From: a virus
IMG/VR virus record: IMGVR_UViG_3300033571_009404
Location: 186,001 to 250,000 of that record
Reading direction: 5' to 3' (one strand)
DNA: 64,000 nucleotides
Shown: in pieces, positions 1 through 64,000 of the stretch
Layout: the number at the start of each line of letters is the position of its first letter
How positions within the stretch are numbered: position 1 is the first letter of the stretch
Program-made: the position numbers and the translations under genes
Notes under the pieces: generated by a model
What the model saw: the letters and a program-made list of their open reading frames with translations, nothing else
Told to the model about the DNA's origin: nothing
Databases searched by the model: none

Positions 1-698
1 GGATAGACTTTTTCCTTGGTCAGCAGACGACCATCGATCGGGGTGTTCGACAGCAGCGTCGGAGCGTAGATACGCAGTGCGCTGTTGTTACCCCAGTCAC
101 CGAAGGACGAGATCTCAGCGTCGTGCAGCGGGTAACGCTTGGACTGAGTACCTGCGGTGGTGTCAACTTGATCACCGTCGATAATGGCGCCCTGACCGAA
201 GGTCGAGTTACCATCTTCATCGAGGGGGATTTCCACGCCGATGAACTTGACCGAGTAACCAGCCACAGTCGGAGTGGCGGTCGATTTGACCGGATCACCG
301 TTGACGTCTTTCTTGATCGAGCCGTCAGAATTGCGCTCGTAGTTGTCCAGGGTAGTAGCCAGGACGTCAGCGTAGATACGCACCGTTGCCGTCTTGGCAT
401 CAGCAGGTTTCAGACGCTTAATGAAGTGCGTGTTGGCTGCAGCCGAAAGCTTGTTGGACAGCACCGTTTGGTGAGTCGCCCACTTTTGGCGCAGGTCAAA
501 CGAGTCGGATCCATAGACCAGATCGCGGGAGTTACCGACGACCGGGCTTGCAATTTCAGGACCTTTCTTCGTGAAGAGATAAACGAAAGGGAAGTGCTGC
601 GGACGCACTTCTGGCTCGTAGGCCGGAGTCACGGTACTGCTATCTTTGGTACCCAGATTCCGTACCATCGGTGCCGCGTTGATAAATGGAGACGACAT
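1..698 (-). CDS. Probable tail sheath protein, N-terminal part (cut by window edge)
   Basis: An open frame runs on the minus strand from an ATG at 698 to the window edge, giving about 232 residues with no stop. An AGGA ribosome site lies about 8 bases upstream of the ATG. The protein begins MSSPFINAAPMVRNLG and contains a segment PEVRPQHFPFVYLFTKKGP, followed by a domain rich in short beta strands with the phrase LSNTPIDGRLL. In phiKZ-like phages the sheath, a contractile tube around the tail, is encoded a few genes from the large terminase, as here (terminase at 6202). Codon use is biased like other abundant proteins in the window. The sheath call rests on overall look and position, not on a diagnostic motif; another abundant virion protein is possible. 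Confidence 0.5.
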   Translation of the reverse strand, partial: MSSPFINAAPMVRNLGTKDSSTVTPAYEPEVRPQHFPFVYLFTKKGPEIASPVVGNSRDLVYGSDSFDLRQKWATHQTVLSNKLSAAANTHFIKRLKPADAKTATVRIYADVLATTLDNYERNSDGSIKKDVNGDPVKSTATPTVAGYSVKFIGVEIPLDEDGNSTFGQGAIIDGDQVDTTAGTQSKRYPLHDAEISSFGDWGNNSALRIYAPTLLSNTPIDGRLLTKEKVY

Positions 699-874
699 AT
701 CTGTATCCTGACGATGAATGGTATGGTTTCAGAACGATGCCTTGCATCATATTAATTCTAAAATTACTACGGTGCACGAATCATTTGATGATCGTTAATA
801 ATAGGAATTGGTCCTACTATAGAACATAGAATGACCCTTATATCCTACCGTAGTAATCTCAATTAGGACTTGCC
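699..874. promoter_or_regulatory. Divergent intergenic region between virion genes
   Basis: This AT-rich gap separates the minus-strand sheath-like gene from the plus-strand gene at 875, so it should hold two outward promoters. A TATATCCTAC stretch near 839-848 resembles the TATAT-type element seen elsewhere in this window upstream of units, but the match is loose. No hairpin or small gene is evident. Confidence 0.35.
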
Positions 875-1804
875 ATGTCGATTTTCAAAACTGCGTATGA
901 CACCACTGCCTGCAAAGACATGCAGATTGAAAAGATCCGTAATGGGATCTTGGAAGCTAAAGCACAGTACGAGCTGTATGACGGTGAACTGCCAAACACT
1001 TACCTCGTGAAGAAGAACCGCAATGCGATTGCGACGCTCCCATCTTTCGCACATCCCATGGCGGTACACTTCCGTGGTGATGACAAGGACAGCCTCGTCG
1101 CAGACATTCGGGATCTGGTACGACAGGATCCCCAGACTGCTGACTATAAAATAGTTGAGTCTTCGGACCACACTCTGGCTCTGGCACGCTTGGCATTGAA
1201 TGCCATCTGGTTAACTGAGACGGGCGTTTACGCTTTACGCGACATGCCGATTCTGGCTACTCAGGTGTATGCAGCCTGGGTTTCGCAAACCGTGGGTAAC
1301 CGTCTGGGCTTAGATCCCGGTGAACGTCTGAAGATGGCGATGTACGCTGCTTACTTCTACTCGACGCTGTTTATCGAGAAGAACAAGGAGATGACTTCGC
1401 GTGATACTCTGAAGTTCACCAACGCTTTAACCCAAGCCACCAAATGCTCGTCCAACGATGCCATGGCATTCATCGATGAAGTATCGCAACACCAGATCAA
1501 TAACCTGCATGACTTCTGCCGGATGGCTGAACCCATTGTAGGTACTGTTCGTCTGCGTGAAATGAATGCAGGCTGGTTGATCTCAGTGGTCGGTGGTACC
1601 TGGTGGGGCGCTAATGCTCGTGAACTGACTGCAGTGGCATTGGAACATCCGCCGACTTGGGTGGCTCTGTTGATGATGGCAGTTGGTGCGAAGAAGTACA
1701 AGAACGCCCTGCTGTCGAAGATCGCTGAAGTCTGGGCAAAGGGTCAGTCTGGTACCAACTATATCCATAGCGTGCAGTCCCTGACCAAGACCAGCATCTC
1801 TTAA
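875..1804 (+). CDS. Conserved virion-associated protein, unrecognised
   Basis: A 309 aa protein starting at ATG 875, with TTAGGA 8 to 9 bases upstream. It is the first gene of a tight four-gene run that ends with the large terminase. It is mostly helical, with hydrophobic helices around residues 215-260 (WLISVVGGTWWGA and WVALLMMAVGA), but no signal peptide. In phiKZ the genes just before the sheath and next to the terminase encode virion proteins, so a tail or head-tail structural or assembly role is inferred from position. No catalytic motif is visible. Confidence 0.55.
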   Translation: MSIFKTAYDTTACKDMQIEKIRNGILEAKAQYELYDGELPNTYLVKKNRNAIATLPSFAHPMAVHFRGDDKDSLVADIRDLVRQDPQTADYKIVESSDHTLALARLALNAIWLTETGVYALRDMPILATQVYAAWVSQTVGNRLGLDPGERLKMAMYAAYFYSTLFIEKNKEMTSRDTLKFTNALTQATKCSSNDAMAFIDEVSQHQINNLHDFCRMAEPIVGTVRLREMNAGWLISVVGGTWWGANARELTAVALEHPPTWVALLMMAVGAKKYKNALLSKIAEVWAKGQSGTNYIHSVQSLTKTSIS

Positions 1805-1821
1805 TTGAATTAGGAACGTTC

Positions 1822-4413
1822 ATGACTACCTACAACTATCTGGAAGATCATGCTCGTAAAAACGTCTGGGTCGATCCAGCTGAAGATAAACAGGCCATCG
1901 TTAAGCCTTACAAGTTGACTGGTTATCGTGGTGTCTTGAACTCCCTTAAGATTCAATGGACCACGGTTTCCATGCCGACTAAGGGCGAGCGTTACCATGT
2001 CTATCAGATCGGTCAGGAGTATCCGGAACTGTTGGGGTTCTTCCCCTATAAACAGACCTGGACGAAGATCTCAGACGTGTGCGAGCAAATGAAGATGATC
2101 GTGGATTTGTATTCCACGGCAGGCATTCAGCTTCCTCGTACCTTCAGCTATTATCAGGTGATGGAAAACAAAAACCTGATCATCGCTGTTAAGGAACAAA
2201 CTGGTATTCTGTTTAGTCAGGATACCGAGGACCTGTACATGCGGGTCTATAGCAATGCCTTCTTCGGTAGTAAACGTAGCGATACGTCTGTTGTAGCCAA
2301 CACGGTTCGTGTACATGGCGGTCTGATGGTAACGAATGCTGATATCTTGGCGTTACAGTCCAAGTTCAATAGCTACGCCAGTGGTCCTGGTGTGGCTTAT
2401 GCATTTGTCAATGGCTTTAAGGTTTCTGGCATTGACATGATTACCACCAAGATCGGAGACATCGCTGAAGTTGTCTACGACGCATCCATCTACGCCGTAA
2501 AGGAATGGCAGATTAAAGACCTGCCTACCTTCTTGTCGTCGTTGGATCAGAAACTGAAGTACATGCTGCACTACCCTGGTGCTGGTGAACTCAATATCGA
2601 TTATCAATCGGACATTGATCTGTTCATCTACGCTAAAGACGCCAACGGACGTCACAAGGGTGTGTGGTATAACAAGAACAACACCATCACTGGTGACGCA
2701 ATGCGTAATCTGACACATCGGGATTATTCGATTCCAGTGCAGTATGTGTTGGCTTATGCGGACAGTCGTCCTGAATGGACTCAGCCACAAGAGCTTTACG
2801 TCGCTGCGCACATTCGACACAGTGATGATCCGCGTGCACTGGTCTACAACGCTAACCGCATCCATGAACTGTACAAGTTGACCGATGAGGAAATCGTAGG
2901 TGCTATCACCGGTATTGACTCAACGGTTGATGTCTGGAAAGCAGATGCGCTGGAGTCTTGTGGTTATACCGAACTCATGCGACAAACCTTACTGGGCGTT
3001 ACTTCCCAGTTGGTAGAGAGCGCATACGGCTATAACTCCATCTCGAAGATCTTGGCCGACACACCGAGCTTTACGCAATTGAACTCTGGGCAGAAGATGT
3101 TTACTCTGCCCTACGGTTTGATGTATCGTGCGGTGGGTTATGAGTACGATGTGAATGGCAAGCTCTTGACGTATGCGTCCCACGTCGAAGGTGAAACCTA
3201 CACTGCTCGTAACTTCAATGCTACATTGGTGGAGATGATTGTCGGTAACTACGACACGCTCTTAGATGAGGTTTATGGTGACAAGACGGTTACCTTAGAT
3301 CCCAACGCCAACTATCGCATGTACACCTGCCCTATCCAGAACGGTATTCCAACCAACGTCTGGACAGATGTCACCGGTAGTGCTAAGTACGCCATCGTCA
3401 ATAACAAGTTGACCTGGTTGACCAATAGCGCTAACGAGTACACGCTGGTACGTAGTGACAAGACCTTCTTGGGATATTCCTTAGACTTGCACACCAACAA
3501 CGGCAGTCTTGAGTTTAGCTTGACTCACCAGATGTACCGCAACAACACCATCAGTAACTGGGTGATGCAAATCCCCATGGGTGAACTGACGCTGTGGTTA
3601 AACGGTAAATCACTGATCGAAGGAATTGACTACATCGTTAAATTCCCGCGCATCATGGTGATCAACAAGGAATACCTGATTAATCCGGACAGCGCTACTC
3701 AGCACATCGATGTACGGTTTACTGGTTTCTGCCAGTCTGACCTGACTCGTACTCCGCAAGCCGAATCTGGTTTTGTGATCAATGGTCTGCTGTCTAAGAA
3801 CGGGCGTTTCAACATCCGTGACGATAAGGTGCTGCGCATTGTAGTACGTGGAGCGTTAAAGGATCGTAGTCAGTTGAAGTTTAGTGAAAGTGATTCGGGT
3901 GTTTCCGTCGATGCATTAAACGGTTCTCCCTACCAGATCACTGACATCATTCCTGCATTCCGTGGTTTGACTGAAAAGACGAACTATGAATTAAGGGAAC
4001 CTGCTTTAGTCATCGATAAAGAAATCGAAGACTACCTGACTGCTCGTATTCCTGAACCGCCGAATATCATTCCTAACCCGATCCCTTCCCTGTACCAACT
4101 GTACAGTCCGTTTACCAGTCGGATCATCTCTGACTTGAAGAACGGGTATTTGGAAGACGATCGGATCATCGGTAAGCAATACTCCGATGATGTGGTGCGT
4201 GACATCTGCGCGCCCTATGAAAGCTATTTGGCTTACGACCCGACTCAGGATGACAACTATCCGGATGAGAACTTCACCATCATTCACCCCACGAATTTCT
4301 ACGTGACGGTGGAACTGCAAGCCTTCATGTATGTGTTTATGAAGCGTGTGGTGAAGCTCTATACCAAGGATCGTGTTGACTTGTCCCACTTCGTCCAAAT
4401 CTCTGCAACCTAA
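1822..4413 (+). CDS. Large virion structural protein, probably tail/baseplate-associated
   Basis: An 863 aa protein beginning 17 bases after the previous stop, with TTAGGA before the ATG. It lacks signal peptide and membrane segments. The chain is rich in Tyr, Asn and Thr with many short strands, the composition usual for tail, baseplate or neck proteins. The final 80 residues contain Asp/Tyr-rich stretches (YLAYDPTQDDNYPDENF) and a helix. It lies between two other virion-type genes and shares their operon. Structural role is inferred from composition and neighbourhood; I recognise no enzymatic motif and cannot give a phiKZ gene equivalent with certainty. Confidence 0.55.
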   Translation: MTTYNYLEDHARKNVWVDPAEDKQAIVKPYKLTGYRGVLNSLKIQWTTVSMPTKGERYHVYQIGQEYPELLGFFPYKQTWTKISDVCEQMKMIVDLYSTAGIQLPRTFSYYQVMENKNLIIAVKEQTGILFSQDTEDLYMRVYSNAFFGSKRSDTSVVANTVRVHGGLMVTNADILALQSKFNSYASGPGVAYAFVNGFKVSGIDMITTKIGDIAEVVYDASIYAVKEWQIKDLPTFLSSLDQKLKYMLHYPGAGELNIDYQSDIDLFIYAKDANGRHKGVWYNKNNTITGDAMRNLTHRDYSIPVQYVLAYADSRPEWTQPQELYVAAHIRHSDDPRALVYNANRIHELYKLTDEEIVGAITGIDSTVDVWKADALESCGYTELMRQTLLGVTSQLVESAYGYNSISKILADTPSFTQLNSGQKMFTLPYGLMYRAVGYEYDVNGKLLTYASHVEGETYTARNFNATLVEMIVGNYDTLLDEVYGDKTVTLDPNANYRMYTCPIQNGIPTNVWTDVTGSAKYAIVNNKLTWLTNSANEYTLVRSDKTFLGYSLDLHTNNGSLEFSLTHQMYRNNTISNWVMQIPMGELTLWLNGKSLIEGIDYIVKFPRIMVINKEYLINPDSATQHIDVRFTGFCQSDLTRTPQAESGFVINGLLSKNGRFNIRDDKVLRIVVRGALKDRSQLKFSESDSGVSVDALNGSPYQITDIIPAFRGLTEKTNYELREPALVIDKEIEDYLTARIPEPPNIIPNPIPSLYQLYSPFTSRIISDLKNGYLEDDRIIGKQYSDDVVRDICAPYESYLAYDPTQDDNYPDENFTIIHPTNFYVTVELQAFMYVFMKRVVKLYTKDRVDLSHFVQISAT

Positions 4414-4431
4414 AAACTGGAGCAATTATTC

Positions 4432-6111
4432 ATGGCCAACGGAATTACCGGTCTTGACGGCAAATCGCCAGTCTACGAACCAGATCGGAAATGGTCGATC
4501 TGGGAATACAATGAGATCTACTTTGACGGTGGCAATGGGGATAAGAAGTACGTCCCCAATGTCAACGACCTAGTAGTCAACGTCGCTTTGCGCGAGTTCT
4601 GGTATGTTGTCAGTGTGGATGAAACTACACTGAACCCGACTCTGAAACCATGGTCGGCAATGCCCAGTACTGAACTCGACGATATCGACCTGCTCTTGGG
4701 TCCTGACCCGTCGTACTCGCGTGATACCTATCGTGCTTACATCAACACTGCTGTGCTGCCGTACTCGGTGGTGTTGGATGCACGTCTGTACATCAAGGCA
4801 CAAAACGCCACCAAGATCAAGGTCTTCTACAAGAACAAGACCACTGGTAACGAAGAAGTCATCTCGGCTTTCTACGACACCATGGGTAACTTGCTTGGAC
4901 AAGAAGTCCCTCTGGAACTGGTGGCCATGCCTAACGGTCAGAACTACTCGATCAAGCGTCCTCGTACCTTCTACACCAGCCGCAACATCCCATCGGGTGA
5001 AGTACTGACTGTGGTAGCTTACGACGATGAAGATCAGCCGTGCTCGAAGTCTGAAGTCATGGTTGAACAAACTGCAGCGATTCCGGCGCAGGACACTTCT
5101 CTGAAGTACATCCTCGGTATCTCGCTGGAGTCGCCGTTCCTGTCGGAGTCGGATCCATCTGTCATTGAAGTACCGATGAACGTACTGGTGAATAACCTGT
5201 CGTTAATTGGTGTGGTCAATTACAGTAACGGTGACAAACTGCGACTGCCGGTTGACGGTACGAAGTTCAGTATCGCAGGCATTCAAGACCAAGGCTATGT
5301 GGCTACAGTGATTGGTCAAGAATTCCCAATCGTACTGACCTACACTCTGTCTGAAGGTGAAGTCGCTTACGGTATGTCCGTGGGTGAGAACTACGCCTAT
5401 TCGGAAGAGTACAAGGGACGCACGGTAGCTACCGATGGTGTTTACACACCTAAGCTGTATTGCGCGCCTGTCTGGATCGATGAAGTCAACGGCTATCGTC
5501 TGGAGTGGTATCTGTACAACTTGGATCGCGACATTTCGATTCAAGTCACTCCTTACGTGCGTCTGTCGTCGGCTGGCAATAGCTTTAACCCGGTGGGTTA
5601 TGGTAGCCGTCAGACGTTGGTTGCTACGGTCAATCTGAAGGAAGTCAATGGTACCTACAAGGCCATGAACTTTGTTCAGACTGTTGACGTGACTCTTCTG
5701 GGACCTGGTACCCTGCGTACCACCAACTGGACGATCGGTTACTCGCCTAACCAGAACCCGCCATTCGGTCGTGAGAACTACGCTAGCGCGTCGCTCATTA
5801 ACCAGAATCTCTCGAAGGTCAAACTCGACATGGGTGAGACTGACGTGACGAACTGGTTGAACCGACTGTACTACGAATCGCTGCCGCTGTACGACCCGCT
5901 GCGTGAGATTAAGGCCCCGCTGCCTAACTTCTTCTCGCTTACGGTCAATGGTCAGGAAGAACCCTTCCCGATCGATCAGTGGAATTCGGAGTTACAGCTC
6001 AATGGTAGTTTGGTCAACAACGACACATTGATGATCAAGTTCTACAAGGAAATTGACCAGGGCCGTCTGGAACTGGCAATGTGTGGTGTGCCGATTTATC
6101 AGGCTGGCTAA
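4432..6111 (+). CDS. Virion structural protein, beta-rich
   Basis: A 559 aa protein starting at ATG 4432, 18 bases after the previous stop (ACTGGAGCAATT upstream supplies GGAG). The sequence is strongly beta-strand-like with repeated Thr/Val/Gly strands and Tyr/Asn loops, typical of tail fibre, baseplate or decoration proteins. It closes the structural run and is followed by a hairpin and then the terminase. Codon use leans to GC-rich codons, suggesting abundant synthesis late in infection. The exact role is not recognisable. Confidence 0.55.
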   Translation: MANGITGLDGKSPVYEPDRKWSIWEYNEIYFDGGNGDKKYVPNVNDLVVNVALREFWYVVSVDETTLNPTLKPWSAMPSTELDDIDLLLGPDPSYSRDTYRAYINTAVLPYSVVLDARLYIKAQNATKIKVFYKNKTTGNEEVISAFYDTMGNLLGQEVPLELVAMPNGQNYSIKRPRTFYTSRNIPSGEVLTVVAYDDEDQPCSKSEVMVEQTAAIPAQDTSLKYILGISLESPFLSESDPSVIEVPMNVLVNNLSLIGVVNYSNGDKLRLPVDGTKFSIAGIQDQGYVATVIGQEFPIVLTYTLSEGEVAYGMSVGENYAYSEEYKGRTVATDGVYTPKLYCAPVWIDEVNGYRLEWYLYNLDRDISIQVTPYVRLSSAGNSFNPVGYGSRQTLVATVNLKEVNGTYKAMNFVQTVDVTLLGPGTLRTTNWTIGYSPNQNPPFGRENYASASLINQNLSKVKLDMGETDVTNWLNRLYYESLPLYDPLREIKAPLPNFFSLTVNGQEEPFPIDQWNSELQLNGSLVNNDTLMIKFYKEIDQGRLELAMCGVPIYQAG

Positions 6112-6121
6112 CTAGACACTC

Positions 6122-6172
6122 CTCCCACTACCTTTGGCAAAACCAAGGGTAGTGTGGGGATATGTCTATGAC
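6122..6172 (+). terminator. Imperfect hairpin followed by TCTATGAC tag
   Basis: The arms CCCACTACC and GGTAGTGTGGG, bracketing TTTGG/CCAAG, form an imperfect stem, followed by TATGTCTATGAC at 6161-6172. It sits between the beta-rich virion gene and the terminase gene. The TATGAC tag is the one found behind many hairpins in this window. Confidence 0.5.
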
Positions 6173-6201
6173 CCTCTTAATTGTTGCAGTAAGGAAAACT
6201 C

Positions 6202-8430
6202 ATGATTCTGTTCAAATCGGATTGGAATGATTATCCTACCGCGATGATTCACCGTAATACACGGAATAAATCATTCGTACGGATAGCCCAACTGTATAAA
6301 CACATGGGGATCAAGAACCATTTGTTCCCTCTGGCTTTAATTAACCCTGAGTTAGAATTCGTTGATCCTCATGATGAGGACTTAAGCGATGAGATGAAGG
6401 GTAAGATCATTTTGGAATGTAAGATCAATCCCTGGTACTTCTTCCGAGAAGTTGCACGAGCACCTGTGAAGGGTTCTCGTACTGGCTCACCCATTCGAGC
6501 TAACCGAGGCAACATGGCGTTGTGGTGGAGTTTCTTTAACCACATCTACATCTTCTTAATTCAACCTCGTCAGACTGGCAAGTCCATGAGTACTGACGCG
6601 TTGATGGAATACCTGCTGCTGATTCAGTGCATGAACACCACGATCAGCTTAACCACCGCTTACAACAAACTGCGTGTGGAAAACGTGGCCCGTATTCGAA
6701 ACATGATGGGTTTACTCCCGCCATGGATGTACTTGAAGGGACCGAAGGATCGTGAAAACTTAGAAGAGATCACCGTGACTCTTCTGAAGAACCACTACAT
6801 CACCTCGGTGGCACAAGCATCTGAGAAAGATGCGCACAACTCTGGTCGTGGTTTAACGCAAGCTATTGCGCAGTTCGATGAATCCCCATTCCAGACGCAC
6901 ATTGAAACTGCTATGAAGGCAGCTATTCCTGCTATGGGTGCGGCAATTGACTCGGCACGTGAAAACGGTACTCCCTATGGGATTATCCACACGACAACGG
7001 CTGGTAAGAAGGATGACCGGGATGGTAAGTACATCTACTCCTTGCTGGAGAAGTCGGCACCTTGGTCTGAGCACTTCTTCGATGCTCCGAATGAAAAGGA
7101 ACTGGAAGTCTTGGTGCGTGCTAACAGCCGTGGTAACGTCTTCCGTATTAACGCTACCTTTAGCCATCGTCAGTTAGGCTTTAGTGATGAATGGCTGGCA
7201 GAAAAGTTAGAGCGAGCTGACCAGGAAGGTGAATCGGCTGACCGAGATTACTTCAACATCTGGACATCTGGTAGTGAAACACTGCCGTTCAGTATTGAGA
7301 TTGCTGAAGCGATTCGTCGTAGTCAACGTGATGTGGAATTCCCTGATATCAGTAAGGAAGGCTACATCCTGCGCTGGTACATCCCTGAGTCTCAAGTGGA
7401 ACAACGCATGAAGAGTAGTAAGTTCTTCATCGGTATGGACCCATCTGACGCAGGTGGTAACGATGATATCTCCTTTGTGCTGGTAGACATCTACACAGGT
7501 GATGTGGTCGCAGCTGGTACGTACAACACGATTAACCTAAACAAGTTCACCACTTGGGTAGGTAACTTCATGATCAAGTACGAGAACACGATCTTCTGCC
7601 CTGAAAACCGTAGTCAAGGTCAGAGCATCATCGATGGTATCTTAGCGATGTTTAGTGCTGCAGGTATTGATCCGTTTAAACGTATCTTTAACTGGGTGGT
7701 GAACAATCAACAAGAATACCCTGATCGGTTCCAAGAGATTAAGTCCACACCACCGTTCCGTCGTACGGACAGCTTCTATGCACACTACAAGAAGCAGTTT
7801 GGCTTTGCGACATCGGGTAGTGGTACGACTTCTCGTACTGAACTGTACGGCACTACCTTACGTCGGGCATTGACATTGACTTGCACCAAGATTCATGACC
7901 GCATGTTAATCGAACAGTTCTTAGGCTTAGTGACTAAGAACGGTCGTATTGACCACGCTGACGGTAGTCACGATGACATGGTCATTGGCTGGTTGATGTG
8001 TATGTACGTATTGATCCACGGTAAGAACTTGGGTTACTACGGCATTGACACTAACCGTATCTTGTCGCAAGCCAAGGAAGTCAAAGAGATGTCTCCGATG
8101 GATCACATCCAGCAAATCGAGCAACAACAACATCGCAACCGCATGGCTGAATTAGAAGACCTGTTGGTCAGGGAAGCTGATGAATTCATGGCGATGAAGT
8201 GGGAACAAGAGCTACGCATGATCTCCAGGAAGATTGAATGGGGAGATGATGAGTTCCATTCGATTGAGCAGATGTTGCTTAACATCAAGGAGAAGAAGAA
8301 AAAGTCCAGTGCAAGTCGACGGCTGGAGAGGAACGTGATTGATAATCGTGGTACGGGCTACAATCCGTACGCTATTGTCCAGAACGGTTTCGGTAGTGTA
8401 GTTTCCCACGGAAACTATCGTCGGTATTAA
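6202..8430 (+). CDS. terL: Terminase large subunit (DNA-packaging ATPase/nuclease)
   Basis: A 742 aa protein that powers DNA translocation into the procapsid and cuts the replicated concatemer. The ATPase domain shows Walker A QPRQTGKS at about residues 121-128 and Walker B with catalytic acids, IAQFDES, at about 222-228. The RNase-H-like nuclease domain shows its acids in FIGMDPSDAGGND (about 409-421), PENRSQGQ (about 467) and DGSHDDMVIG (about 587-596). Length agrees with phiKZ-type terminases (over 700 aa). An AAGGA site precedes ATG 6202. The last 100 residues are charged and helical. It ends just before a bidirectional hairpin. The call is secure. Confidence 0.95.
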   Translation: MILFKSDWNDYPTAMIHRNTRNKSFVRIAQLYKHMGIKNHLFPLALINPELEFVDPHDEDLSDEMKGKIILECKINPWYFFREVARAPVKGSRTGSPIRANRGNMALWWSFFNHIYIFLIQPRQTGKSMSTDALMEYLLLIQCMNTTISLTTAYNKLRVENVARIRNMMGLLPPWMYLKGPKDRENLEEITVTLLKNHYITSVAQASEKDAHNSGRGLTQAIAQFDESPFQTHIETAMKAAIPAMGAAIDSARENGTPYGIIHTTTAGKKDDRDGKYIYSLLEKSAPWSEHFFDAPNEKELEVLVRANSRGNVFRINATFSHRQLGFSDEWLAEKLERADQEGESADRDYFNIWTSGSETLPFSIEIAEAIRRSQRDVEFPDISKEGYILRWYIPESQVEQRMKSSKFFIGMDPSDAGGNDDISFVLVDIYTGDVVAAGTYNTINLNKFTTWVGNFMIKYENTIFCPENRSQGQSIIDGILAMFSAAGIDPFKRIFNWVVNNQQEYPDRFQEIKSTPPFRRTDSFYAHYKKQFGFATSGSGTTSRTELYGTTLRRALTLTCTKIHDRMLIEQFLGLVTKNGRIDHADGSHDDMVIGWLMCMYVLIHGKNLGYYGIDTNRILSQAKEVKEMSPMDHIQQIEQQQHRNRMAELEDLLVREADEFMAMKWEQELRMISRKIEWGDDEFHSIEQMLLNIKEKKKKSSASRRLERNVIDNRGTGYNPYAIVQNGFGSVVSHGNYRRY

Positions 8431-8435
8431 TGACG

Positions 8436-8475
8436 GTCATAAAGCCCCACCCTTTCGGGTGGGGTCTATGACGTC
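8436..8475. terminator. Bidirectional terminator between convergent genes
   Basis: A GC-rich stem CCCCACCC/GGGTGGGG (8445-8452 with 8457-8464, loop TTTC) is flanked on the left by GTCATAAAG and on the right by TCTATGACGTC, so each strand reads hairpin then T(T/C)TATGAC. It lies 5 bases after the terminase stop and 3 bases before the stop of the convergent gene at 8478. Confidence 0.8.
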
Positions 8476-8477
8476 TG

Positions 8478-8894
8478 TCATGAAAGACTACCTAGTTGCA
8501 GATTCTCTAAGCGCGTGATGAGTACATCCAAGTATTCCTTAATCGCCTCTGACCTGGAGATACTGCTAGACCAGATAAACCGTTGACGTTGGTAAGGAAC
8601 ACATACATCGAACTCGCAGACTTCGCGTAGAGCCGTTGGAGCATCGGGACTGACAACACCATACAACCGATAACTAATCACATCCTCTGTTGGAATGAAC
8701 CACTTGTCGTACTTCCGACGATTGTGTTCCAGTTTACAAAAGATACGGATTTCATAACCTGACACGGAGTAAGCGGTTAGATCTTCTTCTAGGCTTGGCT
8801 TAGAATGTACTCTTTGCAGAGTAGCATGTCCTTTAAGACTACCAAGATAGCTTAGGATCCAACTGGCGATCCGTTGATACAAACCAGCTATCAT
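8478..8894 (-). CDS. Unrecognised small protein with hydrophobic N-terminus
   Basis: A 138 aa minus-strand protein. Its first 20 residues (MIAGLYQRIASWILSYLGSL) form an amphipathic to hydrophobic helix that could touch membrane, but it is not a classic signal peptide. The rest is a mixed alpha/beta domain with many Arg, Tyr and Ser. An AGGTGAGTTATC ribosome site precedes the ATG. It follows, in the same direction, the gene starting at 10175, with a 42-base gap, so the two are probably co-transcribed and end at the bidirectional terminator. Function unknown. Confidence 0.6.
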   Translation of the reverse strand: MIAGLYQRIASWILSYLGSLKGHATLQRVHSKPSLEEDLTAYSVSGYEIRIFCKLEHNRRKYDKWFIPTEDVISYRLYGVVSPDAPTALREVCEFDVCVPYQRQRFIWSSSISRSEAIKEYLDVLITRLENLQLGSLS

Positions 8895-8936
8895 GATAAC
8901 TCACCTATGAAAATGATCTCATGATTAGAATGGTTG

Positions 8937-10175
8937 TTACGAGGAATAGTACCTCATCGTGTAGGACCGCAGCACGATGTACAGTAACACACCTGTACGA
9001 ATAGCAGCAATAACGCTAGAGTTTTTGATGTTCGTAGCTTTCCTTACAAGTAGTTCAGTGTCTTCGCGAAGCTTGGACAACCCCACGTCAGTACTGCGGC
9101 TACTCATGTAACCACCCTTAAGAGTCGTCAACATTGAAGTATAGTCAGTCTTGCTGTGGATAGCCTCCCTATGTTTGGACAGATACTCAATGGAGTGCAC
9201 AATTGTTTCTAAGAGCACCCTATCGATAATCTCAGCCCCACGCTGACGGTAGTTATTGCTCATCCATTCTAATGTTTCCTCAAAACCATGTTGCGGCATG
9301 GTATTGGAGATATTAGTGATGATTTTCACCAACTCGACACGGATGAAAGAGTTACGATCAGAGATGACGCCGGAGATGTACCGGTAGTATTCTCCAGCCG
9401 ATTTCTTTTTGTCCTTTAAGATCTGTTCACCGTCATGTTCTACGATGAGAGAGGTGGCGATGATCCGGTTGCCGGAATCACGTACACGGAGATACTCGCT
9501 GTACATGAGGCGCAGCATAGCTCGTATGCGACCTTGGACGTCGTTTAACATCTCGACGATCTTACGGTCGTCGCCACCTGTCTGCACCACTTTCCAGTGA
9601 ATGCTTTGGGAACTGATAATCTCCCTTGCCCGATAAAGGAACAGAGCATGCCAGTTACCCGTCTTCTTGATGAGGAACTTACCGGACAGGGTGCTGTTCA
9701 TGGCCTCCGCAATCGATCTTTGACCAGGGTACTTGAAGTACCGGTAATAGCGACTGGTAAAGAACTTGTATTGCAGGATCTGCATGACCGCGATCATCCC
9801 TGCTTCTTTTTGTTGTGGGTGAAGATCCTTAGAAGTAAAGATCTTGTTAACCAGCCAAACGCATGACAAGTTAAATGTGTCCGAAGACACCACCCAGTCT
9901 TTATTGACCGTAGGCAACGCGAGCAAGCGCTCAGTCAGGTAGACCTCATCATTATCGATGATCTCGTTAAACCAGCGGTCACGTTCATTGTCTGTCCAAC
10001 GCACGACGTTCACACCAAAGAGGTTTCCCCCAAAGAATGCAATGTGTTCGTCGTTCTTGTTGACAAACTGTTGTTCAAAGAGTGTGATGTCTTTGATAAG
10101 TTTGGGACCAATTACTAGATCAGCACAGACTTCATCAAACACACCCTTGACTGATAAATCTAGTCGTTGGTCCAT
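8937..10175 (-). CDS. Unrecognised 412 aa helical protein, possible C-terminal anchor
   Basis: A 412 aa minus-strand gene, first of a two-gene unit. It is predominantly helical and rich in Arg and Tyr. A hydrophobic segment close to the C-terminus (SVIAAIRTGVLLYIVLRS) could be a membrane or interaction helix; there is no N-terminal signal. AGGTTTTCC precedes the ATG at 10175. The unit stands opposite the gene at 10338 across a 160-base AT-rich gap. It does not resemble a family I can name. Membrane association is only an inference from the C-terminal segment. Confidence 0.6.
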   Translation of the reverse strand: MDQRLDLSVKGVFDEVCADLVIGPKLIKDITLFEQQFVNKNDEHIAFFGGNLFGVNVVRWTDNERDRWFNEIIDNDEVYLTERLLALPTVNKDWVVSSDTFNLSCVWLVNKIFTSKDLHPQQKEAGMIAVMQILQYKFFTSRYYRYFKYPGQRSIAEAMNSTLSGKFLIKKTGNWHALFLYRAREIISSQSIHWKVVQTGGDDRKIVEMLNDVQGRIRAMLRLMYSEYLRVRDSGNRIIATSLIVEHDGEQILKDKKKSAGEYYRYISGVISDRNSFIRVELVKIITNISNTMPQHGFEETLEWMSNNYRQRGAEIIDRVLLETIVHSIEYLSKHREAIHSKTDYTSMLTTLKGGYMSSRSTDVGLSKLREDTELLVRKATNIKNSSVIAAIRTGVLLYIVLRSYTMRYYSS

Positions 10176-10337
10176 TGGAAAACCTCATGGCATTGGGTCT
10201 ATAACACATGATTTGCTTTTTATGTTGTGTATTGACAAAGAAATACTTGCCTGTTAGCAATACTGCAACATTTCTATTTTGACAATACAAAACCTCACCT
10301 AACCTATTTGCACTTATTTAATCTCAGGGGATTAATC

Positions 10338-10643
10338 GTGTCGTTTCCTTTAATACAGAAGCTTGATAAGCTAAAAGCCATGATGGCAGAAGGGTCTACT
10401 TCTTCGTCATGCGATTTAGTCAATGATCCCAAAGTCATGCTCAAGATGAATGATAACATGCTTGACTTGTTGGAAGAGATCGTTGATGCTGCAGGCAACG
10501 AGTTTGGCCACAACGTACCCAGTCCTCGCATTGCCGATACCATGGCTTCGCGTGGTTATCCAGTACGCTTAAAAACATCAGAAAATGTGGCTGGACGTAT
10601 CCCTACTATTTTCACTCCCATGGGGATGATTAGCTACCGCTAA
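10338..10643 (+). CDS. Unrecognised 101 aa protein (GTG start)
   Basis: I place the start at GTG 10338 because CAGGGGATTA just upstream supplies a ribosome site and an upstream ATG at 10308 has none. The product begins MSFPLIQKLDKLKAMMAEG and is acidic in the middle with a helical segment (MLKMNDNMLDLLEEIVDAAG), then a basic C-terminal third ending GMISYR. It is a single-gene unit closed by the hairpin at 10645. No family recognised. Confidence 0.6.
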   Translation: MSFPLIQKLDKLKAMMAEGSTSSSCDLVNDPKVMLKMNDNMLDLLEEIVDAAGNEFGHNVPSPRIADTMASRGYPVRLKTSENVAGRIPTIFTPMGMISYR

Positions 10644-10644
10644 G

Positions 10645-10682
10645 GGCATAGGTAGGAGGGATCACCCTCCTACCATTTATGC
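10645..10682. terminator. Bidirectional hairpin with GCATA/TTTATGC flanks
   Basis: A perfect 10-bp stem GGTAGGAGGG/CCCTCCTACC (10651-10660 with 10665-10674, loop ATCA) is bracketed by GGCATA on the left and TTTATGC on the right. It lies between the convergent ends of the genes at 10643 and 10691 and should serve both. Confidence 0.8.
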
Positions 10683-10690
10683 TGTCAGTT

Positions 10691-11290
10691 TTACTTCACA
10701 TGACTACGCATGACATCAGCCAAGGAACGATACACCGGCACGCCATAGGCTTGGGCGATCGATTCCAGTGCAGGAGTCAGATCAACGACCTTCTCGTCTT
10801 TCATGACTTCCTTGCCATCTTCACCGATTTGGGTACCGTCAATGACGATAGCCACTTCTTTACTGATGTCACCGTCTTCGGACTCTTCCATACGACGTTG
10901 GAATTCTTCCGTGATCTCAGTCACATCGCCAGAGGTCACCGAGTCATTGGGGAAACCATAGACGATAGTCACGTTCGAGGAGTCTTGCGCGTCTTCAGGA
11001 GCGATACGGTCAAGCATCTGCTCTAAGAGCTGTTGATCCTGTGCTGCCGACTCTAAGGCCGGAGTTGCTTCTTCACCGACTTCTGCTTCTTCGGTCACAG
11101 GGTCTTTCTTGGAGTAAGCCACTTGCAGGGCTTGGGTCATCATTTCAGCCATCGGTCCCTTGAAGACGAACGACTTCTCTTGTTCGTACTCCTCGATACG
11201 TTGACCTTGAATCGGAGTGGGCTTCTCTTCCTGGATAGTAGGATCGAAGTCCTCCAGGGAAGCGCGCAGTTTCTGTTGTTTGCTCATCAT
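10691..11290 (-). CDS. Acidic unrecognised protein
   Basis: A 199 aa, strongly Glu/Asp-rich protein with a long helical middle and an ordered C-terminal segment (LESIAQAYGVPVYRSLADVM). ATG codons at 11290 and 11287 both lie behind an AGGAT site. It contains two ALES sequences (PALESAA, PALESIA). In phiKZ the head protease cleaves after [S/A/G]-x-E, so these would be possible processing sites if this is a head or scaffold protein; that is speculation. It is the only gene of its unit and converges on the hairpin at 10651. Confidence 0.6.
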   Translation of the reverse strand: MMSKQQKLRASLEDFDPTIQEEKPTPIQGQRIEEYEQEKSFVFKGPMAEMMTQALQVAYSKKDPVTEEAEVGEEATPALESAAQDQQLLEQMLDRIAPEDAQDSSNVTIVYGFPNDSVTSGDVTEITEEFQRRMEESEDGDISKEVAIVIDGTQIGEDGKEVMKDEKVVDLTPALESIAQAYGVPVYRSLADVMRSHVK

Positions 11291-11361
11291 TCATCCTAGG
11301 GTGGTTGGAGACAGATATTGCTATCTACATGATTGTGGGTAGAATCAAACTAAACGAAGAC

Positions 11362-11372
11362 ACATATCACTA
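11362..11372 (+). promoter_or_regulatory. ACATATCACTA motif, candidate phage promoter
   Basis: The 11-mer ACATATCACTA lies in the 218-base gap between divergent genes. The same 11-mer occurs at 33830-33840, upstream of the abundant ChmA candidate. It resembles the phiKZ early promoter element TATATTAC recognised by the virion RNA polymerase. Here it would drive the gene at 11509. Confidence 0.45.
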
Positions 11373-11508
11373 GAAGGAGTAGGGTGTCCTAGCAAGATGA
11401 CTTATTAAAGGTCATGAGAGCCTCTAGGAGCTGTTAATTTAGGTTAAGGGTAGATTCTAGTGTCTACTTCAAATGAATGGCTTATAAAGCCTCTAATGGA
11501 GAGTAGTA

Positions 11509-11901
11509 ATGAAGAGGATGATTGAGATCTTTAACGAAGTGTGGGTGACTGCTACTATCACCACTATCTGGAATCGTTACTGGGGAACTGAGAAGGGATT
11601 GTTTGGAGGGATCTTTACCCATCCGGCTTATCCCTTGTGGGTACCACCGGGTGTCATCAGTCAGATGACCAGTCACTATGGCTACCGTATCTTAGTCATT
11701 GGTACTAAACTTGGGTCAGTGGCTGTGTATGTGATTAAGGTAGGTAAGGGAGACGTTGAGGTGCGAGTGTGTGCTCATCCTGATGTCATTAGAAAGAGTG
11801 GCTTAAACGTCAGTAAGATCAGTGAGGCTGATTTACGGTGGATACTGGGCTATGACGATGCCATTGTCAGTTTAAGTACTGAGATGAATATTGAGGAGTA
11901 A
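11509..11901 (+). CDS. Unrecognised 130 aa protein
   Basis: A 130 aa protein starting at ATG 11509 after GGAGAG. The N-terminal third has aromatic and hydrophobic stretches (IWNRYWGTEKGLFGGIFTHPAYPLW), the middle is beta-like (LVIGTKLGSVAVYVIKVGKG), and the C-terminal part is acidic. It stands alone between two long non-coding gaps, an isolated position common for early host-takeover proteins in jumbo phages. No motif allows a function. Confidence 0.6.
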   Translation: MKRMIEIFNEVWVTATITTIWNRYWGTEKGLFGGIFTHPAYPLWVPPGVISQMTSHYGYRILVIGTKLGSVAVYVIKVGKGDVEVRVCAHPDVIRKSGLNVSKISEADLRWILGYDDAIVSLSTEMNIEE

Positions 11902-12314
11902 TGTAAAAGTTTACAGTGCTGTATATGTTATGCAGAGACTTGCTATCTCTGTAGGGGCCAATGCCAGTCATTGTCTGTCAAATCTCTAGGGATCCTATGA
12001 CTTATATTTAATATATAGGAGTTATTACATAGGGTATACTACACTCCTTTAGAGAGTGTAGAGTAGTGACGACTGAGTGGAGTGTAACGTAACAAAGGAG
12101 GAGTGTACTGAATTGATCAGACACTCTAAGAGACTCTACAGATGTAATGAAACGAAGATAGCTAGCATTGAAGGGTAGGAAGAAAACTCTCTATGAGAAG
12201 AATAGAGATGATAGAGACCTACTCTACAAAAACTCTTTTAGAAAAGATGACATATAACAGGAGAGTTTAAGTACTCTCCCTTTATGACGTCAGTTTACAA
12301 GAAAGGATAGAAAG
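11902..12314. other. Gene-free, hairpin-rich intergenic region
   Basis: This 413-base stretch has no credible ORF. It contains repeated GAGTGT/ACACTC words that can pair: CTACACTC (12039-12046) with GAGTGTAG (12054-12061), and GAGTGT (12101-12106) with ACACTC (12121-12126). AT-rich TATATTTAATATATAGG and GTTATTACATA near 12003-12030 resemble phage promoter elements. It ends with the hairpin and TTTATGACGTC tag at 12260-12293. A promoter cluster, leader or non-coding RNA is possible. Confidence 0.5.
12260..12293 (+). terminator. Hairpin plus TTTATGACGTC tag, with no gene in front
   Basis: GGAGAGT (12260-12266) pairs with ACTCTCC (12273-12279) and is followed directly by TTTATGACGTCAG. No protein gene ends nearby on this strand, so the transcript it closes would be non-coding, or it acts as a leader attenuator for the array beginning at 12315. 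Confidence 0.55.
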
Positions 12315-12533
12315 ATGGCTACACCTGATAAACCTGATCAGCAGAATAAACCCAACTCCCAGAAGAGATCGTTAAGTAAGATCGATCGTCTGAATGCTCA
12401 TATCGGCTTAGCTACGCTGTATATCCATCATGCTAATAGCTCAATGACGGAATTGAATGACCGTCGTGAGATGATGGCTAAGGCTAAAGCTCACACAAGT
12501 AAAGCTGAAGTACTTTTGAAGAGTGTGGGGTAA
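12315..12533 (+). CDS. Small helical protein, first gene of the array
   Basis: A 72 aa protein at ATG 12315 after AAGGATAGAAAG. The first 20 residues are polar and disorder-like (Gln, Asn, Pro, Lys), and the rest is two amphipathic helices. It ends two bases before the next start, so it is co-transcribed with the long array. No family recognised. Confidence 0.6.
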   Translation: MATPDKPDQQNKPNSQKRSLSKIDRLNAHIGLATLYIHHANSSMTELNDRREMMAKAKAHTSKAEVLLKSVG

Positions 12534-12534
12534 G

Positions 12535-13227
12535 ATGATGGAACACGTAACGAAAGATGATCGTGAAGTGGTAATGAACTTTATTACTGACTTCAGTCGC
12601 AGGGTAGGTGCACGTTGGTATGGTTTTGATGAACAGGAGCGTCAACACCATTACCACAAGAAGGAATGGGAATTGGAACATGGTCGGGTAGTATTCACTT
12701 CTCTGAATGCCTTCTTGAATAACTACCGCTTTACTCTGGAGCAGGGTTTCGATGCTGTGCAGTATCGGGTGCGTTTGCCTGAAGGTATTGATGAAGTCAC
12801 TGGCAATAGCTTAATCGCAGAACTGAATAGCTTCCCCTACTTCTATTTTTCGCTGGTAGATTGGATAGAGTCGATCACAATAGCAGATCGACCATTGCCT
12901 GGTTATCATGTTGATAGTTTTCTTGTAGACAGTCAACAGATCATCTACAACTTCATGAAGGACTATGAAGGTAACTATCGCGGATGTTTGGAGTTTACCT
13001 CGAATGCCAATCAGGTGGAAGTACTTGTTGAGCTAGTGCATAGCAACGGGGGTCGTACTGAGTACTTGACACCACTGCTGACTGTGAAGGTTGACATCCC
13101 TGTGATGTTGGACTGCATGAATCGCTTTGGTGGTAAAGTGTACGACACACGCTACAAGTACTTCCGTAGTACGAATGACAACATGGAAGGATTGCTACAC
13201 ATCAGTCAAACTGATGAAAAGCAGTAA
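12535..13227 (+). CDS. Array protein 1, unrecognised
   Basis: A 230 aa protein; the start is ATG 12535 or 12538, immediately after the preceding stop. It is mixed alpha/beta. Near the C-terminus the strand-helix phrase YLTPLLTVKVDIPVML is a weaker version of the ending seen in neighbouring genes (a hydrophobic strand, then IPY and a helix). It is followed after 28 bases by the next gene. It belongs by position to the tandem group 12.5-19.6 kb; paralogy of this member is only suggested. Confidence 0.65.
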   Translation: MMEHVTKDDREVVMNFITDFSRRVGARWYGFDEQERQHHYHKKEWELEHGRVVFTSLNAFLNNYRFTLEQGFDAVQYRVRLPEGIDEVTGNSLIAELNSFPYFYFSLVDWIESITIADRPLPGYHVDSFLVDSQQIIYNFMKDYEGNYRGCLEFTSNANQVEVLVELVHSNGGRTEYLTPLLTVKVDIPVMLDCMNRFGGKVYDTRYKYFRSTNDNMEGLLHISQTDEKQ

Positions 13228-13255
13228 AGACATTTAACTTTTAAGGAGCCCTATA

Positions 13256-13819
13256 ATGGCTAGTAATGACGAAATCGGTCTTCGCATTGCACGCATTAAC
13301 AGCAATGCTCAATGGATCAAAGAGATCATGGATTTGAATAAGCAGTCCATGACCTCTGGTAACATGGAGTTCGGTAAGTACGACACGGTGGTTACCGACT
13401 ATCCCTTGACGACGGGTGATGTAGTTAAGGTCGTCACCCGTCTGATGATCATCGACGACCCTGCATTGCATCTGTCGTTGGTGTTATTGACCAATGAACG
13501 TGAAGTCGATCCCAGACTGATGAAGCTGGTTAATCTCCTGAAGGATACCTGGGAGGGTCAGTTGCCTGGATTCATCATGCGGGGTCTGTTGATTGATGTC
13601 AAGATCAAAGAACGCGACCATCGTCTGGAGATGGTGTTGCAGAAGATGCAGCAGTTCATCATGGAAGCAAATGCTCAAGGTGGTTTTGACAGCGACTATG
13701 CTTGTGCGTATTCGGATAAGCTGAAAGAACCTCGGCTCTGCATTAACCTGTCTAGCCGTCGTGACAGGAATCCGTTTGCTACCATCACTCTCCCCTATAG
13801 CCACTGGAAGGATCTGTAA
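13256..13819 (+). CDS. Array protein 2, member of tandem family
   Basis: A 187 aa protein with a strong AAGGAG site before ATG 13256. An N-terminal helix is followed by beta strands, a central helical section (RLEMVLQKMQQFIMEAN) and the C-terminal signature RDRNPFATITLPYSHW: an R-x-D-R turn, a hydrophobic strand, a PY and an aromatic helix. The same ending occurs in array proteins 3, 5 and 6. Its stop overlaps the next start (TAATG), so translation is coupled. Function unknown. Confidence 0.7.
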   Translation: MASNDEIGLRIARINSNAQWIKEIMDLNKQSMTSGNMEFGKYDTVVTDYPLTTGDVVKVVTRLMIIDDPALHLSLVLLTNEREVDPRLMKLVNLLKDTWEGQLPGFIMRGLLIDVKIKERDHRLEMVLQKMQQFIMEANAQGGFDSDYACAYSDKLKEPRLCINLSSRRDRNPFATITLPYSHWKDL

Positions 13820-14394
13820 TGAATAAAGCCGGTATGGAAAGCCACATGCATGCACTGAACAAGTCGAGCTTGTCGCATGTGGAACGTAATGACAGGAACC
13901 TGGTCTTGCCTGGTCGCCAGACAGTGGAAATGCTCTTTGGTCTGGAGAGCTGTTTCCAAAGTGTACACCCTGTGGATCTGTATCAGAATGGGAAGGTGAT
14001 CACGACGGTCAATGTGGCCACTCGTGTGATTCCTTCTGAAGGTCAGGGGATGTATATCGACTTCCGTTACAAGTGCAACAAGAAAGACATGGGCTTGTGG
14101 GAAGATCTGGAACTGGCTTGGATCAATAACGATCGACGTCTCTGGGACTTCTGGAAACAGATCATAGGCTTTGCATCGTACTACAGTGGACTGAACCATG
14201 TGATTGAGTCCATGGACAACTACGCACACCGCATGCAAGATCAGACGTTTGTGGTGTGCAATGAAGAGATGCTGGTCAATGAAGATCAAGTCACACCGCA
14301 GTTGATCATTTCGTTTTCGATGCGTACGGACCGTATGGCTTTTTATGCCATTGAAATCCCGTATGCTATTTTCAAACGTGTAAAGGAAAATTAA
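13819..14394 (+). CDS. Array protein 3, member of tandem family
   Basis: A 191 aa protein whose ATG overlaps the previous stop. It carries a beta-rich first half, a helical middle (WKQIIGFASYYSGLNHVIESM) and the C-terminal signature RTDRMAFYAIEIPYAIF, the clearest match to that of array protein 2. The shared layout (strands, then helices, then strand-IPY-helix) indicates a duplicated fold with fast divergence. It has no transmembrane segment or catalytic motif. Confidence 0.7.
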   Translation: MNKAGMESHMHALNKSSLSHVERNDRNLVLPGRQTVEMLFGLESCFQSVHPVDLYQNGKVITTVNVATRVIPSEGQGMYIDFRYKCNKKDMGLWEDLELAWINNDRRLWDFWKQIIGFASYYSGLNHVIESMDNYAHRMQDQTFVVCNEEMLVNEDQVTPQLIISFSMRTDRMAFYAIEIPYAIFKRVKEN

Positions 14395-14396
14395 TC

Positions 14397-15107
14397 ATGG
14401 TATCCGATAAGAATCAAAAAGCAGTTGTTAAGATGGTCAACCAAATCCGTGAGGATATGCAGGTTGGTCATGCTACTGCAAAGTCACGCGGTTGGTATGA
14501 AGTGGTGGTGGACTTCCCGCACACTCTGCAATCGGTCAGGCTGTGCAGTGGTCGTGAAATCACTGATGAAGTGCAGAGTCTGGATTACCACATCGTCGTG
14601 GGCGTACCTGTTCTTCAACATCTGGATCGTGAGCTGTTCGTCAAGCGTTACGGTCACTGGCTGAAGACGGCTCGTGTTTTCATTCCTGCTTTTCTGTACT
14701 GGCTGGAAGATATCAAGGATCGTACTTTCCAACAGATCCCCATGAATCAAAGCATGGAAAGCCATGGCGCCTATGTGGGCTACGCTATCGAAGATGTCAT
14801 GAAGGTCTATGATGGTGAACACCAGACCTATCTGCGTGAAATCACCCTCATCAACGATGCTGAAGAAACCTGGGTGGAAATCGCAATCATGGCCAAAGTG
14901 TTGTCGAATGGCAAGTCGGTCAGTCGCGTTGTCACCATGTTGGGCTTTTCCCTGTCACTGCTGGATGAGTACGTATCGCAGTTCGGTGTAGATGTTGTTG
15001 ACACCCGTCATCTGTCCAGTCTCAGCAAGAATGAAGGCATGGACAAACTGCTTCACTGGCATGACGATGTGAAATGGGAAGGCGAGGTCAACAATGTCCA
15101 AAGCTGA
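14397..15107 (+). CDS. Array protein 4, unrecognised
   Basis: A 236 aa protein at ATG 14397 behind AAAGGAAAATTAATC. It shows a long helix at the start, a beta section, a central helical part and a late strand-helix unit (SRVVTMLGFSLSLLDEY) that parallels the family ending but lacks the IPY motif. About 30 more charged residues follow. The last 14 bases overlap the next gene. It is placed in the array by size, order and coupling. Confidence 0.65.
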   Translation: MVSDKNQKAVVKMVNQIREDMQVGHATAKSRGWYEVVVDFPHTLQSVRLCSGREITDEVQSLDYHIVVGVPVLQHLDRELFVKRYGHWLKTARVFIPAFLYWLEDIKDRTFQQIPMNQSMESHGAYVGYAIEDVMKVYDGEHQTYLREITLINDAEETWVEIAIMAKVLSNGKSVSRVVTMLGFSLSLLDEYVSQFGVDVVDTRHLSSLSKNEGMDKLLHWHDDVKWEGEVNNVQS

Positions 15108-15687
15108 GGATAAAGTTACAGATCACCTGAATGATCTGATAGCTGTTCTTCACTCCATCAACGTGAAAAGCAATACACCTTCTAATTCACGTGAAGAGTG
15201 TGTGGTGGTTGAGTTCTCGGATGAAACCATTAATAGCTCTGAATTCACTATCGTGGAATTCGACGATGTTTACGAAAGTGATTGCATGACGGTGGGGACT
15301 GCCTGGATCAATACACGTAATCTTCCTGCATTGGGAGACACCCTGTATATCGGTGTGGATTACGTGGGATATGGCAAGGGTGAACAATTCCAAGCACAAT
15401 GCCAATCGTTGATTGGTACTCACTGGGAGTTGGTCGATAAACTGAAGGGATTCAGAAACAGCAAGTATACCCTGCCAGCTCGACTGAAGTACATGGCCGA
15501 GATCCTCGCTGATAGCATTGACAATGCTGGTGATGCTGGTACTACTTTCCAGATAGATGGCAAGTGGGTTGAGAAAGTCAACACTGAGTCCGTTCACGTT
15601 ACTCTTAGCGCCCGGCCTGACCGCCAGGCTTTTATGACCTTAAAATTTACGACTCGCATGTTCAAAGAGTTGTTTGGAGAACAATAA
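15094..15687 (+). CDS. Array protein 5, member of tandem family
   Basis: A 197 aa protein whose ATG at 15094 lies inside the end of the previous gene, with GCGAGG upstream. The N-terminal half is acidic and beta-rich, the middle helical (ARLKYMAEILADSIDNAG), and the end shows RPDRQAFMTLKFTTRMF, matching the R-x-D-R, strand, aromatic-helix signature of array proteins 2 and 3 but without the PY. It is coupled to the next gene by a 1-base overlap (TAATG). Function unknown. Confidence 0.7.
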   Translation: MSKAEDKVTDHLNDLIAVLHSINVKSNTPSNSREECVVVEFSDETINSSEFTIVEFDDVYESDCMTVGTAWINTRNLPALGDTLYIGVDYVGYGKGEQFQAQCQSLIGTHWELVDKLKGFRNSKYTLPARLKYMAEILADSIDNAGDAGTTFQIDGKWVEKVNTESVHVTLSARPDRQAFMTLKFTTRMFKELFGEQ

Positions 15688-16292
15688 TGGCAATGACGTC
15701 TGTATTAACCGATGCACAACGTGCACACCTTCACACCACCATGGCGCACGAGATGGTGCGCGAAATTGTACTCAATGGTGGTAAGCCGATGTTTGGCGGT
15801 GATTACGTTCTGATGAGCATCAATGGCAATGCCGTAGATAGCATCATCTTATCGTCACCTAAAGAAGATATCATCCAGGGCGATTATCTGGGTTATTGTG
15901 TTTCAGTCATGGGTTCAGATCCACTCACCGAATCCGAGCAAGTCATGCTGAATGACCTGACTGATGATCGTACCGAATTCTTCTCAGGCTTCTTCGAATG
16001 GTACTTTGCCAATTACAGCCAGTACACCACAAGTAACTTCTCGGCAGCTGCACTGGCCTTGAACTCAATCCTGAAACGTAATAAGGACATCGATCTCCCG
16101 GTTCAAAAGAACTTGCAGATCGAGTCTGGCGTTGAATGTGTGGTTCCTTACAGGGAAGTTCATCTGAATTTCCACCTGATCAAGAATCGTCAACCGATGC
16201 GTCCCATCGATCAAAAGGTGTTGAGGATCAAGATCCCCTACGCAGCTTTTGTCTTGTACGCAAAGACCAAGGGTTACGAACAAGCAGCATAA
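15687..16292 (+). CDS. Array protein 6, member of tandem family
   Basis: A 201 aa protein starting at ATG 15687, with ATG 15693 as an alternative; AGAACAATA precedes. It has an N-terminal helix, a beta section, a helical middle (FFSGFFEWYFANYSQYTT) and the C-terminal signature DQKVLRIKIPYAAF. It ends 9 bases before array protein 7. Same inferred fold as its neighbours; role unknown. Confidence 0.7.
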   Translation: MAMTSVLTDAQRAHLHTTMAHEMVREIVLNGGKPMFGGDYVLMSINGNAVDSIILSSPKEDIIQGDYLGYCVSVMGSDPLTESEQVMLNDLTDDRTEFFSGFFEWYFANYSQYTTSNFSAAALALNSILKRNKDIDLPVQKNLQIESGVECVVPYREVHLNFHLIKNRQPMRPIDQKVLRIKIPYAAFVLYAKTKGYEQAA

Positions 16293-16301
16293 AGGATAAA
16301 C

Positions 16302-16919
16302 ATGAACAAGTCCCTCAAAGGCATTGTTGAACTGGAACACTGCCTGCGTTTGACTCTGGAAGGATATCGAGGCGAACGTATCCAGCGTTCGCCTGATGGT
16401 TGTTATCCACCACTCACCTATGGCCATCTGGTCAATGGCCAATTCATGCTGGTGACTTCGCATCGTGAATCGATCTTCTCCCAGAACGTTAGCGTTGAGT
16501 ATGGGAAGTTCATGCTGGCTTATGAACTGACCTACGACTGTGTACCCAACACAGTCACAGAAGACGATCTGTTAACTATGGCGTACGTCGCCAGTGATCT
16601 GGGACATTTCATGCAGGACTTTAGCTTGTGGTTCAGTCAGAACTCAGCTAAGTATATCCACGAGTCGGTCTCCAAGAAGTTCGCCGACATGATCAATGGT
16701 TGTAATGTCCAGATTCATCGCTGGTCTCTTTACAACCGTACTCCGTGGATGTCGATCCCTGTGCAAGAAAAAGCCGACAGTGAAATGAAATCGACCAGCA
16801 TCAACACGAAGGTCATGATCTGTCGATTGAACTACCGGGATGAACGTGGTGAATTGTTCCCCTTCTGGGAAATGGTCATCCCGTGGGTTCTGATCGAGGA
16901 ATACAATAAAACACTGTAA
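16302..16919 (+). CDS. Array protein 7, member of tandem family
   Basis: A 205 aa protein at ATG 16302 behind AAAGGATAAAC. Central helices (MAYVASDLGHFMQDFSLWFSQ, split by family layout) precede a C-terminal strand-helix ending RGELFPFWEMVIPWVLI, in which IPW replaces IPY. It is tightly spaced on both sides. The order of elements repeats that of array proteins 2, 3 and 6. Function unknown. Confidence 0.65.
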   Translation: MNKSLKGIVELEHCLRLTLEGYRGERIQRSPDGCYPPLTYGHLVNGQFMLVTSHRESIFSQNVSVEYGKFMLAYELTYDCVPNTVTEDDLLTMAYVASDLGHFMQDFSLWFSQNSAKYIHESVSKKFADMINGCNVQIHRWSLYNRTPWMSIPVQEKADSEMKSTSINTKVMICRLNYRDERGELFPFWEMVIPWVLIEEYNKTL

Positions 16920-16929
16920 AGGAAAAGTG

Positions 16930-18237
16930 ATGATCAACAACAATACCGCGTTGATTAAGTTCAACGTGAAAGTGTTGGGCAGTCGTATGGAAACTGTTTT
17001 CGAGCGTTGGAAGAATAATGACTCATTCTTCATCAACAAAGAAAAGCCTAGCGATAAACCCGTCACTGGTTATGGTGGTTGCATTTCCATACCAGACACC
17101 AGCACCATGATGTTGATTTCCCAGACTGATCGGGATTTCGATGAAGAAGAGTATTTCCAGTTGCGTGTGGATTGGATGCCGGGTAGTGACAACGAAATCA
17201 TCATCTCTCAAGAAAAGACTCGTCAGTATTTGAATGAGAAGTTCAAGAAGTTGCATTCGATTGCTGACGTTCAAATGCTTCTTCTGAAGTTGAGTCATGA
17301 CATTGCACCGCATCACGAGCGTGCTTGCAATCTTTTGGTTGATCTTGGTCAAGTTGTAACTGACTTCATCGAGGAATACGATAACACTGAGTATGAATCT
17401 GCAACCAGTGTGATCATGAACCAAAACATGATCGACTTCTTGGGTTATGGGACTGATGGTGGTGTGCGGATCTCCTTCATCTCTTCACGTAAGCAAAAAG
17501 AGATTGAAGAAGATTTCAAGAACCGGGAAATGTTCCATCTGCTGTTACCGATGGATTACGTTCAAGAGATCATCGAACGTGATGTACCGTCTGCACGCGC
17601 TGTTCCCAAGGTCAAGAACATCGTCGAAGTTCTGTTCAGTGAAATCCATGATCGGCATAAGCAGTATCTGGAATTCACGGATGTCTCGGAACCAGGCATT
17701 GCAACAGGTCCCTTGGGTAATCGGGAATACCACATTTCTCAACGTTCCTTGTTCGGTGACAATCCCTTAGTCACCTCGGACTACCATTCGAAGTTTGAAC
17801 GGCCGTTGGTTCGCGGAGATGAATGCTGGGATGTCTTGCAGATCAATCTGCGTCACTATGATCCGAAGTGGGAACAGTCTCCAGAGGATCGTGGTAACCA
17901 GCATGACAAGCTGATCGCCCTTTTGGAAGATCCGGCTCGGTTGATCTTATTCTTGACCTACTTGGGCTTTGAACCCAGTATTGAGAAGCTTCCGTATGGT
18001 GAGTTCTTCAAGTGGCTGGGTCCTCGTCTGGTTAAGGCACGGGAAGAAGGAATGAAGATCCAGGTGAACGTGATGCGAATTGCTACCGATCGTCTGGAAC
18101 AACTCAACGTCGAGTTTGCTTATGGTAAATTCACCAGTCATGTCACTGAAGCAACATACCAACATGGTCCTTGGATCTATTTCGGTATCGACGTCGATCA
18201 AATCCAAAAGACCATGAATGAGAAAGGATGGCAATGA
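16930..18237 (+). CDS. Array protein 8, apparent fused two-domain member
   Basis: A 435 aa protein, about twice the length of its neighbours. I chose ATG 16930 over GTG 16927 for spacing to AAAGGA. The first half ends in a strand-helix unit (MFHLLLPMDYVQEIIE) and the second half repeats the layout and ends with DRLEQLNVEFAYGKF, each like the single-domain ending of the array family. This suggests an in-frame fusion or duplication of two units. Its 3' end overlaps the start of the next gene by 4 bases (ATGA). Function unknown. Confidence 0.65.
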   Translation: MINNNTALIKFNVKVLGSRMETVFERWKNNDSFFINKEKPSDKPVTGYGGCISIPDTSTMMLISQTDRDFDEEEYFQLRVDWMPGSDNEIIISQEKTRQYLNEKFKKLHSIADVQMLLLKLSHDIAPHHERACNLLVDLGQVVTDFIEEYDNTEYESATSVIMNQNMIDFLGYGTDGGVRISFISSRKQKEIEEDFKNREMFHLLLPMDYVQEIIERDVPSARAVPKVKNIVEVLFSEIHDRHKQYLEFTDVSEPGIATGPLGNREYHISQRSLFGDNPLVTSDYHSKFERPLVRGDECWDVLQINLRHYDPKWEQSPEDRGNQHDKLIALLEDPARLILFLTYLGFEPSIEKLPYGEFFKWLGPRLVKAREEGMKIQVNVMRIATDRLEQLNVEFAYGKFTSHVTEATYQHGPWIYFGIDVDQIQKTMNEKGWQ

Positions 18238-18818
18238 GTTACAACATCAGATCGCAACTCATCTCGTTTTCGGGATGTCTGCATTCGGAGCATTGGAGCT
18301 TCCCCAGAGACAACTGCGTCTGCACTCGTGTGATGATGGGTAATCGCAACCTCATGCATTCCAAGCACCTATCCTCCGATAATGCGGTAGTTGAATTGTC
18401 CACAGTACAGGTGATGTTAGATCATGACGGTGGCGCGCTGATTCCCCAATTGGTCATCGGTGTCTGTACTGATCGTCTGGCAAGTCCTGATGAGAACCAT
18501 AGCAACTTCAGGGCTTTCGCAGATCGTCGTAAGTTTATCGACAATCTGAGGAAGTTTGGTCTGACGCTGGATGACACTGAACCTACCAAGACGAGTGAGT
18601 CGTTTTTCCACTACCTGTCCCGTCGTCTGGAAGACTTCGAGTTCAGTGAAGATGAGAATAAGCGGATCCCCACACTGTACGTCAGGGATCAATTCATTTT
18701 CGGTCCAGTGGGGAAGACGGTAACATTGTCTTTCCGTCACGATACAGGTCATGGTACTGGTCTGCCATTTCTGACTATCGCAATGCCACAAGACATCTTC
18801 ACCAAGTACTTCCTGTAA
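18234..18818 (+). CDS. Array protein 9, member of tandem family
   Basis: A 194 aa protein. The ATG at 18234 forms an ATGA overlap with the previous stop and is well spaced from AAAGGA; an in-frame ATG at 18228 is less suitable. The N-terminal third is rich in Cys, His and Ser. The end, HGTGLPFLTIAMPQDIF, keeps the strand-Pro-helix pattern of the family. It is followed by a 24-base gap with an AGGAG site for the next gene. Confidence 0.65.
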   Translation: MSYNIRSQLISFSGCLHSEHWSFPRDNCVCTRVMMGNRNLMHSKHLSSDNAVVELSTVQVMLDHDGGALIPQLVIGVCTDRLASPDENHSNFRAFADRRKFIDNLRKFGLTLDDTEPTKTSESFFHYLSRRLEDFEFSEDENKRIPTLYVRDQFIFGPVGKTVTLSFRHDTGHGTGLPFLTIAMPQDIFTKYFL

Positions 18819-18842
18819 GACCAAAACAAAAGGAGAGTAGTT

Positions 18843-19634
18843 ATGAGTATTGAAAACAATCAAGACGATCTGGTATCCATCCCAACGTCTTTGAATGTCC
18901 CTGTTGATGTTCTTATGCTCTTTTATAAGACCATCAGCAAGTGGGACGCCAAGTCGGATCAAGAGCGTGAATTGGTTACTCAGTTGAAAGCCATTCGCGA
19001 TCAGCGTTTGACGGTGTGGAAGAATGATTGCACCACTCTGTTCAAATACCTCTTGCGTGTGTTCGCTGATGTCAATGCTGTCCAGCAATCTGCAATTGCA
19101 AGTCTCAAGTTGGACGTTGGTCTGAATGACACTATGGATGAATACAAGAAATTGCATTCCATCTATAAATCCAGCCTGACGACTTTCGTTACCAACATTC
19201 ACATTCCAACCGAACCCGGTCAGTTCGATAGCTTGGAAATGCGTGTGGAGATATGCCCTACGTTCTACAAGGAATTCGCTGAAGGTGAAACAGCCCATGA
19301 CGATCTTGCTATCCTCAAGGATATGGTCATGGGGGTGTCTAACCCAGTCGAACATCGCATCTTGTATCAACTGTTGTCAATGATTCAAAAGTTGTGTCAA
19401 ATCAACTCCATTATCGGCATTCCCGGTCCGAAGTCTACCAACCGTGTGATGGAATTGGATGCGACTGACATTGGTGATGAACCTCGTCTGTTCGTTTTGA
19501 ATGTCGAAGGTCGTCAAGGGCAAAGCATCATCACTCTGGCTACTCTGGCGGTATCCTCAAAGGAGTTTCCCCTCATCAGTAGCGCCTTCTTTAAGAAGAA
19601 AAACCCTGACGAAGAACTTGCAGTGGTAGCTTGA
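18843..19634 (+). CDS. Array protein 10, unrecognised
   Basis: A 263 aa protein at ATG 18843 after AAAGGAGAG. It is more helical than earlier members (residues 20-110) and ends with GQSIITLATLAVSSKEF, a strand-helix unit in the same relative place as the family ending, then a short Lys/Glu tail. Last gene before a hairpin-bearing gap, so it probably closes the first transcription segment of the array. Confidence 0.6.
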   Translation: MSIENNQDDLVSIPTSLNVPVDVLMLFYKTISKWDAKSDQERELVTQLKAIRDQRLTVWKNDCTTLFKYLLRVFADVNAVQQSAIASLKLDVGLNDTMDEYKKLHSIYKSSLTTFVTNIHIPTEPGQFDSLEMRVEICPTFYKEFAEGETAHDDLAILKDMVMGVSNPVEHRILYQLLSMIQKLCQINSIIGIPGPKSTNRVMELDATDIGDEPRLFVLNVEGRQGQSIITLATLAVSSKEFPLISSAFFKKKNPDEELAVVA

Positions 19635-19687
19635 TGTAAATCATTATGTCTTCTGGAAAGAAGAACTAGATTTCAGCCTGCAATAAA

Positions 19688-19727
19688 TTACTAGCGATGG
19701 CTATGTATTAGAAAGCGTCGCTAGTAA
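19688..19727. other. Perfect 10-bp inverted repeat in gap
   Basis: TTACTAGCGA (19688-19697) pairs with TCGCTAGTAA (19718-19727) around a 20-base loop. It lies between array proteins 10 and 11 and lacks the TTTATGAC tag and a T-tract. It could be an operator, a processing site or a weak terminator before the highly expressed gene at 19766. Confidence 0.5.
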
Positions 19728-19765
19728 CACTCTCTCTAAGTCTCTACGTAAACAAGGAATTCGCA

Positions 19766-20356
19766 ATGACCGTGCAATCTTCCCAAGACCGCTTGTCCCT
19801 CGAACTCAAGAGCTTTGGCTTCGACAAGTACCAAACTCAGTTCCTGGACGCACGTGTGTTCAGCAGGCATAGCGCAGATCTGGTCGCCATCTACGATCGT
19901 GCTCGCTACAACCTCAAGACCCTGGGTCTGAACGACAACATCGACATCGACCTCACGCTTTCGGTCAACGAGCATGGTGTCAAAGAAGCCGCCAAAGTAC
20001 TGTGTGATGAGAATCTGGTTGGCTCGCTCAACACCATCAACACCCCCTCGACCTATATCGAGGTATTCACCGGAAAGGATATGGCGCACAAGATCGCCAA
20101 TGTCCTGAGCAAAGCCGGTAGCAATCCCTGCTATGGTAACAATACCACCTTCATTGATCTGCAAGCAGTTAAGAAGTTCTTCGTGGACTTCGTAATTGAT
20201 ATGGATCAATTCGGTGGTGTGACGTGGGGTATCGCACCGTCTGGCATTGGTCTGTCCATCGACATGATCTATCAAGGTCAGGTGGTCATGAATCTGCACA
20301 TCGGCACGCCTAACTGGAAACACCATATGGCTACCATCGAAGCAGAAGCAGCGTAA
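19766..20356 (+). CDS. Array protein 11, probably abundant, unrecognised
   Basis: A 196 aa protein starting at ATG 19766 behind AAGGAATTCGC. Its codon choice (CTG, AAG, ATC, GAC) is far more biased than that of its neighbours and matches PhuZ and the ChmA candidate, suggesting high expression. It has mixed alpha/beta content with a C-terminal strand pair (SIDMIYQGQVVMNLHIG) recalling the array ending. It is closed by a tagged hairpin. Function unknown. Confidence 0.65.
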   Translation: MTVQSSQDRLSLELKSFGFDKYQTQFLDARVFSRHSADLVAIYDRARYNLKTLGLNDNIDIDLTLSVNEHGVKEAAKVLCDENLVGSLNTINTPSTYIEVFTGKDMAHKIANVLSKAGSNPCYGNNTTFIDLQAVKKFFVDFVIDMDQFGGVTWGIAPSGIGLSIDMIYQGQVVMNLHIGTPNWKHHMATIEAEAA

Positions 20357-20369
20357 ACCTGCGCGTATT

Positions 20370-20402
20370 CCCCAGCACTTAAATGGTGCTGGGGTTTATG
20401 AC
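20370..20402 (+). terminator. Hairpin with TTTATGAC tag
   Basis: CCCCAGCAC (20370-20378) pairs perfectly with GTGCTGGGG (20386-20394), and TTTATGAC follows directly at 20395-20402. It closes the gene ending at 20356. Confidence 0.8.
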
Positions 20403-20421
20403 ACTTTGAAAAGGTTTCACT

Positions 20422-21117
20422 ATGGCAATAAAAGATGATGCATTTGATAACTTCAAGGCTGCTCTCTTGAATGTTCAAATCGAAAGTGTCGTCGGAGCAG
20501 AGATTGCAGCCGAAAAGCAAATCGAGCTAATGAACTTGGCTCGACTGCGTGAAGCGTTGACGACGTTGCGCCACTACGCGGTGATGGTTTTTGAATCACC
20601 AGAATTTGCAAAGGATACCCGTCATCTTAAATCGGAGCACTATCAAGTTACTTTGGTAGGGGAGCGCGTTTCATGTCCGATGATTATGACCTTTGCACGC
20701 GATTTTGATTCTCGCGTTACGATGGGGGATTTGGGAGAATGTGAGGTAACGGTGCAAAGCCAGCCTTATACGCTTCCTGACGGAGAACTGATTAACTGTT
20801 TAGCAAAGCAGGCTAAGAAGTTTACCAAGGGCGATCTTATTCACATGTCGCCTATGCACTGGGTCAATCACGCTTTAAACGCAAGACGACGCATGGTCGA
20901 TGTAATCTATGGGAAAGACTTACTCGATCCAAGTGCTGAAATGAATCAACTGATCAGCCATATCTCTGCATTTCTTGGTACCGTTACTCAAGGTCAAGCA
21001 CCTAGCCTCAGTAACGTACCAGTCAAGAGCTTGGCCAAATATAACATGAAAGATCCGGGTTCCTTCTTCTTGGCGGTCGTCTTACGTGGACGCGTGATTT
21101 TTACAATCCGCATTTGA
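20422..21117 (+). CDS. Array protein 12, unrecognised
   Basis: A 231 aa protein at ATG 20422 after AAAAGGTTTCACT. It has N-terminal helices, a middle with basic patches (NARRRMVDVIYGKDLL), and a C-terminal beta hairpin (SFFLAVVLRGRVIF). Codon use is less biased than in the gene before it. It ends 8 bases before the next ATG. Its place in the family is by size and position only. Confidence 0.6.
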   Translation: MAIKDDAFDNFKAALLNVQIESVVGAEIAAEKQIELMNLARLREALTTLRHYAVMVFESPEFAKDTRHLKSEHYQVTLVGERVSCPMIMTFARDFDSRVTMGDLGECEVTVQSQPYTLPDGELINCLAKQAKKFTKGDLIHMSPMHWVNHALNARRRMVDVIYGKDLLDPSAEMNQLISHISAFLGTVTQGQAPSLSNVPVKSLAKYNMKDPGSFFLAVVLRGRVIFTIRI

Positions 21118-21125
21118 GGGATATA

Positions 21126-21839
21126 ATGAGCGATATCAGGGGATCAAAGGAGTTCGTTAAGGACTTGATTGAGCCAGAGAAACGACTGTTCAATTTCGTG
21201 ATGCAGCAACTCAGTCACGAAATGGATCGTAGTAGTCGTCTTAACCAGAATTGGTTGCGTGCTCTGGCAGACATCAAGCGTGCCTATCAAGCAATCGTCA
21301 TTGACGCTGTTGCCGATGGGTTAAAATATCGAAGGATGAATGCGGTTCGACCTGACCAACCGGTCAAGTCAGCAATGGACTTAATTTCCCAAAAGCGTGG
21401 TGGTATGAAAATCCATCATTGCTACTCGGTCCAGAACTACGCAGTGGAGTGTTTGCGTGAACCGTTGAAATCCGATAACCGTTTTGGCTACAAGCTGGAA
21501 ATTCATCACTGGGTCCCGTTGGCCTATAAGGACTGCATTGATGAATGGAACTTCCCGGTCAAGCCTGACAAAAATCTGTCTTCGATTCTGAATGCTGTTC
21601 GAGTGCGCTTTGCAGGGATGGTTTACCGTAAGAGTGCCGTCGGTCATCCGGAGAATATGGGTAAGGTGATTACTTCAACTGTTGATGCTTTTTGCGACTT
21701 CATCGTTGCTTCACACGAGTCTTTGGAACACGTGTCGTATAAGCGTCATCTGCTGAAGGATCCTAAAGAACTGGAACAGATGGATGTCATGGTCACACAA
21801 GGTAACAACGAACTGCTGTGTGGTTTTTCTGCCTATTGA
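21126..21839 (+). CDS. Array protein 13, unrecognised
   Basis: A 237 aa protein. I chose ATG 21126 (GAGGGATATA upstream) over a TTG at 21114. It is helical and basic, with His and Trp-rich phrases in the middle (LEIHHWVPLAYKDCIDEW). No family ending is visible, so it may be unrelated to the array genes before it. It is closed by the hairpin at 21848. Confidence 0.6.
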   Translation: MSDIRGSKEFVKDLIEPEKRLFNFVMQQLSHEMDRSSRLNQNWLRALADIKRAYQAIVIDAVADGLKYRRMNAVRPDQPVKSAMDLISQKRGGMKIHHCYSVQNYAVECLREPLKSDNRFGYKLEIHHWVPLAYKDCIDEWNFPVKPDKNLSSILNAVRVRFAGMVYRKSAVGHPENMGKVITSTVDAFCDFIVASHESLEHVSYKRHLLKDPKELEQMDVMVTQGNNELLCGFSAY

Positions 21840-21840
21840 C

Positions 21841-21880
21841 GGCATAAGGAGAGAGCCCTTGGGCTCTCTCCTGTATGTCC
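21841..21880. terminator. Strong hairpin between convergent genes
   Basis: An 11-bp perfect stem GGAGAGAGCCC/GGGCTCTCTCC (21848-21871, TT loop) is flanked by GGCATAA on the left and TGTATGTCC on the right, degenerate forms of the window's hairpin tag on both strands. It stands between the stops at 21839 and 21894. Confidence 0.75.
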
Positions 21881-21893
21881 TTTCTTTTTTGTT

Positions 21894-22727
21894 TTACCGC
21901 ATGCCACCCATCGGGAACTTGATATCGCGCTGCCAAGTTTCACGATCATTCATGCGTGCAATCTTCATCCACTTCTCCTTCAGGAAGTTTTCGTAGAGTT
22001 CGTTTGCATCGGCATAAGTGTCAATGATCTGTTTGATGGTACCTAATGCTTGACCTGCGTACAGCTGACCCACGTCCATCTGAACGATGTATTCGTTGTA
22101 GATGTGTGCTTTCACCGCTAATGTCACCAGTTGGCTAAACGGATGAATGGTACGGATCTGCAAGTGTGCCATGTTAGGGTCATCTGCTAAGATACAACGC
22201 AGAGATACATTAGGCGGCAGAATGGTAGAGTCTTTCACCATAATGACGTTCTCACCTACTAACTGAACGTAAGCAGTTGAGACCACCGGAATGGTGCCAT
22301 AGGCGTCAATCATCGCTTGACCACTGTACATCATGGCCGAGTTGTTCACGGTACCAGAACCACCATACGCTGCTAACTTGGTAGCATCAGCATAAGTGAT
22401 GTTGATCGCAGAGACGATTGAACGACCTTGCGTTAACTTACGAGGGATGTCGTAGTAACAGATGTAGTCATACTGATCGTCGCGACGGGCAGGTAAACCT
22501 ACCAGTGGAATCATGGCTTCAGTGCCGCCAATGATGTTGCAATCCACCAGTACGCGAGGACGGATGACTTGGTTTAACAAAGCTTCGTCAATAGAGACAG
22601 GCGGTCGATTCCATCCTGGAAGCGACTGACCTAGGATACTACCAGGCTGCTGGAAGACAACGTTAAGTACCTCTCGCGGGATACGACGTTTGACATCATC
22701 AATAGCCTTAGAGATGGGGTTCAACAC
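21894..22727 (-). CDS. Probable virion protein, unrecognised (GTG start)
   Basis: A 277 aa minus-strand protein beginning at GTG 22727, with TTAGGAGAAC upstream giving a strong ribosome site. The sequence begins MLNPISKAIDDVKRRIPREVL, continues with a beta-rich domain with repeated Tyr, Val and Asn, and ends in a charged helix (KEKWMKIARMNDRETWQRDI). Composition resembles phage structural proteins. It is a single-gene unit opposite phuZ. Structural role is an inference. Confidence 0.55.
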   Translation of the reverse strand: MLNPISKAIDDVKRRIPREVLNVVFQQPGSILGQSLPGWNRPPVSIDEALLNQVIRPRVLVDCNIIGGTEAMIPLVGLPARRDDQYDYICYYDIPRKLTQGRSIVSAINITYADATKLAAYGGSGTVNNSAMMYSGQAMIDAYGTIPVVSTAYVQLVGENVIMVKDSTILPPNVSLRCILADDPNMAHLQIRTIHPFSQLVTLAVKAHIYNEYIVQMDVGQLYAGQALGTIKQIIDTYADANELYENFLKEKWMKIARMNDRETWQRDIKFPMGGMR

Positions 22728-22908
22728 TAAGTTCTCCTAAGCAAGGGATTCCAAATTATTGAAGACACTTATTATTACACTGAGCATATAAAAGAAAGGT
22801 CTCTATAGGATTGATTCCCTATCCTGTGTATTGCTCATAGTCGTGTTTTACAAGCATTGGCTAACATATGTAGTTGGTCTTATATCTCAACCGAAAAAGG
22901 AAACAAGC

Positions 22909-23901
22909 ATGTCCGATAAAATCAAAGGCAATGTCAGGGTCTACTGTGCAGGCGGCCTCGGTGCAAACCTGGCTTCGATCTTGCTGCGCGACACCAAGCA
23001 GCCCGCAGCAGACGGCTTCGCCAATCTGGACGTCTGCCTGATCGATACCTCCAAGTCGAACCTGATCGACTCCGCCGTCCCCGAAGCCAATCGCTATCTG
23101 GTGGAAGATCGTGACGGTTCTGGTGGTGTGCGTTCCGAGAACGCTGAAGCCATCATCGAGCGCAAGCTGGAAGTGCTGCAGAAGTTCAAGCCCTCTGATG
23201 ATCTGAACATCGTCATCTCCTCGGGTGGTGGTGGTTCCGGTTCGGTCATCGCACCGGTGCTGGTCGGTGAACTGTTGAACCGTGGCCTGAACGTGATCGT
23301 GCTGATGGTCGGTTCCCAAGAAACCGTCACCGAAGCCAACAACACTCTGAAGACCCTGATGTCGTACGAAGGCGTGTGGAAGGCTACCGGTCAGCCGGTG
23401 GTGATCTCCTACACCGAGAACGATGCCAAGAACAGCCACAAGGACAACGACGAACTGATCGTCCAACGTGTGACTGCACTGCGTGTGCTGTTCAGCCGCG
23501 AGAACCACGGTCTGGATTCCATGGACCTGACCAACTGGCTGCACTTCAACAAGGTGACCTCCTTCCAGAACTCCGGTATCGCTGGCCTGTCGATCGCTGA
23601 CAAGGCTACCGACATGGGCGATGGCAAGGGTATCCTGTCGGTGGCTACGCTGTCGGCTGATGTCGAAACCTCCAGCCTGCCGTACCTGGTCGAATACCAA
23701 CGCAAGGGTCTGACCAAGCTGAAGGACAAGATCGATGGTCTGCCGATCCACTACCTCATCTCGGATGGCTTCCTGGCTGACCGTGTGAGTCGTATCGAAA
23801 AGACCCTGAACGACTTCGATGCCAATCGCGACGCTCGCGTCAAGACTGGTCCCCTGTTCAACCGCAAGGGTGAAAAGGGTGAAGGCGGTCTGGTGTTCTA
23901 A
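22909..23901 (+). CDS. phuZ: PhuZ-type phage tubulin/FtsZ-like GTPase
   Basis: A 330 aa protein of the tubulin/FtsZ superfamily. In nucleus-forming phages PhuZ forms dynamic filaments that centre the phage nucleus and carry capsids to it. The signature G-rich loop GGGGSGS lies at residues 106-112, preceded by the strand NIVISS; the first GTP-binding loop is probably AGGLGANLAS near 11-20, and the D-T-S loop follows. I chose ATG 22909 (AAAGGAAACAAGC upstream), not the earlier in-frame ATG. The C-terminus is basic and Gly-rich (GEKGEGGLVF) with no obvious acidic tail, unlike what is described for well-studied PhuZ. Codon bias indicates high expression. Confidence 0.9.
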   Translation: MSDKIKGNVRVYCAGGLGANLASILLRDTKQPAADGFANLDVCLIDTSKSNLIDSAVPEANRYLVEDRDGSGGVRSENAEAIIERKLEVLQKFKPSDDLNIVISSGGGGSGSVIAPVLVGELLNRGLNVIVLMVGSQETVTEANNTLKTLMSYEGVWKATGQPVVISYTENDAKNSHKDNDELIVQRVTALRVLFSRENHGLDSMDLTNWLHFNKVTSFQNSGIAGLSIADKATDMGDGKGILSVATLSADVETSSLPYLVEYQRKGLTKLKDKIDGLPIHYLISDGFLADRVSRIEKTLNDFDANRDARVKTGPLFNRKGEKGEGGLVF

Positions 23902-23910
23902 CTAGACTGT

Positions 23911-23995
23911 ACTCCTGGGACTTCGGTCTCAGGAGGACTCCAATGACATTTTAATACGCTACTACAGGTCTTAGAATGTCATTGGAGTTTATGGC
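23911..23995 (+). terminator. Tandem hairpins downstream of phuZ
   Basis: First, CTCCTGGGAC pairs with GTCTCAGGAG (23912-23935, UUCG loop, one wobble). Second, a perfect 14-bp inverted repeat ACTCCAATGACATT (23937-23950) with AATGTCATTGGAGT (23975-23988) encloses a 24-base loop, followed by TTTATGGCCTTTATGCC. The pair should give a very stable 3' end to the phuZ mRNA. Confidence 0.75.
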
Positions 23996-24066
23996 CTTTA
24001 TGCCTTTTGTTTTTTCTTGGCAATAAAAACACAATAATCTTATTCTATGTCCATAGGTAGGGGAAT

Positions 24067-24501
24067 ATGACCTTGAGTGCAACCCAGAGTCGTAAAACGA
24101 CGCTGATACATGATCTAAACGATTATGTTAACCTGGTATGGGAATCGATTCACGACGCGGTTGAGAAGAAGGGATTCTTGTACGACTCAACCTTAACTCC
24201 CAAGAACATTGTTAAGTGGATCATTGCCAAAGAGTTCTGGCAAGCATACCACATTACGATGGTTGGGAATAACCCGGAGCTAGATGTAATACAGGATACT
24301 TTGTCAGCGATTCACCATGAATCGAACATGACATTGAATGGTCGTTTGACGGAGTATACCTTAGCGTATATCCCGTCACTGAAAGTACTTGACCCTTATC
24401 GTGAGATGAGTATGGAAATCTACGGTCGAGATCTCCACATCGTCTACTACGGTCAAGTCACTAATGAACTCTATAACCTCAGTAGTTGGAAAATGACATG
24501 A
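24067..24501 (+). CDS. Second array, protein 1, unrecognised
   Basis: A 144 aa protein at ATG 24067 after TAGGGGAAT. It is helical in the first 80 residues with a beta end (SMEIYGRDLHIVYYGQV). Its stop overlaps the start of the next gene (ATGA). It opens a run of eight small genes packed with overlaps to 27622, a layout typical of fast-changing early genes. No family recognised. Confidence 0.6.
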   Translation: MTLSATQSRKTTLIHDLNDYVNLVWESIHDAVEKKGFLYDSTLTPKNIVKWIIAKEFWQAYHITMVGNNPELDVIQDTLSAIHHESNMTLNGRLTEYTLAYIPSLKVLDPYREMSMEIYGRDLHIVYYGQVTNELYNLSSWKMT

Positions 24502-25184
24502 ACAACTTTATGGGTGGTATGAGATTAGATGCACTGGGAAGGATCAGTTCACCTAGTTTCAAACTAGAGCGCAAAGATTACTCTGGTAATTCAGACGATC
24601 GCGATGGCATCATCATCGATGTCATGGACGCTGCGTACTCGTTTGAGCAAACCAAAGCAACGCAGTACATGATTGCAAGGGATCAGTTTAGCATTGGTCG
24701 TCTCAGTCATTATGAGGCCGTGATCAAAGCGCGTTTAAACGATGGTCGTATCTTAGAGGAACGAGTCTACAGCCTCCAAACTGAACATGAAGATCAGTTC
24801 TGGATGGAGGAAATTTACATGTACCCTATACTGGGTATGAACTTGGTCCGTGAGGTAGTTGAGAACCGTGTGAAACAATCTGCAGCATGGCCAATGGGTC
24901 AGGTGCGTACTCACATGGAGATCTTCATCAACTACATGAGCGAGTATTGGCTCAATGCGATTAATCAAACCACAGACCCAGAGATCAAGTACCAACAGGA
25001 ACTAGCAGTCGAGGCGTTGTTTACGATCTTCCGACCCTTGCTAGACTTGGTGGATCAATTTATTTCGGGTAATCCCTGGCTGCAATATGAAGTCCGCACT
25101 CAAGCTAGATCGGTCGTGATCATCAGAGGCGAAGATTATCGTATCCAGGAGTACTACCGGATGAAAAATAGCCAGAAAGACTGA
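24498..25184 (+). CDS. Second array, protein 2, unrecognised
   Basis: A 228 aa protein. ATG 24498 forms an ATGA overlap with the preceding stop and is preferred to TTG 24486. It shows beta strands around residues 50-90, then helices (AVEALFTIFRPLLDLVDQFI) and a basic C-terminus. The next gene starts 1 base after its stop. It is the longest protein of the second array and resembles the first array in size, but the family ending is not seen. Confidence 0.6.
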   Translation: MNNFMGGMRLDALGRISSPSFKLERKDYSGNSDDRDGIIIDVMDAAYSFEQTKATQYMIARDQFSIGRLSHYEAVIKARLNDGRILEERVYSLQTEHEDQFWMEEIYMYPILGMNLVREVVENRVKQSAAWPMGQVRTHMEIFINYMSEYWLNAINQTTDPEIKYQQELAVEALFTIFRPLLDLVDQFISGNPWLQYEVRTQARSVVIIRGEDYRIQEYYRMKNSQKD

Positions 25185-25185
25185 T

Positions 25186-25644
25186 ATGTTTGAACCACAT
25201 GGGTTAATTGTCCAGCATCCTTGTGTTTTGATTTCGTTGACCGATGCCATGCAGGTCTTAAGAGAAGCCATTGTTGACTTCAGAAATAAGAATCGACATC
25301 AAGCAGATTACAACTATCCAATTTGGCGAGATGGTGGTTTTGACACCATTCGTTTCTTTCAACTGATCGTGCGTTCAGCATTGGTTGGGGATAGTTTTCC
25401 AGTCGATGCCATGCAGGTGTTGGAAAACGCTGGGATGGATTACAACCTTGCTAAGGATGTCACAGTGACATTGGTGGATTTGATCCAAGGTAACATCATT
25501 GATCACTTCCCCAATTACAGCATCGAACAGATGTCGAAGTTTCACTTTGGTATCATGCCTCATGGCGATATGCATATCTTCCCTAACGGCATCCCGCCAG
25601 TGGCCAAAGGAGTAAACAATGCTGGCAGTGATTTTACCCTCTAG
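25186..25644 (+). CDS. Second array, protein 3, unrecognised
   Basis: A 152 aa protein at ATG 25186, directly after the previous stop, so translation is probably coupled. It has a central helical part (MQVLREAIVDFRNKNR and MQVLENAGMDYNLAKDVTV) and a C-terminal segment HFGIMPHGDMHIFPNG with a run of His and Gly. The last 26 bases overlap the next gene. No function recognised. Confidence 0.6.
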   Translation: MFEPHGLIVQHPCVLISLTDAMQVLREAIVDFRNKNRHQADYNYPIWRDGGFDTIRFFQLIVRSALVGDSFPVDAMQVLENAGMDYNLAKDVTVTLVDLIQGNIIDHFPNYSIEQMSKFHFGIMPHGDMHIFPNGIPPVAKGVNNAGSDFTL

Positions 25645-26074
25645 TGAGATCATTAACTACTATCACAAATACGAGACAGTCTTCAGTTTCGTTAATGGTG
25701 GTGTTAAGGAATTGGTCAAACAACTTATCATGGTCTCTCATGGTTGGTATTACGACCATTTCTCAGATCTGCAAAAGACCGAGCAGTCCGTGCGTTTGAC
25801 AAATGAGCTGGTGGAACAGTACGAGAACTCCGTACATCGCCGGTACTTAGAAAACACACACTACCAGAATATGGATGTATCTCGCATGGTCGAACAGTTC
25901 ATCGATGAAATCGAAGACGCTGTTAATGCGATGATGAATCAGTATTTTGCAGGCGTACCTTACCAAGTCACTTCCTTTGCAGGGTGGTTAGGTTTAGAGG
26001 CGGTAGTGTATATGTCACCAGTAGGGGGTCAGAGTGTACAACATCCAACCCCAGTCCATTATAGTCTCTTTTAA
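25619..26074 (+). CDS. Second array, protein 4, unrecognised
   Basis: A 151 aa protein whose ATG 25619 lies inside the end of the previous gene behind a strong AAAGGAG. It is helical, acidic and Tyr-rich (VNGGVKELVKQLIMVSHGWYY), with a possible amphipathic helix near residue 90. It overlaps the next reading frame by 41 bases. No family recognised. Confidence 0.6.
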   Translation: MLAVILPSSEIINYYHKYETVFSFVNGGVKELVKQLIMVSHGWYYDHFSDLQKTEQSVRLTNELVEQYENSVHRRYLENTHYQNMDVSRMVEQFIDEIEDAVNAMMNQYFAGVPYQVTSFAGWLGLEAVVYMSPVGGQSVQHPTPVHYSLF

Positions 26075-26447
26075 AGATGCCAATAACAAACTGAAATCCA
26101 GTTTCGTTGATCAGGAACTGCCCGCGCTTCCATTTGCATGGATAGCACGGGTGGTTTTTGATGTCATCTCTCACTATGGGCGTGGGAATTATGGCGCAGA
26201 AGAAATCGCAGCAATGTGCATGGAGATTGTAGATGATTGGTATATGCGAGTTGAAGTGGAAGAAGAAACAGGGGAAGTTTTTACAAACACACCTCTAGCT
26301 AATATGATACAACTGCGCGTCACCCAGTACCAAATAGCGGTGGAGAGCGAGTTGGATAATTTAGGATTATTCGTACATGGACGACTGCATTATCAGTTAA
26401 AGGAGTTTATTGATGAGGACACCGGAATTCTGGCCCTCCGGCAATGA
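26034..26447 (+). CDS. Second array, protein 5 (GTG start), repeat-family member
   Basis: A 137 aa protein; GTG 26034 behind AGGGGGTC is the best start, giving an overlap with the previous gene. Late in the sequence ESELDNLGLFVHGRLHY is shared in pattern with the next two proteins (helix, LGL, aromatic or Val, then G and Y), so these three probably descend from a duplication. It overlaps the next gene by 35 bases. Function unknown. Confidence 0.55.
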   Translation: MYNIQPQSIIVSFKDANNKLKSSFVDQELPALPFAWIARVVFDVISHYGRGNYGAEEIAAMCMEIVDDWYMRVEVEEETGEVFTNTPLANMIQLRVTQYQIAVESELDNLGLFVHGRLHYQLKEFIDEDTGILALRQ

Positions 26448-26847
26448 CTTTCAAAAGATCATTCTGGATACAGAGGCTGATGTAACCAGATTGCGCCATC
26501 ACTTGGCAATGGTTCAAGGACAACTAAAAGAAGATGAGATCTACGATGTATTGGTCGATGCAGCGATGTATGAATCGGGTGCAGAAGGTGAATTGGCTGT
26601 TGCCATGCATTACGACTATGGTAATGTAGAGGTACTCTTCAGCACTCCATTACAATGCGAAGATTTTTGTCTAACCATGGAGCGGTTAGGTAAGAGCATC
26701 ATTCGCCAATTAAAAGACTTAGGTCTTTACCAGAACGGCGCGTGTAATTACCGTTATGGCAACACATGTGGTAGTGACTTGGTGTTGTACTCTAACGAGT
26801 ACTACTTAAATCACATCACTATTCCCAACATCATGGAGTGTCAATGA
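26413..26847 (+). CDS. Second array, protein 6, repeat-family member
   Basis: A 144 aa protein. ATG 26413 is spaced 7 bases from AAAGGAG and is preferred to TTG 26410. The phrase RQLKDLGLYQNGACNY matches the LGL-x-x-x-G pattern of the flanking two proteins. An acidic helix and short strands precede it. Its stop overlaps the next ATG (ATGA). Function unknown. Confidence 0.6.
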   Translation: MRTPEFWPSGNDFQKIILDTEADVTRLRHHLAMVQGQLKEDEIYDVLVDAAMYESGAEGELAVAMHYDYGNVEVLFSTPLQCEDFCLTMERLGKSIIRQLKDLGLYQNGACNYRYGNTCGSDLVLYSNEYYLNHITIPNIMECQ

Positions 26848-27218
26848 GTGAGACTGTAAACATCCCCAGACATGCGCTGGTGGAAGCAGCGGACTTGATC
26901 AATGAGTTCATGATCAGGATCGAGCATATCAAAAATCGCAATATTGCAGCGACAATGATGGTGCTCTTAATCTTCGATCAATTCAGTGATGGGAAGAATC
27001 CAAATACCTTCCCTGACACCTTCCCCAATTGGCAATCGTTCAATTGGGATTACAGTGACCAAGATAAGGCAATTATACGAAATGCAGGACTGGCTCTAGC
27101 GCACTCCCTCTACAATGAGCTAATGGCGCTAGGGCTAGTTCACCAGGGCCGTGTGCCCTACGTCACTAACAGAGTTGAAGCGAACAATTTGATCGTGCTC
27201 GACTACATGCCTTATTAG
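26844..27218 (+). CDS. Second array, protein 7, repeat-family member
   Basis: A 124 aa protein starting at ATG 26844 in an ATGA overlap, with GGAG 5 bases upstream. The ending YNELMALGLVHQGRVPY matches the pattern of the two preceding proteins. The first 60 residues are helical (LINEFMIRIEHIKNRN). It ends 8 bases before the next gene. Function unknown. Confidence 0.6.
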   Translation: MSETVNIPRHALVEAADLINEFMIRIEHIKNRNIAATMMVLLIFDQFSDGKNPNTFPDTFPNWQSFNWDYSDQDKAIIRNAGLALAHSLYNELMALGLVHQGRVPYVTNRVEANNLIVLDYMPY

Positions 27219-27226
27219 GAAACGCC

Positions 27227-27622
27227 ATGGCTGATTTTACTATCGGTAACACTTATAACTTCAAGTGCTACGCTCCAAGCATTCTGACCAGTGACTTCTC
27301 CAACGTGGTGGTCACGGACATTCTGTCGTATGCAACCGCTTCGCGTTTTCGTGAAGTAGCTGCAGTTCACGCACAGATCTATAATCAATTGCCTGATGGT
27401 ACGCCCAATCAGCCGCAGAAGTATCAATACCTGCAAGTGCAGTTCCCCAATGGTAAAACCGATATCATCGGTATTCCTTGGATTCGTTCTGACACTGTGC
27501 AGCTGGTTGACTCGGTCATCTTTGATGTCCAGATCCAAGGTCTGTCTTCGACTGACTACAACAAGATCAGTGCAGCGCTGAAACAAAACGGGATTACGAA
27601 CTTCACGATCAAGATCCTGTAA
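27227..27622 (+). CDS. Second array, protein 8, unrecognised
   Basis: A 131 aa protein at ATG 27227 behind TTAGGAAACGCC. It is beta-rich (FSNVVVTDILSY, QYLQVQFPNG, SVIFDVQIQGL), unlike its helical neighbours, and its codon use is more biased, suggesting higher expression. It is the last gene before a 470-base gap. No family recognised. Confidence 0.6.
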   Translation: MADFTIGNTYNFKCYAPSILTSDFSNVVVTDILSYATASRFREVAAVHAQIYNQLPDGTPNQPQKYQYLQVQFPNGKTDIIGIPWIRSDTVQLVDSVIFDVQIQGLSSTDYNKISAALKQNGITNFTIKIL

Positions 27623-27739
27623 TTGCATTAAGGCAACACTATTGTATGGTTTAGAAATAATTTACACAGCCATGTAATTATTTAGAGACTAACAAGGGCT
27701 GGCACAGTCCGGATTGCCGTTGAGACTTCGACCACCTCA

Positions 27740-27976
27740 ATGGAACCTTCGCAAGAGGGATGGCCTTATAGACGTACCCGCTCCTACAGTACAACGGATC
27801 TGTTTACTCCTTTACACATTCCGTGGGATGAGACTGTGCACCGACAGCGATCTTTGGTTATCCTTTCCCAAGGGGAGCAACTGAGTGCTGCCATTTCGGT
27901 ACTGGGATACGTTCTATTTGGTAGTAAACTGTTTTCAGACGGTGTAATGCTCCAGTTATGGATTAACTCCCCATAA
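27740..27976 (+). CDS. Possible small protein (weak)
   Basis: A 78-residue ORF with protein-like composition in its second half (VLGYVLFGSKLFSDGVMLQLW). No Shine-Dalgarno site precedes ATG 27740. It lies directly before a terminator on the same strand, so the region is probably transcribed. It may be a real small protein, a remnant of a gene, or chance. Confidence 0.3.
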   Translation: MEPSQEGWPYRRTRSYSTTDLFTPLHIPWDETVHRQRSLVILSQGEQLSAAISVLGYVLFGSKLFSDGVMLQLWINSP

Positions 27977-27983
27977 CGACTCG

Positions 27984-28023
27984 GACCCCAGTCTTGGCGA
28001 AAGTCAGGGCTGGGGTCTTTTTT
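27984..28023 (+). terminator. Rho-independent type terminator
   Basis: GACCCCAG (27984-27991) pairs with CTGGGGTC (28010-28017), followed by a run of six T. Unlike most hairpins in the window it lacks the TTTATGAC tag and carries a normal T-tract. Confidence 0.7.
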
Positions 28024-28094
28024 CCGTCACTTTTGTTTTTAAGTTTTTACCACCACCATAGATGTTACGTCTCGATGTAAAGGAGCATAACAAC

Positions 28095-30230
28095 ATGAGT
28101 GAGTTAAAGAGTCCATTTGTTCGAGAAGCTAACACGTATCGTCGTGATGTTAGCGTGCTCGAACAGTATAAAGAACAGACAGCCACCTACCTGTCGCTGA
28201 AGTTTGGCAAGCCCTACGAATGGTGCTTGGAATACGTCAAGAACAACATGAAACCAGATGGTGCATTTCCTTTCAAGGATCCGACTGCCTACTATCTGGA
28301 ACGTCAGCCTAATGGTGACCGTGAACCTAAGTCCGGTCCCATGTCGCAGTATCTGGACGAAGCGATTCGGTCTAAATCGCTCGTTGCAGCTACATTCACT
28401 ATTTACCATCCACCGTCCCGTGTGCGATCGTATCTGGTGGACTTCATTGATGAAAACGTCAAGAAGCGCGGTGTAGCAAAGAAGGCTATGTTTAAAGCCG
28501 AGATGGCTGGTGACAAAGTCTTGCAAGCCATTAAGAAAGCCGAACAGAATAACAAGAAAACCAACAACAACTCGATTTCTGGTGGACATGCACAGGCATC
28601 CACACCGCTCTACAATAAGACATCCCATAGTACCCTGACGTCAACCTGCCGTAGTACCTCAGGTTATGGCAATGCCAATAATGAAAAGCTGCTCTCTGGC
28701 AATCGGCATTATTGGTCTCCTCACATTGTGCGCAATAACATCATCTCCATTATTACCTTGGTGGATATGGATGACATGCAGCGCACCATGGAAAAGTTTG
28801 GCATGCGTTACCCCACAGTTGATGAGATGATGGAAACCATCAAGTTCTCAACAGATCTGTACTGGTGGAGTGATATAGAGATGGCTAATATTCGTGAACT
28901 GGTAGAAAAGTTAACTCCAGTGCAACGTGCAGCTTTCGTTTATGTGGGCGACTTCCACCACATTGCCAAATACAATCATGACATGTTCAAGAAGTTCTTG
29001 GACAAGCTCACCACCGTGTCGACGGAAGCACTGCCTGACCACATCGACTACATGAAGACTACGGTAGAAGAATACCGTAACTTAGCTGTTCTGATGCATC
29101 CAGAAATCACCAAGGGTCTGAATGCACAACAGTTAGAAGCTAATCCCGACTTCTCCATTGTTGCCGGGACCGCTAAGAATATTGAGAACGTACTGGAAGA
29201 GTACCGAGACTTCATCAACACTATCTGCATGTCGAGGGTAGTTCCTGCGTCTCTGGCTTCTTTCCCTGACTCCATTCGTCGTAGCGCATTAACGTCAGAC
29301 ACTGACTCGACCATCTTTACCGTACAAGACTGGGTGCAATGGCACCGTGGCTATATGGGTGTGGATAAGCCGACTAATGCGACTGCGGACGCAATGGTGT
29401 TCTTAGCAGCACAATCGATCATTCACGTGTTAGCGCGTATGTCCGCTAACTTTGGCATTGAAGACAGTCGTCTGTTTAAGATCGCCATGAAAAACGAGTT
29501 TAAGTTCGATGTGTTCGTACCGACTCAGCTGGCTAAGCACTACTTTGCATTGATCAGTTCTCAAGAGGGTAACCTCTTTAAGGACTTCAAGGAAGAGATT
29601 AAGGGCGTCCACTTAAAGTCTTCTAACGTACCTAAGCGTATTGTCAAACAAGCGCAAGGGATGATGCGTCGGATCATGGACGACACCATGTCTGGCAAGA
29701 AGATTAAGTTGCTCAATTACCTGAAGGAAGTGGGTGATGTGGAGCGCGGTATCTTTGAATCGATCAAGCACGGTAGTTATGAATATTTCCGTGTGACCCA
29801 AATCAAGCAGGAATCCAGCTATGGTAAAACCGGCATGGAATCCAACTATTGGCATTACCTGATGTGGCAGGAAGTCTGGGCACCTAAGTATGGTGATACT
29901 GCACCCCCGCCGTTCATGGCTGTCAAATTGTCGATTGGTCTGAATAGCCCAACTAAGCTCAAAGCTTGGATTGAGTCTTTTGAAGATCGTGAATTGGCAG
30001 ACCGCTTGACTAAGTTCATGGCCAAATCAAAACGCGATAAGCTTTCCCTGATGTGGTTACCAGAGCAGTGCATTGCTGGTGCAGCCGGTATTCCTCCTGA
30101 GATCTTGTCTCAAGTGGATACCCGTAAGATCGTATTTGATACTGCGGCTATCTTCTACAAGGTATTGGAATGCTTGGGCTATTATTCTGAAACCAAGAAA
30201 CACGTCAAGCTGGTTAGCGACTATCATTAA
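28095..30230 (+). CDS. Family-B DNA polymerase, C-terminal half
   Basis: A 711 aa protein from ATG 28095 (AAAGGAGCATAACAAC upstream). The catalytic motif C is SDTDSTIF at about residues 401-408, and an upstream NKTSHSTLTSTCRSTSGYG at about 174-192 fits motif B (lysine, then S-x-YG). It lacks exonuclease motifs and motif A; those are in the gene at 62204 on the other strand. Together the two halves give a complete proofreading replicative polymerase, as in phiKZ-like phages where the enzyme is split. An Asn/Lys-rich stretch lies just before motif B. The C-terminal 300 residues should form palm and thumb. Confidence 0.85.
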   Translation: MSELKSPFVREANTYRRDVSVLEQYKEQTATYLSLKFGKPYEWCLEYVKNNMKPDGAFPFKDPTAYYLERQPNGDREPKSGPMSQYLDEAIRSKSLVAATFTIYHPPSRVRSYLVDFIDENVKKRGVAKKAMFKAEMAGDKVLQAIKKAEQNNKKTNNNSISGGHAQASTPLYNKTSHSTLTSTCRSTSGYGNANNEKLLSGNRHYWSPHIVRNNIISIITLVDMDDMQRTMEKFGMRYPTVDEMMETIKFSTDLYWWSDIEMANIRELVEKLTPVQRAAFVYVGDFHHIAKYNHDMFKKFLDKLTTVSTEALPDHIDYMKTTVEEYRNLAVLMHPEITKGLNAQQLEANPDFSIVAGTAKNIENVLEEYRDFINTICMSRVVPASLASFPDSIRRSALTSDTDSTIFTVQDWVQWHRGYMGVDKPTNATADAMVFLAAQSIIHVLARMSANFGIEDSRLFKIAMKNEFKFDVFVPTQLAKHYFALISSQEGNLFKDFKEEIKGVHLKSSNVPKRIVKQAQGMMRRIMDDTMSGKKIKLLNYLKEVGDVERGIFESIKHGSYEYFRVTQIKQESSYGKTGMESNYWHYLMWQEVWAPKYGDTAPPPFMAVKLSIGLNSPTKLKAWIESFEDRELADRLTKFMAKSKRDKLSLMWLPEQCIAGAAGIPPEILSQVDTRKIVFDTAAIFYKVLECLGYYSETKKHVKLVSDYH

Positions 30231-30247
30231 CAAGAGGGGAGGTGCTC

Positions 30248-30721
30248 ATGTACCTCGCATTAAACGAAATGCTCATGAATCTTGAAGAAAGCCATCGACC
30301 CAGTGATGGCTATGGTCTGTTGGGTAATCTTGCATCTGATCTGAATCAACAGACCGATACCGCAGTTCAGTTTGTTAAGAACGAAGGTCATACTGGCGGT
30401 CGTCTTTTCAATGTCACGGTCAAAGATCCTAATCTGATCTGTCAGTTCGGTACGCTTACCGAAGTCATCGACATGTCAGATTGGGTTGGTCGTACTTTCC
30501 TCGAAGCCGTGCTGAAGAACAAAGTTCTGACGTTCTATGTGGAAGGTAAATTCTTAAAGGAGTTTCGTTTTGACCATCTCCATCCAGATGTCGACAAAAC
30601 CGTTGTATGGGGAGTCGCCATCCTCCGCACCAGAGACGAAGCTCGGGTTGTTACCGAATATGAAATCTCTGATCCAGAAAATACCAAGTCCCTTGTCCCT
30701 GGTAGGAGCCTTTTTAGATAG
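30248..30721 (+). CDS. Unrecognised protein overlapping the next gene by 152 bases
   Basis: A 157 aa protein. ATG 30248 sits behind GGGGAGG, better than GTG 30242. The chain is alpha/beta with a C-terminal phrase DKTVVWGVAILRTRDEA that looks like a genuine strand. Its final 152 bases are read in a different frame by the next gene, an unusually long overlap. It follows the polymerase half by 17 bases and is probably co-transcribed. Function unknown. Confidence 0.6.
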   Translation: MYLALNEMLMNLEESHRPSDGYGLLGNLASDLNQQTDTAVQFVKNEGHTGGRLFNVTVKDPNLICQFGTLTEVIDMSDWVGRTFLEAVLKNKVLTFYVEGKFLKEFRFDHLHPDVDKTVVWGVAILRTRDEARVVTEYEISDPENTKSLVPGRSLFR

Positions 30722-32204
30722 GGGTTCTTCAAAGAACACTGTTATCTCAGTAAGGGGTAAAGGGCGAATCGTTGAAGTCACTATCGACGGTGAAACCCAT
30801 CAACATCATCTACGCGAGGGTGACGGTTCTTATACGTTACGATTGGACGTCTCTAAAGTAGGCGCTAAAGTATCGATCAATTATGAAACGTGTGTCGATC
30901 GCCCTCATCCCAAATCAAAGAGGCGCGCTGAATACTTAAATCAGCGCCCTTATTACAATCGATATGTGAACATGGATACTGAATACAACTACTTGCTGAT
31001 GTCTGTCTTGGACATCTTAAAGACCTTCGGTAAAGCTTCTCGTGATGAGATTCAGTCTTACGCCAATTCCTCTCCGGTCGTGTTCGATTCCCTGAATGAA
31101 TTGAAACTGATCGAACTGGTGCCAGCTGAAAACGGCGAAGAGAAAGATATGTTCTCTTTGTCTGAAGATGGTATTGCCATGTGGGCTAGTAAGAAAAGCT
31201 ACGGCAATAACTTCCATCAGGACTACCAGTTAGCTGATGACGAGTTTAAGGTACTGCAGTTGCTTTCCACTCATGGCCCGATGACTGTGATGGAACTGAT
31301 GAACATCCTGAAGATCAACGTGCTCAATTCGGTATCGCGCCTGCGTCATGTTGAACTGATCGTGATGGTCCAGAAGGAAAACTCCAAGTCTGTCTTCTAC
31401 ACCATCGCCGACGATCAACGTGATGAGATGATCATCTCCCTGCAAGAGCGTGCAAAGGACGATCATTACTCGGCTATCGCTACAGAGATCGCTGCCCTGG
31501 AAGAGTCCAAGAACTTCGTTTCCAGTTTCAATGGCGAACCTCTGGAAGATGTAGCTGCTGTGACAACTTCGCCGTTGTTCCAGACGGGTGAGTTGGTCAT
31601 TTTCTTCGATATCCCAGAAACCGGTATGGTCGAGATCGATGAGGAGGGTTTACAGCATTTCGAATTCCTGAAGAATTTGCATGAAACGGTTGGTAAGGAG
31701 TCCAGGCTTTTGAATTTCAAGATGCCTCGCCGTATCTCCAACGTCGTCTTACCTCCTCCTCCTGGTTTTCAACAAATCCTTGTCGGCTCACAACCGACAC
31801 CCACCCCGGAAGTCGCCAGGATCAATGCGAGCTATCAGCCTGGTTTTAACTTTGAGGCTGAAGAAGAAATCGGTCTTAAACTCTTCCGTGCTCTGGAATT
31901 CTGGCAGAAGCATTTTGTGGCACACGGTTCTAAGCTGGATGGTAAAGGTGCTGCGAACTCCACCTTGGCTAAAACCAACATCTTCTTCATGTCGGTGCAA
32001 AATAAATCGAAAGTGGTGGATGCTGTCATGCTCATGAATGCCTATCCATTCCACATCACCGGTAGTGAAACTTTCCACCACGAAGCTGATGATACCGACC
32101 ACAAAGTTCGTTGGTCTTTGGGCTATAGTGAGTTGTGCGACGATGCCGATGCTCTGAAAGCGTCTCAGGATCTTTTGAACCATCTTCGCAAAAAGAAAGA
32201 GTAA
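30570..32204 (+). CDS. Winged-helix-like DNA-binding protein candidate (TTG start)
   Basis: A 544 aa protein. The start TTG 30570 lies 7 bases after AAAGGAG inside the previous gene; ATG 30588 has no such site. Residues about 130-180 and 215-275 each read like a winged helix: helix, helix-turn-helix (MTVMELMNILKINVLNSVSR), then a strand-turn-strand wing (MVQKENSKSVFYTIAD). The C-terminal third holds an alpha/beta domain. A DNA-binding regulator or replication factor is inferred from the winged-helix pattern only. Next to polymerase and overlapping its upstream neighbour. Confidence 0.6.
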   Translation: MTISIQMSTKPLYGESPSSAPETKLGLLPNMKSLIQKIPSPLSLVGAFLDRGSSKNTVISVRGKGRIVEVTIDGETHQHHLREGDGSYTLRLDVSKVGAKVSINYETCVDRPHPKSKRRAEYLNQRPYYNRYVNMDTEYNYLLMSVLDILKTFGKASRDEIQSYANSSPVVFDSLNELKLIELVPAENGEEKDMFSLSEDGIAMWASKKSYGNNFHQDYQLADDEFKVLQLLSTHGPMTVMELMNILKINVLNSVSRLRHVELIVMVQKENSKSVFYTIADDQRDEMIISLQERAKDDHYSAIATEIAALEESKNFVSSFNGEPLEDVAAVTTSPLFQTGELVIFFDIPETGMVEIDEEGLQHFEFLKNLHETVGKESRLLNFKMPRRISNVVLPPPPGFQQILVGSQPTPTPEVARINASYQPGFNFEAEEEIGLKLFRALEFWQKHFVAHGSKLDGKGAANSTLAKTNIFFMSVQNKSKVVDAVMLMNAYPFHITGSETFHHEADDTDHKVRWSLGYSELCDDADALKASQDLLNHLRKKKE

Positions 32205-32205
32205 G

Positions 32206-32235
32206 GTCATAAACCCCACTGCCTAGGCAGTGGGG
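32206..32235 (-). terminator. Palindromic hairpin with minus-strand TTTATGAC tag
   Basis: A perfect palindrome, CCCCACTGCC with GGCAGTGGGG (32214-32223 with 32226-32235). GTCATAAA at 32206-32213 reads TTTATGAC on the minus strand directly after the hairpin, so it terminates the gene at 32252; it could also stop the plus-strand gene ending at 32204. Confidence 0.8.
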
Positions 32236-32251
32236 ACGAATCAATCGTGTG

Positions 32252-33379
32252 TCATGGTTGCCGGTATCCAATACTGGCAGCTATGGCATTTATGACCTCA
32301 TCTACGGCTTCCTGGTAGTTGAGGGGTAAAACTTGTTCCATGATTCTTGCATTACGAATCATCCGGATCTCTCTGAACAATCGATTCAAGACCGTACCGT
32401 TCTTATCACGCGCTGATTGACTCATGGTCATGATTAAGAAGTAGAAGACTTTCAATCGACTGTAGAGCATCGCCCAGATAATCTGCCGAGTCGGTGGATA
32501 GTCAGGTAACTCCATGGATTGGTACAGATTCTCTTTGAACACAGCAGGGTAAGACTTCAGCAAACCTTGGAAAGTACGAGGTGCTGCTTCTAGCCAGCCA
32601 TTTAACTCCATGAGCATCTGATCTAACTTAGCAGAGAAATCAGTCAGATAGAAAGGATGACGATTTTTCATGTTGTCTCTGGGTAATCCAAACCGTAGCG
32701 CGTAAGCACGGTTAAAGATAACCTGGTCAATCTGAGTAGCCAGCATGTTAGGTAATACATACATGCGCAAAAACATCATGAGAGAACGTTCAGAGTCTTC
32801 CCAGCCTCGATCAATCTGCACTTGCCATTCATTACGTCTGAATTCCCGATACATGGTCGCTAGCATCGGGATATCGATCGTAAAGACTGAAACAGTATCT
32901 AACAGAGGAAGTTCAGAACTAATGAACCCCCGACCGTCTGGGATGTCTAAACCCAACGAGGTGATGGGACAAGTCACTACTCGAATAGGAGTAAGGTTCA
33001 TCCAGTTCTCTGGGACCTTACGCAAATCAAAGAAGTTGGTTTGACTAATGAGAACTTCTCTGGAGTTACGTCCATAAAAGATCCCATTAAAAAGTGTACC
33101 TTTGTAAATGGCTGAAGTCATTCCCATAACACTGGAGAGATGGGGAGCAACAACAGTAACATTATCGTAATAACGTTCGATGTCCAGAGATTTGGGAACA
33201 GAGATAGATTGCAGCAGCCTCACTAAGAAGTGATCGCCTGCCACCGCCGTGGGATTGGTTCTATAGTACTCCAGAACCTTGTCCACATTGCGTCTTAATC
33301 CATCTCGGATATAGCGCCACTGAGCCTGCTTGACTAATGGTTCAGTCAGCTCAGCGCCGAGATCAAAAAGATTAAACAT
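32252..33379 (-). CDS. Unrecognised 375 aa protein, possibly virion
   Basis: A 375 aa minus-strand single-gene unit. It has an N-terminal helical region, a beta-rich middle (residues 90-180), and long helices with many Met, Arg and Tyr afterwards (SERSLMMFLRMYVLPNML, IIWAMLYSRLKVFYFLIM). The latter is hydrophobic enough for membrane contact or tight packing. AT-rich codons and lone position are like other minus-strand virion-type genes here. No family motif recognised. Confidence 0.55.
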   Translation of the reverse strand: MFNLFDLGAELTEPLVKQAQWRYIRDGLRRNVDKVLEYYRTNPTAVAGDHFLVRLLQSISVPKSLDIERYYDNVTVVAPHLSSVMGMTSAIYKGTLFNGIFYGRNSREVLISQTNFFDLRKVPENWMNLTPIRVVTCPITSLGLDIPDGRGFISSELPLLDTVSVFTIDIPMLATMYREFRRNEWQVQIDRGWEDSERSLMMFLRMYVLPNMLATQIDQVIFNRAYALRFGLPRDNMKNRHPFYLTDFSAKLDQMLMELNGWLEAAPRTFQGLLKSYPAVFKENLYQSMELPDYPPTRQIIWAMLYSRLKVFYFLIMTMSQSARDKNGTVLNRLFREIRMIRNARIMEQVLPLNYQEAVDEVINAIAASIGYRQP

Positions 33380-33439
33380 GTTAGAGCATCACTGTTAGTT
33401 GAGTTGGATGGTGAACATAGGATGAAAGGAAAAAGTTAC

Positions 33440-33676
33440 ATGACGGAGCCATTATCTGAAGAGAAAATTCGTTCACTGCTTCCTGACAGGGCGGCATGTG
33501 AATTTGAGACTGTGATACTGCGTGGAGCAATACCGTCCCGTAGTCTGAAACAGGTGAGGGCCTCTTATAAACAGTGGTTCTCCATGGGAGATAGTGAACG
33601 AAAAGCTTTTCGTCATTTAAAAGAGTTTATCCGGGAAGAGTTGAGAAATAATCCACAGCATGAGTTAGAAGTGTAG
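33440..33676 (+). CDS. Small basic unrecognised protein
   Basis: A 78 aa protein. ATG 33440 is 8 bases from AAAGGA and is preferred to upstream ATG 33422 or TTG 33404. It is helical and charged (RASYKQWFSMGDSERKAFRHL). It is divergent from the gene at 33379, with a gap of 60 bases holding both promoters. Small, basic, isolated early-type genes of this sort often target host proteins in phages, but nothing here shows it. Confidence 0.55.
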   Translation: MTEPLSEEKIRSLLPDRAACEFETVILRGAIPSRSLKQVRASYKQWFSMGDSERKAFRHLKEFIREELRNNPQHELEV

Positions 33677-33829
33677 TTCTAGTAAAAATTTACTGCACTG
33701 ATGCTTATGTTATGGAAAAGAGTAACATCTTACCGGTACCTACCTAGAGTTGAAACATACTCTAGGTAAGGAACATATATGTGTCTCGGTCTTTTCAAGC
33801 CCCAAACTTGATTCAAAAGAAATGTAGAT

Positions 33830-33840
33830 ACATATCACTA
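33830..33840 (+). promoter_or_regulatory. ACATATCACTA motif upstream of ChmA candidate
   Basis: This is the second exact copy of the 11-mer seen at 11362-11372, placed 86 bases before the ATG of a gene with extreme codon bias. The surrounding 249 bases (33677-33925) contain no gene. Resemblance to the phiKZ early promoter TATATTAC and the strong downstream gene make it the best promoter candidate in the window. Confidence 0.5.
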
Positions 33841-33925
33841 AATTGATCATAGTAGCGGTAGTCTATGCATCAATGTTTGTTTGCGCAAACAATCATTTCT
33901 TAATTAACACGCAAAGGAAGAAAAC

Positions 33926-35830
33926 ATGGCTCTGCAAACCGATGGTGAAAACAACAACCAATCCGGTCAACACCAACAGCGCGCTGCACAACCGCAATCG
34001 CAGCCGCAACAACCCCGCGCTGCTCAACAAGAAGCCTCCGCCGGTCTGAAGTCGTTCCGTAACCTGTCGAGCCTGGGTCCTCGTCTGGGTAATCGCAACC
34101 TGTACTCGGAGTACGTCACCAACACCGTCGACAAGCTGAAGGAAGTCATCGGCAAGGCGATCCAAAGCCAAGAGTACGACCACGACGTCATCGCCATGCC
34201 GGAAGACGCCAACCTGGGTATCTCCGTGGTCGCTGTGACCGTGGCCTCCAAGACCAAGCGTAACCTGGGTGTGGCATACTTCACCCTGCTGCTCGAAAAG
34301 ACCGGCACCGCACTGCCGCTGCGTACCGAGCGCGTGCCGACCCCGAAGGGCGAAATCACCGTGGACGTTCTGCGTACCACCAGCGATCGCTACAACGTGC
34401 CGATGAAGAAGATGGTGGAAGAACAGCTGCGTCGCCACTATCCGAGCCAGAAGCTGATCTCCGCCGACGGCACCCGCGTTCCTGCCGACTTCAACCCGGA
34501 CGACAAGGTCGCCGTCAACGAACTGGCCATCGCCTCGTACTTCGCTGCTGGTACGGTGCTGACCGAGTCCGACGAGAACTTCCGCGACATCAACCTGCAT
34601 GACATCGCTCGCGATTCACAGCTGCAACTGCGCCCGACCTTCGCTTCCACCGTGGAAGTCAATGCTGTCGGCGAACCGATTCGCTCCGATCTCTCGCTGG
34701 ATCTGACGGCGCAATCGACCCAGACCTCCGGTATCCTGGGTGAAGAACAGATCAACAACCTGTACAAGCTGTCGGCGTTCATCGACTTCCTGTACTTCCC
34801 GCGTGAAGAACAAGGCGCTCTGGGTGGTGGCTTCGGTCAACAGCAACAGACGCAAGTTCTGCGGACGCAGAAATATCTGCCGCGCATCGTGATCACCAAG
34901 GCCGAGTCCTATGGTCCGATGAGCCTGGGCTTCAACCTGCTGGGTATCGCTCAGTCGGTGGCTCTGCTGGCTCAACGCAATGCATGGATGCAAGCATACC
35001 TGCCGCGCATCGGTGCCAACGTGCGCGAAATCCAGGACGTCGGCTTCATGAACATCGAAGCCAACCTGGAAGAAAACCAATCCGGCTTCGGTCAACACGT
35101 CGATACCAGCGCTGCTGACTTCGATGAAGCTCGCATGGTGCAGTACCTGACGATGTTCACCCGTCCGGATGTCAACCCGATCCTGTCGCAAGACATCCCG
35201 CTGTTCGATCCGTCGACCTGGTACCTGACCCCGCTGCTGGCTGCCGCTACCGGTAACCCGCAAGCCGAGAAGCACCTGATCAAGGTGGCCAACGAGCTGA
35301 CCAACTACAACTTCGAGAAGTACTTCCCCGAAGGTTCGAAGTTCGTGGTCAACACCGGTGAGCACATCCACCTGGGCTGGTACATCGACCAAGACGGTAC
35401 CCGCCGCGACATCCGCGACATCGATCTGAACGCAGTCCTGGCACGCCAGGGTCACATCGATCCGAAGATGGGCGAGCGCTGGACCGAGACCTTCCTGGCT
35501 GCCGACGTTCCGGAACAGCTGCGCCTGGCTGATCGCAAGAAGATCATCGACGGCATCGCACGCAACGCAACCTACACCGGTTACGCTGTGCGCATCAGCT
35601 ACACCACGGTGGCACTGAACGCGCTGGCCCAAGGCTGCCGCGACGCCGGTCTGGATGTGAAGAACGTCCTGGCCTACGCCAACCTGAACGGCACCCAACG
35701 TCATCGCGCTGCTCTGGACAATGGTCTGCTGGCTCAAGCTGGTGCTGTCGGCGCCTCGTTCCTGAACCAAGGTACGGCTGCCGTCAACGCTGGTGGTTTC
35801 GGTATCGGCACCACCAACCGCTGGAACTAA
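33926..35830 (+). CDS. chmA: Candidate chimallin (phage nuclear shell protein)
   Basis: A 634 aa protein at ATG 33926 (AAAGGAAGAAAAC upstream). Its length is close to chimallin of 201phi2-1 (about 630 aa). The first 45 residues are Gln/Asn/Ala-rich and probably disordered, followed by alpha/beta domains and a Gly/Asn-rich flexible C-terminus (NAGGFGIGTTNRWN), matching the architecture known for ChmA: flexible tails that bind neighbouring subunits in the shell lattice. Codon bias is the strongest in the window, it has its own promoter region and terminator, and an RNA polymerase subunit gene follows, as phiKZ chmA (gp54) is beside gp55. No linear motif proves it; an abundant capsid protein is the main alternative. 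Confidence 0.6.
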   Translation: MALQTDGENNNQSGQHQQRAAQPQSQPQQPRAAQQEASAGLKSFRNLSSLGPRLGNRNLYSEYVTNTVDKLKEVIGKAIQSQEYDHDVIAMPEDANLGISVVAVTVASKTKRNLGVAYFTLLLEKTGTALPLRTERVPTPKGEITVDVLRTTSDRYNVPMKKMVEEQLRRHYPSQKLISADGTRVPADFNPDDKVAVNELAIASYFAAGTVLTESDENFRDINLHDIARDSQLQLRPTFASTVEVNAVGEPIRSDLSLDLTAQSTQTSGILGEEQINNLYKLSAFIDFLYFPREEQGALGGGFGQQQQTQVLRTQKYLPRIVITKAESYGPMSLGFNLLGIAQSVALLAQRNAWMQAYLPRIGANVREIQDVGFMNIEANLEENQSGFGQHVDTSAADFDEARMVQYLTMFTRPDVNPILSQDIPLFDPSTWYLTPLLAAATGNPQAEKHLIKVANELTNYNFEKYFPEGSKFVVNTGEHIHLGWYIDQDGTRRDIRDIDLNAVLARQGHIDPKMGERWTETFLAADVPEQLRLADRKKIIDGIARNATYTGYAVRISYTTVALNALAQGCRDAGLDVKNVLAYANLNGTQRHRAALDNGLLAQAGAVGASFLNQGTAAVNAGGFGIGTTNRWN

Positions 35831-35858
35831 TCTACCCTCCAAGGTAGTTTAGCGAAAT

Positions 35859-35910
35859 AAATGGGGAGGGCTTCGGCCTTCCTCATTTATCCCTTAGTTT
35901 TTCTTTTTCT
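35859..35910 (+). terminator. 13-bp hairpin with T-rich tail
   Basis: AAATGGGGAGGGC (35859-35871) pairs with GCCTTCCTCATTT (35876-35888) around TTCG, with two wobble pairs. A T-rich stretch with interruptions follows at 35896-35913. It closes the ChmA candidate unit. Confidence 0.75.
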
Positions 35911-35926
35911 TTTAAGGGAGTCAACA

Positions 35927-37393
35927 GTGGGCGTTCATCTGGAGCTAGTTAACTTTGATGATCTGTATAACAAGCGATCTGGTCGTTTGCCAAAGATTAT
36001 CAATGATCTGTCTGAGTCGACGGAAGAAGACAAAGAAGAAACCAATCGTCTCATTTACAGCAAGTTCTTGCCAACAGACTTGCTGAGCAATACGCCGCAG
36101 TGTGGTTGTGGATATGTCTACAACACGTTCAACATTGGTGTGGTGTGTCCCAAATGCAACACTGAAGTCGCATCTCCTACCGATCAAGCGCTGGAACCTG
36201 TGGTATGGATGCGTGCACCTCAGGGTATCAAGGCATTGATGCATCCTGATATCTACACGATGCTGACGAATCGCTTCAAGATCGGTGGTTTTGATCTGAT
36301 CCGTTACTTCGCCGATATCACCTACAAGACGGATACTCGTCCGCCGCCAGTAGTGGGTGAATTGCAGCAGATGGGTTTCAAACGAGGTTATAACAACTTC
36401 GTGACAAACTTCGATCATCTGATCCAGACGCTGTTTAACATCAAGCCATTCTTCAAGAAGAATGAAAAGGATCGTCTGCAAACGCTGATCGAGCGCAATC
36501 GCGCAGTGGTCTTCCCTAATAAGCTTCCCCTGCCTAACCGCAGTTTGCTCATTATCGAAGATACCAATATGGGATTGTTCGTTGATCCCATCATCGAGAA
36601 AGCAATCGATGCTATCCAGACCATCGTCAGTATCGATGCACCGTTGTCGAACTACACAGCAAGTCAGAAAGAGAACCGTACGATCAAGGCCATCATCCAG
36701 TTGGCTGAGTTCTATGACAAGTACAAGGCTGATAACCTGGCTCGTAAAGAAGGTATCTTCCGTAAGCAAGTCTTCGGTTCCCGGTCGCACTTCTCTTGCC
36801 GTGCAGTGGCATCGTCCATCACGGACTCTCACGAGTACGATGAACTCCATCTGCCGTGGGGTGTTGGTGTAGGTCTGTTCCGTGAGCACCTGAAGTCCAA
36901 GATGTTCCGCGAAGGCATGACTTCCCGTCAGATCGCGTCGCATCTGAATGACTATACCCAACGTACCGATCCGCTGTTGAAGCGTCTGTTCGAAGAACTG
37001 ATTGCTGAATGTCAGTACAAGGGTATTCCTGTCGCTCACCAGCGTAATCCTTCTCTGGAACGTGCATCCATGCAGTTGATGTATGTGACCAAGATCAAGG
37101 ATGACATCACGGATGTGACTGCATCCATGTCCATTCTGTCGATCGTTGGCTTTAATGCTGACTTCGATGGCGACCAGCTCAACACAACGTTGTGTTTGGA
37201 CAATATGTCAGCTGAGGAAATGCAGAAGCTTGCTCCTCACATGTCTGCGTTCGGCTTGAAAGGACAACGCAGCATTTCGAAGAACATCTCGATGACGAAG
37301 CAAGTGGTTGCTCAGATTGCTAACTGGTACGAGCATGAAGAGGAACCGGATCCTGAGAAACTGGCTATCATGGCAGGCTATCCGGATGCCTAA
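35927..37393 (+). CDS. Phage RNA polymerase beta'-like subunit, N-terminal half (GTG start)
   Basis: A 488 aa protein starting at GTG 35927 behind AAGGGAG. It holds the absolutely conserved beta' magnesium-binding loop NADFDGDQ at residues 410-417. Near residues 59-80 two Cys pairs (CGCG, VCPKCN) resemble the beta' zinc ribbon. phiKZ-like phages encode beta and beta' each in two pieces, for a virion RNA polymerase and a non-virion one; this is a beta' N-terminal piece of one of them. Which enzyme it belongs to cannot be told from sequence alone. It lies directly after the ChmA candidate. Confidence 0.85.
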   Translation: MGVHLELVNFDDLYNKRSGRLPKIINDLSESTEEDKEETNRLIYSKFLPTDLLSNTPQCGCGYVYNTFNIGVVCPKCNTEVASPTDQALEPVVWMRAPQGIKALMHPDIYTMLTNRFKIGGFDLIRYFADITYKTDTRPPPVVGELQQMGFKRGYNNFVTNFDHLIQTLFNIKPFFKKNEKDRLQTLIERNRAVVFPNKLPLPNRSLLIIEDTNMGLFVDPIIEKAIDAIQTIVSIDAPLSNYTASQKENRTIKAIIQLAEFYDKYKADNLARKEGIFRKQVFGSRSHFSCRAVASSITDSHEYDELHLPWGVGVGLFREHLKSKMFREGMTSRQIASHLNDYTQRTDPLLKRLFEELIAECQYKGIPVAHQRNPSLERASMQLMYVTKIKDDITDVTASMSILSIVGFNADFDGDQLNTTLCLDNMSAEEMQKLAPHMSAFGLKGQRSISKNISMTKQVVAQIANWYEHEEEPDPEKLAIMAGYPDA

Positions 37394-37417
37394 GTAGTAA
37401 ACCAAAGGAGGTGTTGT

Positions 37418-38062
37418 ATGGTAGCAATTGTAATGGGCGCTGAAGAGGACTTTAACTCAGTTCTCTATGGCGCTAATAAACACCCCGGTACAGTGGAGTA
37501 TCTGCGCAATCAGGTCTACTCCATGGCACAGAACTTCGGCGGCATGATGAATGATGCTGTGAGTTCTTTTGTTGGTCGTGCTCAAGCAGCATTTGAGGCG
37601 GTCAATGGCGAAGCAGCTATGCGTAGGGCAAGGGCTGCAATTGGTCGAGCATCTGCGGCATTCCAACGGGATGTCATTCGAGGCTTGAACACGCTACAAG
37701 AACTCCAGCAAGCTCCGTTTGTGATGCAGCGATTCATCATGGCTGAACCCATGGTGCGTAATCTGTATCACAAGCAGCGTTGCGATGGTTATTCCGATAC
37801 CTATGTGGATATGTTCCCACAAGACGTCGGTAAGAACCATTATGACTATCGCTTGGTCATGGATGGTCAGGTGACAATCTTCGAGAACGAGGATGGAGAA
37901 GACGATTGGATGGTAACGCATTATCCGGATGATTATCTGGGTACTGATCAAAAGATGCCATCGATCGATCAAGTCCATGTTCGGGATGCGTGGAGGTTGG
38001 CGCGCAACACGATTCGTCGTGGTAAAGACGATCCTGTGTCGGCTCATGGTGGTGTGTTGTAA
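37418..38062 (+). CDS. Unrecognised 214 aa protein
   Basis: A 214 aa protein behind a perfect AAAGGAGGTG site at ATG 37418, 24 bases after the RNA polymerase gene and in its unit. It has an Ala/Arg-rich helical first half (EAAMRRARAAIGRASAAFQRD) and an acidic second half with phrases YADTYVDMFPQ-like and EDGEDDWMVTHY. The first half could be a coiled coil. It ends at a strong terminator. No family recognised. Confidence 0.6.
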   Translation: MVAIVMGAEEDFNSVLYGANKHPGTVEYLRNQVYSMAQNFGGMMNDAVSSFVGRAQAAFEAVNGEAAMRRARAAIGRASAAFQRDVIRGLNTLQELQQAPFVMQRFIMAEPMVRNLYHKQRCDGYSDTYVDMFPQDVGKNHYDYRLVMDGQVTIFENEDGEDDWMVTHYPDDYLGTDQKMPSIDQVHVRDAWRLARNTIRRGKDDPVSAHGGVL

Positions 38063-38073
38063 TTAGGATAATG

Positions 38074-38121
38074 GCTCTACCCTTCGGGGTAGAGCTGTTT
38101 GTCCGTCTGTCTTTTTTTTTT
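38074..38121 (+). terminator. UUCG hairpin with T-tract
   Basis: GCTCTACCC (38074-38082) pairs perfectly with GGGTAGAGC (38087-38095) around TTCG, with a long T-run at 38111-38121. It closes the unit of the beta' N-terminal gene. Confidence 0.8.
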
Positions 38122-38163
38122 GTATTACGGATTGATTCTATGATCAATCAATTAGGATAGCTC

Positions 38164-38592
38164 ATGGATACCTCTATCAATCCATTGCCGACGCTGTCGG
38201 TTAAAGGATACATTTACGATCTGGAAGACCGGTGTGACCGCATGATGTCGTACTTCCTGTCGTCTCAAGAATCTGAGTCGTATCTCTACCAAGGTCGTGT
38301 GATCAGTTTAGAAGGACTGGTTCAGCGTTATGGTGGAGATCCTCAAAACTTCTGCACCCAAATTAAGATGGCATTGACGGAGTTCTTCGGCTATGCATTT
38401 GCTGAAGGCGTGGTGGCTGATGCAAGACATGATGCAACTCGCGGTGTGAATGATACCGCCCGCTACAATGTTTGGATATCAGTGGAGATTACCGAGAAAG
38501 GTAAGTCGTATTCTTTGAATGAACAAATCCTGAAGAAAGACAGTTCATTCCAGCGTGTGGTCAATGCCGTCAACGATGGAAATTTTGACTAA
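38164..38592 (+). CDS. Unrecognised 142 aa protein
   Basis: A 142 aa protein with TAGGATAGCTC before ATG 38164. It is alpha/beta with an acidic N-terminal half and a middle phrase GYAFAEGVVADARHDATRG. It is the first gene after a terminator and begins a run to 41738 of six same-strand genes including the SbcD-like nuclease. Function unknown. Confidence 0.6.
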   Translation: MDTSINPLPTLSVKGYIYDLEDRCDRMMSYFLSSQESESYLYQGRVISLEGLVQRYGGDPQNFCTQIKMALTEFFGYAFAEGVVADARHDATRGVNDTARYNVWISVEITEKGKSYSLNEQILKKDSSFQRVVNAVNDGNFD

Positions 38593-38630
38593 CGCCTTTA
38601 CTAATATATAGACCACTCAATTCATTCACC

Positions 38631-39122
38631 ATGACCGATCAAACCGACGATGGGATCCCTCCACTCCCAGCTATCTTCAAAGATACAGACAGTGAGGATT
38701 TCAAAGCAGGTGTAATGGAAGGTATTCGTCGCTGTCATGGATTGATTCAATACACGATCGCCAATAGCGATAATGATCATTTGAATGAGATCCGTGAAGA
38801 CATCGCCTATGATCTGTTGAAGTATGCACCTAACTTCCATGCACAGTTCAAGTCTTTGGAAGAAATGCAAAAGGTACATATTGCGATGACCAATGATGCC
38901 GTTGCACGTGCTATTCGGTTAACGCGTAAGCAGGTGTTGCAAGAACTGCAAGAAAAGAGTCACAGTCTTGACGTTATTGTACAGACTGCTCGTGAAGAGT
39001 TGGTTCCGGTGGTTTTATGTTGTTCAGGTGTACCTGCAAAGTCATGTGATAATGATGTATGGAAAGGTAACATCATCGAATTCACCAAGAAGGTCTTTAC
39101 CAAGCTTCTCCCCAAGGAATAA
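38631..39122 (+). CDS. Unrecognised 163 aa acidic helical protein
   Basis: A 163 aa protein, helical and acidic, at ATG 38631. No clear ribosome site precedes it, so expression may depend on coupling. A middle helix (AMTNDAVARAIRLTRKQVLQE) and an ending with two Cys (VLCCSGVP) are visible. It ends 2 bases before the next ATG. No family recognised. Confidence 0.55.
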   Translation: MTDQTDDGIPPLPAIFKDTDSEDFKAGVMEGIRRCHGLIQYTIANSDNDHLNEIREDIAYDLLKYAPNFHAQFKSLEEMQKVHIAMTNDAVARAIRLTRKQVLQELQEKSHSLDVIVQTAREELVPVVLCCSGVPAKSCDNDVWKGNIIEFTKKVFTKLLPKE

Positions 39123-39124
39123 AC

Positions 39125-39748
39125 ATGGCAGATTACAAACAAGCACAGTACCCGGAAGGGTCGCGTCAACAGCGTGTGTTGACTCGTGCTGATAATGAGA
39201 TCCGCGAAATCATGGGTGCGGTTAAACAAGTCGCAGACCAAGATCACTTCAAGATGCCTGAACAAATGTTCAAGGAAGTCTTCATGCCGCTGTTTGCTGG
39301 CAAAGAAGTGATGGACCCGAAAGTCAACATGGGTCTTTATGTGAACACTGTGGGTAATCCTTTCCGTAAAGTCGATGTGGTCGACCAAACCGAAAAGGTC
39401 CTGTTCACCGTCCCGCCATTGTGCAATCGAGAAACCGTACGGGCTGGTTTCGGTATCGGCGCACAATCTTTCAATGAGATCATGGCTAACCATGGTCTGA
39501 TGTCTCAAGTTAGCCCTGCTCAAGCAGATGGTTACTTGATGAACGAGATTCAGCGCAAGAACATCCTGCAATACGACACAGAAGAGGGTCGTAAGGAAGC
39601 TGCAATCTGGAACGAGATCTTTGCCCGTTATGGCTATGAGATCCCCTTCAAGATATCTGGCATTCCGATGGGAACACACGGCGTAGCAACTCCCACTCCT
39701 GTCACTTCTCTTAGTGACAATGGTTTTGATAACTCTGGCTTTGAATAA
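39125..39748 (+). CDS. Unrecognised 207 aa protein
   Basis: A 207 aa protein at ATG 39125 behind AAGGAATAAAC. It has helical N-terminal and middle parts and a beta section (KVDVVDQTEKVLFTVPPL). Its ending is Thr/Ser/Asn rich (TPVTSLSDNGFDNSGFE) and acidic, perhaps a protein-interaction tail. It is followed after 15 bases by the SbcD-like gene. Codon use is fairly biased. Function unknown. Confidence 0.6.
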   Translation: MADYKQAQYPEGSRQQRVLTRADNEIREIMGAVKQVADQDHFKMPEQMFKEVFMPLFAGKEVMDPKVNMGLYVNTVGNPFRKVDVVDQTEKVLFTVPPLCNRETVRAGFGIGAQSFNEIMANHGLMSQVSPAQADGYLMNEIQRKNILQYDTEEGRKEAAIWNEIFARYGYEIPFKISGIPMGTHGVATPTPVTSLSDNGFDNSGFE

Positions 39749-39763
39749 GGAGCCAAGTCATCT

Positions 39764-40894
39764 ATGGGACCGCCGTTGAAGATCGCAGTAGTATCGGATA
39801 TTCACTTAGGCCACCGTACCACTCCCACTAGCAGCATCATCGAAAACCTAGAAGCCGCGTTTCCTGATAACTCAGAGACAGCGATGCTAGATATCATCTT
39901 CTTAGCTGGAGATGTATTTGATGATCGCCTAAATCTTCCTCAAGAAGATGTGTGGGAGATTGAACTGTGGATAGCGAATTTCCTCAAGCGGTGCAAAAAG
40001 CATCGCATCATGGTTCGTGTTCTTAAAGGCACTTCATCCCACGATTGGGATCAGTCCAAAGCCTTTATGATCATTAACCAGTTAGCAGATATCGGCGCTG
40101 ACCTTAAGTATATAGATGACCTTTCGATCGAGTACATAGAGCAATACGGGATATCCGTGCTCTATGTACCCGATGATCTGGAGGGTGGACCTGATAAAAC
40201 ACTAAGCCGAGTACACAACCTGCTAAAAGCCAATGAGCTTGAACAAGTGGATTACGCAATCATGCACGGTCAGTTTGAATATCAACTACCCGAACATGTC
40301 CACGCACCCAAGCACAATTCTGAAGCCTACATGAAGATCGTTAAGCGTTTGATTTTCATTGGACACGTCCATACGTACTCCAGCTTCATGGATATGATCT
40401 TTGCACAAGGTTCGTTTGATCGCTTAGCCCATGGTCAAGAAGAAGCCAAGGGTCACTTAAGGGCGACTGTTTACGATGATGGTCATTTTGAGATGGTCTT
40501 CAAAGAAACAGTCAATGCCAAGAAATACGTTACGATTGATCTTAATGGCTTAGACACTGACGAGTCTATCCAGAAGATCGACAGCATCGTCAGTGGACTC
40601 CCTGACGATTCATTCGTCCGTGTGTTTGCTAAAGCCGGACATCCGGTCTTAAAGAACACAATTGAACTGGTTAGACGCCATCCTACTCATCACTGGTCTT
40701 CGAAAGAAGATAAGGATAAGAAGGAAGAGGAAGAAGATAAGTTCACGGATGATACCCAGTTTGTGACTGTGAACATTACCCCTGAAAATGTTGGTCCGAT
40801 GTTATTAGATCGCATTGCCAGCCGTGGTGCATCGTCTGCTATTTTGGACGTGTGTGCCAAGATCTTAGATGAGGAGATAGCTAATGCAGTTTAG
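39764..40894 (+). CDS. SbcD/Mre11-like metallophosphatase nuclease
   Basis: A 376 aa calcineurin-type metallophosphoesterase. Metal-binding motifs appear in order: SDIHLGH (residues about 10-16), GDVFDD (about 48-53), MHGQF (about 167-171) and GHVH (about 197-200). The expected GNHD is replaced by GTSSHD at about 90-95. In the SbcD/Mre11 family this enzyme trims DNA ends and hairpins with an ATPase partner. No SbcC-like ATPase is adjacent, though the partner may lie elsewhere. A Lys/Glu-rich linker (about residues 309-326) precedes the C-terminal domain. It overlaps the next gene by 11 bases. Confidence 0.8.
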   Translation: MGPPLKIAVVSDIHLGHRTTPTSSIIENLEAAFPDNSETAMLDIIFLAGDVFDDRLNLPQEDVWEIELWIANFLKRCKKHRIMVRVLKGTSSHDWDQSKAFMIINQLADIGADLKYIDDLSIEYIEQYGISVLYVPDDLEGGPDKTLSRVHNLLKANELEQVDYAIMHGQFEYQLPEHVHAPKHNSEAYMKIVKRLIFIGHVHTYSSFMDMIFAQGSFDRLAHGQEEAKGHLRATVYDDGHFEMVFKETVNAKKYVTIDLNGLDTDESIQKIDSIVSGLPDDSFVRVFAKAGHPVLKNTIELVRRHPTHHWSSKEDKDKKEEEEDKFTDDTQFVTVNITPENVGPMLLDRIASRGASSAILDVCAKILDEEIANAV

Positions 40895-41738
40895 TGATGC
40901 CCTCTCTGAGAGGGAGATCGGTAAGTATCCACTCTCGATTGCTACTTCCCTGGCAATCGAGGGACTTACTGGCATTAATGACAATATCAATGAAGCTCGC
41001 ATCCGTCAGCCTCTGTTACAGAACATCCCAACGCTTTGGGTCAATGTAGCTACGCTGATTCGGAACATGGTCGGCTCAGTTCATAAGAACGAAACACTCT
41101 TATTGAACCCAAACGACATTGTTCCCCTGATCTTTCAGGAGATGATGATCATCAAAGATATCGCAGATCAGCAAACTAACTTTCGTGCTCAGGTGGTTTA
41201 TTTTGTTTCTAAGTACGAAGGTCTAGGTAGACGTTATCCCCATGCATCAATAAGGAGTCCGAACACCGATAAGCAAAAAGCATTACACCACCTTCATGAA
41301 GAAACATTAGCATTAGTCATGAAAAAACAAGTCCATCAGGACTACCACATTCATGCTTACGATTGCAAGATTGTTGCACCCTTGCAGCCTAAGTCATTTA
41401 TCCTGACACACTTCCCCTACGATTTACTGTCAGCGAATGTGTTTCATGAACTACTGTTAATCGAGTCTCACACGGGTAAAGTCAAGTCTCGACCTGCATG
41501 GCACACCAAGTACTATAACGGTAAAACACTTGTACGCATTCCCTTTAGAGAAGATCTGCTGCAAATCTTTGGCGATAGTGAGTTTTTCAGTCCGTTGACA
41601 TCACTGAAGAATCACATCCTGCAAGTCGCTGAACAAGACAATTGGACTTGGTCAACCACTCGGGATAAGATTAAATACTCGATCGACAAAATCAAAGACC
41701 CTTTGGCTTTGGCACAAATCAAGCAGATTATTGTCTAA
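40884..41738 (+). CDS. Unrecognised 284 aa protein coupled to the nuclease gene
   Basis: A 284 aa protein whose ATG at 40884 lies inside the end of the nuclease gene, behind GAGGAG. It is mostly helical in the first 150 residues, then alpha/beta. Translation coupling suggests its product works with the SbcD-like nuclease, but it has no Walker motif, so it is not an SbcC. No family recognised. Confidence 0.65.
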   Translation: MQFSDALSEREIGKYPLSIATSLAIEGLTGINDNINEARIRQPLLQNIPTLWVNVATLIRNMVGSVHKNETLLLNPNDIVPLIFQEMMIIKDIADQQTNFRAQVVYFVSKYEGLGRRYPHASIRSPNTDKQKALHHLHEETLALVMKKQVHQDYHIHAYDCKIVAPLQPKSFILTHFPYDLLSANVFHELLLIESHTGKVKSRPAWHTKYYNGKTLVRIPFREDLLQIFGDSEFFSPLTSLKNHILQVAEQDNWTWSTTRDKIKYSIDKIKDPLALAQIKQIIV

Positions 41739-41800
41739 AAATATTGGTCTCTTCTATTCTCTGAAAAGAGGAAGTACTTTCTTAATTAAGGATTTTCATC

Positions 41801-42538
41801 ATGGCAGATTACAACAACGGCGGCCAACAAGAACGTCGTAAGGGAGCTTTGGACAACCGTCGTCTGACGCTGCAAGCACTGGACAAGAACGCAGACGGCA
41901 AGTATTCGTCCTGGGTGTGGGGCTTCCGCAAGAACATGCCGACCATCACGATCTGGACCAATGAAGAAGCTGACAAACAAAGTCAGCACAAGGGTAAGAT
42001 CTCGGCAGAGATGGACATTGCCCTTATCTACTTCCTGTGCGAAGAGATCCTGCGGGCCATCGAAGAACCGGGCGAGTACAAAGCCAGCGTGAACCTGAAG
42101 GGCTTCAAGTTCTTCGGTGCTGGTAAGCGTTCGGATGAACCGATGCTGCTGTCGTCGATCTTCGTGGGCAAGGGTGCTGATGGCGTTATCTGGCTGTCGG
42201 TGACTGCCAAAGATCGTCCGCGCTATCGCTTCGGCTTCGTTCCTCCGGAAGCATTCAATGACTTCGTGGATGGCAATGGCAATCCGGCTGACCGTGGTAA
42301 GGTCTCGCAGATCTACGCTCGTGGCTACGTCAAGCTGCTGCAACAGCTGTACGCAACCTACGCTTACCATGAATTCACTGAACCTCCGCCGAAGAAACAA
42401 GGTGGTGGCGGCTACGGTGGTGGTAACGGCGGTGGCGGTTACAACAATGGTGGTGGCGGTGGTTATGGCGGCGGTAACGGTGGCGGCCAACGTCAGCAAT
42501 CGAACTACTCGGATATGGACAACGACGTTCCGTACTGA
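41801..42538 (+). CDS. ssb: Single-stranded DNA-binding protein
   Basis: A 245 aa protein with the layout of bacterial SSB. It has an ordered beta-rich domain of about 195 residues, a long flexible Gly/Asn/Tyr-rich linker (about 200-230) and an acidic tip DMDNDVPY almost identical in kind to the bacterial SSB tip DFDDDIPF that binds partner proteins. It would coat single-stranded DNA and recruit replication and repair proteins. Codon bias is high, AAGGA precedes ATG 41801, and it is a near-single unit closed by a hairpin. OB-fold assignment is by layout, not by a motif. Confidence 0.75.
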   Translation: MADYNNGGQQERRKGALDNRRLTLQALDKNADGKYSSWVWGFRKNMPTITIWTNEEADKQSQHKGKISAEMDIALIYFLCEEILRAIEEPGEYKASVNLKGFKFFGAGKRSDEPMLLSSIFVGKGADGVIWLSVTAKDRPRYRFGFVPPEAFNDFVDGNGNPADRGKVSQIYARGYVKLLQQLYATYAYHEFTEPPPKKQGGGGYGGGNGGGGYNNGGGGGYGGGNGGGQRQQSNYSDMDNDVPY

Positions 42539-42565
42539 TAGCAAGTTAGTGGTGTGGTGAGGAAG

Positions 42566-42612
42566 ATGGGTCTACTGATGCTTAGGCTAGGTAGACCCAT
42601 TCTACCTTTTTA
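42566..42612 (+). terminator. 10-bp hairpin after ssb
   Basis: ATGGGTCTAC (42566-42575) pairs perfectly with GTAGACCCAT (42591-42600), then CTACCTTTTTAT follows. It ends the ssb unit. Confidence 0.75.
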
Positions 42613-42668
42613 TCCCTCAACTCTGGAATAATGGAATTTTTTACAAGTCATTCAAAATAATTAAAAAT

Positions 42669-42680
42669 ACATATTACCTA
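42669..42680 (+). promoter_or_regulatory. ACATATTACCTA, variant of the promoter-like motif
   Basis: This differs from ACATATCACTA by one substitution and one insertion and contains the phiKZ-like core TATTAC. It lies 40 bases before the start at 42720, right after the ssb terminator, the expected promoter position. Confidence 0.4.
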
Positions 42681-42719
42681 TCTGAGCAGTAAATGAGTGT
42701 AGCTTCTGAAAGGAGAAAA

Positions 42720-44381
42720 ATGAAGCTTGAACTACATCCCGATGGCGTCCATGTTATCACATCACATGGTGATGAATCTATCCAGTGGAATGCGCAAGCG
42801 CTGTTGCGTAAGTCCTCTGAAAAGATCGGCACCTATGGCAGTGATGAACGTGAGATGTTCAAGGAAATCAATGACTACTGGGAGTCGCTGAGCCAAGATC
42901 AACAGGCTGAGTTTTTCAATCACTACAAAAAGATCAATCGAACCTTCGAGACGGTCTGGGACGTAGATGATCTCACAGCAACGTTGCAATCGCAAATCGC
43001 CAACATGCTGGCACCCTTTGACGATGTCCGTCCAGAAGGTGACCCGCACTGGCAGCCACCAGGTAACTTGAGAAAGATTGGTCACTGGCTTGAGTTCTAT
43101 GGTCGCATCATCTATCCAGAAGGTCTGGATGAAACCTTCATCGAAGGTGTGGATCACAACAAAACCCGCAACCGCACCTACGACAAGCGCGACTACACCA
43201 ACCTGCTGATCCTTTCCGCTGCGTTTCGCCCGATCTTCCCGATCTGGAGCTTCTACATCCATCGGATCAAAGATGAAGTCAACAACAACTTCAAGGAACT
43301 CAAAGCCTTAAAGCTGCTGTCCAAGTCTGCGGTTTACCATTCTCCAGCTATGGAGAAACTGCGTATTTATCTCGGTGAGATTGGATCGACCGATCAATCC
43401 AGAAAGAAAGCCATCTTCTCCGGGCTGTCTTCACTGGATCTGTCCGAGTGGCTGATGGGTCTGGCAGTGGTGCGACGCTTGTCAACAGCAATCCTCTCCA
43501 CACCAGTAGGTACACCCAGCGTCATTGCATGGGTGCACAACTACATCAGTCAGCGTATCTCTCGCGATGGTGGTTTCTCTATCGGTGAAATCCGTGACAA
43601 GAAACCTGAACGTGAACGTGCTGATTCTGAGCAAAAGCTCTCGGTCTTGGAGCAATTCAAGATCAAGGAAGAAAACCCAGCAGGTGATACGGTCTTTCTG
43701 AGCTATGTACTGCGGCAACAACGGGACCTCCTGCGGTCACTGGAACCCGATTGCCCGTGGACCTTAGTCCGGGAAGCCAATGAATCCCTGCGAGCACTGA
43801 ACCTGGCACAACTGCATGATGGTCAGATTCTCCTGCTCAAAAATGTGCTGAACAATTCGGTACCCCACCAAGGTATCACATCCCAGATCAAGAAAGACAT
43901 CCTCTCGGGTATGGCGGTCGCACAGGCCATCCTGATTCACCGTGGCTATCTTGAACTGGCAGCACTCATGACGGCAGTTGCAATACCTCGCGATGAAGGA
44001 TACATCGTGACGTCGATGGAAACACGCACTCGCATCCCACGAGACATGTTCCAAGAACTCGACCGCTTCTTCCCACATCCTCGTAGGACTGGCGGTCGTA
44101 ATCGCAACAGTCGTCAAAACAATCCGGCCTCGGCAAACATTGACTTCTTGACAGAGAAGCTCTCTGAACATGCCTGGCGATTGACATTGCCGAACAGCTA
44201 TGTGGAGAAGTTGACTGGCTCAGCCGGTGAACGTCACTACACAGTACCCCAGAATATCAAGACCATTCTGGCTAAGTTCACCATTGACAACTGCTACCGG
44301 ATGAAAGCTTTGGTCGAAGCAGCAACAGGGCAGGCTCTCCCTGAACCGCCGTCCCCAGTGGACTATAGCGTATTGAACTGA
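42720..44381 (+). CDS. Unrecognised 553 aa protein
   Basis: A 553 aa protein; ATG 42720 is correctly spaced from AAAGGAG and is preferred to ATG 42693. It is helical throughout, with an Arg/Asn-rich linker (HPRRTGGRNRNSRQNN) about 90 residues before the end and a short C-terminal domain. It opens a three-gene unit of biased-codon genes. In phiKZ a protein of similar size (gp68) is the fifth subunit of the non-virion RNA polymerase and is encoded near RNA polymerase genes; I mention it only as something to test. Confidence 0.6.
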   Translation: MKLELHPDGVHVITSHGDESIQWNAQALLRKSSEKIGTYGSDEREMFKEINDYWESLSQDQQAEFFNHYKKINRTFETVWDVDDLTATLQSQIANMLAPFDDVRPEGDPHWQPPGNLRKIGHWLEFYGRIIYPEGLDETFIEGVDHNKTRNRTYDKRDYTNLLILSAAFRPIFPIWSFYIHRIKDEVNNNFKELKALKLLSKSAVYHSPAMEKLRIYLGEIGSTDQSRKKAIFSGLSSLDLSEWLMGLAVVRRLSTAILSTPVGTPSVIAWVHNYISQRISRDGGFSIGEIRDKKPERERADSEQKLSVLEQFKIKEENPAGDTVFLSYVLRQQRDLLRSLEPDCPWTLVREANESLRALNLAQLHDGQILLLKNVLNNSVPHQGITSQIKKDILSGMAVAQAILIHRGYLELAALMTAVAIPRDEGYIVTSMETRTRIPRDMFQELDRFFPHPRRTGGRNRNSRQNNPASANIDFLTEKLSEHAWRLTLPNSYVEKLTGSAGERHYTVPQNIKTILAKFTIDNCYRMKALVEAATGQALPEPPSPVDYSVLN

Positions 44382-44419
44382 GTAAGTGCAAGTCTCACAA
44401 CAACCAAAGGAGTAGTTTT

Positions 44420-46105
44420 ATGTTGGACGATAAATTCATGCAGAATAAGCCTCAGTCTGCTTTCCCGCAGATGCAGGCGCCCAACCCACCCATGCAGGAA
44501 CCGCAGTTCTCTGGCTTTAACCCGATGTCCGGTAGCAGCTTGCTGGATAACCTGCCAGAAGATGCCATGCCGTTCTCCAATCCGAATCAGGGAGCAATCT
44601 CTCCGGTGACGATTGTGCGCATGATCCTGATCGATACCGGTACCTACAACGATCAGTTCCGTCGTTCCTACAACACCGACATGACCCGTAGTTCGATTGA
44701 CACGATCGTTGAACGCATGCAAGGTCAGCCGCACTTCACTGCAGCTGCGTTGGGTGGTGTTGCTGGTTCGTTCCTGCAGCCTTCTCCGACCTGGGAATCG
44801 AAAGTGGGCTTCGGTGAAGACTGGGATCGCCCGCGCTGCCGCTTCGTCATGGAAGTGGAATACACCTTCAACGGTGGTACCCGTGTACGTGAATTCGTCA
44901 CTGGTGGTACTTCTCACGTCGGTGTGGTGCAGAGCATGGGTACTGCTAATCGTCACGGTGCGCTGGATCCCGAGATGAAGTTCAAGATCAACAACATCGT
45001 GCGGGTTCGTGAATCCATGATCCGCACGCCTGTTGGTAACCAGATCAATCGCGTGGTTAACGATGCATCGCACCTGATCAGCAACAACAACTGGAACGGT
45101 GTGTTCAACACGACGCAGCATGAGACTCGCCTGCGTCCTGCCGACACATTCGCTATCATGAGCCGTAGCCATCTGGATCTGGGTGGTGAAGTCTTCGATA
45201 CGCGTTCTTCGTCCCAGCGTACTCCGGTCAAGTCCGATCGCATGAATGGTAACCCTGCAGCCTATCTGACCAAGATGCTGACTGGCTATCGTGATGCAGT
45301 GGCTAACAACCAGCGTGAAGACATGATGGCGTCTGAACTGCTGGGCAAGGCTCGTGCAATGGTGGAGGAGCAATCCGTCAATCGCGATAAGTTCCTGACG
45401 GCTCTGCGCGCTGTTCAACAGGGTGCGATGGTCTCGGACACCTTCACCTGGCGTGACCTGGTCAATCTGCAACCGACGGTCGAACATGTCACCGAAGTGC
45501 GTCTGCTGGCACCAGCTGCTCGTATGAACGCTCACCGCACTGGCCAGACCAAGACCCTGGGTGGTTCGGATAACGTGGATGTGGCACAAGCTATCATCTC
45601 GCAATCCGTCCCGGCTATCATGCTGAACTATGGCATCACCGTGCTGTCGTTCCATGCGACCAACAAGGTTCCTGGCTCCCGTCATGTGGTGGCTATCTCG
45701 AACATGCAAAGCTTGGCCAATGACGATCTGTCTCGCTACGCTGAAACCATCAAGAACGAACTGATCAACTTCGTTCTCAATGATATCTCCTACAACGGTG
45801 ATATGGCATACGAGATGCATGTCAACATGGACGTGCTGGGTCAGACCACGATCTCCATCTCGCTGGATAACGACTATGGCGAATACGCTATCCCGTCGTT
45901 CCTGGACTCGCTGATGGCGCCTGTGGTTACCAGTGACAGCACCCGGTCGGCTACCATCGCCAACGACTTCGAAGTACTCATGACGACTGTCGTGGGCGAT
46001 TACAGCGGAGCCGTAGGCAACAAGGGACACCATTTCGAAACACCACAACAATCGCTGATGGATACCTCCGGCATGAATCGCCCGGTGGAACCATTCCGCA
46101 TGTAA
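44420..46105 (+). CDS. Abundant unrecognised 561 aa protein
   Basis: A 561 aa protein at ATG 44420 behind AAAGGAG. The N-terminal 60 residues are Pro/Gln/Met-rich and probably disordered; the rest is alpha/beta. Codon bias is close to that of the ChmA candidate, so it is probably made in quantity. It shares a unit with the genes at 42720 and 46125. It could be a nucleus-associated or structural protein; no motif decides. Confidence 0.6.
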   Translation: MLDDKFMQNKPQSAFPQMQAPNPPMQEPQFSGFNPMSGSSLLDNLPEDAMPFSNPNQGAISPVTIVRMILIDTGTYNDQFRRSYNTDMTRSSIDTIVERMQGQPHFTAAALGGVAGSFLQPSPTWESKVGFGEDWDRPRCRFVMEVEYTFNGGTRVREFVTGGTSHVGVVQSMGTANRHGALDPEMKFKINNIVRVRESMIRTPVGNQINRVVNDASHLISNNNWNGVFNTTQHETRLRPADTFAIMSRSHLDLGGEVFDTRSSSQRTPVKSDRMNGNPAAYLTKMLTGYRDAVANNQREDMMASELLGKARAMVEEQSVNRDKFLTALRAVQQGAMVSDTFTWRDLVNLQPTVEHVTEVRLLAPAARMNAHRTGQTKTLGGSDNVDVAQAIISQSVPAIMLNYGITVLSFHATNKVPGSRHVVAISNMQSLANDDLSRYAETIKNELINFVLNDISYNGDMAYEMHVNMDVLGQTTISISLDNDYGEYAIPSFLDSLMAPVVTSDSTRSATIANDFEVLMTTVVGDYSGAVGNKGHHFETPQQSLMDTSGMNRPVEPFRM

Positions 46106-46124
46106 CCAAAGGAGTTAAGTAAAC

Positions 46125-47411
46125 ATGTCGAGTGAAAAACTTGAACAAATCTACGCTGCTATTGCAGAATCGGCTGGCTGTGTCGTCGAAGACGGTCTGC
46201 TGACTTCCGTTCTGGGTGGCGAGCGTGATCCAGTCATGATCGATGGCAAACGTGCTGCATTGCCGACCAAGGAGATCTTGGCCAATCCCGATCGCACCAA
46301 CCTGCATGTGATCCACTGGCTGGCGGAACACTTGACACGTGTGACTCCCACTCAGGCGGTCAACAAACTGGTGGGGCTGATGAACTCGCGTCTGGACTAC
46401 TGTCTGGCAATCCTGGCTTACGAACTGCTGCGTGTGGCTGCATCGCCCGCACAGAACAACAAGCTCAACCCGGTGCAAAACGAGTTCCTCTCCAGGGTAC
46501 CCGATGCATCCGAGAAGACTCTGGAGACGCTGTCCAAGTTGTTCGAAGCACCTCCAGTCGACGGTGTGTACAAGACCAACGTGGCCTTCTACATCAAGCG
46601 CAATGGCACCCATAAGGGCGAAAGCTACAAGCGCGTGGCTGTCGTGTCGTTCCCGCTGTACGAGGAACTGCGTGACAACAAGAAGAAGGTGCTGAACGTC
46701 ACCATCAGCGAAAAGGATCGCGTCACGATCATGCGACTGTTCGAGTACATGATCCCTGGCATCGAGACTCCGGACGCCTACAACTACGGATCCAATTCCG
46801 ATGTGGCGCCCATCATGGATGCAGTCGTCCATGGCTTCGCTGGCATCACTGGTTCCATCAATGAACTGGTGTCGACGTTCAAGAACATCCTGAACAACCC
46901 GGATGAGCTGCATATCCGTGATGACTGGATGGACGAGTTCGACGACATGAGCTGGGTGGCCAAGGAAGTACGCAAGATCCCGCGTCAAGGTGCTGCTATC
47001 GATCCGGATGACGAGACCGCACAACCCATGCAAAGTCAAGTCAAGCACAATCCCGCACAGAGCAATCCTCTGCCCTGGGAAAACGCTGGCAACATCCCGG
47101 TACAGCCTGCACAACCTCAGCAGCAAACCACTGGCTACGGTCAGCCTGTGTATGCAGCACCGCAACAACCGCAACAACCGCAAACCGTGGTGAAGACCAC
47201 TGAACGCGGCGGTCTGGACTTTGCAGCACTTGCTCGCAGCCGTCCCGATCAGTTCTCGCAACCCTCCGTGTACAACGGTCCGCAGGCTCTCCAAGCCCAA
47301 CGTCCGTCTTACTACGATAAGCACGGCCATCGCCCGCAAGCTCCCATGACTGGATACCAATCCAATTATTCGGGCTACGGTAACAATGGTCCCCGTCGCT
47401 TCTCCACGTAA
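46125..47411 (+). CDS. Unrecognised 428 aa protein with Gln/Pro/Tyr-rich tail
   Basis: A 428 aa protein at ATG 46125 behind AAAGGAG. Residues 1-300 are alpha/beta and ordered. From about 310 the chain becomes low-complexity, rich in Gln, Pro, Tyr, Asn and Gly, ending NYSGYGNNGPRRFST. Such tails are used by abundant nucleic-acid or assembly proteins for weak multivalent contacts; the basic end could bind RNA or DNA. Strong codon bias. Last gene of its unit, stopping close to a hairpin. Confidence 0.6.
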   Translation: MSSEKLEQIYAAIAESAGCVVEDGLLTSVLGGERDPVMIDGKRAALPTKEILANPDRTNLHVIHWLAEHLTRVTPTQAVNKLVGLMNSRLDYCLAILAYELLRVAASPAQNNKLNPVQNEFLSRVPDASEKTLETLSKLFEAPPVDGVYKTNVAFYIKRNGTHKGESYKRVAVVSFPLYEELRDNKKKVLNVTISEKDRVTIMRLFEYMIPGIETPDAYNYGSNSDVAPIMDAVVHGFAGITGSINELVSTFKNILNNPDELHIRDDWMDEFDDMSWVAKEVRKIPRQGAAIDPDDETAQPMQSQVKHNPAQSNPLPWENAGNIPVQPAQPQQQTTGYGQPVYAAPQQPQQPQTVVKTTERGGLDFAALARSRPDQFSQPSVYNGPQALQAQRPSYYDKHGHRPQAPMTGYQSNYSGYGNNGPRRFST

Positions 47412-47425
47412 GAAGTACGTGTGAG

Positions 47426-47458
47426 GGCATAAAGCCCCCTAGCCTTCGGGCTAGGGGG
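47426..47458 (-). terminator. UUCG hairpin with minus-strand TTTATGCC tag
   Basis: CCCCCTAGCC (47435-47444) pairs perfectly with GGCTAGGGGG (47449-47458) around TTCG. GGCATAAAG on its left reads TTTATGCC on the minus strand after the hairpin, so the tag belongs to the gene at 47468; the stem can also stop the plus-strand unit ending at 47411. Confidence 0.8.
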
Positions 47459-47467
47459 ATCTCCAAC

Positions 47468-47812
47468 TTAATTAATCTTTGTGTTGGTCTGCTTAAATAC
47501 AGACATCAACTGCCGGATGGTCGTTAAACTTGGCAGGATGATCTGTTTCAGATCGTCTAAAGGTTCATCTGGACTCTTCAGACCAGTCACCCGCATGATG
47601 ATCCAGTGCATGTAGTAATCTTTTTGACCAGCATCCATAAGAAGCTGATAGAAGTTACCGTTGTATTTGTAGATCTGAATAGGGTCTACGCCTACAACTG
47701 CTACATTGGGATCAGTACGCAGGATTTGAAGATGATCTTCGATCATCCTTCGGAATGCTGGATCGTAATACGATACATCACCCGAATCGATGGATAAGTT
47801 TGAAACTGTCAT
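47468..47812 (-). CDS. Unrecognised 114 aa protein
   Basis: A 114 aa minus-strand single-gene unit, with AGAGGCAT-type purine site before the ATG. Mixed alpha/beta with an acidic middle. It is inserted in the opposite direction between two long plus-strand units, as isolated accessory genes often are. No family recognised. Confidence 0.55.
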   Translation of the reverse strand: MTVSNLSIDSGDVSYYDPAFRRMIEDHLQILRTDPNVAVVGVDPIQIYKYNGNFYQLLMDAGQKDYYMHWIIMRVTGLKSPDEPLDDLKQIILPSLTTIRQLMSVFKQTNTKIN

Positions 47813-47842
47813 ATGCCTCTTGCCCCCTAAAAAGATTCAGGT

Positions 47843-47854
47843 ATATATCATTAA
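47843..47854 (+). promoter_or_regulatory. TATATATCATTA, promoter-like element
   Basis: This AT-rich element, similar to ACATATCACTA, lies 51 bases before the RNA polymerase gene at 47905 in a 92-base gap between divergent genes. Confidence 0.35.
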
Positions 47855-47904
47855 AGAGTAGCATCTAGTCGTACCAATGTTCATCGTCTTAAAAGGAATG
47901 GATA

Positions 47905-50184
47905 ATGATGAATGTCGCTGAGCCTAATGAGCTTGACCTGCGCCTCTTAGGCGTATCGGGCATGTCTCCTTGGGATGGTAATACCTCAAGTCCCCGTAAA
48001 CAGATGTTTGCCAGTCACATTACCCAACGACTGGTTATCGAGCATCCGACTGAGCGTTTCTTTCAGACCGGTATGGAGCGTGAATTTGGCAAATACACGT
48101 TCTCAGTAAAAGCTCCGTGCAACATGCGTGTCCATGCGATCATCGATCGCTATCCTCCCACACTGGACCAAGATAGCATCAAGCACAATCCTCAACGACT
48201 GGTATTAATCGAGAACACTGAAACCCGTGAGTTCGACTACATCAGCTTCGAGAACTTCAAGCAATACCATCAGTACTTTGGCTTCCCGCTGAAGAACACC
48301 AAAGCGATGTCCCAGATGTCGCCTAACGAGGTCTTTGCTAAAGAGACCGTATTCATGGATACCACCGCTAAAACGGAGAACGGTGGTTACATGACAGGTC
48401 GTGAACTCATTGTGATCTTCCTGTCGGTTCCAGGGGTAGCTGAGGACGGATTTGTGGTGTGTGAAGATGTTCTGCCCTTGTTCTCCTATCGCGTCTATGA
48501 ACAGCGCGTGGTGGACTTCGGTAGTAAGTATTATCCCCTGAACCTATACGGCACTGTTGATCGTTATCAACCATTCCCTGATATCGGTCAAATGGTTCGT
48601 CCTGACAGTATCTTGTTTGCGTCTCGCCCACACAACCAAGAAACGGCCATGATGGATCAGAACGTCTATAGCCTGATGCTGCCGGATGCGGTGTATGATC
48701 GTAAGGTCTATACCAGCCGCACAGGTGGACGTGTGGTGGATATCAAAGTCCATCACGATCCGTATAGCACAGCACCAACCACGCCGTATGGCATGGAAAA
48801 GCAAGCTGAGAAGTACGATGTCGCTCGCCGGATCTTCTACGAGAAGATTCTGAACGAATACCATCGCCTGCGCGGTCGCTATCGTGAGAACCTGAAGATC
48901 ACTCCTAAGCTGCATCGCCTTATCCTGGAAGCCAAGGGTGTCATCGAGAACAACGAACAGCTGAAGATCCAGAAGCTCTATCGCAAAGCACCCCTGGATG
49001 ATTGGCGTATCGAGTTCACGATCGAACATATCGTGATTCCTGGTATCGGTGCTAAGCTGACTGACTACCATGGCGGTAAGGGCGTTATCGTTAAGGTGAT
49101 GAAACGGGAAGACATGCCCAAGGATGAGTTCGGCAACAGTGCGGACATTATCGCCTGCGGTATGGCAACTGTGAACCGCATGAACGTGGGTCGTAAGTAC
49201 GAAGCCTACGGTAATGCAGCGCGTCGCGATGTCTTGAAGCGCATCACTGAAATGGCGATGACTGATCCGGCAGCACCGATCATCAATCTGGAAAAGCTGG
49301 GCATGGTCAATGGCCATATCCATAAAGTCAATGCCCAGGTGGAGATCAACCGCAAGGATCGTTATCTGAAGCAAAAGCTCGAAACCCTGCAATCGGTCAG
49401 TCCCAATACCTTCGACAAGATGTGGCGTTATCTGCTGGGCTTCTATAGCACCATCAATCCGGTCATGGGTAATTGGTTCGAGAGCGGTCAGTATCGAGAA
49501 ACACCAGCACATCACTTGGCACAGGTGATGAATAACGATATCTTCATCTACTCGCCTCCCAACAATGAGCGGCAGTGGGATAAGATCGTTGAGGATCTGG
49601 AAGCAAACTATCCACCCATGCGTTCGGCGATCACCTATCGAGGCAACTCGGGCAAGATGGTCACGACGGTTAAGAAGAACATCATGATGGGTAGTACCTA
49701 CTTCATGATCTTGGAAAAGGATGGTCAGGACTGGGCAGCAGTGGGATCAGCTAAGACACAGATTCACGGTGTGCTGGCACAGATCACCAATGCTGACAAA
49801 TACGCACAACCATGGCGTAGTCAAGCTATCCGGGCCTATGGCGAATCCGAAGTTCGTATTCTGGTGTCGTATGTGGGGCCGCACTTTACTGCGGAGTTGC
49901 TGGATCGCAATAACAATCCGGAAACTCACAAGGCTGTGCTGTATTCCATCTACGAGAGTGCAACGCCGACGAACATCCCCATGGCAGTCGATCGCAAGAA
50001 GATCCCCTATGGCGGTTCCAAGCCGCTGCAGTTGGTCAATCACATCCTCGAAGTGGGTGGTACGCGCTTCAAGTATACACCCTACACACCGAATTGGTCG
50101 TATCCGCAAGGTGCTATCGTGGGTAATGTGATTGGTTCTGATGCGATCACTGACGCCGTATCTGGCCTGGCCGTTAACGCCTAA
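47905..50184 (+). CDS. Phage RNA polymerase beta-like subunit, C-terminal half
   Basis: A 759 aa protein. Residues about 378-405 contain IPGIGAKLTDYHGGKGVI followed by EDMP, which aligns with the most conserved beta-subunit block (DK-x-AGRHGNKGVI ... EDMP), and the later CGMATVNRMNVGRKYEAYG matches the beta phrase PSRMN-x-GQ-x-E. The block contacts the active centre and nascent RNA. The N-terminal beta half is not in this window or not recognisable. ATG 47905/47908 lies behind AAAAGGAATGGATA. It is directly followed by a beta' C-terminal gene, so the two are likely subunits of the same enzyme. Confidence 0.85.
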   Translation: MMNVAEPNELDLRLLGVSGMSPWDGNTSSPRKQMFASHITQRLVIEHPTERFFQTGMEREFGKYTFSVKAPCNMRVHAIIDRYPPTLDQDSIKHNPQRLVLIENTETREFDYISFENFKQYHQYFGFPLKNTKAMSQMSPNEVFAKETVFMDTTAKTENGGYMTGRELIVIFLSVPGVAEDGFVVCEDVLPLFSYRVYEQRVVDFGSKYYPLNLYGTVDRYQPFPDIGQMVRPDSILFASRPHNQETAMMDQNVYSLMLPDAVYDRKVYTSRTGGRVVDIKVHHDPYSTAPTTPYGMEKQAEKYDVARRIFYEKILNEYHRLRGRYRENLKITPKLHRLILEAKGVIENNEQLKIQKLYRKAPLDDWRIEFTIEHIVIPGIGAKLTDYHGGKGVIVKVMKREDMPKDEFGNSADIIACGMATVNRMNVGRKYEAYGNAARRDVLKRITEMAMTDPAAPIINLEKLGMVNGHIHKVNAQVEINRKDRYLKQKLETLQSVSPNTFDKMWRYLLGFYSTINPVMGNWFESGQYRETPAHHLAQVMNNDIFIYSPPNNERQWDKIVEDLEANYPPMRSAITYRGNSGKMVTTVKKNIMMGSTYFMILEKDGQDWAAVGSAKTQIHGVLAQITNADKYAQPWRSQAIRAYGESEVRILVSYVGPHFTAELLDRNNNPETHKAVLYSIYESATPTNIPMAVDRKKIPYGGSKPLQLVNHILEVGGTRFKYTPYTPNWSYPQGAIVGNVIGSDAITDAVSGLAVNA

Positions 50185-50194
50185 GGAGAAGTAA

Positions 50195-52264
50195 TTGAAA
50201 AGGATTAGCGCGCGCTTTCTGCTGAGCAAGACCAGTGAACAGCTCTGGAATGAACTGACTGGTCGCTTTGTAGTGGTATGTGACGACGGTGATCTGGAAG
50301 TCCATGCAAAGGATGTGTTGTATAGCACCTTTGTGTGGGATTACTTCCACCGTCGTCTCCCTCTGACTCCTATCCTGAAACGACACTTCTTGGTCAGTGT
50401 CTTGAAGGGTAAGCGCATGGAGATGAAGACTCACCTGGATCTGATCAAGAACACGATCTGGGATGCCTACGATGCGTATCTGGACAAGCCCATCCCAGAT
50501 ACATTCAATGGCGACATCATTCGTGAGATGCCAGAGATCCAGATGCGTAACCGTCTGGCAAAGTTGGTGTATGAAGCCACCAACGCGCTGTACAACGAGA
50601 TGAGCCAGCGTACCGAGGAGCATGTGCTGGACATGAGCATCTTGGACTTCACATCCATTGTGCACCATCCGGTCATCGCTGATGCGAATAGCAAGACGAC
50701 ACCGACTGAAGTGGGTATTGAAATTACCTACAACATCATCCGTGATAACCTGCGCACCAATGCTGATTTCAAGGATAATAACTTGTCTAAGGCATATCGC
50801 TCCAACCTGATCAAGGATGGTCAAGCGATGCAGTGTCTGTCTCATCGCGGTTTCCTGACAGACATCAATTCGGATCGTTTCGCTAAACCGGTGATGGCAT
50901 CATACACCACTGGTATTCGCCGCATCGATGATTCGATGATGGAATCTCGTTCTGCATCGAAAGCACTGGCTTTCACCAAGGCTCCTCTGCAAGAATCTGA
51001 ATACTTCTCGCGACGTCTTCAGCTGATTGCACTGACACTACGTAACCTGCACCCAGGTGATTGTGGTAGTCAGAAGTACCTGCTGTTTAACGTGCAGGGT
51101 GAAAAGAAGGAAGATGGCCTGGTCAAGCGTAAGTCTGACCTGGAATTCCTCGATGGCAAGATCTACATGGATGATGATGGTCAGCTGAAGATCATCAAGT
51201 CCAGTGACAAACATCTGGAAGGTCGCTCCCTGAAACTGCGTAGTGTGATCCACTGTCAGCACCCTGACCCCTACGGTATCTGCTCGGTATGCTATGGGGA
51301 ACTGTCCAAAGCAGTGCCCTACGGTACCAATGTCGGTCACATGAACACTTCCTCGATGTCTCAGGATGCATCACAAAACGTGATGTCGACTAAGCACTTG
51401 GATAGTAACGTTCAGATCGAAGGGATTACCTTGTATGAAGATCTTCGACGGTTCTTCAAGGTGGGTAGCAATGACCACCAGTATGTGCTGTCGGATCTGA
51501 TGAAAGGTAAGAAAATAAAACTCATCATCAATAGTGATGACATCCCCAACATCACTGACATCAAAACCGCAGAGATCGTTGAGATGCTCAACATCACCCG
51601 TGTGTCGGCTATCGAAGCCGTTACTCTGGACATTGAGCAGAAGTCCTCGGCTGGTACGACCTACGGTGAGGAAGTGACACTGGAAATCAAGCAGAAGGAA
51701 CGCAATGCTTCGATGACTTATGAACTGCTGCGATACATTCGTGAGCATGGTTGGACATTCGACAAGAATAACAACTATGTGATCGATTTGGCGAAGTGGG
51801 ACTATAGTCAGCCGATCTTTGCACTCCCGATGCGTCACGAAAACATGAGTGATCACGCCAAGGCAATCTCCATGATTGTCGAAAGCAATGTGAAGAACAA
51901 ACGTCAACGTGACATCGAGATGACGCCGGACTCGGCACTGATCGATCTGTTCCAGCTGGTCAATGAAAAGCTGAGTGTGAACTTGGCTGTTCTGGAGATT
52001 GTTCTCTATACAGCGATGATTGTATCGGCTGAAGAGAATGACTTCTCCATTCCGAAACCGTGGACGACCAACCGCTTGGGCGTAGCTAGCACTACTATCA
52101 CTGGCCGTAGTTTGGCTGCTGTCATGGCATTCGAGCATCATAAGGACGCCTTGATGTCGCCTAACTCATTCCTTAATACGAACGTCATGGATCATGACTT
52201 CGACTTCCTGTTGCTGCCAAGGGAAGTGGAAAAAGCCAAGGGTAAGCCGCTGGGTACGACGTAA
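50195..52264 (+). CDS. Phage RNA polymerase beta'-like subunit, C-terminal half (TTG start)
   Basis: A 689 aa protein starting at TTG 50195, 6 bases after AAGGAG and 11 after the beta-like stop. Conserved beta' elements occur in order: the bridge-helix/trigger region (KALAFTKAPLQESEYFSRR then LTLRNLHPGDCGS) at about 255-290, then a Cys cluster CQHPDPYGICSVCYG near 353-367, and MSQDASQNVMSTKHLDSN near 389-406, equivalent to the AQSIGEPGTQLTMRTFH block. It is the second of three genes in a unit with beta-like and helicase genes. Confidence 0.85.
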   Translation: MKRISARFLLSKTSEQLWNELTGRFVVVCDDGDLEVHAKDVLYSTFVWDYFHRRLPLTPILKRHFLVSVLKGKRMEMKTHLDLIKNTIWDAYDAYLDKPIPDTFNGDIIREMPEIQMRNRLAKLVYEATNALYNEMSQRTEEHVLDMSILDFTSIVHHPVIADANSKTTPTEVGIEITYNIIRDNLRTNADFKDNNLSKAYRSNLIKDGQAMQCLSHRGFLTDINSDRFAKPVMASYTTGIRRIDDSMMESRSASKALAFTKAPLQESEYFSRRLQLIALTLRNLHPGDCGSQKYLLFNVQGEKKEDGLVKRKSDLEFLDGKIYMDDDGQLKIIKSSDKHLEGRSLKLRSVIHCQHPDPYGICSVCYGELSKAVPYGTNVGHMNTSSMSQDASQNVMSTKHLDSNVQIEGITLYEDLRRFFKVGSNDHQYVLSDLMKGKKIKLIINSDDIPNITDIKTAEIVEMLNITRVSAIEAVTLDIEQKSSAGTTYGEEVTLEIKQKERNASMTYELLRYIREHGWTFDKNNNYVIDLAKWDYSQPIFALPMRHENMSDHAKAISMIVESNVKNKRQRDIEMTPDSALIDLFQLVNEKLSVNLAVLEIVLYTAMIVSAEENDFSIPKPWTTNRLGVASTTITGRSLAAVMAFEHHKDALMSPNSFLNTNVMDHDFDFLLLPREVEKAKGKPLGTT

Positions 52265-52286
52265 GTTAAACGCATAAAGGTCTTTC

Positions 52287-53915
52287 ATGGCAGCATTACT
52301 CGATATCGATATCTTTACTCACTACTTCCGGGTACGCAATGTAAATCCGCGTGCGATGGCAGCGGTGAGCAATTTGGCAAGGCGCTACGTGCAGTTTGGA
52401 TATAAGTACAACCCACGAGGTGGTGGTTATAAACAGACGGCACTGAAAGCTTTTGCAGCTGCCACGGAAGACCGTTCAGAGCGGCGGTTCCACATCAACT
52501 CACTCAAGGAGTTTCTGGAGATTCTGAAAGAGTCGTACATTTCAGAAGATCAGATCAACAAAACTGAGCACCCGTTGATCGATCCGCTGCCTCTGAATCT
52601 GAAAGTCAAGGATGGCTGGGACCTTCGTGAATATCAAGTGGCTCCCCACGAGTATTTAACGAACCCCGGTAATCCGATCGTTGATAAGTACAAGGCTAAA
52701 GGTGCAACGGACTTCACCTACATCAACGTGGGTCCGACACCGCTTCGTATTCGTTTCCTCTCACTGCCAACTGGGGATGGTAAAACATTCACTGCGTTGA
52801 AGTCGATTGAAACTATCAACGAATGCACTGTCATCATTCTAAAACCTGCTTTCATGGAAAAGTGGGTGGAAGACCTTCACAAGACGTACTCAGACATCAC
52901 CGTCGATGACATCATGGTGGTATCAGGAGCAGATCAGTTAAAGGCACTGCTTGAATTAGCAGTTCTAAAAGGTACACCAGATTGGAAGTTCACCATCATT
53001 TCCAATAAGACGTATCAGAACTGGTTAAAGCTCTATGAGGAAAGCAAGGAAGGTACGTTAGCCGCTGGGTATGCATGCTTACCTGAAGATCTCTTCAGTC
53101 ATCTGCGTGCGGGTGTCTTGCTTCACGATGAGGTCCACATGGACTTCCATTTGAACTACAAGACCTTCCTATATACCCACGTCAATCGTTCTATTGCATT
53201 GTCTGCAACTTTATTCAGTGACGACGCATTCATCCGCCGGATGCATGAGACGGCATTCCCCAAAGAGCAACGCTACGAAGGGAAACTGAGAAAGAAGCAC
53301 ATCGAAGCCACCGCAGTCAAATGGCGATTCCATGATCCAAATGGCGTAGAGTCAGTCAATCCAAAGACTGGCATGTATTCTCACCATCTGTTCGAGCAAT
53401 CGATTCAAAAGAAAGAAGGCAAAGTACTCGCTAACTATCTTGGTTTAATCCGGCAGCGGTTGAAAGACCGTTACTTCTTCCGGTATAAGCCAGGGCACAA
53501 GGCGATTATCTATGCTGCTTCGATCGACATGTGTACTTTGATCGCTAACTTTATCCAAGAGCAGTATCCGGATAAGAAAGTGGGTCGATATGTAGAGGAT
53601 GATCCGTACGAGAACCTGATGGAGTCTGATATCGTGGTTTCCACACTCGGCTCTGCTGGTACGGGCATGGACATCAAGGGATTAACTTACGTGTTGTTGA
53701 CGGTTGCAGTATCGTCCACAGTAAGCAACGTGCAAGGGTACGGTCGTCTTCGGGAGTTCCCAGAGAATCATCCTGATTACGATTTCCCTCCGATGTTTGA
53801 CTACTTCGTGTGCTTGGACGACCCGAAACATATCGAGTACGCAATTAAGAAAGAAGAAATTCTGCAAGGCCGTGCACTGGTTCACCGCTCCATCACAATG
53901 GGCGAGCACGTGTAG
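52287..53915 (+). CDS. SF2 DNA helicase, UvsW/UvrB-like
   Basis: A 542 aa superfamily-2 helicase. Motif I (Walker A) is PTGDGKT at about residues 161-167, motif II is DEVH at about 281-284, motif III is SAT near 306, motif V is VVSTLGSAGTGMDI near 450-463 and motif VI is QGYGRLRE near 480-487. An N-terminal domain of 150 residues precedes the motor. In T4, UvsW resolves recombination intermediates and unwinds R-loops; a similar repair or origin-switch role is inferred. AAAGG precedes ATG 52287. Last gene of the RNA polymerase unit, ending at a tagged hairpin. Confidence 0.85.
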   Translation: MAALLDIDIFTHYFRVRNVNPRAMAAVSNLARRYVQFGYKYNPRGGGYKQTALKAFAAATEDRSERRFHINSLKEFLEILKESYISEDQINKTEHPLIDPLPLNLKVKDGWDLREYQVAPHEYLTNPGNPIVDKYKAKGATDFTYINVGPTPLRIRFLSLPTGDGKTFTALKSIETINECTVIILKPAFMEKWVEDLHKTYSDITVDDIMVVSGADQLKALLELAVLKGTPDWKFTIISNKTYQNWLKLYEESKEGTLAAGYACLPEDLFSHLRAGVLLHDEVHMDFHLNYKTFLYTHVNRSIALSATLFSDDAFIRRMHETAFPKEQRYEGKLRKKHIEATAVKWRFHDPNGVESVNPKTGMYSHHLFEQSIQKKEGKVLANYLGLIRQRLKDRYFFRYKPGHKAIIYAASIDMCTLIANFIQEQYPDKKVGRYVEDDPYENLMESDIVVSTLGSAGTGMDIKGLTYVLLTVAVSSTVSNVQGYGRLREFPENHPDYDFPPMFDYFVCLDDPKHIEYAIKKEEILQGRALVHRSITMGEHV

Positions 53916-53927
53916 ATGTCATTAATT

Positions 53928-53961
53928 AGACCATGGGGAAACCCATGGTCTTTATGACGTC
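53928..53961 (+). terminator. Hairpin with TTTATGACGTC tag
   Basis: AGACCATGGG (53928-53937) pairs with CCCATGGTCT (53942-53951), with the GAAA loop, and TTTATGACGTC runs from 53951 to 53961, followed by CCCTTG and a T-run. This is the clearest example of the window's tagged terminator. Confidence 0.85.
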
Positions 53962-54028
53962 CCTTGTTTTTTTTTGTGTTATCCAATAACCAACATCCTT
54001 TGTAGTGATCTATTTAAAGGAGGATGTA

Positions 54029-54439
54029 ATGACTACCACGGCAGATGTGATTGCTGTTCGGTTAGAGAGTATGTACCGCACTGGAATTAATGTGTTTACT
54101 TTCGAAGAAGGTGACTTCTTTGTGAGCGTAATCAGTCAAAAGAAGAAGTACCTTAAAGAGCTTATAACGCCTTCTCCGACCGTTTGGATCATCGAACATA
54201 AAGATCTTAGTAAAGGAGTATTCGGCGTCTCTATGGTGCCTTATAATCGTTTTAAAGAGCTTCGTGAGAAGGCTATTAAGGAACGGATGTTCCCGTTGTC
54301 TGAAGTGATGGTTTATCAGTACGAAATCAGCGAGATGTTTTTAGCAGCTACCGATATCGAGTTATTCCATTTGGATCAGAACTTCGTAGTTAATTGGCGA
54401 CCACTTATTAGTGCCAGTGAATTTATGGGTGCAGACTAA
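54029..54439 (+). CDS. Unrecognised 136 aa protein
   Basis: A 136 aa protein. ATG 54029 lies behind a perfect AAAGGAGGATGT site and is preferred to upstream starts. It is alpha/beta and charged, with hydrophobic strands (VWIIEHKDLSKGVFGVSMV). It is a single-gene unit between two tagged hairpins. No family recognised. Confidence 0.6.
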   Translation: MTTTADVIAVRLESMYRTGINVFTFEEGDFFVSVISQKKKYLKELITPSPTVWIIEHKDLSKGVFGVSMVPYNRFKELREKAIKERMFPLSEVMVYQYEISEMFLAATDIELFHLDQNFVVNWRPLISASEFMGAD

Positions 54440-54448
54440 TCAAATAGA

Positions 54449-54510
54449 GAGGGGGTATCTCCCTCTTTATGACGTCATAAATCCCTAGGCACCGAAGCAC
54501 CTAGGGATTT
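54449..54510. terminator. Back-to-back hairpins sharing a 16-bp TTTATGAC palindrome
   Basis: AGAGGG pairs with CCCTCT (54449-54466) for the plus strand. AAATCCCTAGG (54479-54489) pairs with CCTAGGGATTT (54500-54510) for the minus strand. Between them TTTATGACGTCATAAA (54466-54481) is a perfect palindrome in which each half is the tag of one hairpin. Convergent genes end at 54439 and 54521. Confidence 0.8.
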
Positions 54511-54520
54511 ACAGAGGGGA

Positions 54521-54994
54521 TTAATACGGAGGAATCAAAGTGACTTTCAACGGCAGTGGATCCAAGTACTCATAGATCAAGCTTCGCACATCACTCCATT
54601 GGAATGGTTCACTTCCATTATTCTTCCCACGCTGACCCTTACCGCAGCCTAAGCCTGGAATGGCAATAGAAGTAATACCCATCTTCCCATAGTTGTCCGC
54701 CAGTCGTTCTAACCCATGATCAATTAAGCTCAGAGGGGATCTAACTTTCCAGTGGTTTTTCGTAGGGAAACAAAGTACTTTCTTGTCATCCTTGTGGTCA
54801 AACAAGAAAAGTCCATTGGAGCTAAACACACCAAATTGGCATGCGCGTTGATATGCTGGGTAGAGTCCATCAAACTTTTCTCTAAAAGCATACGCTAATC
54901 CATTACCCATCACACCCACTTTATTCACCGGGCATACCAGTGTTTGGCAGTCTACCTTGAAGATATCAAGCCTTTTGTCTTCAACGATAATCAT
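54521..54994 (-). CDS. Macro-domain protein (ADP-ribose binding/hydrolysing)
   Basis: A 157 aa protein made almost entirely of one macro domain. The first ADP-ribose loop is NKVGVMGNGLAYAFREKF (about residues 21-38), the catalytic/phosphate loop is IPGLGCGKGQ (about 111-120), close to the DarG/TARG1-like group, whose members remove ADP-ribose from DNA or protein. In phages it could undo host ADP-ribosylation defence or regulate phage-made modification. Its ATG overlaps the stop of the upstream reading frame (ATGA), so it is translated with the frameshift region before it. It ends at a tagged hairpin. Confidence 0.85.
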   Translation of the reverse strand: MIIVEDKRLDIFKVDCQTLVCPVNKVGVMGNGLAYAFREKFDGLYPAYQRACQFGVFSSNGLFLFDHKDDKKVLCFPTKNHWKVRSPLSLIDHGLERLADNYGKMGITSIAIPGLGCGKGQRGKNNGSEPFQWSDVRSLIYEYLDPLPLKVTLIPPY

Positions 54995-55527
54995 GTTGGT
55001 AAGAAATCAGTTGGAGAATCATTTTCTTTGGACTTATTCCCATTGGTCAAGTTACTTGCTTCAGCCGCCTTACGATTGATGTAAGACTTAGCCTCAAGGA
55101 TAAGCAGATCGTTTAGCCACTTCGGATTCTCCATAAACTCCATGAAGGAACAGTTAAGGTGCTGTCCCATGTTGTAGTTATAGAAAGTCCGAATACGTTC
55201 GGGCAGTCCGGAATAGTGCTCACAGTCTTCTGTCCAGTAAAACGCCGTTACACCCATTGGGTTGGGTGGTTTACCGTCGTCATTAATGGCCAGATTGTAC
55301 TTCTGGTCGTAAGCCTGATCCATGACCAGTCGTACTTCCACAGACGAGAACTGTAGTCGGTCACGATCATGGGAACGTAACTTCTTAAAGACGCCGTCAA
55401 GCATCTCTTGGAAGTCAGCCCAAGGCGTTTTGGTATAACCAAAACGCTGGTGACCGACGTGAGCTAACGTGTGCGGTGACTTTAGGGGCGGAGGCTGATC
55501 CGGCGGATTTTCTGCACGAGTAGGGTA
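54991..55527 (-). CDS. -1 frame extension of the upstream gene (178 aa)
   Basis: This frame runs without stop from the slippery heptamer at 55533-55527 to 54991, giving 178 residues joined to the 530 residues read before it. An internal ATG at 55404 has no ribosome site, so independent translation is unlikely. The sequence is protein-like: a Pro-rich linker (NPPDQPPPLKSPH), then a conserved-looking domain (TKTPWADFQEMLDGVFKKL, VTAFYWTEDCEHYSGLPER) and a charged C-terminus. No family is recognised. If the 7-T run is a sequencing error, it is simply the C-terminal part of one 708 aa gene. Confidence 0.65.
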   Translation of the reverse strand, partial: YPTRAENPPDQPPPLKSPHTLAHVGHQRFGYTKTPWADFQEMLDGVFKKLRSHDRDRLQFSSVEVRLVMDQAYDQKYNLAINDDGKPPNPMGVTAFYWTEDCEHYSGLPERIRTFYNYNMGQHLNCSFMEFMENPKWLNDLLILEAKSYINRKAAEASNLTNGNKSKENDSPTDFLPT

Positions 55528-57116
55528 AAAAAAGCTGCCAGCGGATCGATGGGGACCAGAATCGGGAAGCGACGGGACTTAGCCGTTTTCTCGATTTCAG
55601 ACTTATCGAATGCAGGAACCGCACAGATGACGAACGTAACATCATCGATGTATTCACGTACCTTAACAAAGTACGAATCGCGCATCTCATCGTCAGACGA
55701 CAGATCCGCTAACATCTCATCGATGGTTTCACGCTTGGTCACGGTTTCCTTAGGATCGTTAGGATCCTCCGAGATGGTGATCTTTTCCACCCAGTGACTG
55801 TACTGGCGCATGTTCGACGCTTGAGCTTGCAGAGAGATCCGTTGATTACGGGAATCATCACTGATGTCTTGCGAGAACGCTTCTTCCGTCATGGCAACAA
55901 TACCATTGACCCAGGCTTGACCGGCATTGAAGTAATCCTTCAGCGACGGGACTTGGAAGTGCAGCCACATCTTGCGATTTTCCGACAGACGCACGATGTT
56001 CTGGCGTTCGGTGAATTCGTTTTGATATGTGGTCAGCATCTCATCAGTCATGGAGCCTTGAGTACGCGAACTCATCATCTGGATTTGACGAGGAGTCAGT
56101 ACCGAGTTGTCCACCCACATGGTCTTGCGCAGATCAATCAGACCATCGATCAAGCTACGTTCCTTACCACCAGCGTCAAACAGAGGACGCACGTATTGGA
56201 AGCCCTTTTGCCAGTGCAGTGCAGCCAGTGCATTCACAATAGCGTACAGGTCAGGCTGTTTGATGTACTGTTCCAGACGAGCGGCAGTCGGATCCTTCAG
56301 CGTGGTTTCCAGCATGTGCTGCATAGCGAAGTTAAACACTTCTTGTGCATAGAACACAGAACTGTTGCCAAAGGCAATACCGTAGGTAGCACGACCGAAA
56401 CGAATCTTCGATGCATCGATACGGTTAAACAGATTGACGATGGCGCCATCACTAGGTGCGCGCAGTGCAATCCAGAGACCCGAATGCCACAGGGGAACGT
56501 ACAGAACGTGACCCATGCCCATTTGCGAACGCATGCGAATCAGTGCATGAGTGCCCGACAGTTGCGACAGACCTTCAGAGCCGATGTTAGGAGCCGAAGC
56601 CACCAGGATCTGACCCTTCTCATTGCGCACCACTTGACGGAACTTCGAGTTCTTCTTGGACAGACGTCGTCGGAAGAAACCACCACGCACTGCGGTGTTC
56701 TCATTACCTTCTTGAATAGCAGCTAGCCATTCAGATGACTTGTCGTCATCGTATTCCACGTTCGGCAGATGGCTGGTGTATTCGGCCACACGAGGAGCGG
56801 TGTCTGTGGGTAGTACCAGTGTTTCCTTATTGGGATCGTAGGTACCAGGATTATGGGACAGGATTGCCCCTTCCATTTCCACAGTCGTCGAGTCCAAATG
56901 CGGCGGCAGTTCGAAGTAAGTGATGCTGGGAGTGGCGGCCTGCTCATTGTCCAGATTGGACTGAGTTTGATCAGCAATCTCAGTAGCAGCTGGGGTTTCT
57001 TGTTGAGCAGGGGTGGCCTGGTCGGAACTGAGGTTCATGGTCAGTTCCGGTTCATCCGATGCCGGAGGAGTTGGTACAGGCAAACTGTCCAGCTCGTTAT
57101 TCACATTGTCGTCCAT
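55482..57116 (-). CDS. Virion/assembly-type protein with -1 frameshift site
   Basis: A 544 aa protein. The first 110 residues are Pro/Thr/Gln/Asp-rich and disordered; the rest is alpha/beta and helical with no membrane segment. AGAGAG precedes the ATG at 57116, 12 bases after the upstream stop. Close to its end the message contains T TTT TTT in the zero frame (55533-55527); the zero frame then adds only 14 residues, while the -1 frame is open for 178 codons. Tail assembly chaperones of many phages use this arrangement, though they are much shorter. Role inferred: virion or tail assembly. Confidence 0.65.
   Translation of the reverse strand: MDDNVNNELDSLPVPTPPASDEPELTMNLSSDQATPAQQETPAATEIADQTQSNLDNEQAATPSITYFELPPHLDSTTVEMEGAILSHNPGTYDPNKETLVLPTDTAPRVAEYTSHLPNVEYDDDKSSEWLAAIQEGNENTAVRGGFFRRRLSKKNSKFRQVVRNEKGQILVASAPNIGSEGLSQLSGTHALIRMRSQMGMGHVLYVPLWHSGLWIALRAPSDGAIVNLFNRIDASKIRFGRATYGIAFGNSSVFYAQEVFNFAMQHMLETTLKDPTAARLEQYIKQPDLYAIVNALAALHWQKGFQYVRPLFDAGGKERSLIDGLIDLRKTMWVDNSVLTPRQIQMMSSRTQGSMTDEMLTTYQNEFTERQNIVRLSENRKMWLHFQVPSLKDYFNAGQAWVNGIVAMTEEAFSQDISDDSRNQRISLQAQASNMRQYSHWVEKITISEDPNDPKETVTKRETIDEMLADLSSDDEMRDSYFVKVREYIDDVTFVICAVPAFDKSEIEKTAKSRRFPILVPIDPLAAFFTLLVQKIRRISLRP
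55527..55533 (-). promoter_or_regulatory. Slippery heptamer T TTT TTT, candidate -1 ribosomal frameshift
   Basis: On the minus strand, codons GCT TTT TTT ACC contain the X XXY YYZ heptamer in the correct phase. After slipping, the reading continues TAC CCT ACT and stays open to 54991. A downstream stimulatory structure was not identified. Confidence 0.6.
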
Positions 57117-57128
57117 TGTACTCTCTGA

Positions 57129-57755
57129 TTAGTGAATGGTTTTGGAATCGCCTTCGACGAAGGTGACGTCAGTCACAACTTCCGGATTGGCAGCTTGTTG
57201 TGCGTCATACGCAGCTTGTGCTTCTTCGTCATCCTTCTTCAGAACAGCTTCAGCAGCAGCCAGTGCTTCCGGATGTTGTTCAGCGATCTGCTTCATCTTG
57301 CCGATGAGGTTGCGTTCACCTTCTTCCAGAGCGATCAGGATCTCACGAGCGATCTTGTAGGTCGACTCTTCGTTCAGCACGGCGATCTTGGCGTACTGTT
57401 CCAGCAGACCGAATGCCCAGGTAACTTGCTGGATATCAGCATTGCCCGACAGATGCTTGTGTTGGTTGTAGACCTTGGCGATCTCGCCATTCAGGTGAAC
57501 GATGTCTTGAGCCAGCACGATCAGGTTGTTGCTGAAGGCTGCTGGATTGGTGACATGTGCCACGATGTTGGGATTCTCACGGCAACGATGGAGGATGCCT
57601 TCGTACTTGGCAACAGCAGCGATGATGTCATTGCGAGAATTCTTCAGATCATCGAACAGACTGTTGCCCGCTTTGGAATCTTTGGGCAAGACAATCTTAG
57701 ATTGCTTGTGCGCTTCGCCGCCTTTTTTCTTGGCGGTGGATTGTTTGGTAGACAT
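57129..57755 (-). CDS. Unrecognised 208 aa helical protein, first gene of its unit
   Basis: A 208 aa minus-strand protein with a basic N-terminus (STKQSTAKKKGGEAHKQSK) and long helices after it (EILIALEEGERNLIGKMKQIAEQ), then an Ala/Glu-rich end. It could form a coiled coil. ACGGAGAGACC precedes the ATG. It is followed after 12 bases by the frameshift gene and then the macro-domain gene, forming one unit. Biased codons suggest good expression. No family recognised. Confidence 0.6.
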   Translation of the reverse strand: MSTKQSTAKKKGGEAHKQSKIVLPKDSKAGNSLFDDLKNSRNDIIAAVAKYEGILHRCRENPNIVAHVTNPAAFSNNLIVLAQDIVHLNGEIAKVYNQHKHLSGNADIQQVTWAFGLLEQYAKIAVLNEESTYKIAREILIALEEGERNLIGKMKQIAEQHPEALAAAEAVLKKDDEEAQAAYDAQQAANPEVVTDVTFVEGDSKTIH

Positions 57756-57891
57756 GGTCTCTCCGTGTAAAAATTAAAGAATGAATCGCCAATCATTTGA
57801 CTATTCGTTTAGACCACTCCATCGTCATGTGGCGTAAGTCCGCTACATGATGGAGAAATCCTGTATTTTCCTACCATAACGGGGCAATGCC

Positions 57892-58740
57892 GTGTTAGAC
57901 CTACTGAGAAACTATTTAAATGGGGCGGTTCACCCCGATCTCGTTAATGAGTTTGTCAAAGCAGATAAAGTCTTCCAGACCTTCAGCCTGCAAGAAACAG
58001 ACTACGACGATATCTATACAGATATCCTGATGACGATCGATCAGAAGGACACACACGATACCACCGCTGAACTCATTGATGTCACAAGTCAGATGCTGGT
58101 GGATATCATGAGTCAACACAGCATTACCGTTGCGGATAACCTTCCGTTAGGTAAGCTGGTGGCGTTAGCCCAGAGCATTTGGGCAATGCAAAACTATGAT
58201 ACACCGTCAGCACTGCTGGCTATTGTGTATCAACATGAACCACCTGAAGATCTCTTCTCTGAATTGGTAGAGGTCACCATGGGTATTTCTGCAGAGCTTG
58301 CAGTGACCTGGGTGGTTAAGGTGGATATCGCTTTCATCAACGCCGTGCGTGAATATGCTAACGAACAGGAAGCAGCAATTCTCAACATGGTAGAAAGTGA
58401 AGCACCCTCGGAATACGCAGAGAACATGCGTCGCTTCTTACGTCTTTTAAAAGATCCTCCACTTCGTATTGTCGACGCCATTCGTCGCGGCATGAAGGTT
58501 GGATTCCCTTTCAAGATTTATGCCGATGCTGTTTTGCGTGATGCTGAGAGTCTGGAGATTAATCAGATTGCCAATGAATTAATTGGTATGGCTCTGATTA
58601 GTTCAGATGGTGCGCAAGATATCCGAGCCACTATCAACAAACACATGGAAGAATACATTCACAACACTGACATCATCGTGCGTGTGCAGAGTGTAATCTC
58701 AACCACCCTCCTGGAGTACGGCCGCTATGAACAAGCGTGA
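57892..58740 (+). CDS. Unrecognised 282 aa helical protein (GTG start)
   Basis: A 282 aa protein starting at GTG 57892, with GGGGCAATGCC upstream as a weak site. It is almost all helix and acidic, with repeated Asp/Glu and Ile. The last 14 bases overlap the start of the RNA polymerase gene at 58727, so the two are translationally coupled and possibly act together. No motif recognised. Confidence 0.6.
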   Translation: MLDLLRNYLNGAVHPDLVNEFVKADKVFQTFSLQETDYDDIYTDILMTIDQKDTHDTTAELIDVTSQMLVDIMSQHSITVADNLPLGKLVALAQSIWAMQNYDTPSALLAIVYQHEPPEDLFSELVEVTMGISAELAVTWVVKVDIAFINAVREYANEQEAAILNMVESEAPSEYAENMRRFLRLLKDPPLRIVDAIRRGMKVGFPFKIYADAVLRDAESLEINQIANELIGMALISSDGAQDIRATINKHMEEYIHNTDIIVRVQSVISTTLLEYGRYEQA

Positions 58741-60028
58741 TTATTTCCTAGCCGCTTTAAAGGCTGGGTGCGGTAGGAAACGAGGCTGGGTTATCTCAGT
58801 CTTTGCAGTAACGGATGAAGGTGCTGAACGCTGGAAGAATGATCCTTATCAATTCCGCATCGTTCGTACCCCAAAGGCCATCTTCTTTGTTAATCAGAAT
58901 AAAGAATTAGAACCGATCGATGATGTCGATCCGACTAAGCCTTTATTCGTTCGCAATGAAGCCATCAGCTTAGCCATTAATGACATGGCCAACGTGTTCG
59001 ATCCCATTCGTACCACGTATGGCAACTGTCTGGCTAACGATGTACTTCTGTGCTGGCCGTTTGGCAAGAAGGTTCCTTTCATCACTGGTCGCTTTTCTAC
59101 CGGTGTGATTGAAGATGCAATTCTTTCTAAGATCACAGACGACGTCCAACCAGGTGTCTCAGGTGAAGATCCCAATGCGATCTACATCAACGAGTATCTG
59201 AAGTATGTCGACGGTACGGTCTACTTAACCAACTTCACGCAACTCTTTACCCCAGCAGGTACTGAGAAGACGATGACGTTCCACCCTCTGCGTAATGAAT
59301 TGAAAAAGCGCTTGCTGGAAGAGAACAAAGATCGTCTGCATGACCCGGCAGTGGTGGCATTGATTGAAGCCGAGCTGGTCAAGCTGGATAAGGAGTGGTT
59401 AAAGGGTGACCGTGGTGAAGACTTCTACATTAAAGGCAAGTCCTTTAACATCGTGCGTAAAAAGCTCGGTGGTATGTATGGTGCTGAACCGGGTCTGGAA
59501 GAAAAAGTGGAAGTGGACTTAATCAGTAACTCCCTGTCAGAAGGCTGGGACTTAAAGAAGTTCGCTTCTATGAACAACGCACAGCGTGCGGGTTCGTTTA
59601 ACCGTGGTGCTCAAACTGAATTGGGCGGTGAAGCTGTTAAGGCGCTGCTGCGTGCATCGTCTAACATTAACATCGTCAAGGGTGACTGCGGTACCAAGTT
59701 GGGTAAACCAATTGACGTAGATGGTTCTAACTACAAACAACTGGTAGGACGTTCTGTGCAATTGAAAGAAGGTCCCATCTTAGTCGATGCAGAATCTGCA
59801 AAGGCTTACGTGGGACGTCGAGTCATGGTTCGTTCTCCTCAATTCTGTCACTCACCTCTGACTGACCGATGCGAAGTTTGTATGGGTAAGAACTTAGCAG
59901 ATAACCCAGACGGTGCATCTGTTGCGATCTCCAACGTGGGATCGACCTTCTTAGCTATCTTCATGAGTGCAGCTCACTCTAAAGGTACGACCGTGGCGAA
60001 GATGGACTTGATGTCCGCCTTTAATTGA
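58727..60028 (+). CDS. Second RNA polymerase beta'-like C-terminal subunit
   Basis: A 433 aa protein that aligns in order with the beta' C-terminal half. MNNAQRAGSFNRGAQTELGG with GEAVKALLRASS (about 282-310) fits the bridge-helix/trigger region; INIVKGDCGTKLG matches the DCGT phrase; CHSPLTDRCEVCMG (about 373-386) is the Cys cluster; and GSTFLAIFMSAAHSKGT (about 401-417) fits the AQSIGEPGTQ block. It differs from the 689 aa protein at 50195, so the phage has two beta' C-terminal pieces, as expected for separate virion and non-virion enzymes. It is overlapped at the start by the gene at 57892. Confidence 0.85.
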   Translation: MNKRDYFLAALKAGCGRKRGWVISVFAVTDEGAERWKNDPYQFRIVRTPKAIFFVNQNKELEPIDDVDPTKPLFVRNEAISLAINDMANVFDPIRTTYGNCLANDVLLCWPFGKKVPFITGRFSTGVIEDAILSKITDDVQPGVSGEDPNAIYINEYLKYVDGTVYLTNFTQLFTPAGTEKTMTFHPLRNELKKRLLEENKDRLHDPAVVALIEAELVKLDKEWLKGDRGEDFYIKGKSFNIVRKKLGGMYGAEPGLEEKVEVDLISNSLSEGWDLKKFASMNNAQRAGSFNRGAQTELGGEAVKALLRASSNINIVKGDCGTKLGKPIDVDGSNYKQLVGRSVQLKEGPILVDAESAKAYVGRRVMVRSPQFCHSPLTDRCEVCMGKNLADNPDGASVAISNVGSTFLAIFMSAAHSKGTTVAKMDLMSAFN

Positions 60029-60055
60029 CAATAAATACTTACCGCAGGAATCAGT

Positions 60056-61087
60056 ATGGGTAATAACAAACGCAACAAGCTTAACCTCCAGATGAAAGGA
60101 AAGAACGTGTCCAACGAATCGACTCAAGATCAGTCCAATGGTCAAGAAGATAAAGCACAAGGCCAAGAGCAAGCTAAAGAAGTTGTTCAAGCAAGCCAAG
60201 CGCCTGTGGAAGGTCAGGAACAAAAAGATCAAAAGCCGCCTGTCGAAGGTAACGTGAAAGATGGTGAAGTCCCTCAAGTCCCTCCTGCTTCCGAAGCCGC
60301 TATCGCTGCCCAAGGTGACAAGTCTGCCAACGAAGCTGTCCCGACTTCCGGATCCATCTCCAGTGATGTCCCGCCCACTCCTGAAAAGCCAATCGTCGAT
60401 GAAGCGTTGGCAGCTGCGATCAACGCTCAAGCCAACGGTCCTAAAACCGTAGCTCCAGCTGAAGTCGTGAACCAGGGTACCAAGGACTCGTCTTCGCAGA
60501 TCCAGACCCCGGTGGCGACTCCCGTGCCTCCTGCTGTTCCGACTCCTCCGATGCCTGCCATGAAGCTGGCTGACAAAGTGGAAGTCAAGCAAGTTCCGGT
60601 GGCTCAAGATTCGACCGCTACTCCGGGTGTCGTCAGTGAAATGCAAGCCGTGCTGGATTCGGAAAAGATCCCCACTGGTGTGAAGATGGCACTGCATGCG
60701 ATCCAGAGCTACGAAGAAACCATGAAGGTCGGTCGTCCAGTCAAGACTGAAGTGGGTGCTGCTCAACAACGCGGCCTGTACCTGTCGGTCAAGGCCATCA
60801 TCGAACAGACCCCGGTGGGCGACTTCAAGCAAGTCTTCCGCTCCCTGCTGAAGACGGTCGAAGCCAACCGCACTGGCTGCTTCGCACCGCACGCTATCTT
60901 CCGTTTCCTGAAGGATGGCAAGCTGAACTCGGAAGAGATCAACATGTTCCGTCAATCGATGGACATGCTGGTGCGTCTGGCCCCGGTGGCTGGTCGTACT
61001 GAAACCCTGCGTCAAACCGACATCCGTAAAGCACTGGCTGGTTACAACCCGGCTGCTGTGGATCGTGTCGTTGCTTACTTCGAGTAA
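60056..61087 (+). CDS. Acidic protein with long disordered N-terminal half
   Basis: A 343 aa protein. ATG 60056 has AGGA upstream; an in-frame GTG at 60107 has a better site (AAAGGA) and would start MSNESTQDQS, so either could be used. Residues 1-190 are low complexity, rich in Gln, Glu, Pro, Ala and Val. Residues about 195-343 form an ordered helical domain (MFRQSMDMLVRLAPVAGRTETL). Codons become strongly biased in the second half. A scaffold or virion protein is conceivable; no family recognised. Confidence 0.6.
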   Translation: MGNNKRNKLNLQMKGKNVSNESTQDQSNGQEDKAQGQEQAKEVVQASQAPVEGQEQKDQKPPVEGNVKDGEVPQVPPASEAAIAAQGDKSANEAVPTSGSISSDVPPTPEKPIVDEALAAAINAQANGPKTVAPAEVVNQGTKDSSSQIQTPVATPVPPAVPTPPMPAMKLADKVEVKQVPVAQDSTATPGVVSEMQAVLDSEKIPTGVKMALHAIQSYEETMKVGRPVKTEVGAAQQRGLYLSVKAIIEQTPVGDFKQVFRSLLKTVEANRTGCFAPHAIFRFLKDGKLNSEEINMFRQSMDMLVRLAPVAGRTETLRQTDIRKALAGYNPAAVDRVVAYFE

Positions 61088-61105
61088 GACCTGCGCCGAT
61101 AGAGA

Positions 61106-61152
61106 GCCAATTCCTATGGAGAGCCTTAATGGTTATCTCCATGGGGATTGGC
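61106..61152 (+). promoter_or_regulatory. 17-bp hairpin in the endolysin leader
   Basis: GCCAATTCCTATGGAGA (61106-61122) pairs with TCTCCATGGGGATTGGC (61136-61152) with two wobble pairs and a 13-base loop. There is no T-tract or TTTATGAC tag. It ends 24 bases before the endolysin ATG and could be a terminator for the gene before it or a translational or stability element for the endolysin. Confidence 0.55.
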
Positions 61153-61175
61153 CCCTATTACGTTAGGAGAAAAAG

Positions 61176-62138
61176 ATGAGTCTGGATCCAGCTAAGATGG
61201 ATACGAACCACATCAAGAATGTACAGAAAGTACTTAACGATAAGTTGGGGAGTAACCTTGAGATTACGGGTAAGTTTGATATTTTAACCCGTGTCGCACT
61301 CGCTAGGTTTCAGCGTAAGATGCAAATACCAGAGACATGCAACTACGATGAAGCTACACAGCTGTTGATTGAACCATCGATTAAAGGAGTTAGCATGTCT
61401 GACAACGGATTAGTAATTACTCAAGACCAGTTCCGTCAAATGGTCGGCACTGATGCAGCGACTGCAGCTGCTTGGTATGAACCCATGACTGCCGCGATGG
61501 TGGAGTGCGGTATTGTCACCAAACTGGATGCCTGTGCATTCTTGGCTCAAATCGGTCATGAGACCAATGGCTTAAAAGTTCTGTCCGAGAACCTGAACTA
61601 CAGCGCCGATGGTCTGGCTAATACTTGGCCCAACCGCTACGCTGAAGTTGTGAACGGTCAGTACGTCAAAGTACCAGCACCTACTCCAGCAGGTCGTCCT
61701 ACTGTTGGTACCCCCGTCATGCGTTATAAACCCAATGCACTGGCATTGAAGTTAAACCGCAATCCTCAAGCGATCGCTAACAACGTCTATGCTAATCGCT
61801 TAGGTAATGGCGATGAAGCTTCTGGTGATGGTTGGAACCATCGTGGCATGGGTCCTATCCAGTTAACGGGTAAAGACAACCAAGCTACCATGGGTAAGAA
61901 GTTGGGTGTAGATCTGGTAGCTAACCCTGAACTCCTGATGCAGCCTGTTATCGGTAGTCGTGCTTCGGCACACTTCTGGTTAGACAATGGCGTTTCTGCA
62001 TTCGCTAACAAGGGTGACTTTGATGGCGTATCGGACAAAGTCAATCTGGGTCGTAAGACTGAGAAGATTGGCGATGCGATTGGCTATGCTGATCGTCTGT
62101 CCCGTTTCAATGCTAACCGCAAGCTGCTGAATGTGTAA
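61176..62138 (+). CDS. Modular endolysin: peptidoglycan-binding domain plus GH19-type lysozyme
   Basis: A 320 aa muralytic enzyme. Residues 1-70 form a PG_binding_1-type domain (HIKNVQKVLNDKLG, GKFDILTRVALARFQRKMQ). Residues about 80-315 are a GH19 chitinase/lysozyme-like domain: CAFLAQIGHETNGL holds the expected catalytic glutamate, followed by ENLNYSADGL, NHRGMGPIQLTGKDN and a late helical segment. The order N-terminal binding, C-terminal catalysis is as in OBP and EL phage endolysins. No signal peptide, so it needs a holin or other release. AGGAG precedes ATG 61176. An internal AAAGGAG and in-frame ATG lie at the domain border. Confidence 0.85.
   Translation: MSLDPAKMDTNHIKNVQKVLNDKLGSNLEITGKFDILTRVALARFQRKMQIPETCNYDEATQLLIEPSIKGVSMSDNGLVITQDQFRQMVGTDAATAAAWYEPMTAAMVECGIVTKLDACAFLAQIGHETNGLKVLSENLNYSADGLANTWPNRYAEVVNGQYVKVPAPTPAGRPTVGTPVMRYKPNALALKLNRNPQAIANNVYANRLGNGDEASGDGWNHRGMGPIQLTGKDNQATMGKKLGVDLVANPELLMQPVIGSRASAHFWLDNGVSAFANKGDFDGVSDKVNLGRKTEKIGDAIGYADRLSRFNANRKLLNV
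61383..61397 (+). promoter_or_regulatory. Internal ribosome site and in-frame ATG in the endolysin gene
   Basis: AAAGGAG (61383-61389) is followed after 5 bases by ATG 61395, in frame with the endolysin. It begins MSDNGLVITQDQFRQ, exactly at the start of the catalytic domain. It would give a 247 aa enzyme without the wall-binding domain. Confidence 0.6.
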
Positions 62139-62144
62139 CTGACG

Positions 62145-62193
62145 GCATATGTCCCCGACACCTCCTTGTGAGAAGTGTCGGGGACTGTATGAC
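62145..62193. terminator. Bidirectional hairpin with TGTATGAC tag
   Basis: GTCCCCGACAC (62151-62161) pairs perfectly with GTGTCGGGGAC (62175-62185), followed by TGTATGAC at 62186-62193 and preceded by GGCATAT. It lies between the endolysin stop and the stop of the convergent polymerase gene at 62204. Confidence 0.8.
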
Positions 62194-62203
62194 CGCAGAT
62201 CCT

Positions 62204-64000
62204 CTATACGGTCATGACCTCCATGCTAGTGAGGTTAGGGGGCACTAAGATTTGATTGGTTTCAGGTGGAGGTAATGCAGGCGTTTCAGCAGCTAAGTCT
62301 TTAGCTAACTGAGCTTCCCATGCGGTCAGTTCAGCACAATTGAACAAACCAACAGCGACTTCAATAGCATTGACTGGACCCCCTGAGAGGTTGATCCCCT
62401 GACGTCGACGTTCAAGTTCAGACACGCCTTCGATAGAGCACAGTTCACGCCATGTAGTACGCTTACAAATGTTAAACACAGAACCACCATTCGGATAAGA
62501 TGCTGACACGTCTAAGTCAGCCACCTGAATACGAATGTTTGTTCGTAACGTTGGATCTTCCTCAATGATGCATAGACCATTGTCAGCTACCAAGTGTGCT
62601 GGTAGGGTAATGATCCATTCAGAGTTGGCAATCGTTAAATCATCTAGCGGTGTCTTAAGACTATCGCCAGCAGTACCGATGACCTTGTTCTTCTCCAACA
62701 AGAAGTAATGTAGTTCCGACACTAAGCGTGTAGGTTGAGACTTAAACTTAGCAAAGTCAGCGCAACCTGCCATAGACGGCACTTGCAGTGACAAGTCAAG
62801 CGTAGTCTCATCGAGTTCTTCCATCGAGATGCAGTCAAATACGTTGTAGATGACATATTCAAGAGGATAGTTCGATTGCATGAACATGTGCCATTCTGCT
62901 TTATGCAGATGGTCAGCTTCTTTGAACTTCAGTTTACGAATACCTAACTTTTTATCCAGAATCGCATCGAGGGCATAAGACGGTTCTTCACCATCAGCAA
63001 TACGGATAAGCTTGTAAGCACACATGCCGTCGATCCAATAGAACGAGGACGGGCAGTGCACGGTATTCCAACGCTCATGGTTCTTCAGCGGTTTGACTTT
63101 ACCGGAGGCTGAGACAAACTGAGTAGGACCAGGGGCGTACTTGAAGAACTTGAAGTTACGAGGTACGGATGGATCGCAGAAGATATCAGCTGGATCTACA
63201 CCTTTCTTCTCCAACGCATGCAGCATCAACGGCATGTCGAAGTCGATGTTCCACACAGTCATGAAGTCAGGTTTCCATTCGTGTGCTTTTTGCATACAAC
63301 GACGAATGACGTCTACTTCGCTATCGACGATCTCCACTTCCCACTGCAAGCCGCGCTTCTTAATAAAGTCAACGGACTCACCGTTGGAGTTAGTGAAGTC
63401 GCCTAGGTAGTACTTAAACTTCTCTTGCAGTCGATTAATCACATCAGCATGACCCTCAACAAAGAAACGCTGCACCGCAGTGTAGACACGTCCTTTGTAA
63501 GAAACCGTTGCCATGTTGATTTCATCAGTACCATGCACCATGTCTTTTTCAGTATCGAATGCTGCCACTGAATACTGAGTGTTCAGATCAGGGAAGTTAT
63601 TTTGATACTTACGTTTGATGACAGATACCGATGGAATGTCAGCGCCATAAAGGAACGGACTATTCGACAGTTGTTTGTAACTCCCACGGAAACCAGGATT
63701 ACCTAATGCCCGTGCGATGTTGCGGTTCAGTTGAGACTGCGTGCTCTTAAACTCAAGAAGCTTACTGACATCTTCTTCTTCTTTTTTATCCTTGTGATCA
63801 CGAAACCCAGGTTTGGTGATCCAGAAGGGTCGTTCAAAGTCCCGTAGATAACGCAAATGCGGAACGGTGGTTCCATCCTTTAAGTGGATGTTTTCTTTTA
63901 CCATGTGTAAATCATGGTCACTACCAAACTGATCGCGGCAAAACACAGCAAAACGGCATTCGATGCCAGCGATGTCTTCACGTGCTAACTTTACTTGCTG
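62204..64000 (-). CDS. Family-B DNA polymerase, N-terminal half (5' end outside window)
   Basis: The frame is open from 62204 through the window edge (598 codons); the GTG at 63946 is internal, not a convincing start. Proofreading exonuclease motifs are present: Exo I FDTE near 63550-63567, Exo II NIDFD (VWNIDFDMPLM) and Exo III YNVFD. Polymerase motif A, DLDVSASYPNG, lies near 62490-62520. Motifs B and C are absent and are supplied by the gene at 28095, on the opposite strand about 32 kb away. About 80 residues follow motif A. The split falls between motifs A and B. Secure call. Confidence 0.9.
   Translation of the reverse strand, partial: QQVKLAREDIAGIECRFAVFCRDQFGSDHDLHMVKENIHLKDGTTVPHLRYLRDFERPFWITKPGFRDHKDKKEEEDVSKLLEFKSTQSQLNRNIARALGNPGFRGSYKQLSNSPFLYGADIPSVSVIKRKYQNNFPDLNTQYSVAAFDTEKDMVHGTDEINMATVSYKGRVYTAVQRFFVEGHADVINRLQEKFKYYLGDFTNSNGESVDFIKKRGLQWEVEIVDSEVDVIRRCMQKAHEWKPDFMTVWNIDFDMPLMLHALEKKGVDPADIFCDPSVPRNFKFFKYAPGPTQFVSASGKVKPLKNHERWNTVHCPSSFYWIDGMCAYKLIRIADGEEPSYALDAILDKKLGIRKLKFKEADHLHKAEWHMFMQSNYPLEYVIYNVFDCISMEELDETTLDLSLQVPSMAGCADFAKFKSQPTRLVSELHYFLLEKNKVIGTAGDSLKTPLDDLTIANSEWIITLPAHLVADNGLCIIEEDPTLRTNIRIQVADLDVSASYPNGGSVFNICKRTTWRELCSIEGVSELERRRQGINLSGGPVNAIEVAVGLFNCAELTAWEAQLAKDLAAETPALPPPETNQILVPPNLTSMEVMTV

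Follow-up and report, generated by a model that had tools for sequence, protein, structure and literature searches.

The window analyzed here is a 64-kb stretch of a jumbo-phage record of 310,114 bases (310 kb). On its minus strand, two reading frames meet at a run of T residues. The features of this region are as follows.

57129..57755, minus strand: upstream gene in the position of phiKZ gp78, 13 bases from the zero-frame ORF
55482..57116, minus strand: zero-frame ORF of 544 aa, homologue of phiKZ gp77, PhiPA3 gp074 and 201phi2-1 gp136 (PHROG 4585); predicted short product
55527..55533, minus strand: slippery heptamer T TTT TTT, in a phase that suits a -1 slip on two Phe codons
55482..55526, minus strand: zero-frame tail past the site, 14 residues (TLLVQKIRRISLRP) plus stop, which finishes the last helix of the modeled short form
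54991..55527, minus strand: -1 frame extension of 178 aa plus stop, homologue of phiKZ gp76.4, PhiPA3 gp073 and 201phi2-1 gp135 (PHROG 12109)
54521..54994, minus strand: downstream macro-domain gene (PF01661), whose start codon at 54994 lies in an ATGA overlap with the extension stop

The zero-frame codons GCT TTT TTT occupy positions 55535-55527 of the minus strand, with the heptamer T TTT TTT at 55533-55527; this is the sole T7 run on the minus strand of the window. The zero frame (57116-55482, 544 aa) stops 14 residues past the slippery site. The -1 frame runs for 178 codons (55527-54994, with its stop at 54993-54991), such that a slip would give a fusion of 708 aa. The original prediction, which read this arrangement as a programmed frameshift joining two ORFs, gave the coordinates exactly. 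It was also correct that no Shine-Dalgarno sequence is well placed for the internal ATG of the -1 frame at 55404 and that the macro-domain gene starts in the ATGA overlap. The macro-domain gene is probably context that lies outside the frameshift mechanism, and the upstream gene (57129..57755) is probably cotranscribed with the zero-frame ORF.

Profile comparisons place both halves in families of phiKZ-like phages. The zero-frame protein matches PHROG 4585, the phiKZ gp77 family, with an E value of 7.8e-108, and the -1 extension matches PHROG 12109 with an E value of 2e-12. A Pfam search gave no significant match for either half, and megablast against phages found no near relative of the window. 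A tblastn search with the zero-frame protein gave matches in 215 phage records. Searches with the extension alone (tblastn and single-sequence IMG/VR scans) found no extension relatives, because the extension family diverges fast, and its homologues were recovered via the loci of the first ORF. The neighbors in the window are RNA polymerase, helicase, macro-domain, and gp78/79/80-like genes, and the phiKZ gene order is kept: RNA polymerase part(s), helicase, extension, gp77 and gp78, followed on the other strand by gp79 and gp80. In phiKZ (gp77/gp76.4), PhiPA3, 201phi2-1, SPN3US, and others, both halves are homologous to those of the window, and the gene order and -1 site are alike. However, the annotated records that were read list the two halves as separate hypothetical genes and do not mention a frameshift. 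One related locus (L135, ~4482-4988) has a macro-domain-like ORF directly after the extension, as in the window, whereas other genes take this place in phiKZ and most relatives.

Conservation of the site was assessed in 124 homologous loci, comprising the window, 24 loci from phage records, and 99 from IMG/VR; removal of near-duplicates left 87. The zero-frame gene stops at an equivalent place across the 124 loci, with protein identity as low as ~17%. An in-phase TTT TTT, TTT TTC, or TTT TTG is present at the aligned position in 83 of the 87 non-redundant loci, and in these 83 the zero frame continues for 8-37 codons past the site. The -1 frame is open for 123-164 codons beyond the zero-frame stop in all 87 loci (median 148), as compared with median open lengths past the stop of 8 codons in the +1 frame and 15 in the zero frame. 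These data strongly support the programmed -1 frameshift that had been proposed. The original prediction named a one-base homopolymer error in a single 708 aa gene as the alternative, and suggested aligning homologues to see whether they form a continuous ORF or keep a slippery run; the alignment shows the run kept in 83/87 loci. Homopolymer runs are error-prone, and in one phage (RVTF4) the extension contains a one-base difference. However, the 124 loci were independently assembled and share the split. Because none of them is a single uninterrupted ORF (0/124), sequencing or assembly error is effectively excluded, and the probability that we would still assign to it is negligible.

Two loci at first seemed to depart from the shared arrangement. 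In RVTF4 (L011, 4213-4735), the one-base difference follows the FG motif of the extension and breaks it, but the extension goes on in another frame past this point; the break could stem from faulty sequencing, from mutation, or from a second shift. L135 seemed to differ because tblastn had set its start in a wrong frame; its real arrangement is the same as in the others.

The codons at the site are unlike those used elsewhere in these genes. T-TTT-TTN in phase occurs 68 times at the site and not once elsewhere in the 46,616 codons of the 87 non-redundant homologues. Phe-Phe pairs at the site begin with TTT in 82 of 82 cases (55 TTT TTT and 27 TTT TTC), whereas elsewhere in the same genes TTT comes first in 1 of 42 and TTC in 41 of 42. 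This bias, together with the confinement of the heptamer to the site, indicates selection on the nucleotides and not on the amino acids alone. The four non-canonical representatives all keep the open -1 frame; three belong to a marine clade and carry CTT TTT ATT, and the fourth carries TTT TCC. Members of the marine clade (L101-L104, L106, L108, and L109) have an open -1 extension with CTT TTT ATT as their sole site, and the shift may therefore depend there on a weaker slip of a single tRNA or on some other mechanism.

The same fusion product would also result if the RNA polymerase slipped on the T run during transcription, instead of the ribosome slipping during translation. T runs of 6-8, the unusual RNA polymerases of these phages, and the lack of a conserved stimulatory RNA are consistent with such slippage. 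With respect to the last point, neither stability calculations nor alifold gave convincing evidence of a conserved stimulatory RNA downstream of the site. The 65 nt that follow it show a slight excess of stability over control segments (z -0.58 vs -0.27, p 0.03), and a downstream stem is predicted in one of four clades. Near the site, no upstream Shine-Dalgarno-like stimulator was found in the homologues. These results also count against the proposed ribosomal frameshift. However, many homologues have just a T6 run, with a C after it or a G or A before it, and the marine clade has only CTT TTT ATT. Moreover, the site is in every case in the phase that a tandem tRNA slip requires. Polymerase slippage is possible for the longest T runs and unlikely at T6 or shorter, and we regard it as an improbable origin of the fusion.

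Translation of the extension was examined separately. Across the 87 loci, the extension is 149-180 aa long, and 59 of 59 aligned extensions match the single family PHROG 12109. Shared motifs include YP at the junction, HV..FG, Y..YGI, and a C-terminal Y...I....G.S..EFL.LPR region. The annotated records list two genes, and the stop-to-start distance is short in some phages (e.g., 201phi2-1), as might be expected of two separate, translationally coupled genes, for which the -1 phase would be a leftover and no fusion protein would arise. In 64 of the 87 loci, however, no ATG occurs between the slippery site and the FG motif, and conserved residues precede the first ATG. None of the 87 loci has, in the stretch from the site to the FG motif, a start codon with so much as a 4-base Shine-Dalgarno match, and in 80 of them 5-base matches are absent at start codons throughout the extension. 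The same tests applied to gp77 starts as a control gave a 4-base match in 18/25 and a 5-base match in 11/25. By these sequence measures, the extension has no plausible independent start. Separate translation is also disfavored because an independent start would not need the invariant -1 phase that is observed. Given this phase and the selection on the slippery codons, two coupled genes are a highly improbable reading. A programmed -1 frameshift at T TTT TTT that is real, deeply conserved, and present in nearly every phiKZ-like phage examined is, from these sequence comparisons, close to certain.

The frameshift would proceed by a tandem -1 slip of two tRNA-Phe on TTT TTY. One start would give two proteins, a short form of 544 aa and a long form of 708 aa, the latter presumably rarer. 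In the AlphaFold2 model of the zero-frame protein (pLDDT 83, pTM 0.83), the slip point falls inside the last helix (residues 525-542). The short form finishes this helix, whereas the long form leaves it at YP and adds the extension, which is modeled as mostly helical (pLDDT 79.5). The predicted outcome is an exchange of the end of the last helix for a 178-residue, mostly helical extension.

Fold comparisons suggest a function for these products. A search of the PDB with the predicted fold gave no match. In BFVD, Foldseek matched the zero-frame protein, outside the phiKZ family, to an entry named "Baseplate hub assembly protein, bacteriophage T4-like", with probability 1.0, an E value of 7.7e-4, and a TM score of 0.50 by target length. 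Noise-level matches (E ~7) were to two tail assembly chaperones and to Bacillus phage G Gp182. The fold search with the extension matched phiKZ-like ORFs only. The original prediction had proposed virion or assembly products. In the 201phi2-1 record, the head neighbors gp138 and gp139 are noted as "identified using mass spectrometry", and gp135, gp136, and gp137 are without such a note; to the extent of these record notes, this fits a non-virion role. Of the two possibilities, assembly is favored by the T4-like hub assembly fold match, and the virion part is not borne out. Both forms most likely act outside the virion as chaperones that assist assembly of the tail and baseplate hub. A set ratio of the two forms may recruit different tail parts, by analogy with lambda gpG/gpGT. 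We infer this chaperone role, the ratio, and the partners, and the frameshift itself is a result of comparative genomics.

A true -1 frameshift could instead supply products for head assembly or for packaging of the virion RNA polymerase. The gene adjoins the phiKZ gp79/gp80 genes, which encode a structural head protein and a part of the virion RNA polymerase, and not tail genes. However, gp79 and gp80 lie on the other strand, the structural match found is a baseplate hub assembly protein, and the logic of short and long frameshift products is typical of tail chaperones. A head or polymerase role is therefore unlikely, although it carries more weight than slippage by the polymerase, and a role in hub and tail assembly is preferred.

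T4 gp26 and gp51 both belong to PF12322. They are listed as chaperones of hub assembly, with gp51 absent from the final particle (PMC3004832). They resemble the zero-frame protein through its fold match to the T4-like hub assembly protein. T4 gp26 and many members of the phiKZ family also share two separated Cys pairs; gp26 ends in ..CP.CGKTH..FF.L, and in many phiKZ-family proteins the common part ends similarly in ..CP.CGK.H..FF.L. T4 gp51 continues for ~45 residues beyond the gp26 end and in this respect resembles a long form. On PHROG 150 (282 positions), gp26 aligns as far as position 235 and gp51 as far as 280, which indicates a C-terminal extension in gp51. In contrast to the single frameshifted gene of phiKZ-like phages, T4 has two separate genes and no frameshift, with gp26 of 208 aa and gp51 of 249 aa. 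At the profile level, the PF12322 model matched T4 itself, but 0 of 18 phiKZ-like or window records scored above its cut-off. Alignment of the fusion to T4 gp26/gp51 with hhalign matched the Cys motif alone, at low probability, and gave no significant profile match. Profile scores against gp26/gp51 exceeded all 60 column-shuffled nulls, but their probability is low and the scores depend on the Cys motif. The zero-frame protein probably works like a hub or tail assembly chaperone, and its putative relation to gp26/gp51 is one of fold.

Both Cys pairs are present in 61 of the 87 representatives and both are absent in 15, including the window's own clade. The joint loss is seen in the window (55485-57116, minus strand) and in 14 related loci (e.g., L001, L002, L060-L065, and L081). 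The two pairs probably form one zinc site, and a zinc ribbon has thus apparently been lost as a unit. As a separate observation, the match of PHROG 634 (121 positions, "baseplate hub assembly catalyst") to T4 gp51 (L026, 4480-5229) is confined to the C-terminal 100 residues; in some T4-like phages, this part may therefore be encoded by an ORF of its own or by a frameshifted one.

Tail assembly chaperones made by frameshifting are a familiar class; lambda gpG has ~140 aa. As in the lambda gpG/gpGT type, the -1 slippery site lies near the end of the first ORF and gives a short and a long product. Like lambda-type chaperones, the phiKZ-like products may be absent from the virion, to judge from the notes in the 201phi2-1 record. 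The two systems differ in other respects. The unease of the original prediction over size was justified: at 544 aa versus ~140 aa for gpG, the phiKZ-like first product is 2-4 times the size of known tail assembly chaperones. The phiKZ-like protein has no sequence relation to lambda-type chaperones, and the fold matches to them are at the level of noise. Unlike for lambda-type chaperones, no tape-measure gene stands beside the zero-frame ORF in the window. The SPN3US tape measure is gp239 (PMC5105663), distant from the homologue of the zero-frame gene in that phage, which is ~gp39 by numbering. The lambda type also includes gp181/gp182 of jumbo phage G, which are annotated as tail chaperonins with a frameshift (PMC8570332).

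Our analysis allows us to propose that a programmed -1 frameshift yields short and long hub-tail assembly chaperones, the body of which is related in fold to the gp26/gp51 family, and we consider this account as a whole to be likely. A broader proposal is more tentative and in our view probably goes too far. In it, an obligate -1 frameshift across phiKZ-type phages and wider relatives makes a giant hub/tail chaperone pair, T4 makes the same pair by duplication (gp26 short, gp51 long), and frameshifting and paralogy are interchangeable ways to solve a single assembly problem.

In the open-access literature searched (phiKZ, SPN3US, and PHIKZ077 frameshift; phiKZ tail assembly chaperone), no report of the slip site was found, and the paper on the PRFect tool does not mention phiKZ or jumbo phages. 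The site is thus unreported in the literature covered, whereas frameshifted chaperones as a class are already known. phiKZ-like phages are a model for nucleus-forming phages. The true product of a gene found throughout this lineage has apparently been missed, two "hypothetical" genes being one frameshifted gene. Gene 77 with its extension is a concrete candidate for the tail assembly chaperone of phiKZ-like phages, and it may link the lambda-type frameshift chaperones with the hub assembly proteins of T4.
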